Below, piece after piece: positions 1 to 64,000 of a DNA stretch of 64,000 bases. The position numbers and the translations under genes were made by a program. Below the pieces are notes generated by a model. It saw only the letters and a list, made by a program, of their open reading frames with translations. It searched no databases and had not been told where the DNA came from. Origin of the DNA: Jannaschia seosinensis (lineage in GTDB: Bacteria > Pseudomonadota > Alphaproteobacteria > Rhodobacterales > Rhodobacteraceae); assembly GCF_001408515.1 (NCBI RefSeq), contig NZ_CYPR01000231.1, forward strand, positions 1 through 64,000. Direction: 5' to 3'. Within the stretch, counting starts at the first letter, position 1, and each line of letters opens with the position of its first letter.

Positions 1-987
1 CGTAGGAGAAGGTTTTGAACCGGCGCAGCTTCTGGCCCGGCGTTCGGGCGTAGCGCGCCGCTGTCGACGCTTCCAGAGCCGAGATGTTCTGCGCCAGACG
101 GCCGTTCTTTGACAAACCGAAGACATAGCGCAGCCCGAGCCTGTCACACAGGTCCAGAACCTGCGGGGTGCAGTAGTGGCTGTCGGCTCGCAGCAGGATT
201 TCTGTCTCGGGCCAATGCCTGGCAATCTGCCGGATCAACCGGCGGATGTGGGCCGCGCTCTCGGCCCCGTTGGGGCGGCGGGCCGGGCGCAGCAGTGTCC
301 CCACGAGCCGGCCTTCGCCGTCAAACACGACGATCGGCTGGAAGCCGAACTCGTCGTAGAACGCATTGAACAGGCGCAGCTGCTGGTGGCCATGCACCGC
401 GTCAAAGGTATCATCGATATCGAGCACGATCCGGCTTGGGGGGCGCGCAAACGAGTGGCAGTAGAACCGGATCATCTCGTGGCCCATGCGGATAAGGGCG
501 CGGGCGTCGGGCAGGTTCTCCATGCGCGAGATCGTCGGCTGCGAACACGAGGCCGGCCCTGTTTCCGGGCCACGCTCCAGCGCGATCCTGAAGCTGGGAT
601 CGTTCCGCAGGGCCGCCGCGTCGTTGCCGTCTTCGTATCCCGCCCCGATCATCATGATCCGGAACCGGATGATGTCGCTCAGGCTATGCTGAACTTTCGC
701 CGGGTCACGCGGATCGTGCAGGCAATCTGCGAGCCGCTGCGCCAGACCCGCCCTGCGCTCGATCTCGCGCAGCAGGGTCAGGCCGGCGTCGGAGCTCATG
801 TCGGCGCCGTCAAACCCGAGCAGGACCGGCTTGCCATTGAGGGGTGACAGGCGGGGCGTGGAGCACGTAGACTGGGTCATGGCGGAGGTCGTCCTGCTGA
901 AATCTGAATCTTTGGCGTCGATAACCAAAAAATACAGAGTTTCAGACGGTTACGCCACCTCCGCCGCCTTCTCGTGAATTATCCGGG
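1..987 (-). mobile_element. IS1380-family insertion sequence, partial
   Basis: Transposase gene reading leftwards and running off the window, followed upstream by about 100 bp of non-coding DNA ending in GTGAATTATCCGGG (about 974-987). This resembles the terminal inverted repeats of IS1380 elements. The next four bases, TTAA (988-991), could be the target duplication. The other end lies outside the window, so the repeat pairing and the duplication cannot be confirmed. The exact boundary is inferred. Confidence 0.75.
2..880 (-). CDS. IS1380-family transposase, C-terminal part outside window
   Basis: Open frame of at least 293 codons from the ATG at 880, with no stop before the window edge. 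The protein begins MTQSTCSTPRLSPLNGKP. It carries the family pattern LLGFDGADMSSDAGLTLLRE, a helical region LSDIIRFRIMMIGAGYEDGND, then a first DDE segment around VLDIDDTFDAVHG (about residue 145) and a second around ILLRADSHYC (about residue 235). These segments supply catalytic aspartates in this family. It catalyses cut-and-paste transposition of its own element. No frameshift is visible in the part present, so it may be intact. The glutamate of the DDE triad would lie beyond the edge. Confidence 0.85.
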   Translation of the reverse strand, partial: MTQSTCSTPRLSPLNGKPVLLGFDGADMSSDAGLTLLREIERRAGLAQRLADCLHDPRDPAKVQHSLSDIIRFRIMMIGAGYEDGNDAAALRNDPSFRIALERGPETGPASCSQPTISRMENLPDARALIRMGHEMIRFYCHSFARPPSRIVLDIDDTFDAVHGHQQLRLFNAFYDEFGFQPIVVFDGEGRLVGTLLRPARRPNGAESAAHIRRLIRQIARHWPETEILLRADSHYCTPQVLDLCDRLGLRYVFGLSKNGRLAQNISALEASTAARYARTPGQKLRRFKTFSY

Positions 988-991
988 TTAA

Positions 992-5409
<4,418 letters not shown>

Positions 5410-5441
5410 GGACCAGGAGGGCCTCAGACGCCGACGCAAAT

Positions 5442-5456
5442 GTTCTCATAAAGTTC
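5442..5456 (+). promoter_or_regulatory. LexA (SOS) box
   Basis: GTTC-TCATAAA-GTTC is an exact match to the alphaproteobacterial LexA consensus GTTC-N7-GTTC. It lies 62 bases upstream of the ATG of the small membrane protein at 5519 and just after recG. It therefore most likely represses that small gene until DNA damage. No experimental support is available here. Confidence 0.75.
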
Positions 5457-5518
5457 TTTACTTTCCGTTTAGGAAATGAGAACAAATGCGCAACGAAACA
5501 GCAGGCAAGGAGGTCGAA

Positions 5519-5644
5519 ATGTCCAAAACGATCAAGCAGGGATGGCTGCGCATCGAGCGAGAGCCCCTGACCGATATTGTAGGTGGCGTCTGGCTTGTCA
5601 CATTGCTCCTGGGCCTGCTTCATCTTCCGTCTGTCATCGCCTGA
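5519..5644 (+). CDS. 41-residue single-pass membrane protein, predicted SOS-controlled
   Basis: Short frame with an ideal ribosome site (AAGGAGG, 5507-5513, 5 bases before the ATG). The 41-residue product starts MSKTIKQGWLRIEREPLTD, a basic/polar cytoplasmic part. It continues with one hydrophobic segment of about 20 residues (roughly 21-41) that ends at the stop codon. This is the topology of a tail-anchored or single-span inner-membrane micropeptide. It sits between recG and a strong terminator and has its own LexA box. Known SOS-induced alphaproteobacterial micropeptides such as Caulobacter SidA (29 residues, blocks division) have the same size class, topology and control. I see no sequence identity to claim homology, so function is inferred from context. 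Confidence 0.7.
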   Translation: MSKTIKQGWLRIEREPLTDIVGGVWLVTLLLGLLHLPSVIA

Positions 5645-5803
5645 TCTGCGTCACTGCCCGGCGTTCCACCGCTTCCATCTCCGATCTCCGTTCCCCATTC
5701 CTTAGATCGGATTGCTCGTTGCGCCCTTTTCCGGCGCAGCCTGCTTCATCGATCGGCTTCCCCGGCCATCGTCCCTGCCCGAGCGGTATGGAACGCTCCC
5801 TTG

Positions 5804-5839
5804 CCGCCGCCTCCGCACCACGGAGTGCGGCGGTTTTTT
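5804..5839 (+). terminator. Rho-independent terminator
   Basis: Stem CCGCCGC-CTCCG, loop CACCA, then CGGAG-(T)-GCGGCGG, a 12-bp stem with one bulged T, followed by six T. It faces rightwards and closes the transcript of the LexA-controlled small gene, about 160 bases after its stop. The stretch between (5645-5803) shows no gene. The chemoreceptor gene ends just beyond on the other strand. Confidence 0.85.
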
Positions 5840-5853
5840 CGAGACGCCGCCAA

Positions 5854-7263
5854 TCAGGTTGCGGTGTCGTTTCGATAGCCCAAACGCAGCCCGCCCCAGT
5901 GCCGCCCTTGGATGATAATCGGGACAGAGATATCCTTCATCATCACCATGCCCTGTTCTCCCATGTCTCTGCGGTAGAGTTGCATCAGGAACGGCGACCG
6001 GTTGGCGCCAGCTTTTTTGCCCGTCCGGTCGGTGAAAATGCGACGATTGCGCGAATGTGCCGCATTCCACGCGGGGTCCGGGCCCTGCGGCCGCGAAAAC
6101 TTCTTGTTGTGCGTTGCAATATAGCCGATCCGATCACACGGGGCGCAGAATATAACCCGTTCATCAAAGGTAAGGGCAGCCTCTATAATTGGCGGAACAA
6201 CGCGATCCGTCACCGCGAGATGGCGCGCTTCGTGTTGAGCGGGATTCGTCCCCGGAATTGGGATGTGACCAATGTCGAACAATGCAGCGGTCGAAATTCG
6301 ACCGGACAAGACCGCGTCGGTCAGGGCATCCTCGACCTGCTTCGCGACGCGTGCGGCATGTTCAATAAATTTACGATCCGGACCGTCCACCTCGACTTCT
6401 GCTGCCCTTTGAAGCAATCGCTCGCAGCGATTCATCATGACAGCCGAGCGCTCATGCGCCTCCGCCACCTCGGTCGCGGCGTGTCGGGCTCCGGTCTCGA
6501 TCCCGTCGCAGACGGATTGCACATCGTCTTCCGAAAAGCCGAGTTCCGCAACCGTTCCGTCCATCGCCTCGATCTGTTCGCGGGCCGCCGCCATGTCAGC
6601 GGCGATGTTGCTTACGGCCTGCACGGTTCCTGCGACCGATTGAATGCTTTCGGCAAATTGCGGGCTGATCGCCTCGCTCTCTTCGCGTATTGAACGGGTC
6701 GATTTCTCCAGCGATCCAATAGATGCCTCTATTCCTTGTGCGGCTGATGCGGTCTTGCGCGAAAGTTCCTTGATGGCTTCGGCAACCACGGCAAAACCGC
6801 GACCGGCTTCGCCGGCGCGGGCAGCTTCAATCGAAGCATTGACCGCGAGAATATTTACCTGCCGTGCAATTTGGGTGATTTCCGCATTGCTCTCCACCAC
6901 TGAGCGGAGCGACTCGTCGAGCTCGCGCATGCGCGGAGCAATACCCGTTCCCCATTCCGAAATTTTGCGCCAGCGCAGGCTGTTCGCCTCGATCGCGGCA
7001 AGTCTTGCTTTTGCCGATGTCGACGTGTCGCCGGCGGTGCGCGATAGACCCTCGAACCCGTCTCGAAGTGTGGCAATTGCTGAGGATAGCCGCTCCCGAA
7101 CGTCACGAAGCCTGTCGATCTGGTCAAGATTGGCCTGCGCCGTCTTGCCGATACCATCCACAAAAGCCGCGAGATCGGTGATCAGGTAGCCCAGCGGCGT
7201 GATTTCTTCGGACAGGCTTGGCCCGTTAGGTTCGGCCGCAATCACGCGCAGGCTCTGGTTCAT
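5854..7263 (-). CDS. Cytosolic methyl-accepting chemotaxis protein with C-terminal sensor domain
   Basis: The 469-residue protein has no transmembrane segment or periplasmic domain, so it is a soluble receptor. A coiled-coil signalling domain occupies the first half. Its hairpin tip is visible as [20 protein letters not shown] followed by [14 protein letters not shown] (about residues 140-180), the CheA/CheW contact region. The last 120 residues ([21 protein letters not shown] ... [20 protein letters not shown]) look like a Cache/PAS-like ligand domain placed after the signalling domain, the reverse of the usual order. ATG at 7263 is chosen. A TTG at 7290 in frame is possible. No che genes are nearby. 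Confidence 0.88.
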
Positions 7264-7310
7264 GGCGGCTGTCCCCGGTCTCCAATTCAAACTAGATTAT
7301 CAGCCAGTGA

Positions 7311-7769
7311 TTAGCGCGCGGTTAATGCCTCCCTCCGGGCAGCTTCGAAGGCGTCCACGGTCGCGTCGAGTGCCAGCAGTATAGACGCATGACGATTGCG
7401 ATAGTCGCGGGCGGGCACCAGCACTTCGAAGCCGTCGAAGGGGTTATCCGGAACCGGCCCGCCCTCCTTGAGCATTGCGCGCAGATTATCGCGCACGTTG
7501 CGCACCTCGTCCTCCGACCGGCCGATCATCGCCGCACCCGACACGGCCGCCGATGCCTGACCGAGCGCACAGGCTTTCACGTCCTGAAAGTAGGCTTTGA
7601 TCCGCCCTTCGTCGTCGAGATTCATCGAAACTGCCACGGTCGAGCCGCAAAGCGGAGATCGTTTCCGCGCTGTCACCTGCGGGTCCGCAATCGGATCCGT
7701 TGCCGGCATATCGGCGGCCAGCGCAAGAATTCGCCCCGAATAGAGCTTGATGAGATCTGAGTCGGACAT
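7311..7769 (-). CDS. Iron-sulfur cluster assembly scaffold, IscU/NifU-like
   Basis: 152 residues with the U-type scaffold fold: N-terminal SDLIKLYSGRIL, a first cysteine in RSPLCGSTV (about residue 41), and a second in DVKACALGQASA (about residue 67). This matches the C...C spacing used for cluster binding. The third conserved cysteine of classical IscU is not in its usual place, which is common in the short alphaproteobacterial subfamily. It probably helps build or transfer Fe-S clusters. GGGAGGG precedes the ATG at 7769. hisI starts 77 bases away on the opposite strand, so the two share a divergent promoter region. Confidence 0.8.
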   Translation of the reverse strand: MSDSDLIKLYSGRILALAADMPATDPIADPQVTARKRSPLCGSTVAVSMNLDDEGRIKAYFQDVKACALGQASAAVSGAAMIGRSEDEVRNVRDNLRAMLKEGGPVPDNPFDGFEVLVPARDYRNRHASILLALDATVDAFEAARREALTAR

Positions 7770-7846
7770 GCACCCTCCCGGTCGGTTCCCTCGCGGGCAC
7801 GCTTCGCTTAACTAGGAGCGCGAGACCCGATTGCAAAGGCGACACC

Positions 7847-8209
7847 GTGACCCCCTTCGACCCCGCGACCTTGCGCTACGATGCGAATGGCTTGATCCCC
7901 GCCATCGCACAGGATCAGGAAACAGGCGAGGTGCTCATGCTCGCCTGGATGAACGTCGACGCCGTGGCCCAAACCCTGGAGACGGGACGCGTCACCTACT
8001 GGTCGCGTTCGCGGCAGGCGTTTTGGGTTAAGGGCGAAAGTTCCGGTCACGTACAGCGCCTCGTGGAAATGCGCGTGGATTGCGATCGGGATTGTCTGCT
8101 GCTGCAGGTCGATCAGACTGGCCCCGCATGCCACACGAACCGCCGCACATGTTTCTACACCGCCGTTCGCGACAATGACGAGGTCGTGACGATGGCACCG
8201 GGTGGCTGA
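7847..8209 (+). CDS. hisI: Phosphoribosyl-AMP cyclohydrolase
   Basis: Third step of histidine synthesis: opens the purine ring of phosphoribosyl-AMP. The 120 residues contain WSRSRQAFWVKGESSGHVQ, the metal-binding DxDxD run (VDCDRDC, about residues 79-85) and the downstream zinc ligands in GPACHTNRRTCFY. It is the monofunctional form with no HisE domain. The start is GTG at 7847 with AAAGG 7 bases upstream. No other his genes lie in the window. Confidence 0.95.
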   Translation: MTPFDPATLRYDANGLIPAIAQDQETGEVLMLAWMNVDAVAQTLETGRVTYWSRSRQAFWVKGESSGHVQRLVEMRVDCDRDCLLLQVDQTGPACHTNRRTCFYTAVRDNDEVVTMAPGG

Positions 8210-8288
8210 GGATGCACCGGCTGGTCGCCCCGGCAGATCCCGGGACGGGATCCTGCACCTCGCAGCCTCTCGGGGATCGAGGCTTGAA

Positions 8289-8304
8289 CCGTTAACGCTA
8301 ACGG
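8289..8304 (+). promoter_or_regulatory. LacI/GntR-type operator before edd
   Basis: CCGTTAACGCTAACGG has 6-base arms (CCGTTA/TAACGG) around a central ACGC. This is the GTTA-nCGn-TAAC layout of LacI-family sugar-acid repressors such as E. coli GntR. It lies 27 bases before the edd start codon, where it would block transcription. The regulator gene is not in the window. Confidence 0.6.
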
Positions 8305-8331
8305 GGCATTCCTGTCGCGAAGGAGAGACCC

Positions 8332-10137
8332 ATGCCGCTCGACAGCCGAATCGATGAAATCACCGACCGTATCCGCGAACGGTCCCGCGACAGCCGCGAC
8401 GGATATCTCAAGCGGATGCGCGCGCAGGCGGAGCAGGGGCCGCGGCGGGCGCATCTCGATTGCGGCAATCAAGCGCATGCCTATGCCGCGATGCAAGATC
8501 AGAAGGGCGATCTCGCCGCCGATCGGGTGCCCAATATCGGGATCGTGACGGCCTATAACGACATGCTCTCGGCGCACCAGCCCTATGGCACCTATCCGGA
8601 TCGCATCAAGGCCGCCGCGCGCGAAGCGGGCGCGACCGCACAGGTTGCGGGCGGCGTGCCGGCGATGTGCGACGGCGTCACCCAAGGGCAGGCGGGAATG
8701 GAGCTCAGCCTCTTCTCGCGCGATGTGATCGCCCTCGCCGCCGGTGTCGCGCTCAGCCACGATACGTTCGACGCGGCGCTTTATCTGGGCATTTGCGACA
8801 AGATCGTGCCGGGCCTCGTCATCGCCGCGGCGACGTTTGGTTACCTGCCCGGCATCTTCGTGCCCGCGGGTCCCATGCCGTCGGGCCTTCCCAACGAAGA
8901 AAAAGCCCGCATCCGTCGCGAATTCGCCGAGGGCAAGATCGGCCGGGACAAACTCATGGAAGCCGAAATGGCGTCCTACCACGGGCCGGGAACCTGCACC
9001 TTCTACGGTACCGCCAACTCCAACCAGATGCTGATGGAGTTCATGGGGCTTCATCTGCCCGGCGCGTCCTTCGTCAACCCGGACACGCCGCTTCGGGATG
9101 CGCTTACCGACGCGGCCGTCGTCCGGGCGAGCGAGATGACCGGGCTCGGCAACGCCTATAACCCCGTCTGCGATATTCTTGACGAGCGTGCTTATGTGAA
9201 CGGTCTGGTGGGGCTTATGGCCACCGGCGGTTCGACCAACCTCGTCCTGCACCTGATCGCCATGGCCCGCGCCTCGGGCGTTCAACTGACCTGCGCGGAT
9301 TTTGACGCCGTGTCTGAGGCGACGCCACTGATGGCGCGGGTCTATCCCAACGGTCTCGCCGACGTGAACCACTTCCATGCGGCGGGGGGGCTGCCCTTCA
9401 TGATCGGGCACCTGCTCGAGGCGGGCTTGCTGCACGAGGACGTGCGCACCGTCGCGGGAGGCGGATTGTCGGCCTATGCGACCGAACCCAAACTCGATGG
9501 CGACCGGGTGAAGTGGGAGCCGGGTCCGCGCGAGACCCAGAACGACCGCATTCTGAACACGCCGGAAAACGGGTTTGCCAAGACCGGCGGTCTGAAGCAG
9601 GTGCGCGGCAATCTCGGCATCGGCGTGATGAAGATTTCCGCCGTCGCAGAGGAATTGCAGCATATCGAGGCACCCGCCCGGGTTTTCCACGATCAGGCTG
9701 CGGTCAAGGAGGCCTTCCGCGCCGGAGAGCTGAACCGCGACGTGGTTGTCGTCGTCCGCTATCAAGGGCCGCGTGCCAATGGGATGCCGGAGCTTCATGC
9801 GCTCACGCCGCTCCTGTCGGTCCTGCTGAGCCGGGGTCACAAGGTCGCGCTGGTCACGGACGGTCGCATGTCCGGGGCCTCGGGCAAGGTGCCGGCCGCG
9901 ATCCATGTCGCCCCGGAGGCTCTCCTCGACGGTCTCATCGCCAAGGTGCAGGACGGCGATATCGTTCGTGTCGATGCCGCCAACGGCAAGCTCGAGGTGC
10001 TGAACGAGGGCGTGGCCGAGCGGGAGATTGTGCACCCCGACCTCACTGGAAACGAAATGGGGCTCGGGCGAGAACTGTTCTCCCTCTTCCGCGCCACGGC
10101 CGGACGTTCCGATCGCGGGGCAGGGGTCGTCATCTGA
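8332..10137 (+). CDS. edd: 6-phosphogluconate dehydratase
   Basis: First committed step of the Entner-Doudoroff pathway: 6-phosphogluconate to 2-keto-3-deoxy-6-phosphogluconate. The 601 residues match the family length. Cysteines expected to hold the Fe-S cluster lie in [16 protein letters not shown] and [13 protein letters not shown], with a further cysteine in NAYNPVCD. The substrate-binding part [19 protein letters not shown] is near the C terminus. AAGGAGAG precedes the ATG. eda follows after 48 bases in the same direction, forming the usual pair, both presumably under the operator at 8289. Confidence 0.96.
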
Positions 10138-10185
10138 CGCAACCCGCGCCACAAGACCTTCAAGCAATACACCGGAGCAGCAGAC

Positions 10186-10818
10186 ATGACCCCCGCAGAT
10201 CAGTCCAAGGTCGCTCGCGACATCGCCGCCCGCGCGCCGGTCATCCCCGTGCTCGTGCTCGATGACGCGGATCAGGCCGCGCCCCTTGCCGAGGCGCTCG
10301 TCGCTGGAGGGCTACCGGCGCTGGAGGTCACCTTGCGCACGCCCGCCGCGCTCGACTGCATCCGCGCGATGTCCGCCGTTCCGGGCGGGATCGTCGGTGC
10401 GGGCACCTTGCTGACCCCCGAGGATGTCCGTGCGGCCAAGGAGGCCGGCGCGACCTTCGGCGTCTCGCCCGGCGCGTCCGGTCTGCTCCTGCGGGCCTGC
10501 GAGGAGGCAGGCCTGCCGCTCCTGCCCGGTGCCGCGACGGCGACGGAGGCGATGGCGCTCCTGGAGAAGGGCTACGACATGCTCAAGTTCTTCCCGGCCG
10601 AGGCTTCGGGCGGGGCACCCGCGCTGAAGGCGATCGGCGCGCCGATCCCGCAGATCGCCTGGTGTCCGACGGGTGGCGTGACGCCTCAGAACAAGGGCGA
10701 TTACCTCGCGCTGGGCAACGTGATCTGCGTCGGCGGGTCGTGGGTCGCGCCGAAGGATGCGGTGGCGAAGGGCGACTGGGCCAAGATCGAGGCACTGGCG
10801 CGCGAAGCGGCAGGCTGA
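10186..10818 (+). CDS. eda: 2-keto-3-deoxy-6-phosphogluconate aldolase
   Basis: Cleaves KDPG to pyruvate and glyceraldehyde-3-phosphate, the second Entner-Doudoroff step. The 210 residues form a TIM barrel with the general-base glutamate in LEVTLRT (about residue 46). The Schiff-base lysine is in MLKFFPAEASGG (about residue 134) and the phosphate-binding segment is WCPTGGVTPQN. CGGAGCAG lies a few bases before the ATG. It forms an operon with edd. Confidence 0.96.
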   Translation: MTPADQSKVARDIAARAPVIPVLVLDDADQAAPLAEALVAGGLPALEVTLRTPAALDCIRAMSAVPGGIVGAGTLLTPEDVRAAKEAGATFGVSPGASGLLLRACEEAGLPLLPGAATATEAMALLEKGYDMLKFFPAEASGGAPALKAIGAPIPQIAWCPTGGVTPQNKGDYLALGNVICVGGSWVAPKDAVAKGDWAKIEALAREAAG

Positions 10819-10827
10819 CGCGCGGGA

Positions 10828-11652
10828 TCAGAGGGAGAGGGGGTCGCTTCCCTCCCCACGCCCCGCCTCCAGAAGCGCGTTCACCTCATCGGATTCGATT
10901 CCGCCCAACCCGCTGAAATGACCGTCTTCAAAGATGGCCCGTCCCGCATCCCGGATCACCCGGTGCGTCGCCCGCGCCAGCGCCGAGCCGAGCGATATTC
11001 GCGCCACGCCTGCCGCCGCAAACCCTGCTTTCGTCTCTCGCGTCCACGGCCCTGCGGCCAAGGCATTCACCGGCGCGGAGACGGCGGCCACGATGCGCCG
11101 CAAGTCCTCCATCCCGCCCGGCATCGGACAGTAAAGCACGTCCGCCCCGGCGGTCTCGAACGCCTGCAGCCGCCGGATCGCCTCGTCCAGATCGTAGGCG
11201 CCCGTCATCACCCCGTCGGCCCGCGCGCAGAACACAAAATCATGCGGTGCCCGTCGCGCCGCCGCCGCCGCGGCCTCCACCCGCGCGACGGATGCGGCGA
11301 ACGTATAGGCGGAGCCGTCCGGCGCCACATCCTCGATGCTGCACCCGGCAAGCCCGGCCAAGGCGGCCTCGTTTACCGTGTCGCCGCAATCGGCCGGTTC
11401 CGGGCCGTAGCCGTCCTCGAGATCCGCCGAGACGGGAACGCCGACATGGGCGGCAATGTCTTTCGCATGCGCGATTGCCTCGCTCCGGCCAAGACGCCCC
11501 CCATCGGGCAGCCCGCGGGTGAAGGCATGCGCCGCCGACGACGTTGCTACCGCCTGCGCCCCCAGTGCGACCAGCATCCGCGCCGACCCGACATCCCATG
11601 CGTTGGCCAGCACGAAGGGCGTGCCCGGGCGGTGAAGGTCTCGAAACGTCAT
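10828..11652 (-). CDS. Isocitrate lyase/PEP-mutase family protein
   Basis: The 274-residue barrel begins TFRDLHRPGTPFVLANAWDVGSARML, a family signature, and contains SADLEDGYG with the metal-binding acidic residues. The catalytic KKCGH loop of true isocitrate lyases is absent. The protein therefore belongs to the broad oxaloacetase/2,3-dimethylmalate-lyase-like group and probably cleaves or isomerises a small 2-hydroxy or 2-oxo acid. The substrate cannot be told from sequence. GAGGAGG precedes the ATG at 11652. It stands alone, convergent with eda (9 bases apart). Confidence 0.85.
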   Translation of the reverse strand: MTFRDLHRPGTPFVLANAWDVGSARMLVALGAQAVATSSAAHAFTRGLPDGGRLGRSEAIAHAKDIAAHVGVPVSADLEDGYGPEPADCGDTVNEAALAGLAGCSIEDVAPDGSAYTFAASVARVEAAAAAARRAPHDFVFCARADGVMTGAYDLDEAIRRLQAFETAGADVLYCPMPGGMEDLRRIVAAVSAPVNALAAGPWTRETKAGFAAAGVARISLGSALARATHRVIRDAGRAIFEDGHFSGLGGIESDEVNALLEAGRGEGSDPLSL

Positions 11653-11879
11653 GGCGTGCCTCCTCGTGCTTGCCTCCCCTGAATGCGTGTATCGGCCCGG
11701 CAAGGAAACCCGGTTCATCCGGGTTGTCGCGGCGCGGCCCTACGTGCTACGGGCCGAGCATGGGCAAGATTTGTTCAATTCGCATCATTTCCGCCCGCTG
11801 ACCTGATCGGCGGGCCGTCACGGGTGCCCGCAATATGCCTTCCGGACGCCCTTCCCGCCACTACGAAAGGAGCCGTCCG

Positions 11880-13229
11880 TTGACGATCCGCCTGCGCAAT
11901 TCGATGACCCGCCGCGTCGAGGATGTGGTATTCCGCGACCCCGGCCGCGCAAGCCTCTATCTCTGCGGGCCCACGGTCTACGACCGCGCGCATCTGGGAA
12001 ATGCCCGACCGACGATCGTGTTCGACGTGCTGTTCCGCCTGCTGCGTCACGACCTCGGGCCGGAAAACGTGACCTACGTGCGCAACTTCACCGATGTCGA
12101 CGACAAGATCATCGCCCGGGCGCAAGAGACGGGCCGGCCGATCGATGCCATCACTGCCGAGACGACGGAATGGTATCTCGAGGACATGGCCGCGCTCGGC
12201 ACCCTGGAGCCGACGCATATGCCGCGCGCGACCGATCACATCGCCGATATGGTCCTCATGATCGAGACGTTGATCGATCGCGGCCACGCCTATGCGGCCG
12301 AGGGGCACGTCCTTTTTTCCGTGACCAGCTTTCCCGAATACGGCGCGCTGTCGGGGCGTTCCACCGAGGACATGATCGCGGGGGCCCGCGTCGAAGTTGC
12401 GCCCTACAAACGCGACCCGATGGACTTCGTTCTCTGGAAACCGTCCGCCGAGGGTGAGCCGGGATGGGAGTCGCCCTGGAGCTGGGGGCGGCCCGGCTGG
12501 CACATCGAATGTTCCGTCATGTCGAAGGCGCTGCTCGGTCCGGCCTTCGACATTCACGGGGGCGGCAACGACCTGCTCTTCCCGCATCACGAGAACGAGA
12601 TCGCGCAGAGTTGCTGCGCCGATCCGGGTGCGGGCTTCGCACGCTACTGGCTGCACAACGAAATGTTGCTCGTCGAGGGCAAGAAGATGTCGAAATCCCT
12701 CGGCAACTTCTTCACCGTGCGCGATCTTCTGGATCGCGGCGTCCCGGGCGAGGTGATCCGGTTCGTGTTCCTGTCGACGCATTACTCCAAGCCGATGGAT
12801 TGGACGGAGGAGAAGGCGCAGGAGGCGGAGCGGGTCCTGCGCCGCTGGCGCGGCATGGCCGAGGAAGGCGGAGCCCCCGATCCGGAGGTTCTCGATGCGC
12901 TGCGCGATGACCTGAACACGCCGGGGGCGATAACGCATCTGCACCGGCTGGCAAAGGCCGGCGATGGCGCGGCATTGGCTGCCTCCGCGAGGCTCATGGG
13001 TTTGCTTTCGCCCGCTCTTGGCGGCTGGGCCGAGGCCGGCGACGCCGATACCGTCGTCGAGGCCGTTCTCTCCGCACGCCGCGCTGCCCGCGCCGAAAAG
13101 GACTGGGCCCGAGCCGATGCTCTGCGCGATGCGCTCCTTGCGGCGGGCGTGATCGTAACCGACGGCAAGGGCAGGGGCTGGGAACCCGGTCCCGGCTTCG
13201 ACCCTGCCCGATTGGAGGAATTGGCATGA
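11880..13229 (+). CDS. cysS: Cysteinyl-tRNA synthetase
   Basis: Charges tRNA-Cys. The 449 residues carry a class I HIGH-type signature ([18 protein letters not shown], with HLGN), zinc-binding cysteines and histidines (the LCGP cysteine, IECSVMS, the [16 protein letters not shown] region) and KMSKS ([11 protein letters not shown], about residue 270). The start is taken as TTG at 11880 because AAAGGAG lies 7 bases upstream and the protein then begins [12 protein letters not shown] like its relatives. ATG 11835 is in frame but has no clear ribosome site. Confidence 0.95.
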
Positions 13230-13370
13230 CGCTTTTGCGACCGACAGCAGCTTGGAGCCGCAAGTTCCCCCGGTCACACCCAAAGGCAGCGATCCTGTCC
13301 GGCGGCGAAAAAGCATCACTTCCTACGGCTGCGGCAAATCCACGTCGGTTCTCCATGGTAACGGTGCCGC

Positions 13371-14966
13371 ATGACTGACCGCCTCACCCTCTACGACACA
13401 ACGCTCCGCGATGGGCAGCAGACGCAGGGTGTCCAGTTCTCCGCCGCGGAAAAGCGCGAGATCGCGATCCTGCTCGACACGCTGGGCCTGGACTACATCG
13501 AGGGTGGGTGGCCCGGCGCGAACCCGACCGACAGCGAGTTTTTCGACGCCCCGCCCGCGACCTCCGCACGGCTCACCGCGTTCGGGATGACCAAGCGCAC
13601 GGGCCGGTCGGCCGAAAACGACGACACTCTCGCGGCCGTCATGAATGCGGGCACGGGCGCGGTCTGCATCGTTGGCAAGACGCATCCGTTCCATGTCGAG
13701 ACGGCGCTCGGAGTGACCCTCGACGAGAACCTCGAGAACATCTCGAAATCCATCGCCTACATTGTGGCACAGGGGCGTGAGGCGTTGTTCGACGCGGAAC
13801 ACTTCTTCGACGGCTACGAGGCCGCTCCCGCCTATGCCACCGCTTGCGTCATGGCCGCGCTCGAGGCCGGGGCGCGCTGGATCGTTCTGTGCGACACGAA
13901 TGGCGGCACGATGCCCACGCGCATCGGTGCGATCATCCGCGCCGTGATCGCGGCCGGCATTCCCGGCGAAAGGCTCGGGATTCACACCCACAACGACACC
14001 GAGCAGGCCGTCGCCGGATCCCTCGCCGCGATCGACGCGGGCGCACGGCAGGTTCAGGGTACACTCAACGGGTTGGGCGAACGGTGCGGAAATGCCAACC
14101 TGACGACGCTGATCCCGACGCTGCTGCTCAAGGAGCCCTATGCGTCGCAATACCTGACGGGGATCGACCGCGACCGGCTCCCTTCGCTTCTGCAGGTGTC
14201 GCGCAGGCTCGACGACATCCTCAACCGCGTGCCCCGGCGCGAGGCGGCTTATGTCGGCGCATCCGCCTTTACCCACAAGGCCGGGCTTCATGCCAGCGCC
14301 ATCGCCAAGGATCCGACAACCTACGAGCACATCCCGCCAGAGACTGTCGGCAACACCCGCCTCGTGCCCATGTCCAATCAGGCGGGCCTGTCGAACCTGC
14401 GGACCCGTCTCGCCGATGCGGGGCTCAAGGGCACGGACGATCAGCTTCGCCGCATCCTCTCCCGCGTGAAGTCCCGCGAGGATGAGGGCTACTCCTACGA
14501 CGTGGCGCCGGCCTCGTTCGAACTAATCGCCCGCTCGGAGTTGGGCCTGCTGCCCGACATGTTCGAGGTCGAGCGTTACCGCGTCAGCGTGGAGCGGCGG
14601 CGCGATGCGCGCGGCGCCGCCGTCACCCTGTCGGAGGCCGTCGTTGTCGTGCAGGTCGACGGAGAAAAACGGCTCTCCGTCTCCGAAAGTCTCGACGAGG
14701 TCGGGGCCGATCGCGGGCCGGTCAATGCGTTGTCGAAGGCGCTGGCCAAGGATCTCGGCTCCCTGCAGGACAGGATCGCCGACATGCGTCTGACCGACTT
14801 CCGCGTCCGGATCACTCAGGGCGGGACGGAGGCGGTCACGCGCGTCCTGATCGACCACGAAGACGATGCCGGGCAACACTGGACCACAGTGGGCGTGTCG
14901 CCGAACATCGTCGATGCCAGCTTCGAGGCCTTGATCGACGCGGTCCGCTGGAAGCTTCTGCATTGA
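13371..14966 (+). CDS. cimA: Citramalate synthase
   Basis: Condenses pyruvate and acetyl-CoA to (R)-citramalate, giving a threonine-independent route to isoleucine. The 531 residues resemble 2-isopropylmalate synthases: metal-binding YDTTLRDGQQTQGVQFS at the start, GIHTHNDTEQAVAGSLAAIDAGA and GTLNGLGERCGNANL in the barrel, then a C-terminal LeuA-type allosteric domain. An annotator might call it leuA, but the short N terminus and TLRDGQQTQGV pattern favour citramalate synthase. It connects with the ilvB/ilvN genes further right. Its stop overlaps the next start as TTGA. Confidence 0.92.
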   Translation: MTDRLTLYDTTLRDGQQTQGVQFSAAEKREIAILLDTLGLDYIEGGWPGANPTDSEFFDAPPATSARLTAFGMTKRTGRSAENDDTLAAVMNAGTGAVCIVGKTHPFHVETALGVTLDENLENISKSIAYIVAQGREALFDAEHFFDGYEAAPAYATACVMAALEAGARWIVLCDTNGGTMPTRIGAIIRAVIAAGIPGERLGIHTHNDTEQAVAGSLAAIDAGARQVQGTLNGLGERCGNANLTTLIPTLLLKEPYASQYLTGIDRDRLPSLLQVSRRLDDILNRVPRREAAYVGASAFTHKAGLHASAIAKDPTTYEHIPPETVGNTRLVPMSNQAGLSNLRTRLADAGLKGTDDQLRRILSRVKSREDEGYSYDVAPASFELIARSELGLLPDMFEVERYRVSVERRRDARGAAVTLSEAVVVVQVDGEKRLSVSESLDEVGADRGPVNALSKALAKDLGSLQDRIADMRLTDFRVRITQGGTEAVTRVLIDHEDDAGQHWTTVGVSPNIVDASFEALIDAVRWKLLH

Positions 14967-15718
14967 GTGACGCCGATCTCTCCGCCTGCGCCGCATTGCT
15001 CCATCGGGGCGACCCGGAGCGGTTTCGCGCCGTCATGGCGGCGCCCGTGCCGCTGCGCCGGATGCTTTTGCCGCTCTATGCGTTCAACCTGGAGGTCGCG
15101 CGCGCGCCGTGGGTCACGAAGGAGCCTTTGATCGCGCAGATGCGGCTGCAATGGTGGTCGGACGCTCTGGAGGAGATCGCGGCCGGCAAGACGCCGCGTC
15201 GGCACGAGGTGGTCACGCCGCTGGCCGAGGTGCTGGACATGCGGGGCGCGCGAGATCTCGAAACGCTCGTCGCGGCGCGGCAGGCGGATGTGGAGGGGCT
15301 GACGATCGGGCAGCTTTCCGACCTCACGCGCTACATCGATGGCACCTTGGGGACGCTGCTGTGGACGGCCGCGCGGCTTGCGGGAATGGAGGACGAATCC
15401 GCGGCACGCGATGCGGGACTGGCCCATGGTCTCGCGGCCTGGTTGACGGCGGCGCCGGATCTGACCGGGCGGGGGCGCACGACCCTGCCGCCTGGCGATT
15501 CGGCGGAGCGGACGCGCGAGCTGGCCGCCGAGGGGCGTACCGCGCTCGCCCGCTTCCGGCAGGCGCGCATTCCACGATCCGCCCGCCCGGTCTTCTTGGT
15601 TCTCTCGGACACGGAGATGCGTCTGCGCGCATTCGAAGCGGATCCCGAGCCGCCCGAGACGAACCCTGTACGCAGTCGTCTGCGACTGACGTGGAAGACG
15701 CTGATGGGGCGGGTCTAG
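14963..15718 (+). CDS. Squalene/phytoene synthase-like protein (complex I assembly factor type)
   Basis: 251 residues of the trans-isoprenyl diphosphate synthase fold (MLLPLYAFNLEVARA, MRLQWWSDALEEI). The aspartate-rich DxxxD motifs needed for prenyl diphosphate chemistry are not recognisable where phytoene synthases have them. This and the short length match the bacterial relatives of mitochondrial NDUFAF6, an assembly factor for NADH dehydrogenase. It should not be counted as carotenoid synthesis without further evidence. The start is TTG at 14963, overlapping the cimA stop, so translation is probably coupled. It ends convergent with the flavin reductase (4-base overlap). Confidence 0.75.
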   Translation: MSDADLSACAALLHRGDPERFRAVMAAPVPLRRMLLPLYAFNLEVARAPWVTKEPLIAQMRLQWWSDALEEIAAGKTPRRHEVVTPLAEVLDMRGARDLETLVAARQADVEGLTIGQLSDLTRYIDGTLGTLLWTAARLAGMEDESAARDAGLAHGLAAWLTAAPDLTGRGRTTLPPGDSAERTRELAAEGRTALARFRQARIPRSARPVFLVLSDTEMRLRAFEADPEPPETNPVRSRLRLTWKTLMGRV

Positions 15719-16200
15719 GCGCGTTCCGTCTTGAGGTAGGAGCGCATCCCGTAGATCAGCGGTGCGCCTTCCTCGCGCACGCGTACGGCGCGCACCGCAC
15801 CGATGATGACATGGTGCGTACCCACGAGGTCGGCCGATGCGAGGTCGCAGTCGAAGCCCGCCAGCCCGCGCAGGACCGGAGCGCCTGTTTCCAGAACGTC
15901 CCAAGGGACGTCGGCAAAGCGGTCTTCAACATCCGTGCGGCCCGCGAAGATGTCGGCCTCGTTCTGCTGATCCTCGCACAGCACGTTCACCGCAAAGCGC
16001 CCGTTGCGCAGGATCGGCTCCGCCGCAGAAGCGCCCTTGTTGATGCAAACCAGAATCGTCGGTGCATCGCCATCGGCCGACACGCTGGTCATGGCCGAAA
16101 CGGTGATCCCCGCCCGGCCCGCGGGGCCGTCGGTCGTCACGACGCTGACGGTTGCGGCGGCGCGGGACATGGCATGAATGAATTCGTCGCGGAGGCTCAT
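15715..16200 (-). CDS. Flavin reductase-like, FMN-binding domain protein
   Basis: 161 residues of the split-barrel flavin reductase family: AAATVSVVTTDG, AGITVSAMTSVSADGDAPTI, then the later FAVNVLCEDQQNEADIFAG, and histidines in GTHHVIIG. Such proteins reduce FMN with NAD(P)H for a partner monooxygenase, but no oxygenase lies beside it. The start is uncertain: ATG 16200 is chosen, with GTG 16209 three codons earlier in frame. It is divergent from the agmatinase gene. Confidence 0.85.
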   Translation of the reverse strand: MSLRDEFIHAMSRAAATVSVVTTDGPAGRAGITVSAMTSVSADGDAPTILVCINKGASAAEPILRNGRFAVNVLCEDQQNEADIFAGRTDVEDRFADVPWDVLETGAPVLRGLAGFDCDLASADLVGTHHVIIGAVRAVRVREEGAPLIYGMRSYLKTERA

Positions 16201-16295
16201 GACCTTCACCTAGACGATGACGCCGGGGAGTCGAGAGGCTTTCCCTTGCCGGGCGTCCGTGATGATCTCCGCGCGACCAGACAGGAGGAGCAGCC

Positions 16296-17270
16296 ATGGC
16301 TTTGCAGGATGCGCGCGACCAGGTGGACGGCGCCTTCACCCGCGACAATCCGCGCGGTCTCAATTTCGAGAACGCGTTCGGCGGCGCGACGTCGATCTTC
16401 CGTCGCCGCTATACCAAGAACCTCGCGGGCTACGACCTTGCCGTCACGGGCGTGCCCTTCGATCAGGCCGTGACGCACCGTCCCGGCGCACGCTTCGGCC
16501 CCCGTGCGATCCGTGAGGCGAGCGCGCTGCAACCCTTCGATCCGCCCTATGGCTGGGACTTCTCGCCGCTCGAGGAGTTCGCCGTCGCCGATTACGGCGA
16601 CGTCGGATTCGACTACGCAAAAGTTGCGGAGTTTCCGGGCGCCCTGCGGGATCATGTCGCGGGTATCCTTGCGCAGGGGGCCGGCTGCATCGCCATGGGC
16701 GGGGATCATTACGTCAGCTTCCCGATCCTGCAGGCTCACGCGGAGGTGCATGGTCCCCTCGCGCTGATCCAGTTCGACGCCCATTCCGACACATGGCCCG
16801 ACGACGACCTAAGCCGGATCGACCACGGAACGATGTTCTACAAGGCCGCGAAGACGGGCGTGATCGATCCGGCATCCAGCGTTCAGGTCGGTATCCGCAC
16901 GGTCAATCCTGACACGTTGGGGGTCACGACCATTGATGCGCGTGCCGTGCACGAAGCCGCGCCCGGTGAGGTGGCAGCCCGGATCAAGGCGATCGTGGGG
17001 GACCGGCCCTGCTACCTCACCTTCGATATCGATTGCCTCGATCCTGCTTTCGCGCCTGGAACGGGCACCCCGGTATGGGGCGGACTTTCGAGCGGGCAGG
17101 CCGCAGCCATCCTCCGCGATCTGGCGGGTATCAATCTCGTCGGCGGGGATGTGGTCGAGGTCTCGCCGCCCTATGACACGACGGGTGTCACGGCGGTGGC
17201 GGGCGCGCATGTGGTGATGGAGTTGATCTGCCTGTGGAGTTGGAATCGGCGGCAGTCGGACCGGAGGTAA
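16296..17270 (+). CDS. speB: Agmatinase/ureohydrolase family enzyme
   Basis: Hydrolyses agmatine (or a related guanidino compound) to putrescine and urea. The 324 residues contain all Mn-binding motifs of the arginase superfamily: GGDHYVSFP, DAHSDTW (D-x-H-x-D) and DIDCLDPAFAPGTGTP (D-x-D). AGGAGGAG precedes the ATG. The family also contains guanidinobutyrases and guanidinopropionases, so the exact substrate is not certain. No decarboxylase gene is nearby. A gene-free structured region follows. Confidence 0.88.
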   Translation: MALQDARDQVDGAFTRDNPRGLNFENAFGGATSIFRRRYTKNLAGYDLAVTGVPFDQAVTHRPGARFGPRAIREASALQPFDPPYGWDFSPLEEFAVADYGDVGFDYAKVAEFPGALRDHVAGILAQGAGCIAMGGDHYVSFPILQAHAEVHGPLALIQFDAHSDTWPDDDLSRIDHGTMFYKAAKTGVIDPASSVQVGIRTVNPDTLGVTTIDARAVHEAAPGEVAARIKAIVGDRPCYLTFDIDCLDPAFAPGTGTPVWGGLSSGQAAAILRDLAGINLVGGDVVEVSPPYDTTGVTAVAGAHVVMELICLWSWNRRQSDRR

Positions 17271-17276
17271 TCCGCG

Positions 17277-17545
17277 GGACCGGCTAATACGATCCGGATT
17301 ATGAGCTAGGACGCCGTAGAGATCGGTAGGCTAATCCCCACGAATCTGTCGCGAATGTGTGGTAGGGGGCCAGCGAAAGTTCTCTACGGGAAGACAATTT
17401 ACCCTGACCTGAGGGTCGTACTGGAGGCTCAGCCCCGTTACTGACCGCACCGCATCTTGAACGGCGCACCCGGAAGGTGCGTGGTAAAGGCGCAGGCCTC
17501 TGGCACTGTGGCCGCGGATGGCCTAACTGAAGACGACTGAATACC
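17277..17545 (+). ncRNA. Structured RNA candidate or lipA leader
   Basis: The 285 bases between the agmatinase stop and lipA hold no gene but several clean hairpins: a 9-bp closing helix CCGTAGAGA (17314-17322) / TCTCTACGG (17381-17389), ACCCT/AGGGT (17401-17416), and CGCACC-CGGAA-GGTGCG (17465-17481). A GGCC...GGCC pairing lies near 17500-17525. I could not match it to tmRNA, SRP RNA, RNase P RNA or a known riboswitch. It could be a small RNA or the 5' leader of lipA. Confidence 0.4.
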
Positions 17546-17555
17546 GGAGAGCGCC

Positions 17556-18512
17556 ATGCCCCGCGACCTGAAGATCCCCGCCGAGCGTCACCCCGAGAAA
17601 GCGCGCAGAGCCGATAACGCGCAGCCCAAGAAGCCGTCTTGGATCCGCGTGAAGGCGCCGTCGGGCGAGGGGTACAAGGAAACGGCCAAGATCATGCGGG
17701 AGAACCGTCTGGTCACCGTCTGCGAGGAGGCGGGTTGCCCGAATGTGGGCGAATGCTGGTCTCAAGGGCACGCCACGATGATGATCATGGGCGAGGTCTG
17801 TACCCGCGCCTGCACCTTCTGCAACATCGCGACGGGGCGCCCGCCCGAGGCGCTCGACGTGTTCGAGCCGGGGCGCGTCGCGGATGCCGTGGCAAAGCTG
17901 GGCCTGAACCACGTCGTCGTCACCTCCGTCGACCGTGACGACGTCGAGGATGGCGGAGCGGAGCATTTTGCCCAGACGATCCGGGCAATCCGCAAACGGT
18001 CGCCTGGCACGACGATTGAAATCCTCACGCCTGACTTCATTCGCTGCGGTCCCGAGGCCTTGGAGGTTGTGGTCGCGGCGAAACCGGACGTCTTCAACCA
18101 CAATTTGGAAACGGTTCCGGGGCTTTACCCCGAGGTCCGGCCGGGCGCACGCTACTTCCACTCCCTGCGGCTGCTGCAACGGGTGAAGGAACTCGATCCG
18201 AGCATGTTCACCAAGTCCGGCATCATGGTGGGCCTGGGCGAGGATCGTCAGGCTGTGCTTCAGGTGATGGACGATATGCGCGCGGCGAATATCGATTTCC
18301 TGACCGTCGGCCAGTATCTGCAGCCGACTCCCAAGCATCACGCCGTCAATCGTTTCGTGACGCCGGAAGAGTTTTCCGGCTACGAGAAGGCGGCTTGGGG
18401 CAAGGGCTTCCTGATGGTCTCGGCGACGCCGCTGACACGCTCGTCGTACCATGCGGGAGACGATTTTGCCCGGCTGCGCGAGGCTCGGCTGCGGAAGCTC
18501 GATCGAGCCTGA
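17556..18512 (+). CDS. lipA: Lipoyl synthase
   Basis: Radical-SAM enzyme that inserts two sulfurs into protein-bound octanoyl groups. The 318 residues have both clusters' ligands: the auxiliary set [12 protein letters not shown] (C-x4-C-x5-C), the SAM cluster CTRACTFC (C-x3-C-x2-C), and the C-terminal RSSYHA loop. CCGGAGAG precedes the ATG. No lipB is adjacent. A terminator follows at 18554. Confidence 0.97.
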
Positions 18513-18553
18513 AGGCGGCACCGTCCTTCTAAAGGATCGCACATGCAAATCCG

Positions 18554-18588
18554 GGAGGACGGCATCGCTCGTCCTTCCTCTTTCTTTG
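18554..18588 (+). terminator. Terminator after lipA
   Basis: GGAGGACG, 8-base loop, CGTCC(T)TCC, then the T-rich tail TCTTTCTTT. The stem has one bulge and the tail is interrupted, so this is a moderate-strength terminator in the lipA direction. The EAL gene ends 47 bases beyond, on the other strand. Confidence 0.6.
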
Positions 18589-18635
18589 TGGAATTGAAAA
18601 CCAATGTGGTTGGTCCTGTCGGCTAACGTTCGTTG

Positions 18636-19868
18636 TCAGCCAGGATCGGTGTCGGCAGCATCGCTGACTTCACCCGGCCTGCCGAGAAAGTAGCCTTGCC
18701 CGTACCTCACGCCGAGATCTCGCAAAACATCCCGCTCTTCCTCACACTCAATCCCTTCGGCCGTTAACTGAGCACCGGTTTCCGAGGCGAAATGCACCAT
18801 CGCCGATACAAGTGAGCGCCGCGCAGGATCGATGTGGATGTCGCGAACGAGGGACATGTCGAGTTTCAGGATGTCGGGGTTCAGGCGCAGGATCTGATGC
18901 AGGCCGGAATAACCCGCGCCGACATCGTCGATTGCCACCAATGTTCCCTGCCGCCGGATTGTACTAACTGCCGCGGCGAACCGATCGAAGTCGTTGCATC
19001 TCTCGTGCTCCGTGACCTCGAGTGTGATCCGCTCGGCTCCGAAGCGGGCAAAGATCGGAGCCAGTCCGCCCGTCGATACGGTGTCGGGCGCCGCATTTAC
19101 CGAAAGACGCACGCCTTGGTCGAGTTCATCCAAGGCTCTGAGAGCAGTCTCGATCACTGCGACTTCCAAATCCGGTTTGCGCCCGACTTGCGCGGCATCG
19201 GAGAACCACAAGTCCGGTGTGCGGTAGGGATCGGAGCGAAAGCGGCTGAGTGCCTCAAAGCTGCTGAGCTTTCCATCGGACAGCGTATAGATCGGCTGGA
19301 AAGCCATCTTCCACTCGCGGGCTGCGATCACGGCTTTGATCCTGTTTGCAATCTCCTCGTGCGTCTGACGCCGGGCTAGGCGCGTGCGGACCTGCTCTGC
19401 GGCAAGTTCGGCAAACAGACGCATCGTGTTCAGGTCGCGCGGATTCAAGCCGGGATTCGGGGCGGGCGACAGGCAGCACAAAGTCCCGTAGATGGAACCG
19501 TCGGCGCGATGGATCGGCAGGCTTGCGTGACTGCCGATCGGCACGGCCGCGGTGATCGGCATTTCGCGGGCCAGCGGCAGGGCACCGGTGTCGGGGATCA
19601 GATTGGGCAGGTTCCCCGCAAGGATGTGTCCGCAATACACTTCGTCCAGTGCATAGGAATTGCCGCGATGGATAAGATGCTCCAGCCCGGGCGCGGAGAC
19701 ATGGCGGAAGATCGTCCGGTCGTCCACGATCTCGCAGAGATAGGCGATCGGCATGTCGAGATGGCTCCGAACGGCATCGAGCGCGCGGTCGATGATCTCG
19801 TCCTCACTCTCCCGGTTCGGATCGGTCAAGGCCACCGCGGATGGGATGTCGATCCTCTCCTGCTTCAT
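18636..19868 (-). CDS. GAF-EAL cyclic-di-GMP phosphodiesterase
   Basis: The 410-residue soluble protein has a GAF sensor domain (about residues 20-170, with YCGHILAG and YGTLCCLSP) and an EAL domain (about 185-400). The catalytic set looks complete: FEALSRF, the asparagine in SVNAAPD, LEVTEHE, AIDDVGAGYSGL, LKLDMSLVRDI and the final YGQGYFLG. It should therefore hydrolyse c-di-GMP in response to a ligand or redox state sensed by GAF. The ATG at 19868 has GAGGA just before it. The frame stays open for 68 codons upstream without a better start. A diguanylate cyclase with a similar GAF domain lies at 34944. Confidence 0.9.
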   Translation of the reverse strand: MKQERIDIPSAVALTDPNRESEDEIIDRALDAVRSHLDMPIAYLCEIVDDRTIFRHVSAPGLEHLIHRGNSYALDEVYCGHILAGNLPNLIPDTGALPLAREMPITAAVPIGSHASLPIHRADGSIYGTLCCLSPAPNPGLNPRDLNTMRLFAELAAEQVRTRLARRQTHEEIANRIKAVIAAREWKMAFQPIYTLSDGKLSSFEALSRFRSDPYRTPDLWFSDAAQVGRKPDLEVAVIETALRALDELDQGVRLSVNAAPDTVSTGGLAPIFARFGAERITLEVTEHERCNDFDRFAAAVSTIRRQGTLVAIDDVGAGYSGLHQILRLNPDILKLDMSLVRDIHIDPARRSLVSAMVHFASETGAQLTAEGIECEEERDVLRDLGVRYGQGYFLGRPGEVSDAADTDPG

Positions 19869-19974
19869 CAAGTCCTCGCGATGCGGCGTTGCCTCTCCAT
19901 ACGGCCGCAATGGCGTTAACACGGGGTAAAAACGCGTTCCTGCGATCCGCAGCATTCGAGGCAAAAGCGAAAGG

Positions 19975-20562
19975 TCAGGAAAGGCGTCCGGTTCGCCTTC
20001 GCCACTCCGCCCAGTCTTCGGGCGTGTCGAGATCCGTCGTCGCACGCTGTCCCGGTAAAACATGATGGGCAACAGGATGCCTGGCGATCAGGGGCCGTGC
20101 GCCCATGTCACCCTCCAACTCAAAAAGGTCCTCGAACAACGACCGGGCGAAGATCACCGGCTGACCGCGCTTTCCGTCTTCCGTCGTCGCCTGCAGGATC
20201 GGCGTATCCGTTTCGGTCCATGCCTGCGCCAGAGCCTCGAGATCCGCGGCTTCGATCTCGGGCATGTCGGCAAGGTGGATCATCAGCGCATTGGCGCGAC
20301 AGTTTTCAACACCGCGGCGGATGGAGGCGGACATTGCGCGTTCCGGTACCTCGACGATCCGCGCCGAGACATCCCCGAGCCAGCAACGGCGCGGTGAGTT
20401 CGGGGGTAGGGCGACGATCACTTCGGGCGAAGCGGCGGTGGCCGCCCGCACGGCCCGCAGGATCAGCGGCGTCCCATCCACAGGTTCAAGCAGCTTGTCT
20501 CCCCCGCGCATCCGCCGCGAATCTCCGGCGGCAAGTATGAGGATGGCGGGAAGGTCACGCAT
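19975..20562 (-). CDS. MobA-like nucleotidyltransferase
   Basis: 195 residues with the nucleotide-binding signature AILILAAGDSRRMRGGDKLLEPV at the N terminus, LIHLADMPEI (metal-binding aspartate) and GQPVIFARSLFEDL. This is the pattern of molybdenum-cofactor cytidylyl/guanylyltransferases (MocA/MobA). No molybdoenzyme or other cofactor gene lies nearby, so the nucleotide and acceptor are unknown. The ATG at 20562 has AAGGA 8 bases upstream. It reads in the same direction as the EAL gene, about 100 bases before it. Confidence 0.82.
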   Translation of the reverse strand: MRDLPAILILAAGDSRRMRGGDKLLEPVDGTPLILRAVRAATAASPEVIVALPPNSPRRCWLGDVSARIVEVPERAMSASIRRGVENCRANALMIHLADMPEIEAADLEALAQAWTETDTPILQATTEDGKRGQPVIFARSLFEDLFELEGDMGARPLIARHPVAHHVLPGQRATTDLDTPEDWAEWRRRTGRLS

Positions 20563-20782
20563 AGTGTTGTTGTCCTTGGCGTCGTCTCGGTACGGTCCAA
20601 ATCGCATTGGCCGAGGGATTTCACCAGATGCAGTGTGGCCTATCGGTCTGCACTCAACCTGCACAAAAAGACGATAGTCGGTTAATGAGTATACCCAGCG
20701 TTATCGCCGACGCCTGCGCAGGAGGCGAACGCACTGCTTCAAGCAAGGATCGATAGCGATCACGCGCGTGTAGAAGCAGCCC

Positions 20783-22420
20783 CTAACCCTCGCCTCGCGC
20801 AATCGCACCGATCATATGGCCGGCAATGCGCGTCGCATTCGCCATGATCGTGATCGACGGATTGACTCCACCGCCAGTCGGCATGACCGAGCCGTCCGCG
20901 ATCCATAAATTCGGGCAGGAAAACGCACGTCCCGCGCCATCCACCACGCCGTCTGCGGCCGAAAATCCCATGCGGCAGCCCCCCATGAGATGCGCCGAAC
21001 CGGCTGTCTCGAAGATATCGCGCGCGCCTGCCGCTTCGTGCATGGTTCGCATGAAGCGGAGCGCGTGGTCCGAGAGCTTGCGGTCGTTCTCGCCGAAGCG
21101 GAAAGTGATGCGCGGCAAGGGCAGGCCCAGAGCATCCGTCTCCTCCGACAACTCGACCCGGTTGGCAGGAGTCGGCATGACCTCGCCTACGATCTTCAGG
21201 CCCGCCATGTGGTTGTAAAGAGCCATGCGCCGCCGCAACTCCATCCCGAAGACGCCAAGATTCTTGACCATCGAGGTGGCGAAGTCCGTCGGTAGGGGGC
21301 CTTGGCTCATGAAGGCATACCCGCCGTGAAAATCCTTGTCGTCGTCGTAGTTCCAGTGCTCGCAGACGGCCATCGAAGGCGGCCCCTTGTACCAGCGGAT
21401 CTCGTCCTCCATTACGCCCCAGACCGCATGGTTCGAATGGACCATCAATTCCGTCCCGACCAGACCCTCGGCATTGGCCAGACCCTGCGGATGCGATGGT
21501 GAGGACGAGTTCAGCAGCAGCCGCGGCGTCTCGATCGAGTAGCCCGCGACGACGACACGGCGCGCCTTTTGAAAGCGCCACTCGCCGTCGCGGTGGTAAT
21601 GCACGCCCGTCGCCCGGCCATCGGATCCCGTCTCGATGCGCCCGACCATGGCGAGGTCCCGGACCTCGGCCCCGGCGGCCAGCGCGCGGGGGATATAGGT
21701 GTTCAGAATGCTCTGCTTGGCATTGGTCGAGCAGCCGATCTTGCAAAAGCCGCGATATACACAGGGCGGCGACTTGCCCCGAGGGGCCGAGACGGTGGAG
21801 ATGGGGCAGGGAGACCAATCGACGCCCATGGCCTCCGCGCCGCGTGCCAAAACCTGTGCCGAGGCGTTCAACTCATGCTGCCGGTAAGGGTAGCGCCCGC
21901 GTTTCGGCCCCCAGGGATAGGTCACCGGCCCCGCGATCTTCAGCGCATCCTCGACTTCGTCGTAGCACCGCCACATCTCGCGCCAGTCCACCGGCCAGTC
22001 GCGCCCATAGCCCAGCCGCGATCGCGCCTGGAACCATTCCGGCCGAAAGCGCAGCGCCACCATCTGAAAATGCACGGTCGACCCGCCGATGGCTCGGCCG
22101 GAATTGTTCGAGCCCATCTCGATGGCGTCGTCGCCGCCGCTGATCCGATCGTCGGTCCAGTAGAGCTTGTCCTGTTCACGCTCGTCCGAGGCGAAATCAG
22201 CTAGGGGCCGGTAGAACGCGCCGGCATCGAAGGCCACGACCGACAGGCCCGCTTCGGCAAGCTTGGCGGCGACGACGCCGCCGCCCGCGCCGGTGCCGAT
22301 GACGGCGACATCCACCTCCTCGGCTTCGCGGTATTGCCGCATCGCCACCCAGCCATCGCGCGAAAATACATCCGGCGCGCGGCCGTCCTTGGCACGGATT
22401 TCGGAACCTTGAGAAATCAT
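20783..22420 (-). CDS. GMC-family FAD oxidoreductase
   Basis: 545 residues, the catalytic subunit of a predicted membrane-associated sugar/alcohol dehydrogenase. The FAD dinucleotide motif is VDVAVIGTGAGGGVVAAKLAEAG (about residues 33-55). GRAIGGSTVHFQ is the second GMC motif. The C-terminal catalytic part has AHLMGGCRMG and WIADGSVMPTGGGVNPS with the expected His/Asn region. A four-cysteine stretch (PCVYRGFCKIGCSTNAK) resembles the Fe-S-like insertion of gluconate 2-dehydrogenase-type GMC enzymes. The start overlaps the stop of the small subunit gene (ATGA), so the two are translationally coupled. The substrate is unknown. Confidence 0.9.
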   Translation of the reverse strand: MISQGSEIRAKDGRAPDVFSRDGWVAMRQYREAEEVDVAVIGTGAGGGVVAAKLAEAGLSVVAFDAGAFYRPLADFASDEREQDKLYWTDDRISGGDDAIEMGSNNSGRAIGGSTVHFQMVALRFRPEWFQARSRLGYGRDWPVDWREMWRCYDEVEDALKIAGPVTYPWGPKRGRYPYRQHELNASAQVLARGAEAMGVDWSPCPISTVSAPRGKSPPCVYRGFCKIGCSTNAKQSILNTYIPRALAAGAEVRDLAMVGRIETGSDGRATGVHYHRDGEWRFQKARRVVVAGYSIETPRLLLNSSSPSHPQGLANAEGLVGTELMVHSNHAVWGVMEDEIRWYKGPPSMAVCEHWNYDDDKDFHGGYAFMSQGPLPTDFATSMVKNLGVFGMELRRRMALYNHMAGLKIVGEVMPTPANRVELSEETDALGLPLPRITFRFGENDRKLSDHALRFMRTMHEAAGARDIFETAGSAHLMGGCRMGFSAADGVVDGAGRAFSCPNLWIADGSVMPTGGGVNPSITIMANATRIAGHMIGAIARGEG

Positions 22421-23037
22421 GGCTCTGCCGACCTGCGCGTGGCGGCGCTCTCCTCCGCCTCCCAAGGGTCACGCCGATTTGGACCCAGGCGGACATAGCC
22501 GCGGGGACTTGCGGGGCCGCCGAAGCCGATTTCGGACCACGCATCGGGATGGCTGTAATAGACGCGCACGATCTCGTTCGCCAGCACTTCGCGGAACATG
22601 CGTCGGGGCGGCAGGTCATTCCATTCTGGAGCGGCGACTTCCTCGCGATCTATCGCCTTCAGCAGGGCCTCGCGCGCATCCTGCGCCAAGTCGTGAAAGG
22701 GGCGCCCATGGCACAGCCGCGCCTCGGCTTCCAGCGCCGCGAGACCGCGTTTCCATGCCTCGCGCATAGGCGGAAGGTTATCGTACCGGGTTCCGGTCGT
22801 GCGGTTCTGCGCCAGCGCCGCATCGATCCAGATGGCGATGGGTCGGTCCCGATCCGGCTGCGGCATGATCGTGTCGCACAGGGCAATCAGCACGTCCCAC
22901 AGAGCGTCGTCGAAAAACTGCCGCTCGGGCGGGTTCAGCCTCCCGGCGACCACATGGCGGGTGATGTCGTCCCAGGACGGGCTGTCTCGCTTGTCCAACA
23001 CGTCGTAGTCGGGATAGCGGCGCGGTGGAGATGTCAT
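22417..23037 (-). CDS. Gluconate 2-dehydrogenase subunit 3-like protein
   Basis: 206 residues. The segment DALWDVLIALCDTIMPQPDRD and the later DLPPRRMFREVLANEIVRVYYSHPDAWSEIGFGGPASPRGYV are characteristic of the gluconate 2-dehydrogenase subunit 3 family, the small partner of GMC catalytic subunits. Unlike the usual small subunit, I see no twin-arginine signal. The catalytic partner also lacks one, so the pair may act in the cytoplasm or be carried by the neighbouring membrane protein. It overlaps both neighbours by ATGA. Confidence 0.82.
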   Translation of the reverse strand: MTSPPRRYPDYDVLDKRDSPSWDDITRHVVAGRLNPPERQFFDDALWDVLIALCDTIMPQPDRDRPIAIWIDAALAQNRTTGTRYDNLPPMREAWKRGLAALEAEARLCHGRPFHDLAQDAREALLKAIDREEVAAPEWNDLPPRRMFREVLANEIVRVYYSHPDAWSEIGFGGPASPRGYVRLGPNRRDPWEAEESAATRRSAEP

Positions 23038-23969
23038 TCGGATGCCTCCAAGAGGTCGATTGCGGCCAAGCCCACCAGCGCAACCCCGGTAAAGCCCGGC
23101 GGGGCGGGCAGGGGCGGCGCGACCAGAAGGTTCTGCTGCCAATTACGCCAGCCACCCATGTTCCGGTGCACGCCCCATGCGTGGAAGGCCGTGCCGACTA
23201 GCCCCATCATTGCCGTCGCACCCAGCATGCGGTGTGCCAAACGCAGGCGTGTCGGCGAGGGACGGGCGGCGGCGGCACCCAGCGTCAGCGCCGCGATCGG
23301 GGGAAGGGTCACGGGAATGTACATGGCCGGATTGTGATACGCGCCCCGGAAGTGCAGCAGCGCCACCTCGGCCGTCGTGCCAAGGAGCCCGGCAACTGTG
23401 CCAATCGCGATCCAGCGCCCCCGACGGTGCGGCATCTCCGGCTCTCGCCGCTCAAGCATGGTCGCGGCCAGCCCCGCCAGCCCCGCCAGAGCCACCGAGC
23501 CGGGGGCGCCGATAGGCGCGGCGTAGAACAGGTTCGACCAGCACACGCCCCCGGGCCGGTCCAGGATGTTACGGGCATGAAAGGCATGGCCTGCGAGACC
23601 CACGCCCGCCGCCGTCAATAATAAGCCTTCGCGCAGAGGCCGGGGCATGGCCGCTTGCATTGCCGATGCAGCCAGTGCCCCAATCGAGGCGGCGGGCCCG
23701 AGATACATCTCCCACCGGTGGAACCCTCCACGATAATGTTCGGTTGCGCCGTCGATCGCCGCGCTCGCCGCCAGCAGCATTCCACCTTGTCGCGCCCGCC
23801 GGGCGGCGGGCTGTCGCGCCGTCTCGACCGGGAGGGCGGAGCCCGGCTGTGGGCGAGGCTGTGGCCGGCGCGCGGCCCATAGGCCCGCACCGACCAGACC
23901 GGCCAATGCCAACGCCGTCGCGGCGCCTGCCAAGGGCGAACGCTCGCGCGGAGGAGCGAATGATGTCAT
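23034..23969 (-). CDS. Multi-pass membrane protein in GMC operon, function unknown
   Basis: The 311-residue alanine/glycine-rich protein has an N-terminal hydrophobic segment (residues about 12-30) and roughly seven further predicted spans. Paired histidines occur in GLAGHAFHARNIL and LVGTAFHAWGVHRNMGGW, in two similar repeats (GHAFHA / GTAFHA). This suggests an internal duplication and possible haem or quinone contacts. I know no named family with certainty. Its position between an enolase-superfamily gene and the GMC pair, overlapping both by 4 bases, suggests it anchors or accepts electrons from the dehydrogenase in place of the missing cytochrome c subunit. That role is inference. Confidence 0.65.
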   Translation of the reverse strand: MTSFAPPRERSPLAGAATALALAGLVGAGLWAARRPQPRPQPGSALPVETARQPAARRARQGGMLLAASAAIDGATEHYRGGFHRWEMYLGPAASIGALAASAMQAAMPRPLREGLLLTAAGVGLAGHAFHARNILDRPGGVCWSNLFYAAPIGAPGSVALAGLAGLAATMLERREPEMPHRRGRWIAIGTVAGLLGTTAEVALLHFRGAYHNPAMYIPVTLPPIAALTLGAAAARPSPTRLRLAHRMLGATAMMGLVGTAFHAWGVHRNMGGWRNWQQNLLVAPPLPAPPGFTGVALVGLAAIDLLEASE

Positions 23970-25078
23970 GCCGGCCCCTCCGGCCAGATCCGCCAGCGCT
24001 CGGCATCCGCACGCCTCAGGTCCAGCCCCAGACCCGGGCGCGACAGGTCGGGCGCGACGAGGCCCGCACGAGGTTCGGGCGCGCCGTCGAAGAACATCTT
24101 CTCGAGGCGCACGTGATCGGCGAACCACTCCACGTTACGAATTTGCATCGCTGCGCAGCAGACATGCAGGTGCAAGGCCGGCGCAGTATGGCTCGACAAC
24201 GGCAATTCATGTGCGGCCGCCAGTCCATCCGCCATCAGAAACTCCGTGAAGCCGCCGCAGCGGGTCGCATCCGCCTGCAACACGTCCACGGCGTCCGCCG
24301 CAATTAACCGGCGAAAGTCAGAGAGGGTCCAGGCATATTCGCCCGACGCGACCTCCATGCCGGCGGGCGCGCGGTCGCGGATCAGGCGCAGCCCGTCCGG
24401 GTCCTTCTGCGACACCGGCTCTTCGAACCAGGTGACGTCATGCGCCGCGGCGGCCTCGGCGAATGTCAGCGCCTGCTTGCGGCCATAGGCGCCGTTCGCG
24501 TCGACATAGAGCGCGACGTCCGGTCCCACCGCTTCGCGCGCCACCCGGACGCGGTCGACATCGCGGCCCGGCTCCCGACCGACCTTCATCTTGACGGCGA
24601 GCAGTCCTCGGTGCGCCCAGCCACCGAGTTGCGCGGCCAGTTCGTCGTCGGATTGAGAGGTGAAGCCACCGCTGCCATAGACGGGAACCGCGTCGCGCCG
24701 CCCGCCCAGCAGCGTGACGACCGGCAGATCCAGCAACTTCGCCTTCAGGTCGTGCAGCGCCACGTCGCAGGCGGCCATTGCCGAGGAGGCGATCCCGGTG
24801 CGCCCGAGATTGCGTGTCGCCCGCGCCATCGCATCCCAGCAGGCGCGGGTGGACAGCACGTCCATGCCCCGCAACACGCCCGCCAGAACGTCGGCGACGA
24901 TTAACGCCGCCGCCGTGCCGGTGTAGCTGTAGCCGATACCGGATAAGCCACCGGCCCGGATGGTCACAAGCACCATCGTGGTCGCATCCCATTCGAGCGT
25001 ACCGTCCGATTGAGGCGCCTCGGTCGGCACGCGGAACGCCTCGGCGTCGATCGCTTCGATGGGGATCCGCTCGGCCAC
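23966..25078 (-). CDS. Mandelate racemase/muconate lactonizing family protein
   Basis: 370 residues of the enolase superfamily. The N-terminal capping domain is followed by a barrel with LAVKMKVG (K-x-K, about residue 162), VDANGAYG (first metal aspartate), WFEEPVSQ (glutamate), VASGEYAW (glutamate), QADATRCGG (aspartate) and LSSHTAP (histidine). The K-x-K plus Asp/His pair is the mandelate-racemase subgroup pattern, which includes sugar-acid dehydratases. A sugar-acid dehydratase acting with the downstream GMC dehydrogenase is plausible. The start is GTG at 25078, 10 bases after the TPP-enzyme stop. Confidence 0.88.
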   Translation of the reverse strand: MAERIPIEAIDAEAFRVPTEAPQSDGTLEWDATTMVLVTIRAGGLSGIGYSYTGTAAALIVADVLAGVLRGMDVLSTRACWDAMARATRNLGRTGIASSAMAACDVALHDLKAKLLDLPVVTLLGGRRDAVPVYGSGGFTSQSDDELAAQLGGWAHRGLLAVKMKVGREPGRDVDRVRVAREAVGPDVALYVDANGAYGRKQALTFAEAAAAHDVTWFEEPVSQKDPDGLRLIRDRAPAGMEVASGEYAWTLSDFRRLIAADAVDVLQADATRCGGFTEFLMADGLAAAHELPLSSHTAPALHLHVCCAAMQIRNVEWFADHVRLEKMFFDGAPEPRAGLVAPDLSRPGLGLDLRRADAERWRIWPEGPA

Positions 25079-25088
25079 GGGCGCGGGA

Positions 25089-26858
25089 TCAGGCCCAAGA
25101 CCGTTTGATGGATTGCTTGACGATGGCGTAGCTGTCTGGGTCGCCCTTCAGCAACGATTTCGCAAAGCTCTTGGCCTGCGAATAGGTGATGTGCGGCGGC
25201 AAAGATGCCATGTTTGGATCCACCACGGCATCGATCACCACCGGCCGGTCCGCACGGAGCGCCTCGTCCCACGCGGGACCGACCTGCTCTGGCCGATCGA
25301 CGCGAATGCCTCTCAGCCCAAGCAATTCGGCATATTGCGCATAGTTCAATTGCGGTACGTTCTGTGTCTCCTCAACCTTGGGGAAGCCGCCCATGGCCCG
25401 CAATTCCCACGTCACCTGATTGAGGTCGCCGTTGTTCAGGACGCAGATGACCATTCGCGGATCCTGCCATTGCTGCCAATATTTGGCGGCGGTGATCAGG
25501 CTGCTCATGCCGAGCATCTGCATCGCTCCGTCGCCGACAAAGCCGATCGCCACCCGGTCGGGGTGACAGAATTTGGCGGCCGTCGCGTAAGGCACGCCCG
25601 GGCACATTGTCGCCAGCGTTCCCGACAGGGAGGCCATCTGTCCACGCCGGAACTTCATGCCGCGCGCGAACCAGTTGGCGGAGGAGCCGGAATCGGCGGA
25701 GACGATCGCATTGTCCGGCAGACGGTCCGACGCCTCCCAGAACAAGAGCTCCGGATTGATCGGGTCGGCGGACAGGTGCGCGCGTTCCCGCTCGCCCTCC
25801 CACCAATCGGTGATCTTGCCCTCCAGGCTTTCGCGCCAGCTGCGGTCCTCCTTGCGTTTCAGGTAAGGCAGCAGCGCGCGCAGGGTCAGAGCGGCATCGC
25901 CGACGAGGTTCGTGTCCATCGGGTAGCGGATCGACAGCATCTTCGGGTCAAGGTCGATCTGCACGCCCCGCGCCTGGCCCTCCTCGGGCAGGAACTCGGA
26001 ATAGGGGAACCCCGAGCCGACCATCAGGAGCGTGTCGCAATCTTTCATCATGTCCCACGATGGACGCGTGCCCAGAAGCCCGATCTGGCCCGTGACGAAT
26101 GGCAGGTCGTCGGGCACAGCCGCCCGTCCCAGCAGGGCCTTGGCGACGCCGGCGCCAAGCACTTCGGCCGTCTCGATCACCTCGTCGGTTGCATTCAGTG
26201 CGCCGGCACCGACCAGCATGGCAACCTTCTTGCCGCTGTTGAGAACCTCCGCCGCCTCGCGCAGCTGTTCTTCTCCCGGCACGATACGCGGCTGGGCGTA
26301 ACCGATGCCGGAATGGATCGTGCCATGCTCCTGCGGGGGCTCTTCGTGGGGCATCTCCTGCACGTCGTTGGGAATGATGAGGCATGTGACGGTCCGCTCC
26401 GCCTTGGCGATGCGCAGGGCCCGGTCGATCAGGTGGCGCATCTGCTGCGGTGCCATGCAGGTCTGGACGAAGTCTCCCGCGACGTCCTTGAAGAGCGACA
26501 TCAGGTCGACTTCCTGCTGGTAGTGCCCGCCCATGGCCGCACGGCTCTGCTGTCCCACGATCGCCAGGACCGGCTGGTGGTCGAGCTTGGCATCGTAAAG
26601 ACCGTTCAGCAGGTGGATTGCGCCGGGTCCCGAGGTGGCGAGGCAGACGCCGACATCTCCTGTCCACTTGGCGTGGCCGCAGGCCATGAAGGCGGCCTCT
26701 TCCTCGTGCCTCGTCTGGACGAATTCAAGATTCTCATCCAGCCCCGTCTCCATCGCCCCGACGATGCCGTTGATCCCGTCGCCGGGGAACCCGTAGATCC
26801 GCCGGATTTCCCATTCCTTCAGACGCTTCAGTAGGAAGTCGGCGACAGTATCAGCCAT
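25089..26858 (-). CDS. Thiamine pyrophosphate-dependent enzyme, pyruvate oxidase-like
   Basis: 589 residues with the three-domain TPP oxidase/decarboxylase plan. The N-terminal PYR domain has RIYGFPGDGINGIVGAM and the activating glutamate in RHEEEAAFMACGHAK. The middle domain includes VGSGFPYSE. The C-terminal TPP/Mg motif runs from GDGAMQMLG to VLNNGDLNQ. It is closest in style to PoxB-like pyruvate:quinone oxidoreductases but is usually only named 'TPP-requiring protein'. The substrate is probably a 2-oxo acid. First gene of the apparent five-gene operon running to 20783. The PPC-domain gene upstream ends... on the same strand 43 bases downstream of nothing else, so it may belong to the same transcript. 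Confidence 0.85.
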   Translation of the reverse strand: MADTVADFLLKRLKEWEIRRIYGFPGDGINGIVGAMETGLDENLEFVQTRHEEEAAFMACGHAKWTGDVGVCLATSGPGAIHLLNGLYDAKLDHQPVLAIVGQQSRAAMGGHYQQEVDLMSLFKDVAGDFVQTCMAPQQMRHLIDRALRIAKAERTVTCLIIPNDVQEMPHEEPPQEHGTIHSGIGYAQPRIVPGEEQLREAAEVLNSGKKVAMLVGAGALNATDEVIETAEVLGAGVAKALLGRAAVPDDLPFVTGQIGLLGTRPSWDMMKDCDTLLMVGSGFPYSEFLPEEGQARGVQIDLDPKMLSIRYPMDTNLVGDAALTLRALLPYLKRKEDRSWRESLEGKITDWWEGERERAHLSADPINPELLFWEASDRLPDNAIVSADSGSSANWFARGMKFRRGQMASLSGTLATMCPGVPYATAAKFCHPDRVAIGFVGDGAMQMLGMSSLITAAKYWQQWQDPRMVICVLNNGDLNQVTWELRAMGGFPKVEETQNVPQLNYAQYAELLGLRGIRVDRPEQVGPAWDEALRADRPVVIDAVVDPNMASLPPHITYSQAKSFAKSLLKGDPDSYAIVKQSIKRSWA

Positions 26859-26900
26859 GAAGTCTCTCCTCGTGTCGTTCGGGGTGGGGCAGTCGGCCCC

Positions 26901-27332
26901 TCAGATCGATAGCAGCGGAAGGCCGGTCTCCGGGTCCGCGCGTCGTTGCAGTTCCTCGGGCAGTTCGGTGACGATCACCTCCAGCGTCGGACGAACATGA
27001 GCTTCGAGAAGATGCCCGCCCCAAGCCGTGCCGTCGCGCCTCGAGACAACGACATGGGGATGCAGCCGCGCAGCCCCATCCTCGGTGGCGAAGTTGCCGA
27101 CCAGACTGACGACCTCGACCTGCTCGTCCAGATGGATGCGGTCGTAATCCTCACGGGTGGTGTCGAAGAAGCCCAGCGTCACATCCCAAAGCGCGCCCAG
27201 CCCTGCAAACTCGGCCCCAACGATGGAATGCGCCCGCGCGACGTCCAGAAGGCAAGCGCCAGCTTCCTCGTCGGTGCCGAGCACGACCACAAATTGCCGC
27301 ATGGAGGCCGTCTGGGTTTGCTTCACATGCAT
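26901..27332 (-). CDS. PPC/DUF296 domain protein
   Basis: 143 residues forming one PPC domain. The visible pieces are MRQFVVVLGTDEEAGACLLD, GLGALWDVTLGFFD, VVSLVGNFA and the metal/ligand histidines in LHPHVVVSRRDGTAWGGHLLEAHVRPTLEV. Plant relatives are fused to AT-hooks and bind DNA. Bacterial stand-alone forms have unknown function. The ATG at 27332 is preferred because relatives begin near MHVKQ. An upstream extension of the frame lacks a ribosome site. It reads into the TPP-enzyme gene 42 bases later. Confidence 0.8.
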   Translation of the reverse strand: MHVKQTQTASMRQFVVVLGTDEEAGACLLDVARAHSIVGAEFAGLGALWDVTLGFFDTTREDYDRIHLDEQVEVVSLVGNFATEDGAARLHPHVVVSRRDGTAWGGHLLEAHVRPTLEVIVTELPEELQRRADPETGLPLLSI

Positions 27333-27643
27333 CTGAGCAGCCCTCGAAGGTTCGGGACGCGTGGAACCGACGTTTGCAGGGTCGGAGCGCGCTTCACACA
27401 TGATCTCAAACCGGGAGATTGCGGAGAAGTTCCTTGCGCGCCTGCCGTTCGCGAAGCGCTGCAAGGCCCGCGGCGCAGCCATATTGCGTGACCCAGCCTG
27501 TGGCGGCCGGTGGTCATCTGTTGCTCGTCTCGTGCCCGAGATTCTGTAGGCAGTCCGGTCCGTCCGTTTGCAATGCCGGACAGCCTCGTCGGATGCGGCG
27601 GGAACAACCCGTCACCCGTATCTCTCGGGGACAGCTGCGGCAC
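27333..27643. other. Gene-free stretch between PPC and DUF2267 genes
   Basis: About 310 bases upstream of the PPC gene. I see one modest inverted repeat, GTCCGG (27553-27558) with CCGGAC (27576-27581). A 62-codon rightward frame (27361-27549) has no ribosome site or recognisable product. It probably carries the promoter for the PPC gene and operon. No clear sigma-factor motif was found. Confidence 0.5.
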
Positions 27644-28072
27644 TTACCGCTGCGGGAAGAGTTCCCGGACCTCTTCGGGCACCAGATGGATCACCTGCTC
27701 CATCTCCCCGCCGGAAACGTGCCGGTCCATCGCCGCGAATACCGCGCGCGCCGCTTCTTCCGGGTCCATCGGGGGGGCACCTTCAAGCGCGCCGGAGACC
27801 CTCTGCAGGAACTCCTCTCGCGATCGAAAGACATCGGGCTTTCCCGCGGGTCGGTAGTCTTCCCAAAATATGCCGCGAACCAGCGTCGGCAGGTGCGAGG
27901 CAAGGTGGAAGGCCTCTTCAATCATCAGCCGGTCGCGCAGGGCCCAGAGCACGGAGCGAAGCGCATGGAACTGGCGCTGCTTATCGGGGCCTATGGCGTC
28001 GCCGATGTCGTTAAGCCAATCGTTGGTCTTGTGCAGTGTACGGTCGAAATTCTCCAAACCGGTCTCGGACAT
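27644..28072 (-). CDS. DUF2267 domain protein
   Basis: 142 residues beginning SETGLENFDRTLHKTNDWLNDI, with ALRSVLWALRDRLMIEEAFHLASHLPTLVRGIFWEDYRP and a C-terminal half ending HLVPEEVRELFP. This is the helical DUF2267 fold (two similar halves). The function is unknown. The family is often found beside DUF892, CBS and other general-stress genes, as here. Confidence 0.82.
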   Translation of the reverse strand: MSETGLENFDRTLHKTNDWLNDIGDAIGPDKQRQFHALRSVLWALRDRLMIEEAFHLASHLPTLVRGIFWEDYRPAGKPDVFRSREEFLQRVSGALEGAPPMDPEEAARAVFAAMDRHVSGGEMEQVIHLVPEEVRELFPQR

Positions 28073-28114
28073 GGGGATCTCCTGTACTGAAGATGAAATA
28101 GGTCCGGGAGGCGC

Positions 28115-28606
28115 CTACTGCGCGGCCCCGGGATTGACGTCCTGCTTCGCAAGCTCGGTCAGCAGGTCATCGGCCGCCTTTTCCTGATCGAGGATCGCGA
28201 GCAATTCGCTTTGGTCCTCGTCCAGACCAAGCTGCTTGGCCCAGCAGGCCAGCGTGCCGTAGGCGGCGATCTCGTAATGCTCGATCCGTTGCGCCGATGC
28301 GATCAGGCCCGCGTCACGCAGGGCCGGGTCGTCGAGCATCCCGCTCCATTTCTCGCTCTCCTCGATCAGCCGGCGCATGGACTGATCCTGATGTTCCCCA
28401 GGATTGACCTCATGCCGCTTGAGGATCGTCTCGACCCGGGCGAGTTGCGCACGCGTATCGACGAGATGACCTTCAAGCGCCTGCTTAAGCGTCTCTGACG
28501 CCGCCGCATCGCGCATCCGGGGGAGCGCATCGACGAGCTGGCTCTCGACGGAGCACGCTTCCTGCAACTCCTGAAGGTACATCTCGCGGAAAGAATTGAT
28601 TTTCAT
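28115..28606 (-). CDS. DUF892 (YciE-like) ferritin-like protein
   Basis: The 163-residue four-helix bundle has ferritin-type ligands: YLQELQEACSVESQL, ALEGHLVDTRAQLARVE, RIEHYEIAAYGTL and LLAILDQEKAADDLLTELA. YciE-type proteins are linked to osmotic and oxidative stress and may bind a di-iron or di-zinc centre. The ATG at 28606 has GGAGAT 4 bases upstream. It lies in the stress-type cluster, about 40 bases before the DUF2267 gene on the same strand. Confidence 0.85.
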   Translation of the reverse strand: MKINSFREMYLQELQEACSVESQLVDALPRMRDAAASETLKQALEGHLVDTRAQLARVETILKRHEVNPGEHQDQSMRRLIEESEKWSGMLDDPALRDAGLIASAQRIEHYEIAAYGTLACWAKQLGLDEDQSELLAILDQEKAADDLLTELAKQDVNPGAAQ

Positions 28607-28660
28607 GTTGATCTCCGTCGCATGGCTCGCGGGATGCCACGCGGACATCCTGCGACTAGA

Positions 28661-28906
28661 TCAGTTCACAGCGGCAGGCGGAGGCGCCGTGACCGGAGCG
28701 GCCCAAGGCCACGCAATCACGATGAGTCCCAACCAGAACAGAAGCAGGATCAAGAGAATGCCGAGACCCGCGCCTGCGGTGGGGTAATAGCGATAGGCCC
28801 CTCCGCTGCGGTAGGGACGGCGATTGCGCGTGTAGCCCCAGCCGGGCGCCGCGGCGATGGCGAAGAAGAAGAGCAGGATGAGGAGCCAGAACCAGAACAC
28901 GTCCAT
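28661..28906 (-). CDS. Small two-span membrane protein
   Basis: 81 residues: an N-terminal membrane span (FWFWLLILLFFFAIAAAPGW, residues about 4-23), a short tyrosine/arginine-rich loop (RRPYRSGGAYRYYP), a second span (LGILLILLLFWLGLIVIAW) and a proline-rich tail. It is not a family I can name. It lies between the CBS and DUF892 genes on the same strand and is probably a stress-type envelope protein. Confidence 0.65.
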   Translation of the reverse strand: MDVFWFWLLILLFFFAIAAAPGWGYTRNRRPYRSGGAYRYYPTAGAGLGILLILLLFWLGLIVIAWPWAAPVTAPPPAAVN

Positions 28907-28925
28907 TCGTGAATCTCCGATTAGG

Positions 28926-28946
28926 GCGGGCCATATATCGGCCCGC
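28926..28946 (-). other. Perfect 7-bp hairpin between CBS and membrane protein genes
   Basis: GCGGGCC-ATATATC-GGCCCGC, no T-tract on either side. It may stabilise or partly stop the transcript between the two genes. Confidence 0.4.
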
Positions 28947-28983
28947 GGTGAGCGTCGGCGTTACGGGGTGAGAGACAGGCGGG

Positions 28984-29406
28984 TCAGAGTCGCTCTTGCT
29001 GTGTCGGCTCCGACACTTCCTTCACGGGATGCTCGGTAATTCCGGCGCGCGCGAGATCGGCGATCGCCACAATACCCACGAGGCGCTTGTCGCGATTGAG
29101 GACGGGCAGGCGCCGCACCTTGTGCTCCGCCATCACGTCCGCGGCGCGCTGGGCATCCTCGTCGTCGAAGCAGTAATAAACGCCTTCGGACATAACCTCC
29201 CGGACCGTGCAATTGCCCGGAGCGAGGCCTGCCGCGACGCCGCGAGCGATGATGTCGCGGTCGGTAACCATCCCCACCAGACGGTCGTTCTCGCCCACCG
29301 GCAGCGCGCCGAGATCCTCATCGCGCATGCGAATGGCGGCATCGCGGGTTGTCGTGTTCGGGTCGATAATCTCGACACCAGACGTCATCAGATCACTGAT
29401 ATTCAA
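28984..29406 (-). CDS. Two-CBS-domain protein
   Basis: 140 residues: paired CBS domains, ISDLMTSGVEIIDPNTTTRDAA through GMVTDRDIIARGVA, then TVREVMSEGVYYCFDDEDA through LVGIVAIADLARAGI. Such pairs bind adenosine ligands (AMP, ATP, SAM) and sense energy state. The start is TTG at 29406, because GGAGG lies 8 bases upstream and the product then starts like its relatives. It heads the stress-type cluster, and an EcfG-like promoter lies 38 bases upstream. A second CBS-pair protein is at 41706. Confidence 0.82.
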   Translation of the reverse strand: MNISDLMTSGVEIIDPNTTTRDAAIRMRDEDLGALPVGENDRLVGMVTDRDIIARGVAAGLAPGNCTVREVMSEGVYYCFDDEDAQRAADVMAEHKVRRLPVLNRDKRLVGIVAIADLARAGITEHPVKEVSEPTQQERL

Positions 29407-29443
29407 TGGAATATCCTCCAGTATGTGGGGGTCTTGCAAGGCT

Positions 29444-29468
29444 AACAACCGGTTCGGCCCGTTGTTCC
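29444..29468 (-). promoter_or_regulatory. EcfG-like general stress promoter
   Basis: On the reverse strand: GGAAC, 17 bases, GTT. This fits the alphaproteobacterial EcfG consensus (GGAAC-N16/17-GTT). Transcription would start about 30 bases before the TTG of the CBS gene. Single-site matches of this length can arise by chance, but the downstream genes are of the kind that sigma factor controls. Confidence 0.5.
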
Positions 29469-29776
29469 GTTTCGGCCTCAACTTTCGAATCGCCGCCAGC
29501 GGCCGGTGCGCCGGAATGGGGGTCGCGTTCGGCAGACGGTCGGGTGCAGGCGAAAAGCGTAGGAACGGGCGGAACGCAGATCGGGAGCGCAATGCCGGTC
29601 CCTTTGCCAAGCCATACCCGGCGGCCCGAATGGGGCCGCCTTCCTCACAAGTCTTGGCCCGGCCGAAGGGGCGCATTAGGGAAAGGACGAACACCACGGC
29701 GAGGGGTGACGTTTATGAATGTGCAAACGGCTCCCTGCGCCAACACCTTGGGTCGATGAGCACGCGATTGAGGGAC
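29469..29776. other. Gene-free stretch with one strong hairpin
   Basis: About 300 bases between the divergent CBS and phosphatase genes. It contains a perfect hairpin GGCGGCCC-GAATG-GGGCCGCC (29620-29640) followed by TTCCTC on the + strand. This could end a small rightward transcript, but the T-tract is weak. No coding signal was seen. Confidence 0.45.
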
Positions 29777-30298
29777 ATGCCGCCGCTCTACATCCTTCGC
29801 CACGGCGAGACGGAGTGGAATCGTGCCGGTCGCCTGCAGGGAACCCGCGATAGCGACCTGACATCCGAGGGACGGCGGCAGGCAGCCCGCCAGGGGACGA
29901 TCCTGCAAAGTCTCCCTCCGATTTGCCTTGCACGGACCAGTCCCCAAGGCCGCGCCGCCGAGACGGCGCGGCTGGCAGGTCTGCGGGCACAAGCCGATGC
30001 ACGCCTGGCGGAAATCGCGCTGGGCACGTGGGAGGGGCAGCACCTCGCGGACCTCGCCCCGCCGCGCGGCATCGGCTGGAAGTTCACGGCGCCGGGCGGC
30101 GAAACCCGCGCCCGTGTCGAGGCGCGACTGCGCGCGTTGCTCGACGACCTCGACGGCCCGACGATTTTGGTGACACACGGCGTCACGTCGATCTGCCTGC
30201 GCGGTCTTCTGCTGGGGGAGCCCGACCTCGACAAGCTCACCGATCCGCAGGGTACGGTGCATCGGATCCTGGACGGCCGCGAAACCGTCTTCCGCTGA
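29777..30298 (+). CDS. Histidine phosphatase (phosphoglycerate mutase-like)
   Basis: 173 residues of the histidine-phosphatase superfamily: catalytic LYILRHGETEWNRAGRLQG with the RHG motif near residue 8, the second arginine in ARTSPQGRAAETA, and the second histidine in ILVTHGVTSICLRG. Length and pattern fit a small phosphatase rather than glycolytic mutase. The substrate is unknown. The start is unclear: ATG 29777 has GAGGG very close, and ATG 29756 is seven codons earlier. Confidence 0.85.
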   Translation: MPPLYILRHGETEWNRAGRLQGTRDSDLTSEGRRQAARQGTILQSLPPICLARTSPQGRAAETARLAGLRAQADARLAEIALGTWEGQHLADLAPPRGIGWKFTAPGGETRARVEARLRALLDDLDGPTILVTHGVTSICLRGLLLGEPDLDKLTDPQGTVHRILDGRETVFR

Positions 30299-30337
30299 CT
30301 TGCGGCGCGGATCACGCTCGGCTATCCGGCAGATCAC

Positions 30338-30413
30338 GGGTGGTTAGCTCAGTTGGTAGAGCGTCTCGTTTACACCGAGAATGTCGGGGGTTCGAGTCCC
30401 TCACCACCCACCA
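30338..30413 (+). tRNA. tRNA-Val (TAC)
   Basis: Acceptor stem GGGTGGT (30338-30344) pairs with ACCACCC (30403-30409). The D-arm is AGCTCAGTTGGTAGAGC. The anticodon stem TCTCG/CGAGA encloses TTTACAC with anticodon TAC, and the T-arm is GGGGGTTCGAGTCCC. The CCA end is encoded (30411-30413). Confidence 0.97.
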
Positions 30414-30821
30414 CTTCCATCTTGGCACATGTCGGCGTGGCTCCTTCCGTTGTCGCGGTCGGGGATCTGACGTCGTGCCGATGTAACGGCGTTGCAGGTG
30501 CCGCAGGTTGTCAGATGGTTCGCGCTCGCCGGTTGGGGATGCGCCCAAGCTATCGCTGCCTCACCTCCCGGCCAAGCTATCCGGCAGAACCCCTTCAAAC
30601 GGGTGGTTTCAAGTACCCGCTAGTTCGACGAATCCCGCATCTGACTGCACGGACGTCAGGCCGGCCGCTTCAGACTTCCGCTCTGGCCCGCTCCCGTAAA
30701 AGCATGGGGCCGAGGGTTTCACACCACCGCAAATCAAACTCGGCGGCCGCGATCCCTCGACCTAATGCCCGCTGGGCACGCGGCGCATGCTCCGCCTCCT
30801 CGACAAAAGCCGACGCACGTC
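30414..30821. other. Gene-free stretch after tRNA-Val
   Basis: About 400 bases with no convincing reading frame. Imperfect pairing GGCCGAG/CTCGGCGGCC near 30709-30755 is visible. No repeat of the tRNA 3' end or integrase gene was found, so there is no sign of an integrated element. Confidence 0.45.
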
Positions 30822-30876
30822 CTGTCACCAAACCTTCGTCCTACCGTCACGGTCCTGCGACATCCCTGTCATCTGC
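30822..30876 (+). promoter_or_regulatory. Pho-box array before phoD
   Basis: Five consecutive 11-base units, each starting with a CTGTCAC-like heptamer: CTGTCAC, CCTTCGT, CCGTCAC, CTGCGAC, CTGTCAT, separated by 4 bases. The PhoB consensus is CTGTCAT-like heptamers every 11 bases, so the first, third, fourth and fifth units form a credible binding array. It ends 46 bases before the phoD start codon, consistent with activation under phosphate starvation. Confidence 0.7.
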
Positions 30877-30921
30877 GCTCCGCAGGATATCGGCACCGAC
30901 CTGTCAATCCCGGAGCCGATC

Positions 30922-32460
30922 ATGATCCCTCACCCGACCCGACGCGCCACCCTGCAGGGTGCGCTTGCCGCGACATCCCTTCTCGCCATGCCGGGTCTCG
31001 CCCGCGCGCAATCCCGCCCTCTCATCACCCACGGCGTCCAATCCGGCGACGTTGCCCATGATGGCGCCGTGATCTGGTCGCGTGCGGACCGCGAAGCGCG
31101 GATGATGGTCGAATGGGCCACCCGCGAGGACTTCGCCAACGCGCAGCGCGTGCAGCCGCTGGATCTCGGTACGCCGACCGACGGGACGGGCAAGCTGACG
31201 CTCAGAGGCCTGCCGTCGGATCAGGATATCTTCTACCGCGTCACGATGGCCGATCTGACGGACCTGAACGCCGTGTCCGAACCCGTGACAGGCCATTTCC
31301 GCACCGCTCCGCGGACGGCGCGCGATATCCGCTTCGTCTGGTCCGGCGATACGGCGGGGCAGGGCTGGGGCATCGACCGTGACCGCGGCGGGATGCGCAG
31401 CTACGCGACCATGATGCGCCATCGGCCGGACTTCCTGATCCATTCGGGCGACACCGTCTATGCCGACGGACCGTTGCAGCCGGAGGTGACGCTCACCGAC
31501 GGGACGATCTGGCGCAACGTGACGACCGACGCGAAATCGAAGGTGGCCGAGACGCTTGACGAGTTCCGGGGGCAGTTCCTTTACAACCTGCTCGACGACA
31601 ACGTCCGGGCCTTCAACGCGGAGGTTCCGATTCTGGCGCAGTGGGACGACCACGAGGTCACGAACAACTGGTACCCTACCGAATCGCTGGCGGCAGACGA
31701 CCGCTACTCGGTCAAGTCCGCGGCCCTTCTGGCGGCACGTGGTGCGCGCGCCTTCCACGAGATGATGCCGACGCGTCAGAGCCAGGAGGAGCCGAACAGG
31801 ATCTACCGCAAGGTGGCGTACGGCCCTTTGCTCGACGTGTTCTTCATCGACCTTCGCACCTATCGCGGCCCCAACACGACCAATCGCGAGGAGGGCGGCA
31901 CGCCGTTTCTGGGAGATGCGCAGATCGCGTGGCTCAAGCGCGAGCTGACCAATTCCGATGCGACGTGGAAGATCATCGCCTCCGACATGCCCATCGGCAT
32001 GATGGTGCGCGACGGCGAGGCCGCGATGGAGAACGGTGCAAACGGCGACGGCCCCCCGCTCGGGCGGGAGCAGGACATCGCCGAGGTCCTGTCCTTCATC
32101 AAACATGCCGGCATCGCAAATACTGTCTGGCTCACGGCTGATGTCCACTACACCGCCGCTCACCACTACAGCCCCGACCGCGCGACGTTTCAGGATTTCG
32201 AGCCATTTTGGGAATTCGTGTCCGGCCCGCTGCATTCGGGAACGTTCGGTCCGTCGGGCTACGATAACACGTTCGGCCCGGAGGTCCGCTTCGCCAAGGC
32301 GCCGGCCGAGGCGCAGGGACAGAACCTGCCGCCCTCCATGGGGCTGCAATTTTTCGGTCTGGTGGACATCGCCGCCGATACCGGCGTGATGAAGGTGCGC
32401 CTGATGGATGTGGGCGATACGGAATTGTGGTCCGTCGAGCTGGAGCCAATTCGCACCTGA
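30922..32460 (+). CDS. phoD: PhoD-type alkaline phosphatase/phosphodiesterase
   Basis: The 512-residue protein is exported by the Tat route: signal RRATLQG with twin arginines at residues 7-8, hydrophobic stretch and AQS cleavage region near residue 30. An N-terminal PhoD-type Ig-like domain precedes the metallophosphatase domain. The motifs are WSGDTAGQG, HSGDTVYADG, QWDDHEVTNNW, IASDMPIG and LTADVHYTAAHHYSPD, which supply Ca/Fe ligands in this family. It releases phosphate from phosphomonoesters and diesters in the periplasm. CGGAG lies 6 bases before the ATG. A Pho-box array lies directly upstream. Confidence 0.93.
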   Translation: MIPHPTRRATLQGALAATSLLAMPGLARAQSRPLITHGVQSGDVAHDGAVIWSRADREARMMVEWATREDFANAQRVQPLDLGTPTDGTGKLTLRGLPSDQDIFYRVTMADLTDLNAVSEPVTGHFRTAPRTARDIRFVWSGDTAGQGWGIDRDRGGMRSYATMMRHRPDFLIHSGDTVYADGPLQPEVTLTDGTIWRNVTTDAKSKVAETLDEFRGQFLYNLLDDNVRAFNAEVPILAQWDDHEVTNNWYPTESLAADDRYSVKSAALLAARGARAFHEMMPTRQSQEEPNRIYRKVAYGPLLDVFFIDLRTYRGPNTTNREEGGTPFLGDAQIAWLKRELTNSDATWKIIASDMPIGMMVRDGEAAMENGANGDGPPLGREQDIAEVLSFIKHAGIANTVWLTADVHYTAAHHYSPDRATFQDFEPFWEFVSGPLHSGTFGPSGYDNTFGPEVRFAKAPAEAQGQNLPPSMGLQFFGLVDIAADTGVMKVRLMDVGDTELWSVELEPIRT

Positions 32461-32494
32461 AGGGAAAGATACGAAAATCGGCGCGCTTCCCCGC

Positions 32495-32523
32495 TTGACG
32501 GGGCGGGGGACGCGCCATAGACA
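32495..32523 (+). promoter_or_regulatory. Sigma-70-type promoter for tRNA-Asp genes
   Basis: TTGACG, 17-base spacer, TAGACA, about 30 bases before the first tRNA-Asp. The spacer is very G-rich, typical of stable-RNA promoters in this group. Confidence 0.55.
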
Positions 32524-32553
32524 CCCCCCACGCCGGAGACGGCGGGCAAGCGG

Positions 32554-32630
32554 GCGGTTGTAGCTCAGTTGGTTAGAGTACCGGCCTGTCACGCCGGGGG
32601 TCGCGGGTTCGAGCCCCGTCAACCGCGCCA
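32554..32630 (+). tRNA. tRNA-Asp (GTC), copy 1
   Basis: Acceptor GCGGTTG pairs with CAACCGC. Anticodon stem CCGGC/GCCGG around CTGTCAC gives anticodon GTC. T-arm GCGGGTTCGAGCCCCGT. CCA encoded at 32628-32630. Confidence 0.97.
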
Positions 32631-32656
32631 CCGCTTGCCCCCGTCCCGCGTAATGC

Positions 32657-32733
32657 GCGGTTGTAGCTCAGTTGGTTAGAGTACCGGCCTGTCACGCCGG
32701 GGGTCGCGGGTTCGAGCCCCGTCAACCGCGCCA
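32657..32733 (+). tRNA. tRNA-Asp (GTC), copy 2
   Basis: Identical over its 77 bases to copy 1, 26 bases downstream, and probably co-transcribed with it. CCA encoded. Confidence 0.97.
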
Positions 32734-32804
32734 CTTTCGTCATCCGGATCGGAGCGGCGCCTGACATTTCCGTCAGGCGCCTCCGGTTCGCTCGACACCG
32801 CCGG

Positions 32805-33674
32805 TCAGGCGCGTCCCTTCGTGGCATAACGCGGCAGCATCGCGCTGAAATCGCGCCCCGCACCATCCTCGTCCTCGACGAACATCCGGTATTGCCGCAG
32901 AGCCTCCGTCCCCAGCGGTGTCGCGGCATCGGCCGCCTCCGCCGCCTGCGCCGCAAGCGCCAGATCCTTCAGCATCAGATCCGCGGCGAAGCCGGGCTTG
33001 TAGTCGTTATCGGACGGTGCTTCTGGCCCGACGCCTGGCGCGGGGCAGTAGGTGGTCAAGCTCCAAGACTGCCCGGAGGAGGTCGACGCCACATCGTACA
33101 TCGCTTGGCGGTCGAGCCCCAGCTTGTCGGCCAGCGCAAAGGCTTCGCAGGTCACCGACATCGTGGCTCCGAGAATCATGTTGTTGCAGATTTTCGCGGC
33201 CTGCCCATTGCCGGATGGTCCACAATAGACGGTGCGCCCGCCCATCTCGTCGAGCAGCGGAGACGCCGCGGCCAGAGCGTCCCGCGTCCCGCCGACCATG
33301 AAGGTCAGCGTTCCCGCCGCCGCGCCACCGATTCCGCCCGAAACTGGCGCGTCGAGCGCCTGAATTTCGCGATCCGCTGCCTGCGCCGCGACGGCACGCG
33401 CGCTGTCGACATCGACGGTGGAGCAGTCGAGCAGCACCGCACCGGGATGCATCGCATGGATCACCTCTTCCGCCACTGCGCGCAGAATCGTGCCGTTCGG
33501 CAGCATCGTGATCACCACATCCGCTCCTTGCGCGGCCTCCGCCGCGGATGCCGCCATCGTCATACCCTCCGGCGCGGCGACGGTGTCGTAGCCCGTCACG
33601 TCGTGCCCCGCCGCCACGAGGTTTGCCGCCATGGGCGCACCCATATTGCCAAGCCCGATGAACCCGATTTTCAT
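32805..33674 (-). CDS. mmsB: 3-hydroxyisobutyrate dehydrogenase
   Basis: NAD-dependent oxidation of 3-hydroxyisobutyrate to methylmalonate semialdehyde in valine breakdown. 289 residues: Rossmann motif GFIGLGNMGAPMAANL at the N terminus, substrate signature DAPVSGGIGGAAAGTLTFM, catalytic lysine in GNGQAAKICNNMILG (about residue 170). The start ATG at 33674 shares one base with the stop of the preceding gene (TAATG), so the pair is translationally coupled. It acts directly after the product of that gene. Confidence 0.95.
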   Translation of the reverse strand: MKIGFIGLGNMGAPMAANLVAAGHDVTGYDTVAAPEGMTMAASAAEAAQGADVVITMLPNGTILRAVAEEVIHAMHPGAVLLDCSTVDVDSARAVAAQAADREIQALDAPVSGGIGGAAAGTLTFMVGGTRDALAAASPLLDEMGGRTVYCGPSGNGQAAKICNNMILGATMSVTCEAFALADKLGLDRQAMYDVASTSSGQSWSLTTYCPAPGVGPEAPSDNDYKPGFAADLMLKDLALAAQAAEAADAATPLGTEALRQYRMFVEDEDGAGRDFSAMLPRYATKGRA

Positions 33675-34711
33675 TATGCGTCCTCCAGTCGCGGCGCGTA
33701 TTCGCCCAATGGCTGCAGCATGGCCGAGACTTCGTCCGGCGTCACGTCCTCCGGCCGGGCATGTTTCCATTTCGGCGCGCGATCCTTGTCGATGATCTGC
33801 GCCCGGATCCCCTCGACGAAGTCGCCCTGCTCCAAGGAACGGAACGTGAAGCACGCCTCCTGACCCAGCGCTTCCTCGATCGTCGGATCGTCTCCCAACC
33901 GGTGCAGGATTTCCACCGTGCAGGCCATCGATAGGGGGGCGTTCCGGGCGAACGCCTCGCGTGCCGTCTGGGCCACGTCGCCATCCTCCGGCAGATCGCG
34001 CACGATATCGCCCAGCGTCGCGCCCGCGAAGACACGATCGATCTGTGTCTGGAGGGCAGCGAGGGGTGAATCCGGGGCAGGGCGAGCCGCACGATCCACC
34101 GCGCCGACATCCCCGGTCTCGACCAGTTCCGCCTTCAGCGCATCCCAGTCCTGCGGGATGTAGTGATCAGCGAAGCCGGCATAAAGCGCGTCGCCCGGGC
34201 CCATTCGCGCGCCGGTCGTCCCCAGATATGCACCCATCCGTCCCGGTGCGCGCGCAAGCAGGCGCGTTCCGCCCACATCCGGCACCAGCCCGATTCCGCA
34301 TTCCGGCATCGCGATCCGCGATGTGTCGTCCACGATCCGGTGCGACGCGTGACAGCCGACACCGACGCCGCCGCCCATCGTGAATCCATGAAGAAAGCTG
34401 ACGATCGGCTTGGGAAAATGAGACAGCTTGGCGTTCATCCTGTATTCATCGCCCCAGAAGCGCCGCCCGTAGTCGAACCGTCCCTCGATCCCGGCCGCGT
34501 GCATTGCCGCGATATCGCCCCCCGCACAAAAGGCGCGCCCGGGGGCTCCATCGATCAGAGCGACATGAACATCCTCGCGTAACCGCCAGTCATCGAAAAC
34601 TTTTTCGATTTCAAGGCACATGTCCCAAGTAAGCGCGTTCAGCGCGTTCGGCCGGTTCAACGTGATCCGTCCCGCGCGCCCCTCGACGCGAATATCAATG
34701 TCGTCGCTCAC
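33674..34711 (-). CDS. 3-hydroxyisobutyryl-CoA hydrolase (enoyl-CoA hydratase family)
   Basis: 345 residues of the crotonase fold: RAFCAGGDIAAMHAAG oxyanion hole, GFTMGGGVGVGCHASHRI, and the catalytic glutamate/aspartate in MPECGIGLVPDVGGT. The length (345 rather than 260) and C-terminal extension with FRSLEQGDFVEGIRAQIIDKD mark it as a 3-hydroxyisobutyryl-CoA hydrolase, not a plain hydratase. It releases 3-hydroxyisobutyrate for mmsB. The start is GTG at 34711 with AGAGGAAG upstream. Confidence 0.9.
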   Translation of the reverse strand: MSDDIDIRVEGRAGRITLNRPNALNALTWDMCLEIEKVFDDWRLREDVHVALIDGAPGRAFCAGGDIAAMHAAGIEGRFDYGRRFWGDEYRMNAKLSHFPKPIVSFLHGFTMGGGVGVGCHASHRIVDDTSRIAMPECGIGLVPDVGGTRLLARAPGRMGAYLGTTGARMGPGDALYAGFADHYIPQDWDALKAELVETGDVGAVDRAARPAPDSPLAALQTQIDRVFAGATLGDIVRDLPEDGDVAQTAREAFARNAPLSMACTVEILHRLGDDPTIEEALGQEACFTFRSLEQGDFVEGIRAQIIDKDRAPKWKHARPEDVTPDEVSAMLQPLGEYAPRLEDA

Positions 34712-34943
34712 ACCGTTTTCTTCCTCTGGCCTGAAGTGTCCCGGCGCACTGAAGCTGATCCCCGGAACTGGTCCGTTGTCACGAGATTGATCGTCCAATC
34801 CGCTGCGGGAGGCAAGGCAGCCAAGTCGGGCAATCGGATCGTCAATTTCGTAAATCGATGTGATCGCAGGCCTGCCTCGCCAGCCATTAACGAACTTTTA
34901 GGAAACATTCCCTATGCGGATTCTGCATTCTTCAGGAGGGCAC

Positions 34944-35987
34944 ATGAGCAGTTCAGGTCCAAGCGACATGGAGGCAGCCAGGCTTTCCGTTCTGCACCAT
35001 TACGGCATTCTGGACAGTGGATCCGAGCCGGCCTTCGACCGAATCACCGGCCTCGTCCGTCAAATCTTCGACATGCCGTTTTCGGGCATATCCCTGATCG
35101 AGGCGGACCGGCACTGGTTCAAGTCGCGCTCGGGATCGTGCGTGGAAGAACTGCCCCGCGAGATTTCCTTCTGCGCGCACGTCATTCGGCATTCCGAGCC
35201 GACTTGCGTTCAGGATACGCTGCTCGAGGAGACATTCAGGGACAATCCGTTCGTGACGGGGGAGCCGAACGTCCGTTCCTATCTCGGCGCGCCACTTGTG
35301 ACGGCAGAAGGTTTTCCCATCGGGGCTCTCTGCGCAACCGATACGAAGCCGCGAGTTTTCGATGACGGACAGATCGCGATCATGAAGTCTCTCGCGGCAT
35401 TGGTGATGGATCATTTCGACCTTCGCGAAATGGCCGGCTGCGACGGCTTGACCGGCCTTCTGACCCGCCGGGCTTGGCTGGACCTAGCCAACAAGGAGAT
35501 CGTCAGGGCACACCGCGAAAATGGACCTGCGGCGGTCGTCATCTTCGATCTCGATCATTTCAAGAACATCAACGACCTGCACGGCCACGCCGCGGGAGAC
35601 GCCGTCCTGACCGCGCTCGGCAAGATGGTGCGGCAGGAAGGGCGGGTCGAGCATCCTGTCGGCCGCATCGGCGGCGAGGAGTTTGCGATGGTCATCCCCG
35701 ATGCCGGTGTCGATGAAGCGGCGGCAGCAGCAGAACGATTTCGTGTCAGCGCGGAATCGCTTGCGGTGGAGTTCGAGGGAAAAAGGCTGAAGCCGACCGT
35801 CAGCGTGGGTGTCGCCGCGTTTTCGGAACAGTTCGTCAATGCGGAGCAATGGCTCGCCGCGGCGGACGTGGCGCTTTATCGCGCGAAGGCGGAAGGTCGG
35901 AATTGCGTCCGCGTTCTCGATCGGGTCGTTCCGGAGCAGTATCCGACTTGTGGCGCAGGGTGGTCGGTAAGCACAATCGGCCGGTGA
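34944..35987 (+). CDS. GAF-GGDEF diguanylate cyclase
   Basis: 347 residues: GAF domain (about 15-165, with EISFCAHVIRHSEP and SYLGAPLVTAEGFPIGALCATD) and GGDEF domain (about 175-330). The A-site is GRIGGEEFAMVIPDAG, a GGEEF form that is catalytically competent. Substrate residues are in FDLDHFKNINDLHGHAAGD. No RxxD inhibitory site lies five residues before GGEEF, so product feedback is probably absent. It makes c-di-GMP. AGGAGG stands before the ATG at 34944. It may oppose the GAF-EAL protein at 18636. Confidence 0.92.
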   Translation: MSSSGPSDMEAARLSVLHHYGILDSGSEPAFDRITGLVRQIFDMPFSGISLIEADRHWFKSRSGSCVEELPREISFCAHVIRHSEPTCVQDTLLEETFRDNPFVTGEPNVRSYLGAPLVTAEGFPIGALCATDTKPRVFDDGQIAIMKSLAALVMDHFDLREMAGCDGLTGLLTRRAWLDLANKEIVRAHRENGPAAVVIFDLDHFKNINDLHGHAAGDAVLTALGKMVRQEGRVEHPVGRIGGEEFAMVIPDAGVDEAAAAAERFRVSAESLAVEFEGKRLKPTVSVGVAAFSEQFVNAEQWLAAADVALYRAKAEGRNCVRVLDRVVPEQYPTCGAGWSVSTIGR

Positions 35988-36616
35988 ATGGGCTTTGCCT
36001 GATCCAAGTAGGATGCTGCTCGGAAGTGATGTTGTCTTGGCGGTCACCGATTCGCATCATCGTTGCCCGATGAGCCTTCACCGGACTCTGCGCGCAAGCC
36101 AAAGCATGCTGCGATCCGTATTCGTAGGCGAATCCGGTCGCCTTTGATCTCGCTGATTTGGTCGAGGCGGTCTCGCGCCTGAACGGAACAGTGGTTTGAC
36201 CTTCTTACGATTGTCAGTCGGCAAACTTCGCACCAGACCCCGCGATGCCTAACTGACCCTTAGTTATTGAGCAGTGTTTGCCTTCGAAAGTTACGTCGAT
36301 CACCAAAATAAGCCACGGCGCGCATGGCGGGCCATCCTTTTGCCGTTCTTCTTAAAATTCTGCGGGATCTTGACACCGGTTGCCGCCATAAAGGCATTCC
36401 CCTCGTCCTGTCCGCCAAGGGAACCGGATACAATGCACCACATGACATCTGGTTGAACCCAAATTCGGGCCCCAACGATCAGATGGTTGAACGGCAGCAC
36501 GCGCACGCTTCAAGGTGCGAGACGGCAGCCTCGAACAGACCATATTCCAGCCCTGCCACTGTAATGCGGGAATGGAGCTATCCTCGTTCCCGTAGGTGTC
36601 TTCCGCCTCGAGACGT
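35988..36616. other. Gene-free, lower-GC stretch
   Basis: About 630 bases with no gene I can support. Two 60-base lines counted by hand (36001-36060, 36301-36360) are 52 % GC, clearly below the 60-68 % of nearby genes. Short frames on both strands (for example 36300-36506, reverse) have no ribosome sites and match no family I know. It may be decayed mobile or foreign DNA. Confidence 0.5.
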
Positions 36617-37756
36617 TCAAGCCGCCAGCATTTGACGCGCGACGATCATCCGCATGATTTCGTTGGTTCCTTCCAAGATCTGATGAACCCGCAGGTCCCG
36701 GACCAGTTTTTCGATCCCGTAATCGCCGAGATAGCCATAGCCGCCGTGAAGCTGCAGGCACTGGTCGACGACGCGGCTGCCAACTTCGGTGACCATCTTC
36801 TTGGCCATCGCGCAGAACTTCGTGGCATCCGGCGTGCCCTGATCCAGTTTCCATGCCGCCTGGCGCAGGAAGGTGCGGGCGGCCTGCAATTCGATCTCCA
36901 TGTCGGCGAGCCGGAACTGCAACGCCTGGAACTCCGTCAGGCTCTGCCCGAAGGCCGTCCGCTCGCGCATATAGGCGACGGTCAGATCCAAGGCCTGCTG
37001 CGCGGCACCCAGAGAGCAGGCCGCGATGTTCAGCCGCCCGCCGTCGAGCCCCTGCATCGCGTAGCGAAAGCCGTGGCCTTCCTCGCCCAGAAGGTTCTCC
37101 GCCGGCACTGTACAATCATCGAACTGCACCTGCCGCGTGGGCTGTGAGCGCCAGCCCATCTTGTCCTCCAAGCCGCCGAAGCTGATCCCCTTGGTCCCGT
37201 CATCGACCATGACGGCGCTGATCCCCTTCGGTCCGGCCCCGCCGGTCCGCGCCATCACGATATAGCTGTCGGAATAGCCACCGCCCGAAATGAACGCCTT
37301 GGAACCGTTCAGCACATAGCCTTCGTTCGTCCGCTCCGCCCGGGTCCTGAGCGCCGCGGCATCGGAGCCGCTGGCGGGCTCCGTCAGGCAATAGCTCAGG
37401 AACGTCTCCATCGTGACGGCCTTCGGCAGGCGCGCGGCCTTCATCTCCTCGGAGCCGAACGCATCGATCATGCGCGCGCACATGTTGTGGATCGACAGGA
37501 AGGCCGCAACCGACGGGCATGCCATCGACAGCGCCTCGAAGACCAGGGTCGCATCGAGCCGGGTCAGGTTCGTGCCGCCCTGCTCCTCGGACACATACAG
37601 CGCGCCGAAGCCGAGCGCCGCAAGCTTGGGCCAGAGGTCCCGCGGGATCGTGCCCTCGGCTTCCCATGTGCGGGCATGCGGCGCGATTTCGTCTTGGCCC
37701 ACGTCGCGGGCCATGTCGAACACCGCCCGGCTTTCCTCCGATAGTGCGAAATCCAT
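36617..37756 (-). CDS. Isobutyryl-CoA dehydrogenase-like acyl-CoA dehydrogenase
   Basis: 379 residues of the FAD acyl-CoA dehydrogenase family: CLTEPASGSDAAAL flavin motif, FISGGGYSDSYIVMARTG, QLHGGYGYLGDYGIEKLVRDLR and the catalytic glutamate in QILEGTNEIMRMI (about residue 367). MLAA at the C terminus and the short-chain pattern fit isobutyryl-CoA dehydrogenase, the first oxidation in valine catabolism. mmsA, mmsB and the hydrolase are in the same region. A perfect inverted repeat lies 24 bases before the ATG. Confidence 0.88.
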   Translation of the reverse strand: MDFALSEESRAVFDMARDVGQDEIAPHARTWEAEGTIPRDLWPKLAALGFGALYVSEEQGGTNLTRLDATLVFEALSMACPSVAAFLSIHNMCARMIDAFGSEEMKAARLPKAVTMETFLSYCLTEPASGSDAAALRTRAERTNEGYVLNGSKAFISGGGYSDSYIVMARTGGAGPKGISAVMVDDGTKGISFGGLEDKMGWRSQPTRQVQFDDCTVPAENLLGEEGHGFRYAMQGLDGGRLNIAACSLGAAQQALDLTVAYMRERTAFGQSLTEFQALQFRLADMEIELQAARTFLRQAAWKLDQGTPDATKFCAMAKKMVTEVGSRVVDQCLQLHGGYGYLGDYGIEKLVRDLRVHQILEGTNEIMRMIVARQMLAA

Positions 37757-37779
37757 GACCGGCCCTCCCGCGCCGTTAT

Positions 37780-37795
37780 CTGAACACCTGTTCAG
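37780..37795. promoter_or_regulatory. Perfect inverted repeat, TetR-type operator
   Basis: CTGAACA-CC-TGTTCAG: 7-base arms, 2-base spacer, 24 bases upstream of the isobutyryl-CoA dehydrogenase start. Size and symmetry fit a TetR-family regulator of acyl-CoA metabolism. No tetR gene lies adjacent. Confidence 0.6.
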
Positions 37796-37824
37796 TTATC
37801 GAACCGCACCTGCAAAAAGCAAGG

Positions 37825-38955
37825 TCATAACCCCGCGCGAAATTCTTCGGCCAGATGTGTCACCACCCGCCGCAAGGCTTCGTCACGCTCCGCTCCGCCG
37901 GTCAGCGCGTCTTCCAAAACCGCCCGTTGCCGGTCGGCGCTCGTCCCTTCGGCCGCCAGCTTCCGGGCGCGTGCAATCTCGTCCGCGCAATCCAGCGCCT
38001 CCGCATCCTCCGCAATCAGCTCCAGCCACTCGTCAACCAGCTCCGTCAGCGGGACGAGCGAATGCCGTCCGAAATCGATCAGCCCGTCGCCGCGCACGCC
38101 GTAACGCTGTGCGCGCCAGCGGTTCTCGTCGACGAGGAACCGCTCATACACGCGCCACCGCTGGTTGCGCAGGCTCAGCCGCCAGAGCATGCGCGCCGTA
38201 CATTGCGCCAGCGCCGCGAGCGTCAGCGCATCCTCCATGCGGGGCGTCACGTCGCAGATGCGCGACTCGATCGTCGGAAAGGAATGGGAAGGGCGCAGAT
38301 CCCACCAGATCTTCGACGCATCCTCGATCAAACCCAGATCCGTCAGCAGGTCCACCGACCGCCGAAACTCTCCCCAATTCGCCAGCCGGGGCGGCAGGCC
38401 GGTCCGCGGCATGTTGTCGAAGACCGTGAGCCGGTAGGAGGCCAGCCCCGTATCCTCTCCCTGCCAGAAGGGCGAGGACGCGGACAGCGCCAGAAGGTGC
38501 GGCAGGAAATAGGCCAGCTGGTTGACCAGATCGATCCGCATGTCCTGATCGGGGATGCCGATATGAACATGCATGCCACAGGCCAGCATCCGCCGCGCCA
38601 CCCCGCGAAGGTCGCGCGCAAGCTCCTGATACCGCTCCTTCTCGGTAAACTCCTGATCCTTCCAGTCGGAGAACGGATGACAGGCGGCCGCAATCGGCGC
38701 AAGGCCGTGATCCGCGGCATGCTCCGCGATGGTCCGGCGCAAGCGCGTTAGATCCTCCCGCGCCTCATGAACGCTGGCACAGACGCCGGTGCCGACCTCG
38801 ATCTGGCATTGCAGGAACTCGGGGCTGACCTGATCGCCCAGAGCGTCCCGGCACGATGCCATCAGCGCTTCGGGCGCCTCGGCAAGATCGCCGGTGGCCG
38901 GGTCGACGAGAAGGTATTCCTCCTCGATCCCAATAGTGAAGGGGGGATCCTGCAT
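37825..38955 (-). CDS. Carboxylate-amine ligase (glutamate-cysteine ligase family 2)
   Basis: 376 residues, YbdK type. Family motifs include [20 protein letters not shown] at the N terminus (acidic ATP/Mg residues), [16 protein letters not shown] and [20 protein letters not shown]. The family makes gamma-glutamyl or related amide bonds, with weak glutamate-cysteine ligase activity in E. coli. The true substrate here is unknown. It stands alone, reverse strand, 69 bases upstream of the acyl-CoA dehydrogenase start. Confidence 0.88.
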
Positions 38956-39069
38956 TGCGCACCTCGTCTCGGGCCGACGCAGGCAAGCAGCCTGATCACC
39001 CTCTTGAAGCGAAAAACGCGCGCCGAAGGGCGCGCGTTCCAGAAAGGTACGGGACGCTGGCGCGTCCGT

Positions 39070-39666
39070 TCAGATCAGGCGAACCTGCGTGCCGATCGGC
39101 GTGATTGCATAAAGTTCCTGAATCTTCTCGTTGTAGAGACCGATGCAGCCCGACGAGGACCGCCGCCCGATCTTGCGCGTGTCGTGCGTGCCGTGGATCA
39201 AATAGGCGGGCCAGTCGAGATACATGGCGTTGGTGCCCAGCGGGTTCATCGGGTCGCCGCCGTCAATGCGGTCGGGCAGGGAGGGCGTCCGCTCCCGCAT
39301 ATCGGCCGTGGGCGTCCAACTGGGCTGTTCCTTCTTGCGCACGATCTCCGAATATCCGCGGCGCGTCAGCTCCTCGGACATGGGGACGGAGGTCGGATAA
39401 AGGCGATAATCGCTGCCATCGGCGTTCCAGTAATGCAGCGCGCGGGACCGGGTGTCGCAGATGATGGTGGCAAGGCCCAGCGTGTCGAAATGGTCGCGCC
39501 AATCAATCCGCTGGAAGCTCGACACGTTACGGCGCGTGTTCTCGCCCCCGGAGGAGCCGCCGAAATCCTCGGCCGTGTATTGCTGAACCTGCGCGCGCAG
39601 AATGGTCGGCGTCGCCAGCGCGGCGGTCGCGCCCAGCAGGATGTTGCGGCGGGTGGGACGGGTCAT
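39070..39666 (-). CDS. Tat-exported L,D-transpeptidase (YkuD domain)
   Basis: 198 residues. A twin-arginine signal (PTRRNILLGATAAL, residues 4-17) sends it to the periplasm. The catalytic YkuD region contains LIHGTHDTRKIGRRSSSGCIG, with histidine 158 and the nucleophile cysteine 174. The usual serine-histidine-glycine-cysteine is serine-serine-glycine-cysteine here, and the arginine after the cysteine is glycine. This variation occurs in the ErfK-like alphaproteobacterial group. It probably forms 3-3 cross-links or attaches proteins to peptidoglycan. AAGGAG precedes the ATG at 39666. Confidence 0.88.
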   Translation of the reverse strand: MTRPTRRNILLGATAALATPTILRAQVQQYTAEDFGGSSGGENTRRNVSSFQRIDWRDHFDTLGLATIICDTRSRALHYWNADGSDYRLYPTSVPMSEELTRRGYSEIVRKKEQPSWTPTADMRERTPSLPDRIDGGDPMNPLGTNAMYLDWPAYLIHGTHDTRKIGRRSSSGCIGLYNEKIQELYAITPIGTQVRLI

Positions 39667-39910
39667 GGATATGCTCCTTCCGAACATGGCGTCACGGGGC
39701 GACCACAATTGCGGCCGCGTTTGGGACAATATGTAGCATCCGGTCGCTACCTGCCATTCACGATTTGATCATCTGCATTTCCGAACCGTAAGGATGCGAC
39801 CGGAAACCCGCCCATCGGCCGCCCGGGCTCACGGCGGACGCCACGCGTTCTGGACCGGCAAAAGCCGCAGTACGGGGTCCGGGGCGGGTGGGCCCGCCCC
39901 GGATGGTCGG

Positions 39911-41407
39911 TCACTCCATGACCGGGATCGAGAACTCGCCGCCCTCCTTGATGCCCGAAGGCCAGCGGGCGGTGACGGTCTTGGTGCGCGTGTAGAACCG
40001 GAAGGCATCTGGCCCATGCTGGTTCAGGTCGCCGAACATCGACTTCTTCCAGCCGCCGAACGTGTGATAGGCCAGCGGCACGGGGATCGGCACGTTCACG
40101 CCGATCATGCCGACTTCGACGCGCTTGGCGAAGTCGCGGGCGGCGTCGCCGTCACGGGTGAAGATCGCGGTGCCGTTGCCGTATTCGTGGTCGGTCGCCA
40201 GCGCCAGCGCCTCCTCGTAGGATTGCGCGCGCACGGTGCAGAGGACGGGACCGAAGATTTCCTTGCGGTAGATGTCCATCTCCGGCGTCACCCGATCGAA
40301 CAGGACGGGGCCAACAAAAAAACCGTCCTCGTAACCCTGAACTTTCATCGCGCTTCCGTCCACGACGGCCTCGGCGCCGGCATCCTTGCCCGACTGGATA
40401 AGGCCGAGGATGTTCTCCTTGGCCTGCGCGGTCACGACCGGCCCGAAATCGACGTCTTTGCCGGAGGTATACGGCCCGACCTTCAGCGCCTCGACCCGCG
40501 GGGCCAGCTTCGCGATCAGGCGGTCCGCCGTCTCGTCGCCCACGGGCACCGCGACCGAAATCGCCATGCACCGCTCGCCCGCCGCGCCATAACCCGCGCC
40601 GACCAGCGCATCCGCCGCCTGATCCATGTCCGCATCGGGCATGATGATCATGTGGTTCTTGGCTCCGCCGAAACACTGCGCCCGCTTTCCGTGCGCCGCC
40701 GCCCGCTCGTAGATATAGGCCGCGATGGGGGTGGAGCCGACGAAGCCGACCGACTGGATCACCGGATGCTCCAGAATCGCGTCCACCGCCTCCTTGTCGC
40801 CGTTGACGACCTGCAGGACGCCCTTGGGCAGCCCCGCCTCTTCCATGAGCTCCGCCAGCATCAGCGGCACCGAAGGGTCGCGCTCGGACGGCTTGAGGAT
40901 GAAGGCGTTGCCGCAGGCGATCGCGGGCGCGAACATCCACATCGGGATCATCGCGGGAAAGTTGAACGGCGTGATGCCGGCGGTGACGCCCAGCGGCTGC
41001 CGCATGGAATACATGTCGATGCCGGGGCCCGCGCTTTCGGTGAACTCGCCCTTCAGGTGATGCGGCGCGCCGATGCAGAACTCGACCACCTCGAGACCGC
41101 GCTGCACGTCGCCGGCCGCGTCGGGCAGGGTCTTTCCGTGTTCGCGCGACAGCGCCTCAGCCAGCTTGTCCATGTCGCGGTTGAGAAGCTGGACGAACTT
41201 CATCAGGACCCGCGCCCGGCGCTGCGGGTTGGTCGCGGCCCAGGCCGGCTGCGCCTCGGCGGCGATCCGTACGGCGCGGTCAAGGTCGTCGCGGGAGGCG
41301 AGCGCGACCTGCGCCTGAACCTCTCCCGTTGCCGGGTTGAAGACATCGGCGGTGCGATCTCCGCCAGCGACGGACGCCCCGTCGATCCAATGTCCGATCT
41401 GCTGCAT
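39911..41407 (-). CDS. mmsA: CoA-acylating methylmalonate-semialdehyde dehydrogenase
   Basis: Converts methylmalonate semialdehyde to propionyl-CoA in valine breakdown. 498 residues: NAD-binding GFVGSTPIAAYIYERAAAHGKR, catalytic cysteine in GERCMAISVAVPVG (about residue 284), ITPFNFPAMIPMWMFAPAIACGN and IFGPVLCTVRAQSYEEAL. MmsA-specific features are the N-terminal HWIDGASVAG and C-terminal HTFGGWKKSMFGDLNQHGPDAFRFYTRTKTVTARWP. It completes the set with mmsB, the hydrolase and isobutyryl-CoA dehydrogenase, though separated from them by 2.2 kb. Confidence 0.95.
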   Translation of the reverse strand: MQQIGHWIDGASVAGGDRTADVFNPATGEVQAQVALASRDDLDRAVRIAAEAQPAWAATNPQRRARVLMKFVQLLNRDMDKLAEALSREHGKTLPDAAGDVQRGLEVVEFCIGAPHHLKGEFTESAGPGIDMYSMRQPLGVTAGITPFNFPAMIPMWMFAPAIACGNAFILKPSERDPSVPLMLAELMEEAGLPKGVLQVVNGDKEAVDAILEHPVIQSVGFVGSTPIAAYIYERAAAHGKRAQCFGGAKNHMIIMPDADMDQAADALVGAGYGAAGERCMAISVAVPVGDETADRLIAKLAPRVEALKVGPYTSGKDVDFGPVVTAQAKENILGLIQSGKDAGAEAVVDGSAMKVQGYEDGFFVGPVLFDRVTPEMDIYRKEIFGPVLCTVRAQSYEEALALATDHEYGNGTAIFTRDGDAARDFAKRVEVGMIGVNVPIPVPLAYHTFGGWKKSMFGDLNQHGPDAFRFYTRTKTVTARWPSGIKEGGEFSIPVME

Positions 41408-41705
41408 GTAAAGTCTCCCTTGCTTCGGCGCAAACCCTAGCCGCGCGGCGAACGGGCGAACAGGGGGGTCGGCGGCGGCGTGAGCGCTAGCGGTCAACTC
41501 AAGCTTCGCACTGCCCGACAGCCTCGGCGAAACAACGCTCCCGGTCTCGCCCCGATCAACGAGTCTCACCGTGCCAAACCGCCACCCGCACGACGCATCC
41601 CCGGCCCCTCATGCCGCTAACCGTCGCGTCAACCGAAGCCCCGCTTGACTTGACGCCGCGGCAGGGCGACGCTTCGGAAACCGAGCGAAAAACGGGGAGA
41701 TAACC

Positions 41706-42143
41706 ATGTTCGTCACCCAGATCCTGAATTCCAAGCAAACATCGGGCGTTCTGACCATCGACCCCGGCGCATCCATCGCCGATGCGGTGGCCGAACTGGC
41801 CGCTCGCCGGATCGGTGCGCTGGTCGTGTCATCCGACGGCAGTCATGCCGAAGGGATCCTGTCGGAGCGTGACATCGTGCGCGAGATCGGCCGCGACGGT
41901 CCCGCCATTCTGGAGCGTCGCGTGGCCGACCTGATGACGCGGGAGCTACAGACCTGCGCCCCGGGCGACCACGCGCAGGCGGTCCTCGCGGCCATGACCG
42001 AGGGCCGCTTTCGCCACATGCCGGTCGTTAAGGACGGCGCGCTGATCGGGCTCATCTCCCTCGGGGACGTGGTCAAGGCACGCCTGAGCGAGGTTTCGAT
42101 GGAAAAGGACGCGCTGGAGGCCATGATCTCGGGCCATGGCTGA
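41706..42143 (+). CDS. Two-CBS-domain protein
   Basis: 145 residues with two CBS domains (SGVLTIDPGASIADAVAELA ... GILSERDIVREIG; VADLMTRELQTCAPGDHAQA ... GLISLGDVVKARL). It probably senses adenosine nucleotides. CGGGGAGA precedes the ATG. The stop region overlaps the next gene by 8 bases. The preceding 300 bases (41408-41705) hold no gene. A TTGACT/TTGACG-like box near 41646 may be its promoter. Confidence 0.85.
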   Translation: MFVTQILNSKQTSGVLTIDPGASIADAVAELAARRIGALVVSSDGSHAEGILSERDIVREIGRDGPAILERRVADLMTRELQTCAPGDHAQAVLAAMTEGRFRHMPVVKDGALIGLISLGDVVKARLSEVSMEKDALEAMISGHG

Positions 42144-42444
42144 CCCTCGCGCGGCGCGTGAGGCCCGGTGGCTCCGGCTCACGCGCCGGGATTTGCCCGC
42201 GGCGGCCGGGCCGGACTGGCCCGTCCGTCTCGACCATTGCTTTCAGCGTATTCTGCTCGACCACGCGACGAATGGCTGCTGGTACGACGCGATCCCGCGC
42301 CGGCCGGCCTATGCCCACGCGCCCGACGCTGTGCTCGACCGGGCCATCGCGCTGGGCGAGGACGTGCTGGCCGGGCATGCCGATCTCCACGCGCTCAACC
42401 GCCAGAGCCTCGTCTGGCGCGGGAAGGGGCAGGGCGCGGCTTGA
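42136..42444 (+). CDS. Small conserved Rhodobacteraceae protein
   Basis: 102 residues rich in arginine and tryptophan: AREARWLRLTRRDLPAAAGPDWPVRLDHCFQRILLDHATNGCWYD, then ALNRQSLVWRGKG. From memory, relatives are often labelled 'GCN5-related N-acetyltransferase', but no acetyl-CoA motif is present and I do not support that name. It overlaps the CBS gene by 8 bases, indicating coupled translation. Confidence 0.75.
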   Translation: MADPRAAREARWLRLTRRDLPAAAGPDWPVRLDHCFQRILLDHATNGCWYDAIPRRPAYAHAPDAVLDRAIALGEDVLAGHADLHALNRQSLVWRGKGQGAA

Positions 42445-42494
42445 TCCCCCCGCCCGCGCATGTCACGCCTGTCGCATAACAATTCGGAGCCGTT

Positions 42495-42986
42495 ATGCGC
42501 ACTGCTCTTTATCCCGGCACCTTCGATCCGATCACGCTGGGCCATCTCGACATCATCAAGCGTGCCTGCGGGCTTGTCGACCGGCTGGTCATCGGCGTGG
42601 CGATCAATCGCGACAAGGGCCCGCTCTTTACGCTTGAGGAACGGGTGCGCATGGTCGAGGCGGAATGCGCCTACTGGTCCTCGCGCACGGGGACCGAGAT
42701 CGTGGCCCATCCGTTTGAGAACCTGCTGATCGATTGCGCCCGCGATGTCGGCGCCCAACTCATCGTGCGTGGCCTCCGCGCCGTGGCGGATTTCGAGTAC
42801 GAGTACCAGATGGTCGGCATGAACCGCATCCTCGACAACTCAATCGACACGGTCTTTCTCATGGCCGAGGCCCAGCATCAGGCCATTGCGTCGAAGCTGG
42901 TCAAGGAAATCGCGCGCCTCGGCGGCGACGTCTCGAAATTCGTGACGCCGCCTGTGAACGACGCGCTGCTTCAGAAATTCGGGTAG
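42495..42986 (+). CDS. coaD: Pantetheine-phosphate adenylyltransferase
   Basis: Fourth step of coenzyme A synthesis: adenylates 4'-phosphopantetheine. 163 residues, the normal length. The motifs are LYPGTFDPITLGHLDII (nucleotidyltransferase H-x-G-H type, TLGH), LIVRGLRAVADFEYEYQM and the C-terminal SSK-like IASKLVKEIARLGGDVSKFV. It follows the small conserved protein after 50 bases. Confidence 0.96.
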   Translation: MRTALYPGTFDPITLGHLDIIKRACGLVDRLVIGVAINRDKGPLFTLEERVRMVEAECAYWSSRTGTEIVAHPFENLLIDCARDVGAQLIVRGLRAVADFEYEYQMVGMNRILDNSIDTVFLMAEAQHQAIASKLVKEIARLGGDVSKFVTPPVNDALLQKFG

Positions 42987-43002
42987 AGCAGGGGGCGCCC
43001 GC

Positions 43003-43566
43003 CTACTCCGCCCCGCGCGACAGCGCCGCAACCCCCGTGCGCGCCATTTCCACCAGACCGATCGGGCGCATCAACTCGGCGAAGGCGTCGATCTTGTTCA
43101 CGTCGCCGGTGATCTCGAAGACGAAGCTGTCGAGAGTCGAATCGACCACGTTGGCGCGGAAAATCTCGGCCAGCCGAAGCGCCTCGATCCGTTTGTCGCC
43201 CTTGCCCGCCACCTTGAAGAGCGCCAGTTCCCGCTCCACCGCCGGACCCTCGACCGTCAGGTCGTGGACCTCGTGCACGGGGACGATCCGGCCAAGCTGC
43301 GCCTTGATCTGCTCCACGATCTGCGGCGTGCCGGTGGTGACGACCGTGATCCGCGAGGTGTGCCCCTCGTGATCGACTTCTGCCACGGTCAAGCTTTCGA
43401 TGTTGTAGCCGCGCCCCGAGAACAATCCGATCACACGCGCCAGCACGCCGGCCTCGTTGTCGACGATGACGGCGAGCGTGTGCCGCTCCTCCACGTCCGA
43501 GAATTCCGGGCGCAGGTTATAGGCGGAATGGCTGGTCGAGCCTTTCTTGAGCTTCAGCGGCGGCAT
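43003..43566 (-). CDS. ilvN: Acetolactate synthase small subunit
   Basis: 187 residues, the regulatory subunit. ACT domain HTLAVIVDNEAGVLARVIGLFSGRGYNIESLTV (about residues 29-62), the valine-sensing surface, followed by a second ACT-like half. It restores activity and valine inhibition to IlvB. It is read in the same direction as ilvB but is separated from it by an EF-hand gene on the opposite strand, so the two cannot share a simple transcript without antisense. Confidence 0.96.
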   Translation of the reverse strand: MPPLKLKKGSTSHSAYNLRPEFSDVEERHTLAVIVDNEAGVLARVIGLFSGRGYNIESLTVAEVDHEGHTSRITVVTTGTPQIVEQIKAQLGRIVPVHEVHDLTVEGPAVERELALFKVAGKGDKRIEALRLAEIFRANVVDSTLDSFVFEITGDVNKIDAFAELMRPIGLVEMARTGVAALSRGAE

Positions 43567-43722
43567 GATGTGTCCTCGGCAATTTTCCCCGTTCTGAACG
43601 CTTTTCCGCCGTCGTGAAAGGCCGGATCGGAACCGGCAACGGGGGGTGGCGCATTGAACCTGTGCGATCGGGGCGGGAAGGCCCGTCCCGACGACGAATT
43701 TTCAGTACGAGGAGTCTTTCTG

Positions 43723-44145
43723 ATGAAAGTCACAAAGTTTTTCACTGCTTCCGCCCTGACGCTTGCCCTCGCGACGCCCGCCGCCGCGCAGCTGGTCCTG
43801 AAGGGCTATGACGTGGACGGTGACGGCCAGTTGACCGGCGCCGAAGCGCGCGATCTGTTCGACGCCGACGGCGTCGTCTCGCTCAGCACCTTCGACACGG
43901 ATGGCGACGGCGTCCTGTCGAGCAGCGAGTTCGACGCGCTCTTCGGCCAAGCCGAGGCGTACTGGGTTGATACCGGCGTCGGCTTCAACACGTTCGACGC
44001 CAACGAAGACGACGTGATCGACCAGGAGGAATACTTCCAGGGCTTCGTGTCGGCCTACGATCTCGACCAATCCGGCGCGTTCGAGGCGGAAGAAATGCAG
44101 CAGATGGAAGAAGACTTCAACGCGATGGGCTTCTCCGACAGCTGA
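43723..44145 (+). CDS. Secreted four-EF-hand calcium-binding protein
   Basis: 140 residues: signal peptide (residues 1-22, ending AAA-Q), then four EF-hand-type loops at about 30-41 (DVDGDGQLTGAE), 58-69 (DTDGDGVLSSSE), 92-103 (DANEDDVIDQEE) and 113-124 (DLDQSGAFEAEE). The first two match the calcium loop best. The third has acidic substitutions. A very acidic periplasmic or extracellular calcium-binding protein is expected, but its role is unknown. CGAGGAG lies before the ATG at 43723. It sits on the opposite strand between ilvB and ilvN. Confidence 0.85.
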   Translation: MKVTKFFTASALTLALATPAAAQLVLKGYDVDGDGQLTGAEARDLFDADGVVSLSTFDTDGDGVLSSSEFDALFGQAEAYWVDTGVGFNTFDANEDDVIDQEEYFQGFVSAYDLDQSGAFEAEEMQQMEEDFNAMGFSDS

Positions 44146-44185
44146 TGTGACGGATCCGGGGCGCCCGTTTGGATGCCCCAATGAG

Positions 44186-44219
44186 AAGACCCCGGCGGAC
44201 ACTCCGCCGGGGTCTTTTT
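44186..44219 (+). terminator. Strong terminator after EF-hand gene
   Basis: AAGACCCCGGCGGA (44186-44199), 3-base turn, TCCGCCGGGGTCTT (44203-44216): a 14-bp perfect stem running into TTTTT. It faces rightwards. On the reverse strand the tail TCTTCTCATT is weaker, but the stem could also slow transcription from ilvB toward ilvN. Confidence 0.9.
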
Positions 44220-44270
44220 GCCTTCCATCAGCGGACAAATCCGCTCTGCCGCATCGACGGTGCGCGCGTC

Positions 44271-46040
44271 CTACACCAGAACGGAGCCCTTGGCGTCGAT
44301 AACGCCCCGCGTCTCGCCATCCGGCAGCAGCATGTCGTTATGCGCCTTGCCCGACGGGATCATCGGCAGGCAATTCTCGTGCTTCTCGACAAGGCAGTCG
44401 AATACCACCGGCCCGTCATATGCGATCATCTCGCGGATCGCCTCGTCCAGATCGGCCGGATCGTCGCAGCGGATCCCCTTGGCCCCGAACGCCTCCGCCA
44501 GCTTAACGAAGTCGGGCAGGGCCTCGGACCAGCTCTGGGAATACCGCTCCCCGTGCAGAAGCTCCTGCCATTGCCGCACCATGCCGAGGCGCTCGTTGTT
44601 AAGGATGAACTGCTTGACCGGCAAACGGTACTGCGCCGCGGTCCCCATCTCCTGCATGTTCATCAGCCACGACGCCTCGCCCGCCACGTTGATGACGAGC
44701 GCGTCGGGATGGGCCACCTGGATCCCGATGGACGCCGGGAAGCCATAGCCCATCGTGCCGAGACCCCCGGACGTCATCCAGCGGTTCGGCGCCTCGAAGC
44801 CCAGATATTGCGCCGCCCACATCTGGTGCTGGCCCACCTCGGTGGCGATGTAGCGGTCGTGATCCTTCGTCAGCGCCTCAAGCCGCGAGATCGCGTGCTG
44901 CGGCTTGATGATCGGCCCCTCCTGGCGGAAGCGCAGGCAATCAACCGCGCGCCACTCGGTGATCTGCTTCCACCACTTTTCCAGAGCCGGGCGATTGACC
45001 TTCGCGCCGCGCGATTTCCACAGCGCCAGCGCATCCTCGAGGATATGCGCCACATCGCCCAGAAGCGGGATGTCGGCCTTGACCACCTTGTTGATCGACG
45101 AGGGGTCGATGTCGATATGGGCCTTCATGCTCTTGGGGCTGAAGGCGCCGAGAATGCCGGTGATCCGGTCGTCGAAACGCGCGCCGACATTGATCATCAG
45201 ATCGCAGCCATGCATCGCCATGTTGGCCTCGTAGAGGCCATGCATGCCCAGCATCCCGAGCCACTTGTCCCCCGAGGCCGGATAGGCGCCCAGCCCCATC
45301 AGCGTCGACGTGATCGGAAAGCCCGTCGCCTCGACCAGCTCACGCAGCAGACGGCTCGCCTCGGGGCCCGAGTTGATGACGCCGCCACCGGTATAGAAAC
45401 ACGGTCGCTCGGCCTTCTCGATGGCGGCGACGAGACGCTCGACCTCTTCGGCATCGCCCTTGAGGCGCGGCTGGTAATGCGAGGTCTCGACCTGCTTCGG
45501 GCCGACATAGGTCGAGGCGGCGAATTGCACGTCCTTGGGGATATCCACGAGAACCGGACCCGGGCGGCCGGAGGTGGCGACATGGAATGCCTCGTGGATG
45601 ACGCCGGACAGCCGCGCCGTATCCTTCACCAGCCAGTTATGCTTGGTGCAGGGGCGGGTGATGCCGACCGTATCGGCCTCCTGGAACGCGTCGGAGCCGA
45701 TCATGAAGGTCGGCACCTGACCCGAAAGGACGACGATCGGGATGGAATCCATCAGCGCGTCGGTCAGACCCGTCACCGCATTGGTCGCCCCCGGCCCAGA
45801 CGTCACCAGCGCGACGCCCGGCTTGCCTGTGGAGCGGGCATAGCCCTCGGCGGCATGCACGGCGGCCTGTTCGTGACGCACGAGGATGTGGCGGATGCCC
45901 TGCTGCTGAAAGATCTCGTCGTAGATCGGCAGGACGGCACCGCCCGGATAGCCGAAGATGACCTCCACCCCCTGATCGGCGAGGGCGCGCACGACCATCT
46001 GGGCGCCGGTCATCTGCTTGGGGGAAGCGTGCTTGTTCAT
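44271..46040 (-). CDS. ilvB: Acetolactate synthase large subunit
   Basis: TPP- and FAD-dependent first common step of valine, leucine and isoleucine synthesis. 589 residues: [15 protein letters not shown], activating glutamate in [20 protein letters not shown] region with [10 protein letters not shown], and the TPP/Mg site [15 protein letters not shown] to [13 protein letters not shown]. This is IlvB/IlvI-type biosynthetic synthase rather than catabolic AlsS. It is preceded by an attenuator with its own leader peptide and promoter. Confidence 0.96.
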
Positions 46041-46058
46041 CCTGAGGCCCTTTCCAAG

Positions 46059-46089
46059 AAAAACCCCCGGAGGGGCGAACTCCGGGGGT
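46059..46089 (-). terminator. Attenuator terminator before ilvB
   Basis: Reverse strand: ACCCCCGGAG, loop, CTCCGGGGGT (10-bp perfect stem), then five T. It lies between the leader peptide and ilvB. Its upstream arm overlaps CATGCACCC (46086-46094), which is fully complementary to GGGTGCATG inside the leader-peptide gene (46126-46134). A competing antiterminator can therefore form. Confidence 0.85.
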
Positions 46090-46113
46090 GCATGTCTGCC
46101 GATCTGGCTGCCG

Positions 46114-46164
46114 CTATCCGCGACCCATGCACCCTGATCGAATGATTACGAGAAGCTTGATCAT
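46114..46164 (-). CDS. ilvB leader peptide, 16 residues
   Basis: Short frame [16 protein letters not shown] with an AAGGAG ribosome site 6 bases before its ATG. Six of its first eight residues are Ile, Leu or Val, the end products of the pathway. Ribosome stalling on these codons when charged Leu/Val/Ile tRNAs are scarce would favour the antiterminator and open ilvB. Too short for standard gene finding, but the combination with the terminator is diagnostic. Confidence 0.8.
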
Positions 46165-46185
46165 GCCGATCTCCTTGCGAGGCTA

Positions 46186-46213
46186 TCCATACCGGCCGGA
46201 ACCGTGGCGTCAA
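46186..46213 (-). promoter_or_regulatory. Promoter of ilvB leader
   Basis: Reverse strand TTGACG (46213-46208), 16-base spacer, TATGGA (46191-46186). Transcription would begin near 46179, just before the leader-peptide ribosome site, the expected arrangement for attenuation. Confidence 0.6.
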
Positions 46214-46265
46214 CCGCCCCGGAGAATATTTCTCTCCGCGCAAGGGAACCTTTTCACATGTTGCG

Positions 46266-47684
46266 TCACCCCATCAGTCCCGGAAGCCACAGAACGATCC
46301 CCGGAAACAGGATCAGCACCGCCACCGTGACCACGTCGGCGACGAAGAACGGCGTCGCGCCGCGGAACACGTCCTGCACCGAGATGTCCATCTTGGCATC
46401 CTGCGCCACGCCGGCCACGACGAAGCAGTTCAGCCCGATCGGCGGCGTTATGAGACAAAGCTCCGCCATCTTGACCACGATGATCCCGAACCAGATCGCC
46501 GTCTCCTCATTCGTCATGCCAAGCGCGCCCACCTCCCCGCCGATGCCGCCATTGAGGGCCATGACCGCCGGGAAGGTGATCGGCAGGGTCAGGATCAGCA
46601 TGCCGATCGCATCCATGAACATCCCCAGGATCACATAAGCTCCGAGGATCATCAGCAGCACCAGATACGGCCCCATCTCCAGCGAGGTGATGAACTCCGC
46701 GAACGCGTCCGGCAGCTTGGCGAAGCCGAGGAAGCGCACGTAGATCAGCACGCCCCAGATCATCGCGAAGATCATCACCGTCAGCTTCGCCGCCTCCATC
46801 AGCGCACCCTTCAGGTCGCGCCAACGCATCCCGTGGCGCAGCGCCATGATCAGCACCACGCCCGCACCCAGCGCGCCCGCCTCGGTCGGCGTGGCCCAGC
46901 CGAAGTAAATCGAGTAGACGATGATGAAGACGACCAGCAGGATCGGCATCGCGCCGGGCAGGCTCTCGAACCGCTGCCGCCACGTGAAGCCGCCGACCGC
47001 CGGCCCGAGACTGGGCCGAGCCCGCGCAAGCCCGATCACCAGCGCCCCGTAGATCAGCGCCGAGACCATGCCGGGCAGGAACCCCGCCAGAAGCAGCTTG
47101 CCCACCGATTGCTCCACGATGATCGCATAGATCACGAGAATGGCCGAAGGTGGGATCAGGGAGGCGAGCGTGCCGCCCGCGGCCACGACGCCCGCGGCGA
47201 AACGCTTGTCATACCCCTCGCGCAGCATCTCGGGGATGGCGATGCGGGCAAAAACGGCCGAGGTCGCCACCGACGCGCCCGACACGGCCGCGAACCCCGC
47301 CGTGGCAAAGACGGTCGCGACCCCAAGGCCCCCCGGCGTCCAGCCGATCCACCGTTTCGCCGCCTCGAACAGGTGGCGCGTCAGCCCCGCGTAGTAAGCG
47401 AGGTAGCCGATCAGGATGAAAGTCGGGATCAGGCTCAGGGAATATTGCGTGGCCTTGGAATGGGGCACCTGCCCGGCGAGCTTGGCCGCCGTGACGAGGC
47501 CCCGGTCGAACCCCTGCTTTTGCATGAAGAAGGCGCACAGGCCCACGAAGCCGATAAAGGCCGCGGCAAAGGCCACCCGCACGCCGATCAGCACCAGCAA
47601 CAGCAAGAGCCCCGACAGCCACAGCGACAGTTCGAATATCGAGACGCCGTCGAGCAGCGCCCGCATGTCGATCAGATTGTCCAA
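46266..47684 (-). CDS. TRAP transporter large permease (DctM type)
   Basis: 472 residues with about 12-13 membrane spans, the transport-channel subunit. Typical stretches include FGWATPTEAGALGAG, GTLASLIPPSAILVIYAIIVEQSVGKLLLAGFLPG and the C-terminal ITPPIGLNCFVVAG. It couples uptake to a Na+ or H+ gradient. TTG at 47684 is chosen (GGGAG 8 bases upstream), leaving 1 base after the small permease stop. ATG 47666 is an alternative. Last of the three TRAP genes 49471-46266. Confidence 0.93.
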   Translation of the reverse strand: MDNLIDMRALLDGVSIFELSLWLSGLLLLLVLIGVRVAFAAAFIGFVGLCAFFMQKQGFDRGLVTAAKLAGQVPHSKATQYSLSLIPTFILIGYLAYYAGLTRHLFEAAKRWIGWTPGGLGVATVFATAGFAAVSGASVATSAVFARIAIPEMLREGYDKRFAAGVVAAGGTLASLIPPSAILVIYAIIVEQSVGKLLLAGFLPGMVSALIYGALVIGLARARPSLGPAVGGFTWRQRFESLPGAMPILLVVFIIVYSIYFGWATPTEAGALGAGVVLIMALRHGMRWRDLKGALMEAAKLTVMIFAMIWGVLIYVRFLGFAKLPDAFAEFITSLEMGPYLVLLMILGAYVILGMFMDAIGMLILTLPITFPAVMALNGGIGGEVGALGMTNEETAIWFGIIVVKMAELCLITPPIGLNCFVVAGVAQDAKMDISVQDVFRGATPFFVADVVTVAVLILFPGIVLWLPGLMG

Positions 47685-47685
47685 T

Positions 47686-48357
47686 TCAATCGCTCCCGTG
47701 GCGCGTCTGTCCGGCCAGCTCGGTTCCCGCGCCGATCGCGCCGACCGAAGCGGCTTCCTTCGAGGCCTGCTCGGCCGGATCCTCGGGCAGCGGCACCCCG
47801 ACGATCGCATCCCCGCCCAGCCGCAGACCGCGGCCATACGCCCAAAGCTGCACCACCAGCCGCAGCCACAGGACCGCGAACGCCACCGGCACGGCCAGCT
47901 TCGACGGCCACAGCGGCAGCGAGATGTCGATGGAACTGTCCGTCGACCAGTTCGGCGCCCCGAAATCGAACGACCGCATGAAGTGGAACCACGTCCCGTA
48001 GATCAACGCCGTGACCACCAGCAGCATGAACAGAACCGAAAGGAACTCGAACAGCCACAGCACGCGGCCCTTCAGGTTGCCCACCAGCAGGTCCATCCGG
48101 ATATGTCCGCCCTCGCGCTGCACGTAGGCGAGGCCGAGAAACGCGAAGACCGCCATGAACTGCTCGGTCCAGTCGATATAGCCCGGCACCGGCAGGTTCA
48201 GGAACTTGCGCATCAGCACGTTGGCGATGGCCAGAAGGACCAGCGCGAAGATCGTGATGCCCGAGGCGAGGTTCAGCGCGGCCTCCACCTTCAGAAGCGC
48301 GCGGTCGGTCCGCGACAGCGTTGTGCCGTCGGTCAGGACGCTGGATGGCGTGGTCAT
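47686..48357 (-). CDS. TRAP transporter small permease (DctQ type)
   Basis: 223 residues with four membrane spans (IFALVLLAIANVLMRKFL; MAVFAFLGLAYVQREGGHIRMDL; FEFLSVLFMLLVVTALIYG; a C-terminal span VAFAVLWLRLVVQLWAYG). The conserved GGHIRMDL segment marks the DctQ family. It forms the membrane complex with DctM. AAGGAGAG precedes the ATG at 48357. It lies between the binding-protein and large-permease genes. Confidence 0.92.
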   Translation of the reverse strand: MTTPSSVLTDGTTLSRTDRALLKVEAALNLASGITIFALVLLAIANVLMRKFLNLPVPGYIDWTEQFMAVFAFLGLAYVQREGGHIRMDLLVGNLKGRVLWLFEFLSVLFMLLVVTALIYGTWFHFMRSFDFGAPNWSTDSSIDISLPLWPSKLAVPVAFAVLWLRLVVQLWAYGRGLRLGGDAIVGVPLPEDPAEQASKEAASVGAIGAGTELAGQTRHGSD

Positions 48358-48463
48358 GTCTCTCCTTCGCCAGGGCGCGGATCTTCGCACCAGGCCGGAT
48401 TGTCCGTTCGAATTCGGGATGTGGCGGCGCGCGGGACCTGGGGTCAGGCCCCGCGCGAACGGC

Positions 48464-49471
48464 TCACTCGCTCTTGGCTTCGGCCAGGGTCGATTCCACG
48501 AGATCGTAAAGCTCCTGCCCCGGCAGGCCGTTGGCGGAGGCTTCCGCGATCCAGGCGTCGTGGATCGGCTGGGCCTGCGACCTCAGCTCCGCGATCTCCT
48601 CGGGGGAGACGCGAACCTTCTCGACGCCCTTCTCCTCGAGCGTGGCGTCCCAGTCCCGCAACAGCTCGGCGTAGTTCTCGAGGTAATACTCGATCGAATC
48701 GTCGACCGCCGCCTCGAGGATCTCCCGGTTTTCGTCCGAGAGCGATTCATAGGCGTCGATATTGACCACGATGGGGCAATTCACCGTGCCGGGATTGAGG
48801 TTCTCGGTCCACCAATCCGCGATGTCGAGCGTGCCGAAGGACAGGTGCGCATGCTGGGCAAAGGCCACGGAATCGACCACGCCGGCTTCCATCGCGTTAT
48901 AGGCCTCCGACGAGGTGACCGAGGTGGGCACCGCTCCCACCGCCGCGAACATCTCGCCCAAGCCGCCGGTGGCGCGCACGCGCATGCCGTCGAAGCTCTC
49001 GATCGTGTCGCGCGGTGCGCCGGTGCCGACCAGGTTGTACTGGGGCATCGGGCTGGTCATCAGCATCTTCGCGTTCCACTGCGCCATCTCATCGGCGACG
49101 GCGGGATGGTCGTAGACGGCGTGGCTGACGGCCACTTCCTGCTCCAGGTTCTCGACGCCGAGGAACGGCAGTTCCAGCACAGTGATCGCGCGGTTCTTGT
49201 CCTGATGGTAGCCGGCGCAGAACTGCGCCATCTCGAAGGCGCCGATGGAGATCCCGTCGAGGTTCTCGCGGTTGTTCGACAGGCCGCCATAGCTGATGTT
49301 CATGGTGAAATCGCCGTCCGAGCGCTCCTCGACCAGCTCGGCAAGCTTCTCGACATGCTCGGTGAAGGCGCGGCGCGTGCCCCAGACCGATACGTTCCAT
49401 TCCACGGCCATCGCCTCGCTTGCGAATGCGACGGTAAATGCCGCGACCGAGGCCTGCGTCAGGTATTTCAT
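48464..49471 (-). CDS. TRAP transporter substrate-binding protein (DctP type)
   Basis: 335 residues: signal peptide (residues 1-22, FASEAMA-V), then an extracytoplasmic solute receptor with RVRATGGLGEMFAAVGAVPTSVTSSEAYNAMEAGVVDSVAFAQ. The arginine in RVRATGG is the carboxylate clamp of DctP-family proteins, so the ligand is probably an organic acid. First gene of the TRAP operon. It is divergent from the HpcH/HpaI aldolase, which may act on the imported compound. Confidence 0.93.
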   Translation of the reverse strand: MKYLTQASVAAFTVAFASEAMAVEWNVSVWGTRRAFTEHVEKLAELVEERSDGDFTMNISYGGLSNNRENLDGISIGAFEMAQFCAGYHQDKNRAITVLELPFLGVENLEQEVAVSHAVYDHPAVADEMAQWNAKMLMTSPMPQYNLVGTGAPRDTIESFDGMRVRATGGLGEMFAAVGAVPTSVTSSEAYNAMEAGVVDSVAFAQHAHLSFGTLDIADWWTENLNPGTVNCPIVVNIDAYESLSDENREILEAAVDDSIEYYLENYAELLRDWDATLEEKGVEKVRVSPEEIAELRSQAQPIHDAWIAEASANGLPGQELYDLVESTLAEAKSE

Positions 49472-49581
49472 GATCGTCTCCCTTGTGTTGCGCGATCTCC
49501 CCGCCGCGCCTGTGCCGGGACGCTAAGGCAGGGGTCCGGTCTGGGCAAGACTTGCCTGCCGCCCGGCGCCGTGCCAACCCG

Positions 49582-50310
49582 ATGCCCATGGACACGCTGG
49601 CAAACCGAATCCGACGAGGCGATACGCTGCGCGGGCTGTGGCAGGTGCTGCCGGGGCCGGAGGCGGCCGAAATCGCCGCCGCGGCCGGCTTCGACTGGCT
49701 CCTGCTCGACGGAGAGCACGGGCCGTGGGATCCCTCCGACCTGCGCCGCCGCCTGATCGCGGCGCCGGACGCACTGATCCGGGTCCCCGCCAACGAGGCG
49801 TGGATGATCAAGCAGGCGCTCGATCTCGGGGCGGGGGGCCTCCTCGTGCCGATGGTCGACGACGCCGAGGCCGCGCGCGCCGCGATCGCCGCCGCCCGCT
49901 ACGCCCCGGCCGGACGGCGCGGCGTCGGCGCGATGGTGGCGCGGGCCTCCATCTACGGGCTCGATGCGGGATATGCGGCGCGGGCGGACGACCTGACGGT
50001 CTGGGTGCAGGCCGAAAGCCGGTCCGCCATCGAAAACCTCGACGCGATCTGCGCCGTGCCGGGGATCGACTGTGTGTTCCTCGGCCCCGCCGATCTTGCC
50101 GCCGACATGGGCACGACGCCCGCCGACCCGGCCTTCCACGCCGTGCTGGAGGATGCCATCGCGCGCATCGCCGCCGCCGGGATCGCGCCGGGCATCTTCG
50201 CCGCCGATCCGGAGCGGTGGGTCGCCGCGGGGGCGCGGGTCGTGTCGATGGGCGCGGATGGGATGGTGCTGGCCGCCGGGCTGCGGGGGCTTGCGCGGGG
50301 CGGGGCATGA
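49582..50310 (+). CDS. HpcH/HpaI-family aldolase
   Basis: 242 residues of the class II pyruvate-aldolase barrel: IRRGDTLRGLWQVLPGPEAAEIAAAAGFDWLLLDGEHGPW, metal ligands in WVQAESRSAIENL and FLGPADLAADMG. It probably splits a 4-hydroxy-2-oxo acid into pyruvate and an aldehyde. It starts divergently from the TRAP binding-protein gene, suggesting a shared substrate. Start ATG 49582 is chosen, and ATG 49588 is possible, with no strong ribosome site for either. It overlaps the next gene by ATGA. Confidence 0.87.
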   Translation: MPMDTLANRIRRGDTLRGLWQVLPGPEAAEIAAAAGFDWLLLDGEHGPWDPSDLRRRLIAAPDALIRVPANEAWMIKQALDLGAGGLLVPMVDDAEAARAAIAAARYAPAGRRGVGAMVARASIYGLDAGYAARADDLTVWVQAESRSAIENLDAICAVPGIDCVFLGPADLAADMGTTPADPAFHAVLEDAIARIAAAGIAPGIFAADPERWVAAGARVVSMGADGMVLAAGLRGLARGGA

Positions 50311-50768
50311 TCCTCGTCGATGCCGATGCCTGCCCGGTGAAGTCCGAGATCACCGAGGTCGCCCTGCGCCGCAAGATGCGCGCAATCTTCGTGGCCGGCT
50401 CGCATCTGCGGCTGACGGATCATCCGCTGATCGCGCTCTATGTCGCGGGTGAGGGGTTCGATGCGGCCGACGACGCCATCGCCGAGGTCGTGCGCCCCGG
50501 CACCGTCACAGTGACCGCCGACATCCTGCTGGCGCAGCGCGTCCTGGCCAAGGGCGGCGCCGCGCTCGACCCGCGCGGGCGCGAATTCACCGAATCGAGC
50601 ATCGGCGACACCGTGGCGACGCGGGACCTGATGGCGGAGTTGCGCCCCGGGATCGAGGGCATGACCGGCGGGCAGGGGGGCGGGCCAAAGCCCTATGCCG
50701 CCGCCGACCGCGCCGCCTTCAAGAACGGGCTCGACCGGATCCTGACGCGCTTCGCCCGCAATCGCTGA
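50307..50768 (+). CDS. YaiI/YqxD (DUF188) family protein
   Basis: 153 residues beginning MILVDADACPVKSEITEVA, the invariant N terminus of DUF188, with VTADILLAQRVLAKGGAALDPRG, a PIN-like acidic set (residues D5, D7 and later D/E). Proposed as a nuclease-fold protein, function unproved. It overlaps the aldolase stop by 4 bases, although a functional link is doubtful. Confidence 0.9.
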   Translation: MILVDADACPVKSEITEVALRRKMRAIFVAGSHLRLTDHPLIALYVAGEGFDAADDAIAEVVRPGTVTVTADILLAQRVLAKGGAALDPRGREFTESSIGDTVATRDLMAELRPGIEGMTGGQGGGPKPYAAADRAAFKNGLDRILTRFARNR

Positions 50769-50833
50769 CCCGCCGAGGGACGGCCGATCCCTTACCCAAA
50801 AAAATACCGCAATGAAAACAGGTGGATGCAGCA

Positions 50834-50849
50834 ATTACCCATGGGTAAT
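50834..50849. other. Perfect 16-bp palindrome between convergent genes
   Basis: ATTACCCATGGGTAAT reads identically on both strands and lies 9 bases downstream of the trpE stop, in the gap before the yaiI-like gene end. No T-tract follows, so it is not an ordinary terminator. It may be a protein-binding site. Confidence 0.4.
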
Positions 50850-50857
50850 CGCCGATC

Positions 50858-52357
50858 CTAGCGGTTTGTGCGCCCCGTGAACCGCCCTGCCTCGGCCGCC
50901 GCCATCTTGAGCGCGCGGGATTTGTTGACCGTCTCCTGCCATTCGGCCTCGGGGTCGCTGTCATGCACGACGCCGCCCCCGGCCTGAACATAGAGGTGCC
51001 CGTCCTTCACCACGCCGGTGCGCAGCGCGATGCACATGTCCATGTCGCCATTGGCCGAGAAATATCCGACGCCGCCGCCATAGACGCCGCGCTTTTCGGG
51101 TTCCAGCTCGTCGATGATCTGCATCGCCCGCACCTTGGGCGCGCCCGACACCGTGCCGGCGGGGAGCCCCGCCAGCAGCGCCGACAAGGCGTCATGCTCC
51201 TCCGCCAGCTCGCCCACGACATTCGAGACGATGTGCATCACGTGGCTGTAGCGTTCGATCACGAATTGCTCGGTGGGGCGCACAGTGCCGGTGCGCGCGA
51301 CGCGCCCCACATCGTTGCGCCCGAGATCCAGAAGCATCAGATGCTCCGCCCGCTCCTTCGGGTCGCCGAGAAGATCGGCCTCCATCGCGCGATCCTCCTC
51401 AGGGGTGGCGCCGCGGGGGCGGGTGCCGGCGATCGGGCGGATCGTCACCTCCCGCCCGAAGACGCGGACGAGAATCTCCGGCGAGGCACCGACGATCTGA
51501 AATCCGCCCATGTCGAAATGGAACATGAAGGGCGACGGATTCGTCCGCCGCAGCGCCCGGTAGAGCGCAAAGGGCGGCAGCGGAAAATCGAAGGTCCAGC
51601 GCTGCGAGGGCACGACCTGAAAGATATCGCCCGCCGCGACGTATTCCTTGGCCCGCTCCACCGCGGCCAGATAGGCGGGCTTGGAAAAGTTGCTGACGGG
51701 CTCGGGCAGGTCGAACGGCTCTGCCATGTCGCGCGGCTCCGTCACCGCGCGGCCAAGCGAGGTCAGCGCATCCTGCAGGCGTTCCGCGGCCTGCGCATAG
51801 GCCGCGCGCGCGGTTTCGCCGCGATGCCAGACCGGCGCCACGAGGATCACCTCGCCCTTCACCCCGTCGAGAACGGCGACGACCGAAGGCCGCATCAGCA
51901 TCGCGTCGGGCAGGTCGAGCGGGTCGGGATTGACGTCGGGCAGACGCTCCACCAGCCGGATCATGTCGTAGCCGAGATAGCCGAACAGACCCGCGCAGGC
52001 CGAGGGCAGGCCGTCGGGCAGGTCGATCCGGCTTTCGTCCAGAAGCGCCCGAATCGCGGCGAGCGGCGCGCCCGCATCCTCCCACGCGGACGGATCCCAG
52101 CGGGCGGCGCGATTCACGCGGGACGTCTCGCCGCGGCATTCCCAGATCAGGTCGGGCTTCATCCCGACGATCGAGTAGCGCCCCCGCACCTCGCCGCCGG
52201 TGACCGATTCGAGCACGAAGGAGAAGGGCTGCGCCTCGGCGAGCTTGAGCATCAGAGAGACGGGCGTGTCGAGATCGGCGGGCAGGCGGGTCCAGAGCAC
52301 CTGATTGGCGCCCGCCTCATGCGCCGTCTCGAAATCGGCGAAGTCGGGGGCGATCAT
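50858..52357 (-). CDS. trpE: Anthranilate synthase component I
   Basis: Makes anthranilate from chorismate, the first step of tryptophan synthesis. 499 residues: feedback segment FSFVLESV (LLES-type, near residue 48), VPSQRWTFDFPLPPF, chorismate site PIAGTRPRGATPEEDRAMEADLLGDPKERAEHLMLLDLGRNDVGR and C-terminal AGGGVVHDSDPEAEWQETVNKSRAL. It overlaps the ppiD stop by ATGA, so it is translated from the ppiD transcript. trpG and trpD are not in the window. Confidence 0.96.
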   Translation of the reverse strand: MIAPDFADFETAHEAGANQVLWTRLPADLDTPVSLMLKLAEAQPFSFVLESVTGGEVRGRYSIVGMKPDLIWECRGETSRVNRAARWDPSAWEDAGAPLAAIRALLDESRIDLPDGLPSACAGLFGYLGYDMIRLVERLPDVNPDPLDLPDAMLMRPSVVAVLDGVKGEVILVAPVWHRGETARAAYAQAAERLQDALTSLGRAVTEPRDMAEPFDLPEPVSNFSKPAYLAAVERAKEYVAAGDIFQVVPSQRWTFDFPLPPFALYRALRRTNPSPFMFHFDMGGFQIVGASPEILVRVFGREVTIRPIAGTRPRGATPEEDRAMEADLLGDPKERAEHLMLLDLGRNDVGRVARTGTVRPTEQFVIERYSHVMHIVSNVVGELAEEHDALSALLAGLPAGTVSGAPKVRAMQIIDELEPEKRGVYGGGVGYFSANGDMDMCIALRTGVVKDGHLYVQAGGGVVHDSDPEAEWQETVNKSRALKMAAAEAGRFTGRTNR

Positions 52358-54210
52358 GCGCCGCCCATCTGCGACTGCACCGCCTGCACGGCCTGCTGCT
52401 CGACGGTGATGCCCATATCGCTCTGGACGGCGCGGCCATAGGCTTCGAACAGGTCGCCCGCGACCGCTTCTTCGGCCTGATTGGCGATGGCGCGGCGCAG
52501 TTCGGCCCCGCGACCGCCGGACAGGTCGGCCGCATTCACGGCATCGATCCGCACCACATAGGCCACGTTCTCGTCGCCCTCGACCGCCAGGATATCGCCC
52601 GCCTCGGCGGCGAAGACCTGTTCCAGAAGGGCGGCGGGGGTGCCTTCGAGAACCGCATCGCGCGCCACGTCTTCAAGCATTTCGGGCGTTCCGGAGATAT
52701 CACGCGTCGGATGCTCGGCCAGAAACTCCGCCCGCTCCGTCAGGATCCGGCGCAGGGTCTCGGCGCGCCATGCGGCTTCGACCTCGGCGCGGACCTCCTC
52801 AAGCGGCAGCACCCTCGGCGCGACCACCTCGTCGAGGCGCAGCGCCAGAAGCCCGCCATCGGACAGCGCCACCAGTTCCGGGAAATCGTCGGGCTCCGCC
52901 GCCGCGGCCGCCTCGCGGAACCCCTCGTAGGCGGCGACGCCGGAGGCGCCTTCGGATCCGGTCGCGTTCCAGTCGATCGTGTCGACGGCGAGGATAGTCT
53001 CGTCGGCCAGTTCCTCCAGCGTCGCACCGCCGGCCAGAAGGTCGTCAATCGATTCGCGCGCGGCGTCGATGCGGCGGCGGGCAACGTCCACCGCCGCCAG
53101 CGCGGCGAGCTCCTCCTCGACGTCCTCGAACGGGGTCTCGGTCGCGTCGAGGATCGCGTTCACGCGGTAGAGCGCCGGGCCGAGCGGGGTCTCGACCGGA
53201 CCGACGATCCCCGGCTCCTCCAAGGCGAAGAGCGCTTCGGCGGCCTCGGGCGCCAGATCGGCGCGCGACAGGTCGCCCTGATCCACGTCGTCCAGCGTCA
53301 GGCCACGCGCCTCGACGAGGGCGTCGAAGGTCGTTTCCCCCGCCTCGATCTCGGCCAAGGCGGCTTCGGCGGCGGGGGCGTCGGTGAAGGCCAGCCGCTC
53401 GGCCAGCACGCGCTCGGGGCGGCGGAACTCGTCGGCGCGGTCTTCGTAGAGCTCCCGGACCTGCGCCTCCTCGACCTCGGTCTCCTCGGCCAGCATCTCC
53501 GGCGTGATCCAGGCATAGGTGATCCGCCGCAATTCCGGCGTCTCGAAGGCCTCCTCGTTGGCCTCATAGAAGGTGCGCAGATCCTCTTCGGTCGGCGCGG
53601 GCACGCCGCCGGGCAGGTCGGCCTCGGTCACGGAGGCGAGGGTGATGTCGCGGGTCTCGGCGATCCATGCGGCGATCGTGGCGGCATAGGTGCCGGGCGC
53701 GGACGTGCCGCCGATTACGGCGGCCTGCAGGATCTCGCGCGCGATCTCGTCGCGGATTTCCTCCTCGTAGCGCGCCTCGCTCAGGCCCGCACGATCCAGC
53801 GTGAAGGCATAGCCTTCACGGTCGAAGGCGCCGTCCACGCCGGCGAAGGCGGGATTGGCGCGAATGCGGCGCGCGACCACGGCGTCGCCGACCGAGACGC
53901 CGACCTCCTGCGCCTCTTCGGCCAGCGCGGCGGCGGCCAGAAGACGCTCCATGACGGCCTGATCGATGCCGAACATGCGCATTTCCTGCATCGTGATGTT
54001 GCGATCGGCCTGCTGGCGCAGGCGCGCCTGTTCCGCCCGCAGCGCGTCGGCATATTCCTGCACCGTGATCTCGCGGTCGCCCACCGTGGCGACGCGCGTC
54101 AGGTTACCGCCGAACCCGCCGATGCCGAACCCGCCGAGGGCCAGGATCAACAGGCCGATGACCACCCAGACGAGGAGGCCCGGCGACTTTTTCTTGCGTG
54201 TCTCGGCCAT
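52354..54210 (-). CDS. ppiD: PpiD/SurA-type peptidyl-prolyl isomerase
   Basis: 618 residues: short cytoplasmic start (AETRKKKSP), one membrane anchor (LLVWVVIGLLILALGGFGIGGF, about 10-31), then a long periplasmic chaperone domain with SurA-like N domain (VGDREITVQEYADALRAEQ) and a central parvulin-like region (about 250-360). It assists folding of outer-membrane and secreted proteins. Very rich in acidic and alanine residues. The order ppiD-trpE is a recurrent arrangement in Rhodobacteraceae. Confidence 0.9.
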   Translation of the reverse strand: MAETRKKKSPGLLVWVVIGLLILALGGFGIGGFGGNLTRVATVGDREITVQEYADALRAEQARLRQQADRNITMQEMRMFGIDQAVMERLLAAAALAEEAQEVGVSVGDAVVARRIRANPAFAGVDGAFDREGYAFTLDRAGLSEARYEEEIRDEIAREILQAAVIGGTSAPGTYAATIAAWIAETRDITLASVTEADLPGGVPAPTEEDLRTFYEANEEAFETPELRRITYAWITPEMLAEETEVEEAQVRELYEDRADEFRRPERVLAERLAFTDAPAAEAALAEIEAGETTFDALVEARGLTLDDVDQGDLSRADLAPEAAEALFALEEPGIVGPVETPLGPALYRVNAILDATETPFEDVEEELAALAAVDVARRRIDAARESIDDLLAGGATLEELADETILAVDTIDWNATGSEGASGVAAYEGFREAAAAAEPDDFPELVALSDGGLLALRLDEVVAPRVLPLEEVRAEVEAAWRAETLRRILTERAEFLAEHPTRDISGTPEMLEDVARDAVLEGTPAALLEQVFAAEAGDILAVEGDENVAYVVRIDAVNAADLSGGRGAELRRAIANQAEEAVAGDLFEAYGRAVQSDMGITVEQQAVQAVQSQMGGA

Positions 54211-54274
54211 GGTGTCTTTCCCCCTCGTGGTCCGGCGGGTTGATAGGCGGCGCGGCGCGTGGGGGCAAGCGGGC

Positions 54275-55468
54275 CTAGAGGCCGTCGCGCGTCACCTGCG
54301 CCAGCCGGTCGAACAGGATGCCGATGCCGTCGCGGTCCGCATTGGCGAAGGCGATCCGCAACGTGGCCTCGGCGCGACCGGAGCCGCCATCCGCGTGCGA
54401 CGGCCCAAACATCGTGCCGGGCAGGGTCAGGACGGAAGCCCGCTCCACCAGCCGCCGCGCCACCGCATCGGACGGCAGGTCGAACGGATGGGCCACATAG
54501 GCGAAATAGGCCCCGCATCCCAGAAGGCGCCAATCGGGCAGGGCGGCGAACCCGTCCTCCATTGCGGCGCGGCGGGCGAGGATTTCCTGCCGTTCGCCGG
54601 CGAGCCAGTCGCCGAGATGCTCCATCCCCCAAAGCGCGGCCCGCTGGCCGATGCCATTCGGACAGATGGCAACGGTGTCGAGCCATTTCTCAACCTGCGC
54701 CAGCCGCGCGGGCGCGGCGCAGATCGCGCCGACGCGGTGGCCGGTCAGGCGATAGGCCTTGGAGAAGGAGTAGAGCTGGATCAGCGTGTCGTCCCATTCG
54801 GGATCGGCAAACAGGTCATGCGGCGCGCCCTCGCGCGAATGGAAGTCGCGGTAGGTTTCGTCGACGACGAGCGCGAGGCCCCGGGTGCGGGCGAGGTCGC
54901 GGAAGGCGGCAACCAAGGCCGCCGGGTATTCCACGCCGCCGGGATTGTTCGGCGTGACCAGAACGATGGCGCGCGTCCTGTCGTCGATCAGGGCGGCCGC
55001 CGCCTCGGGGTCGGGGAGAAGGTCGGACCCGGTTTCCAGCGGCCGGGTCGCGACGCCGCCGAGGTCGAGCCACATCTTGTGGTTGAAGTACCACGGGGTG
55101 GGCAGGATCACGTTGTCGCCGGCCCCTGCCAGCGTGGCAACCGCGGCGGCGAAGGCCTGGTTGCAGCCGGACGTGACGGCGACCTGATCGCGGTGCACGT
55201 TGCCGCCATAGGCGGTGCTCCATGTATCGGCGATGCGGGCGCGCAGCGGGTCATAGCCCAGTACCGCACCATAGAGATGCGCCGACGGGTCGGTCAGCAC
55301 AATGTCCGCTATCGCCTGCAGGAGCGGCGCGGGCGGCGGATCCGTCGGCGCGGCTTGGGACAGGTTGAGGAGCGGGCGATCGACGGGGAATGTCGCGTCC
55401 GCGATCCAGCGCCGCGCCTCCATCACCGGGGGCGGCTCCGTCGCGGCCATGGCGGGGTTCAGGCGCAT
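54275..55468 (-). CDS. Class I/II aminotransferase
   Basis: 397 residues, PLP-dependent fold type I. Recognisable are GYDPLRARIADTW, VTSGCNQAFAAAVATL, TPNNPGGVEYP (the asparagine-binding region), VVDETYRDF (aspartate holding the pyridine nitrogen), and the Schiff-base lysine in YSFSKAYRLTGHRVGA. The substrate is not defined; aspartate-type or alanine-type are both possible. ATG 55468 with GGAAG upstream. Upstream is the ssb gene, same strand. Confidence 0.9.
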   Translation of the reverse strand: MRLNPAMAATEPPPVMEARRWIADATFPVDRPLLNLSQAAPTDPPPAPLLQAIADIVLTDPSAHLYGAVLGYDPLRARIADTWSTAYGGNVHRDQVAVTSGCNQAFAAAVATLAGAGDNVILPTPWYFNHKMWLDLGGVATRPLETGSDLLPDPEAAAALIDDRTRAIVLVTPNNPGGVEYPAALVAAFRDLARTRGLALVVDETYRDFHSREGAPHDLFADPEWDDTLIQLYSFSKAYRLTGHRVGAICAAPARLAQVEKWLDTVAICPNGIGQRAALWGMEHLGDWLAGERQEILARRAAMEDGFAALPDWRLLGCGAYFAYVAHPFDLPSDAVARRLVERASVLTLPGTMFGPSHADGGSGRAEATLRIAFANADRDGIGILFDRLAQVTRDGL

Positions 55469-55553
55469 CGCGGATCTTCCTTCGTCCCGGTCGCGGTGGC
55501 TTCGGGTGGGGTGCGGCCGGACGCCTTGGAGCGCGCCGGCCGTCACGTCTTTC

Positions 55554-56069
55554 TCAGAACGGGATTTCGTCGTCGAGGTCGGAGCCGCCGCCATAGCCGC
55601 CTTGGCTGCTTCCGCCGCCGCCGCCGCTACTGCCGCCGTAGTTCCCCTGACGGTCATCGTAACCGCCGCCACCGCCGCCGTAATTGCCGCCACCGCCACC
55701 GCCACCGCCGCCTTCACCGCGGCCGTCGAGCATTGTCAGCTCCGAGCGGTAGGGGCGCAGGACGATCTCGGTCGAGTAGCGGTCCTGGCCGGACTGGTCC
55801 TGCCATTTCCGGGTCTCGAGCTGGCCCTCGATATACACCTTCGAGCCCTTCTTGAGATATTGCTCGGCCACGCGGACCAGCGGCTCGGAGAAGATCGCGA
55901 CGGAGTGCCACTCCGTCCGTTCCTTGCGCTCGCCGGAATTCTTGTCGCGCCAGGATTCGGACGTGGCGATGCGCAGGTTGCAGACCTTGCCGCCGTTCTG
56001 AAAGCTCCGCGTCTCCGGGTCACGGCCGAGATTGCCGATCAGGATGACCTTGTTGACGGATCCGGCCAT
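55554..56069 (-). CDS. ssb: Single-stranded DNA-binding protein
   Basis: 171 residues: OB fold ([47 protein letters not shown]) followed by a glycine-rich linker with long G runs and the acidic tip DLDDEIPF that docks repair partners. The glycine tract is coded by GCC/CCG-type repeats on the + strand, which could slip in replication. GGGGAGAG precedes the ATG. A strong hairpin lies in the 5' leader. Confidence 0.97.
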
Positions 56070-56094
56070 GTCTCTCCCCATCTTTGTCGAATCT

Positions 56095-56120
56095 GGCGCG
56101 GGCGAACCGTCGCCCGCGCC
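56095..56120 (-). promoter_or_regulatory. Strong hairpin in ssb leader
   Basis: GGCGCGGGCGA-ACCG-TCGCCCGCGCC: 11 perfect pairs with a 4-base loop, 25 bases before the ssb start codon on the transcribed strand. No T-tract follows. It could control translation or be a transcription-factor site. No LexA box was seen here. Confidence 0.5.
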
Positions 56121-56259
56121 CGTCTGAGTAACCAACATGGCGGATGGGCGAAAGGCCCGGCTTGGCGCATCGGCATCGGTGGGGTAACCATTTTCGGGGC
56201 GGCAGGGTCGCGGCAGACGAGCCGCCGTCCGGGACATTGGACGACAGGGAGCCACCCAC

Positions 56260-56859
56260 ATGCGCCTTTTCCGATTCGCCGCGCTGACGGCGCTGGCCGC
56301 CGCGACCTGTGCCGAGGCCGCCACGGCCCAGACCGTTTCGACGCGTGGCCGCTCGGACGCGTTCGCCGCGCAGACGGCGCTGATCGACCGCCGGCTCTCG
56401 GCGCAGTACGCCCATTCCGAGCGTCTCCTGCCGACGCGGCCGGAGCGTGCCGCCGTGCCGGGCGCGGAGCCGATCCCGCGCTACGAGGGGCGCAGGTCGG
56501 CGTTCACCGACACCGCCCGGGCCGCCGCCCGGCGCAATGGCGTGCCGGAGGATCTGTTCCTGCGCCTCGTCCGGCAGGAGAGCGGATGGAACCCGGCGGC
56601 GCGGTCGCACAAGGGCGCGCTCGGCCTCGCGCAACTCATGCCCGGAACGGCGCGGGTTCTGGGGGTCGATGCAAACGATCCCGCGCAGAACCTCGAGGGT
56701 GGGGCGCGCTATCTGGCGATGCAATTCCGGAAGTTCGGGACGTGGCGGCTGGCGCTGGCGGCCTACAATGCCGGACCCGGCGCGGTGGAGCGTCACGGCG
56801 GTGTGCCACCCTACCGGGAGACACAGGGATACGTACAGGCGATCCTCGGGCAGGGTTGA
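56260..56859 (+). CDS. Lytic transglycosylase (SLT domain), exported
   Basis: 199 residues: signal peptide (1-22, ending ATA-Q), low-complexity middle part, then an SLT domain from about 90 with catalytic glutamate in [35 protein letters not shown] and the NPGP-type [15 protein letters not shown]. It cleaves peptidoglycan to leave 1,6-anhydromuramic ends. It starts divergently from ssb (190 bases apart). Confidence 0.9.
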
Positions 56860-56928
56860 GACGCATCGGAACCCGCGAAATCAACGGGATGCGCCGCGAC
56901 GTGAAGACGCCGCGGCACGTTGTCGGGA

Positions 56929-57756
56929 TCAGGCCGCCTTGCGCGTGGTGTTGCGCTCGGGCTCCTTCGACAGGGTCATCGCGGTATAGCTCAGGATCAC
57001 CCCGAACACCGCCTTGGAGGTGACGTCGGCGAAGGTGTAGCCGCCCTGGCGGATCACGATCCAGGTCGAGGACTCGTTGATGCCGGGGATGCCGGGGACC
57101 AGATAGACGAGGCCGTAGATCGTCCAGGTGATCCACATCAGCGTCCACGCCGCGCCCATCAGCTTGGACGCTTCGCCACCCATGCGCGCGCGTCCTTCCT
57201 CCACGTTCTTGTAAAGCAGCCAGAGCAGCACGAGGAACGCGATCCAGCTGACGATGCCCCAGAACCAGAATCCGAAGGCGGATTCGTCGATGATGCCGGC
57301 GGCCTGCGGCTCGTAGTACTGACCGATATAGGCGGTCAGGATCATGAACACGCCGAGCGCCATAAGCTTCCACCAGCGCGAGAGCATGTCACGTCCGGCA
57401 AAACCCAAGACGACGAGAAGTTGCGTCATCAGCATGGGTACGTCGATCATCCAGTTCGCGTAGCGGTAGCCGTTGGCGAAGATGAAGCCCTCGGCGCGCG
57501 CATAGGTCATCGTGGTGATGTCGAATTCGAACGCCCGGTTCCACATCAGCCACAGCAGGAACAGCTCCAGCGTGGCCGAGATCATCACGACGCAGGAGAT
57601 GATCGATGCAAGGCGATAGCGCTCCGCCACCTGCCGCATGGTCAATGCGAAATAGACGAAGGCCGCCGCGAAGACGGCCGCGGTGAAGGCGAACATGTGG
57701 CGGACGACTTCGTACTGCCAATATTCGAAGGCAAAGAAGTTTTCATAATTCGGCAT
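56929..57756 (-). CDS. NDQ-type rhodopsin, predicted light-driven sodium pump
   Basis: 275 residues with seven membrane spans. Helix C reads NGYRYANWMIDVPML, placing Asn101, Asp105 and Gln112 at the proton-pump positions 85/89/96 of bacteriorhodopsin. This N-D-Q set is the signature of KR2-like Na+ pumps, and flanking sequence (NYENF at the start, TAYIGQYYE, ADVTSK) matches that class. Arg98, the counter-ion Asp244 and the retinal lysine Lys248 (YTFADVTSKAVFG) are present. The usual helix-F proline is Gly215 (WTIYG). It lies divergent from a TRAP transporter. No retinal or carotene genes are in the window. Confidence 0.93.
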   Translation of the reverse strand: MPNYENFFAFEYWQYEVVRHMFAFTAAVFAAAFVYFALTMRQVAERYRLASIISCVVMISATLELFLLWLMWNRAFEFDITTMTYARAEGFIFANGYRYANWMIDVPMLMTQLLVVLGFAGRDMLSRWWKLMALGVFMILTAYIGQYYEPQAAGIIDESAFGFWFWGIVSWIAFLVLLWLLYKNVEEGRARMGGEASKLMGAAWTLMWITWTIYGLVYLVPGIPGINESSTWIVIRQGGYTFADVTSKAVFGVILSYTAMTLSKEPERNTTRKAA

Positions 57757-57965
57757 CGGCAGAATCCCCTGCGTGTTGGTGGTTCAGCAGGCAATGATCA
57801 TGCTGCGCGATGGTTCCGCGACGTCCGGCCGCAGGCGCTTGAGCCGGCGACCGTGAAGGGTTGAATGCGACGGGCCTTTGTATTGTTGTGCAAGGAGTCG
57901 CGCTGTAAACGGTGCGACGTGTCGTCGCGACGCCGCGGCGGCACAGAAAAAACTGGGAGGAACTA

Positions 57966-59051
57966 ATGGACCGTCGTTCATTTCTGAAGAATTCGACGAT
58001 CGGGGCCGGTGCCGCCGGCACCGCCGCGCTCGCCGCACCGGCCTATGCACAGGGCAACCGCACACTGACCCTGGTGACGACATGGGGCCGTGGCCTCGCC
58101 GGCGTGCACGACAGCGCGCAATACGCCGCCGACAAGATCACCGCCCTGACGGACGGGCAACTGACGGTCGACCTGCGCGCGGCGGGCGAACTTGTCGGTG
58201 CGTTCGAAGTGTTCGACGCCGTCTCCTCCGGGCAGGCGGACATGTATCACGGGGTCGATTACTACTTCCTCGGCACGGACCCGTCGCTGTCGTTCTTCTC
58301 GCAGATCCCGTTCGGCATGACGTTCATGGAGTTCAACAACTGGTTCTACCACGATGGCGGGCGCGAACTGGCCGATGAGCTCTACTCCATCTACGGCCTC
58401 AAGGCGTTCCCGGCGGGCAATACCGGCCCGCAATCGGGCGGCTGGTTCCAGAGCCCGATCAACTCCCCTGAGGACTTCCAGGGCCTGAAATTCCGGATGC
58501 CGGGGCAGGGCGGACAGGTTCTCAGCAAGCTGGGCGCATCGGTGCAGAACCTGCCGGGTGCGGAAGTGTACCAGGCGCTGTCGACGGGCGCGATCGAGGG
58601 GACCGAGTGGATCGGACCCTGGGCCGACGAGAAGGCCGGCTTCCAGGAGATCTCGAAGATCTACTACCCCGCCGGCTTCCACGAGCCTGGCCCGAACCTG
58701 AACCTCGTGTTCAACCTTGACGTCTACGAGAGCCTGACGCCGACGCAGCAGCAGATCGTCCAGGAAGTCGCGCGTGCCGACAATCTTTGGACGACGACGC
58801 TGTTCATGGCCAATAACGGTGCGGCGCTGCAGCGCCTGCAACAGGGCGGCGTGGAGCTCTACGAATTCTCCGACGAGGTCTGGGACGCGTTCGGCCAAGC
58901 CGCGCAGGAAGTCGTCCAGGAGCCGACGAGCGACGAGTTCTACAAGCGCGTCTACGACAGCTATCAGTCGTCGCTGGAGAAGTCCGCGCAGTGGATCGGC
59001 CGCTCGCAGGGAACCTTCACCGAGCAGCGGGACCGCGTTCTCGGCATCTGA
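57966..59051 (+). CDS. TRAP substrate-binding protein, TakP/FcbT1 type
   Basis: 361 residues. Tat signal RRSFLKNSTIGAGAAG (twin arginine at 3-4) with cleavage near AYA-Q. The mature part has TWGRGLAGVHDSAQYAAD, LKFRMPGQGGQVLSKLG (carboxylate-binding arginine) and GAIEGTEWIGPWADEKAGFQE. This is the COG4663-type group that includes Rhodobacter TakP, which binds 2-oxo acids together with a Na+ ion. GGGAGG lies 6 bases before the ATG. First of three TRAP genes, divergent from the NDQ rhodopsin (209 bases apart). Confidence 0.9.
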   Translation: MDRRSFLKNSTIGAGAAGTAALAAPAYAQGNRTLTLVTTWGRGLAGVHDSAQYAADKITALTDGQLTVDLRAAGELVGAFEVFDAVSSGQADMYHGVDYYFLGTDPSLSFFSQIPFGMTFMEFNNWFYHDGGRELADELYSIYGLKAFPAGNTGPQSGGWFQSPINSPEDFQGLKFRMPGQGGQVLSKLGASVQNLPGAEVYQALSTGAIEGTEWIGPWADEKAGFQEISKIYYPAGFHEPGPNLNLVFNLDVYESLTPTQQQIVQEVARADNLWTTTLFMANNGAALQRLQQGGVELYEFSDEVWDAFGQAAQEVVQEPTSDEFYKRVYDSYQSSLEKSAQWIGRSQGTFTEQRDRVLGI

Positions 59052-59474
59052 GCCGGGAGAGTGCGGACGCCGCCGAAAGTGCGGCCGGCGTTCGCATTTC
59101 TCCGTCCTGCGGCTTTTTTAGCTGTTCCACTTGGGCGGGCCGTTCGCTACGGTCCGCCCGAATTACGTGTGAGCGTGGATACCGTGCCGGGAGAGCAGGG
59201 AGCCGCAATTGCGATGGGGGGATGCTTGGACAATCGTTCAATCCTGAAAAGTTTTGTGTCCGGTGCGAAGTTGGCGCGGGACTGCGTGACAGGCTGTTGC
59301 GCGACGACCGGAGGCCAACGTGCCGCGGGCGTTTGCCCCACATTGCACGAACGCGTGCCAAGCTGACGCAAACGGACCCGTTCCCCGTGTCGGGGAGGGG
59401 CCGCTCACATGTTCTGCGGCATGATCCTCCGAATGGGTCGGGCCGCATCCAAGGGATTTCCGGGAGAGTTCGGG
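59052..59474 (+). other. Gap with two hairpins between TRAP genes
   Basis: 423 bases without a supported gene. Hairpin 1: GCGGACGCCG (59063-59072)/CGGCGTTCGC (59086-59095), with T6 at 59114-59119. Hairpin 2: GGGCGGGCCG (59133-59142)/CGGTCCGCCC (59150-59159), each with one G-U pair. They may partly stop transcription so that the binding protein is made in excess over the permeases, or protect its mRNA 3' end. Confidence 0.55.
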
Positions 59475-60470
59475 ATGGAAGAGGACGCAGCCTGCACGGG
59501 GTTCTTCGCACCGGCCGAAGAGGGGACGCGCGCCTGTCTCGACGCATTTCGCGACGGCGGGCCGATCCAGTGGGTGCTGGGTCATCTGTTCGAGGCGCCG
59601 TTCAACCTCGTCTTCGCCTTGTCCGATCCGTCGTCGTGGCTGGCTTGGACGCAGGACTTCTCCGAGCCGGAATCGAAGCAGTCCTTGGTGCGGCTGATCT
59701 ATTACGGCGCCTCGGCGGAGCTGTTCTTCGTGCTGTTCTGGATCTTCGCGGGGATCACGATCGGCGGCTATTTCTCGCGCCGGTTCCTGTGGTCCATCGT
59801 GCGCGGCACCGAAAGCACGATGAACGTCATCGGCCGGGTCGCCGCCTGGGCCGGGCTTCTCATGGTGCTGCAGCAGGTGCTGATCGTGTTCCTGCAGCGG
59901 ATCTTCCGGGTTTCGGAAATCTCGATCGGCCCGTTCGGCACGACCTTTACGCGTGACCTGTCGTGGTATTCCGAAGAACTGAAGCTCTATAACGCGATCA
60001 TCGTGTGCCTGTGTGTCGCCTGGACCTTCATCCAGGGCGGGCATGTGCGCGTCGATCTCGTCTATTCCGCCGTCGGCCACCGCACGAAGCGCGCCATCGA
60101 CATGTTCGGCAGCCTCTTCTTCATGGTGCCGGCGCTGGTGCTGATCTGGCTCTACGGCTGGTTCTATCTCTGGGGCAGTCTGATCAGCCCCCGGCTGGGC
60201 GCGGACATGACGCTCGACACGCTGCTCACACGCTCGCGCGGGGTGCGCTGGAACGTGGAGACCATCGGGTTCAGTCCCAACGGCTTCGACGCTTACTGGA
60301 TGTTCAAGGTGCTGATTGCGCTGTTCGCGGTGACGGCGATGGTGCAGGCCGTGAACTTCTTCTGGCGGTCGTGGCTGGAATACCGCGAGGGCGAGCTGAG
60401 CGCGGGCCGCTATCTCGACCGTGACGTCCTCGGCGACGAAGACGCAGAAAAAACCGCCAACATACACTGA
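59475..60470 (+). CDS. TRAP small permease, FcbT2 type
   Basis: 331 residues, longer than classical DctQ because of an N-terminal extension with a first amphipathic/membrane part (LVRLIYYGASAELFFVLFWIFAGITIGGYFSRRFLW). Four core spans follow, with FIQGGHVRVDLVYSAVG (DctQ signature) near residue 195. This length is typical of the mannitol/chloroaromatic TRAP class. ATG 59475 is chosen for GGGAGAG 6 bases upstream. ATG 59409 and others are in frame. Confidence 0.88.
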   Translation: MEEDAACTGFFAPAEEGTRACLDAFRDGGPIQWVLGHLFEAPFNLVFALSDPSSWLAWTQDFSEPESKQSLVRLIYYGASAELFFVLFWIFAGITIGGYFSRRFLWSIVRGTESTMNVIGRVAAWAGLLMVLQQVLIVFLQRIFRVSEISIGPFGTTFTRDLSWYSEELKLYNAIIVCLCVAWTFIQGGHVRVDLVYSAVGHRTKRAIDMFGSLFFMVPALVLIWLYGWFYLWGSLISPRLGADMTLDTLLTRSRGVRWNVETIGFSPNGFDAYWMFKVLIALFAVTAMVQAVNFFWRSWLEYREGELSAGRYLDRDVLGDEDAEKTANIH

Positions 60471-60524
60471 CCGGGCGCAGATCCGGCACGAGATGCGGCG
60501 GCGGCGCCGCGGGGGACACAGGAA

Positions 60525-62882
60525 ATGATCTTCGGCCTCGACGGCGTTGAAATCGGCATCATCATCGTCTTCCTGACGCTGTTCGGTGCCATCATGTCCG
60601 GCTTTCCGGTCGCCTTCTCGATCGGCGGCGCGGGCGTCATCAGCTTCGCGATCATCGCCGCCCTCGACAGTGCCGGCATCCTGATCCATCAGGCCATCGA
60701 TACCGGGTCCGCGCAATATTCCGGCCTCGTCGCCGAAGGGGTGGCGCGCGAGGCGATCTCCATCTTCAGATATCCGGAGCTGCCGCGGATCGAGGAGCCG
60801 CTGTTCGCGCGCGGGTGGGAGGATTCGATCAACCGCGAGCTGGGCCTGATCATCCAGCGTATGAACGAGCGGGTCATCGCCGGCGCCTCGATCGAGACGC
60901 TGCTGGCGGTGCTGATGTTCGTGATGATGGGCATCACGCTGGAGCGCTCGAAGATCGCCAACGACCTGCTGACGACGATGGCGCGGGTATTTGGCCCGTT
61001 GCCCGGCGGTCTGGCCGTGTCGATCGTGATCGTGGGCGCGTTCCTCGCCGCCTCGACCGGCATCGTCGGCGCGACGGTGGTGACGATGGGGCTGCTGGCC
61101 CTGCCGACGATGTTGCGCAACAACTACTCCCCCGAACTCGCCACGGGCGTCATCGCCGCCTCGGGCACGCTGGGGCAGATCATTCCGCCCTCGATCGTGA
61201 TCGTCCTTCTCGGCACGCTGGCGGGCGACATCTATTCCACCTCGCAGGAGGCGCGGGCGCAGGCTGTCGGCTGTGGCGATGCGCTGACATATCTGGGGCA
61301 GCCGGCGGTTGTCTCGGTCGGCACGCTGTTTCAGGCGGCGCTGCTGCCGGGCATCTTCCTGGCCTTTCTCTACGGTGCGTATTCCTTCGGCTTCGCATTG
61401 GTGAACCCGTCCAAGGCGCCTGCGGTGCGGCTTGAGGGCGGGCGGTCCTCGACCACCACGCGCGACGATGCGCTGCTCTGGTTCCTTGCCGTGCCGGTCG
61501 TCCTGATCGGCGGTGTCGTGGCGCTGAGCCTCGTGGACGTGATCGGCAGCCAGTCGATCAACGTCTCGGCTTTCTCGCAGGCAAGCGAGGGCGCGTCGTT
61601 GCGCACGAACGTCTCGGATGCCTGCAAGGCCGCGATGATCGATCTGCACGGCCAGGTCGCCTGGGACGCGGCGGTCGCCCAGCAGGAGGCGATCAACCAG
61701 GCCGGCGGTGCGCAGCTCGCGCGGGCCCGGACGCCCGAGGAGATGATGGAGGCCCGCACCCTCGCCATCCTGTCGGCCCCGCCGATCGGGACGGGCGTGG
61801 CGGTCCTGTTCCTTCTCTTCGCGCTGACGCTGGCGGTGGCGCGGGGCATCGCGCCGCTGGAGGATGGGCGGCCCCTCGTGATCGGGGCCGTGGGGGTCGC
61901 CTTGGCGATCGCGGCGGACCTCGCGCTGATCGGGCCGACAACGTCGTCGGGGGCCGCGTTCCTGATCCTAGCCATTCCGACGGCCATCACGCTTTACGGC
62001 GTTGCCGAAGCGGCGCGGCGGCTCTCGCGCAACGAATTGCTGCGCGTGGTCTTTCCGCCGCTCGTGCTGATCGTCGCGGTGCTCGGCTCGATCCTCGGCG
62101 GGATCACCAATCCCACGCCGGCGGCGGCTCTGGGCGCGGCGGGGGCGATCATGCTCGCCGCCTATCGCAAGCTGGGCGAGGAAGGACGCGGCGGCGGCTG
62201 GATCCTACTCGCCACGCTGGGCCTTGCGGTCATGCTTCTGGTTGGCGTGAACTTCGACCTTCGCTCCGGGCTGGCGACGACGACGGTGGCGAATCGGATC
62301 GCGCTGTTCGTGACGCAGATCGCGTATCATGCCGCGTTCCTCGGCCTGCTCTACGCGTGCTGGGTGCTCTTGCGCAGCGGTGTGCTGGGGCCCGTGGTGC
62401 GGGAGACGGCGAAGGTGACGTCGATGGTCTTCACCATCCTGATCGGCTCCCAGCTTCTCAACCTCGTGCTGATCTCCTTCGGGGGCGAGCACTACATTCA
62501 GCAATTCCTGCTCAGCTTTGACAGCGAGCTGAAGGTGTTTCTGATCGTGATGCTGGTGCTGTTCGTGCTGGGCTTCGTGCTCGACTTCCTCGAGATCATC
62601 TACATCGTCATCCCGATCGTCGGTCCCGTCATCTACGGGGGCACGTTCGATCCGAAATGGGTGACGATCATGATCGCGGTGAACCTGCAGACGTCGTTCC
62701 TGACGCCGCCCTTCGGCTTCGCGCTGTTCTACCTGCGCGGGGTCGCCCCGGCGAGCGTCACGACCGGTCACATCTATCGCGGTGTGCTGCCTTTCGTACT
62801 GATCCAGGTGCTGGGGCTGGCAATCCTGTGGGCGTTTCCGGCGATCGTGACCATCGTTCCGAGCCTCCTTCCCAACAACTGA
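60525..62882 (+). CDS. TRAP large permease, FcbT3 type
   Basis: 785 residues with many membrane spans, the large-permease class of mannitol/chloroaromatic TRAP systems. It is extended by two hydrophilic inserts (about 65-110 and 345-405) and extra spans in the middle compared with 430-residue DctM. Core motifs: TGIVGATVVTMGLLALPTML, GTLGQIIPPSIVIVLLG, and the C-terminal DPKWVTIMIAVNLQTSFLTPPFGFALFYLRGVAP. It follows the small permease after 54 bases. Transport is expected to be driven by Na+. Confidence 0.92.
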   Translation: MIFGLDGVEIGIIIVFLTLFGAIMSGFPVAFSIGGAGVISFAIIAALDSAGILIHQAIDTGSAQYSGLVAEGVAREAISIFRYPELPRIEEPLFARGWEDSINRELGLIIQRMNERVIAGASIETLLAVLMFVMMGITLERSKIANDLLTTMARVFGPLPGGLAVSIVIVGAFLAASTGIVGATVVTMGLLALPTMLRNNYSPELATGVIAASGTLGQIIPPSIVIVLLGTLAGDIYSTSQEARAQAVGCGDALTYLGQPAVVSVGTLFQAALLPGIFLAFLYGAYSFGFALVNPSKAPAVRLEGGRSSTTTRDDALLWFLAVPVVLIGGVVALSLVDVIGSQSINVSAFSQASEGASLRTNVSDACKAAMIDLHGQVAWDAAVAQQEAINQAGGAQLARARTPEEMMEARTLAILSAPPIGTGVAVLFLLFALTLAVARGIAPLEDGRPLVIGAVGVALAIAADLALIGPTTSSGAAFLILAIPTAITLYGVAEAARRLSRNELLRVVFPPLVLIVAVLGSILGGITNPTPAAALGAAGAIMLAAYRKLGEEGRGGGWILLATLGLAVMLLVGVNFDLRSGLATTTVANRIALFVTQIAYHAAFLGLLYACWVLLRSGVLGPVVRETAKVTSMVFTILIGSQLLNLVLISFGGEHYIQQFLLSFDSELKVFLIVMLVLFVLGFVLDFLEIIYIVIPIVGPVIYGGTFDPKWVTIMIAVNLQTSFLTPPFGFALFYLRGVAPASVTTGHIYRGVLPFVLIQVLGLAILWAFPAIVTIVPSLLPNN

Positions 62883-62943
62883 GGCATTGTTCCCGAACGC
62901 GGCGACTCTACTTGTCAGGGGTCACGCGAACGGGAGAACGCGC

Positions 62944-63621
62944 ATGTCACTGAAACGAACGGCGATGAAGATGGCCGTCGCCTTTGCCGCCGCGAAGGGA
63001 TACCGCGCCTACCGCGACAATGGCGGGTTGGACGGCGTCAAACGGCTGCTCTCGGGGGGCGGGACCGGGCCCACAGCGGGACGGTCCGGGGGCCTCATGG
63101 GCGCGTTGCAGGGCACAAGCGGCTCGGGCGGCGGATTGGCCGGCCTGATCGGTGCGCTTGCCGGCGGTGGTGCGGCGTCGGGCGGCCTGATGGGCGGTCT
63201 GGCTTCGATGACCGGCGCCTCACAGGAGGCCGACGACACTGCGAGGATGGCGCGCGTCGAGGCGGGGCCGCAGGACGAGGCGACCGCCGCCGCGATGGTG
63301 CGCGCGATCGGTCAGGCGGTGCGCGCCGACGGCCATATCGACGCGGAAGAGCGTAGCGCACTGGACGAGATCCTTGGGGAGGCCGAGACCGAGGCCGACC
63401 GCGCCGCGCTCGATGCCGCGCTGAGCGAGCCGGTCAACCCGGAGCGTCTGGCACGCGATGTGCCGCGCAACCACGAATCCGAAGTCTACGCCGCCGCGCT
63501 GACGGCTATCGACCCCGACCACCCGGCGGAGCGCGACTTCCTGCGCCGCTTCGCCACCGCTCTGGCGCTGGAGCCGGCGGAGGTGTCGCGCCTGCACGAT
63601 GCGGCGGGAAAACCCGTTTGA
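62944..63621 (+). CDS. DUF533 (TerB-like) protein
   Basis: 225 residues: N-terminal basic segment, glycine/alanine-rich linker (residues about 40-95, GGLMG repeats), then a TerB-like helical domain (EATAAAMVRAIGQAVRADGHIDAEERSALDEIL ... NHESEVYAAALTAIDPDHPAERDFLRRF). Similar to E. coli YebE, membrane-associated and of unknown function. ATG 62944 follows CGGGAGAACGC. Confidence 0.85.
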   Translation: MSLKRTAMKMAVAFAAAKGYRAYRDNGGLDGVKRLLSGGGTGPTAGRSGGLMGALQGTSGSGGGLAGLIGALAGGGAASGGLMGGLASMTGASQEADDTARMARVEAGPQDEATAAAMVRAIGQAVRADGHIDAEERSALDEILGEAETEADRAALDAALSEPVNPERLARDVPRNHESEVYAAALTAIDPDHPAERDFLRRFATALALEPAEVSRLHDAAGKPV

Positions 63622-63726
63622 CGGTGCCGGGGCTGGCCAGGCGCCGCCCCGTAACCCGCCCCACCACTTTCCCTTGCGCCGCACGGCGCATAGGTGTCGC
63701 CCCGAAGCAAAATGAAGGAGATCGGC

Positions 63727-64000
63727 ATGGCCGAGATCAAAGACCCTGAAAACACGATCATCATCGAGCTCGAGGACGGGAACGTCGTCGTGGAACTGCT
63801 GCCCGACGTGGCGCCCGGTCATGCGGAGCGCATGAAGGAACTGGCGCGCGAAGGGGCCTATGACGGCGTCGTCTTCCACCGGGTGATCGAGGGCTTCATG
63901 GCCCAGACCGGCGATGTGGAGCACGGCAAGGAAGACGGCGACACGCGCCGCGCCGGCACGGGCGGATCGTCCAAACCCGACCTGAAGGCGGAGTTTTCGG
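63727..64000 (+). CDS. Cyclophilin-type peptidyl-prolyl isomerase, 5' part
   Basis: The first 91 codons are present, and the frame continues past the window. Starts AEIKDPENTIIIELEDGNVVVELL, then YDGVVFHRVIEGFMAQTGDVEHG, the cyclophilin active-site stretch with the catalytic arginine (FHRVI). It accelerates proline isomerisation. AAGGAG lies 6 bases before the ATG. Confidence 0.92.
   Translation, partial: MAEIKDPENTIIIELEDGNVVVELLPDVAPGHAERMKELAREGAYDGVVFHRVIEGFMAQTGDVEHGKEDGDTRRAGTGGSSKPDLKAEFS

Follow-up and report, generated by a model that had tools for sequence, protein, structure and literature searches.

A predicted Subgroup 2 sodium-pumping rhodopsin beside a resident TakP-type TRAP transporter in Jannaschia seosinensis

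The window analysed here, the first 64,000 nucleotides of contig NZ_CYPR01000231.1 of Jannaschia seosinensis, carries a rhodopsin gene whose sequence makes it very likely that the product is a Subgroup 2 (ErNaR-like) NDQ sodium pump, lying divergently beside a complete TRAP transporter (Table 1). The explanation that we hold with considerable confidence is that this pump was gained and feeds a general Na+ circuit of the cell, while its TRAP neighbour is incidental. The pump itself is very likely real and is probably used. According to PMC11006869, SrNaR and ErNaR are the only Na+ pumps of this subgroup to have been studied, and the window protein is a further member, from Rhodobacterales. The findings also correct the tempting story of a pump coupled to the TRAP transporter next to it, and the TrkH genes that lie beside several of its relatives offer a testable clue to the purpose of Subgroup 2 pumps.

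Table 1. Features of the rhodopsin region, in window positions
Feature	Position	Strand	Evidence
SLT (lytic transglycosylase) gene, bounding the variable rhodopsin slot on the side away from takP	56260..56859	+	domain match, synteny
NDQ rhodopsin, Subgroup 2 (ErNaR-like), predicted light-driven Na+ pump	56929..57756	-	ORF, Pfam, residues, structure matches, tree
Gap of 209 bases between the divergent rhodopsin and takP genes	57757..57965		coordinates, promoter scan
takP, TRAP substrate-binding protein, Tat-type leader	57966..59051	+	DctP E=1.8e-51
takQ, TRAP small membrane subunit	59409..60470	+	DctQ E=4.7e-9
takM, TRAP large membrane subunit, 785 aa	60525..62882	+	DctM E=4.8e-58

Residues and placement of the rhodopsin

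The rhodopsin frame is open over 275 aa, matches Pfam Bac_rhodopsin at E=4.5e-32 and has all of its key residues. Reading the translation by position gives R98, N101, D105, Q112, D244 and K248, i.e. the R/N/D/Q/D/K that stand in KR2 at 109, 112, 116, 123, 251 and the retinal lysine, and so bears out the Asn101/Asp105/Gln112, Asp244 and Lys248 of the first-pass annotation. The same reading also gives a glutamate, E64, which that annotation did not mention, at the position of KR2 L74. In PMC11006869, where 351 NDQ sequences are given, NDQ rhodopsins are divided at exactly this position, Leu or Ile marking Subgroup 1 and Glu Subgroup 2; because of Glu64 we assign the window rhodopsin to Subgroup 2, and the tree agrees with the assignment. 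The earlier description of a KR2-type Na+ pump set therefore holds insofar as the protein falls in the NDQ clade, but Glu64 makes it ErNaR-type rather than KR2-type. When compared with the sequences of solved structures, the best chains were 9tbf, 8qle and 9tbd (E about 2e-72), with 8jh0 (4.7e-47), KR2 (4xtl, 1.3e-44) and NTQ-type chloride pumps (8.2e-43 and below) ranking lower; PDB 8QLE is ErNaR (PMC11006869), from Erythrobacter sp. HL-111.

The tree was built from 17 rhodopsins, 12 of them NDQ and five of them DTE proteins of Rhodobacteraceae; chloride pumps were compared through the structure matches only. The NDQ and DTE proteins are split at 100/100, and the window rhodopsin is on the NDQ side. 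KR2, 8jh0 and four spirochaete proteins, all with L at position 64, make up one 100/100 group apart from the proteins with E64, which are those of the window, Loktanella, G272 (the only other genome with an NDQ rhodopsin in our family and order samples), Erythrobacter and Aurantiacibacter together with ErNaR; the branching of the window rhodopsin among these is drawn open. In identity it is closest to the rhodopsin of Loktanella sp. SALINAS62 (58%), followed by those of G272 (57%), ErNaR (48%) and KR2 (37%). ErNaR and the window protein have E64, N101, D105 and Q112 under the same numbers as well as a common N-terminal MP..ENF start, but the window protein has F91 where ErNaR has E91, a residue in contact with R19 (PMC11006869), and the gene neighbourhoods of the two differ. 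With KR2 of Krokinobacter eikastus, a Subgroup 1 protein, the NDQ set and the Schiff-base Asp and Lys are held in common, but KR2 has L where the window protein has E64. If the window protein works in the manner of ErNaR, light would isomerise the retinal on K248, Na+ from the cytoplasm would be moved outward past N101, D105 and Q112, and E64 would lower the pKa of D105, leaving the pumping little dependent on pH. The resulting Na+ gradient would be available to whatever Na+-coupled systems the cell has, be they TRAP transporters, Na+/H+ antiporters or Na+ symporters.

The TRAP neighbour and the history of the slot

As the first-pass annotation had described, a complete TRAP set lies in opposite orientation across a gap of 209 bases, the DctP, DctQ and DctM genes standing together at 57966-62882. 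Its binding protein had been called TakP-type, and this is upheld: the best solved relative is TakP/SmoM of Rhodobacter sphaeroides (2hzk, E=7.9e-73), with which the window TakP aligns over its length, and the six residues by which pyruvate and a cation are bound in the R. sphaeroides protein, Tyr100, Gln156, Arg177, Glu214, Trp215 and Glu240 (PMC1839085), are all kept, with the same letters and the same numbers. The window set differs from its R. sphaeroides counterpart in that it adjoins a rhodopsin gene, and 2-oxo acids are its predicted substrate. By analogy with a sialic-acid TRAP, for which a Na+ gradient is reported to be required (PMC9352664), the window TakPQM may well be driven by Na+. 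A promoter and terminator scan of the intergenic stretch returned nothing better than shuffled sequences, the one weak sigma-70-like match, on the rhodopsin strand at 57909-57882, standing against 0.5 expected in shuffles. The minus strand of the window holds another TRAP set at 46269-49522, distant in sequence and with no rhodopsin, which our TakP and TakM profiles did find.

The genus sample consisted of 20 genomes, that of J. seosinensis included. TakM is present in all of them, with 75-83% identity in the other 19, whereas the rhodopsin is present in one. We compared stretches of 13.4-13.5 kb around TakM from the 19 relatives (L037-L055). In 17 of them takPQM is found beyond the SLT gene, and in the other two (L043 and L046) no SLT match lies within the compared stretch. 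What stands between the SLT gene and takP varies: a Cache-domain histidine kinase and a LuxR-type response regulator, which are probably regulators of the TRAP, are in this slot or beside takP in 14 of the 19; further genes are present in some, e.g. a molybdopterin oxidoreductase in L054; and in five the slot measures only 137-300 bases. In the window the slot is 1106 bases long with the rhodopsin, and holds no kinase or regulator match. A second takP copy is present in some genomes of the genus.

The TakPs of the window and of three relatives (G017, G010 and G016) form a 100/100 clade. These relatives are among the five without the kinase and regulator pair and are also without a rhodopsin, so the kinase-less takP allele exists without a rhodopsin. 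The simplest order of events is a loss or replacement at takP and then the arrival of the rhodopsin, which would have come to lie in the variable stretch that separates the SLT gene from a resident takPQM. That the rhodopsin had itself replaced a TRAP-linked two-component system was also considered, and is weakened by the same clade mates. The terminal branch leading to the window TakP measures 0.23, long beside the 0.054 of its sister. This allele could in principle have been selected along with the rhodopsin after the gain. Base composition neither proves nor excludes transfer of the rhodopsin gene, its third-position G+C being equal to that of its neighbours (0.877 vs 0.865 for takP). Contamination is unlikely because the genes on either side of the rhodopsin are syntenic in the genus.

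Retinal source in the genome

The genome has one BCD-family gene (contig C160:65146-65913; L056:9323-10456), and it scores above the NCBIfam cut-off for Blh (165.4 vs 95.25 bits). This retinal-forming Brp/Blh type is confined, among the 20 genomes of the genus, to the one that bears the rhodopsin, which argues that the rhodopsin works. The blh gene adjoins dcd and fabH/plsX, without neighbouring crt genes, and an NhaA-type antiporter gene is about 6 kb off. From this distribution it would seem that the rhodopsin was gained by one lineage of the genus, and that blh was gained with it, or later, elsewhere in the genome. The window would then present a Subgroup 2 pump on its own, with no crt genes nearby and with blh as the only companion gained, at another place in the genome.

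The matter of a retinal source, raised at first pass, is accordingly settled in part: Blh is there, but a lycopene cyclase was not found. The Lycopene_cycl matches in the genome are short and reach at best 21.3 bits vs a cut-off of 23.4, and with the same family the CrtY proteins of G272 and Loktanella score 195.7 and 199.6 bits; a CrtY protein query matched nothing in the genome at E<=0.01, and neither did PF18916, with cyclases of the CruA/CruP kind lying outside this search. Carotenoid-like genes are present on another contig (C207; L068:5456-12003), where an HpnE is over its cut-off, two crtI-family proteins score 531.9 and 422.8 bits, and the HpnD-like (234.9 bits, cut-off 278.6) and HpnC-like (222.1 bits, cut-off 250.45) proteins are both under theirs. 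By appearance this make-up is what we take to be a squalene-derived C30 carotenoid pathway, and none of the carotenoid-like genes of the genome could be identified as a C40 phytoene synthase. A glycosyltransferase gene lies beside these hpnC-, hpnD- and hpnE-like genes and the two desaturases. The window itself has a squalene/phytoene synthase family protein (14963-15718, plus strand; PF00494, 74.8 bits), far below the HpnD cut-off. Since the assembly is in 253 contigs and is 98.66% complete, a small crt cluster could be absent from it. The beta-carotene may come from a crt cluster missed by the assembly, or beta-carotene or retinal may be taken up, or an unrecognised enzyme may be at work.

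Relatives of the rhodopsin, their neighbours and the role of the pump

Rhodopsin matches at E<=1e-20 were found in seven of 394 family genomes and seven of 390 order genomes, and in the class sample, at E<=1e-40, in the genome of the window only (1/385); all three samples were drawn evenly and cover part of the species. Among the 10 distinct genomes matched in family and order, two are NDQ, the window's own and G272, and eight are DTE, in agreement with the earlier expectation that NDQ rhodopsins are rare among these relatives. A tblastn search of plasmids for close relatives had two Polymorphobacter records, with 31% identity, as its sole result. A scan of 84,980 genomes with a single protein query, which by design finds close relatives only, gave seven loci, and these with G272 make up the eight NDQ loci other than that of the window. 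Four of the eight are on spirochaete contigs of 5.6-15.2 kb (L012-L015), whose rhodopsins are of Subgroup 1, with L at position 64; the other four are the Subgroup 2 loci with context. At none of the eight did the TakP and TakM profiles find a TRAP gene (E<=0.01), so that, as far as could be tested, adjacency of rhodopsin and TRAP is not conserved in other genomes, and all 19 genus relatives have the TRAP without the rhodopsin. In the open-licence literature we found no paper on both a sodium-pumping rhodopsin and a TRAP transporter, and none that joins Loktanella, rhodopsin and a sodium pump.

The Subgroup 2 loci have other neighbours. The order in Loktanella sp. SALINAS62 (L009) is TrkH, TrkA_N, NaR, crtE, crtI, crtB, crtY, blh, the first three in one direction, and in G272 (L003/L057) it is NaR, crtI, crtB, crtY, blh. 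Both rhodopsins have E64 and the NDQ set and are from the same bacterial order as that of the window, but beside the window rhodopsin all of these genes are missing. In an Erythrobacter and in Aurantiacibacter sediminis a divergent TrkH adjoins the NaR, which brings to three of four the other Subgroup 2 loci with context where this cation-transport gene is beside the rhodopsin. The TrkH proteins of the three loci are 25-32% alike. TrkH was not detected at G272, in the window or at the four spirochaete Subgroup 1 loci, which are on short contigs. Of the open-licence papers that a literature search with TrkH returned, none had a title on NaR gene neighbourhoods.

The first-pass annotation had proposed a unit of two parts, in which the rhodopsin and TakPQM would be co-regulated from the 209-base region and a light-made Na+ gradient would drive the uptake of 2-oxo acids. 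That the two are adjacent and divergent, that TakP keeps the Na+/pyruvate residues of its R. sphaeroides relative and that the sialic-acid TRAP needs a Na+ gradient all speak for such a unit, but the TRAP is genus-wide and the rhodopsin is not, TRAP genes are undetected at the other NDQ loci, the promoter scan is at chance level and the second TRAP-like set of the window has no rhodopsin. With its context giving it no support, we reject the unit as the leading reading on distribution and neighbourhood, and judge it improbable. It is very unlikely, too, that the gained pump was recruited to a resident 2-oxo-acid TRAP without its usual divergent kinase and regulator, such that light, not two-component sensing, would set the uptake by TakPQM. 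Given that the Subgroup 2 loci with context are four, it is possible that a linkage to TRAP is limited to close, unsampled relatives. That the two adjoin is most likely incidental, the rhodopsin being one of the fillings found in a variable slot; TakPQM may possibly gain from a larger Na+ gradient as other Na+ carriers would, and for this adjacency is not needed. We also consider it unlikely that the strain makes a rhodopsin apoprotein without chromophore from a gene that is being lost. That neither the two Pfam families nor the protein query brought up a lycopene cyclase, and that the carotenoid genes found are of the squalene (C30) type, point that way, but the intact frame and residues, a Blh exclusive to the rhodopsin-bearing genome, an assembly that could lack a small crt cluster and a rhodopsin reported to work in another bacterium without known retinal genes (PMC7734400) argue against it.

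An alternative to our preferred reading of a pump that feeds a general Na+ circuit takes in its relatives as well. Subgroup 2 NaRs may belong to a module for light-driven Na+/K+ balance with K+ uptake by TrkH/TrkA, from which the window copy would have lost its partner and would work alone. We offer this tentatively, as a possibility somewhat short of probable: the shared direction of TrkH, TrkA_N and NaR in Loktanella sp. SALINAS62 and the divergent TrkH, of so dissimilar sequence, in the two other genera favour it, but TrkH is missing from G272, the window and the spirochaete loci, the two Erythrobacteraceae cases may be a single inherited arrangement, and the K+ selectivity of these TrkH proteins is putative. 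Within a small sample, the TrkH neighbourhood is nonetheless a better-supported lead than TRAP on the role of Subgroup 2 pumps. TrkH directly adjoins a Subgroup 2 NaR in three genera and in two orientations (L009:7921-9847, L010:8490-9983 and L011:8425-9849), and a Na+:alanine symporter gene lies farther along at the Aurantiacibacter locus.
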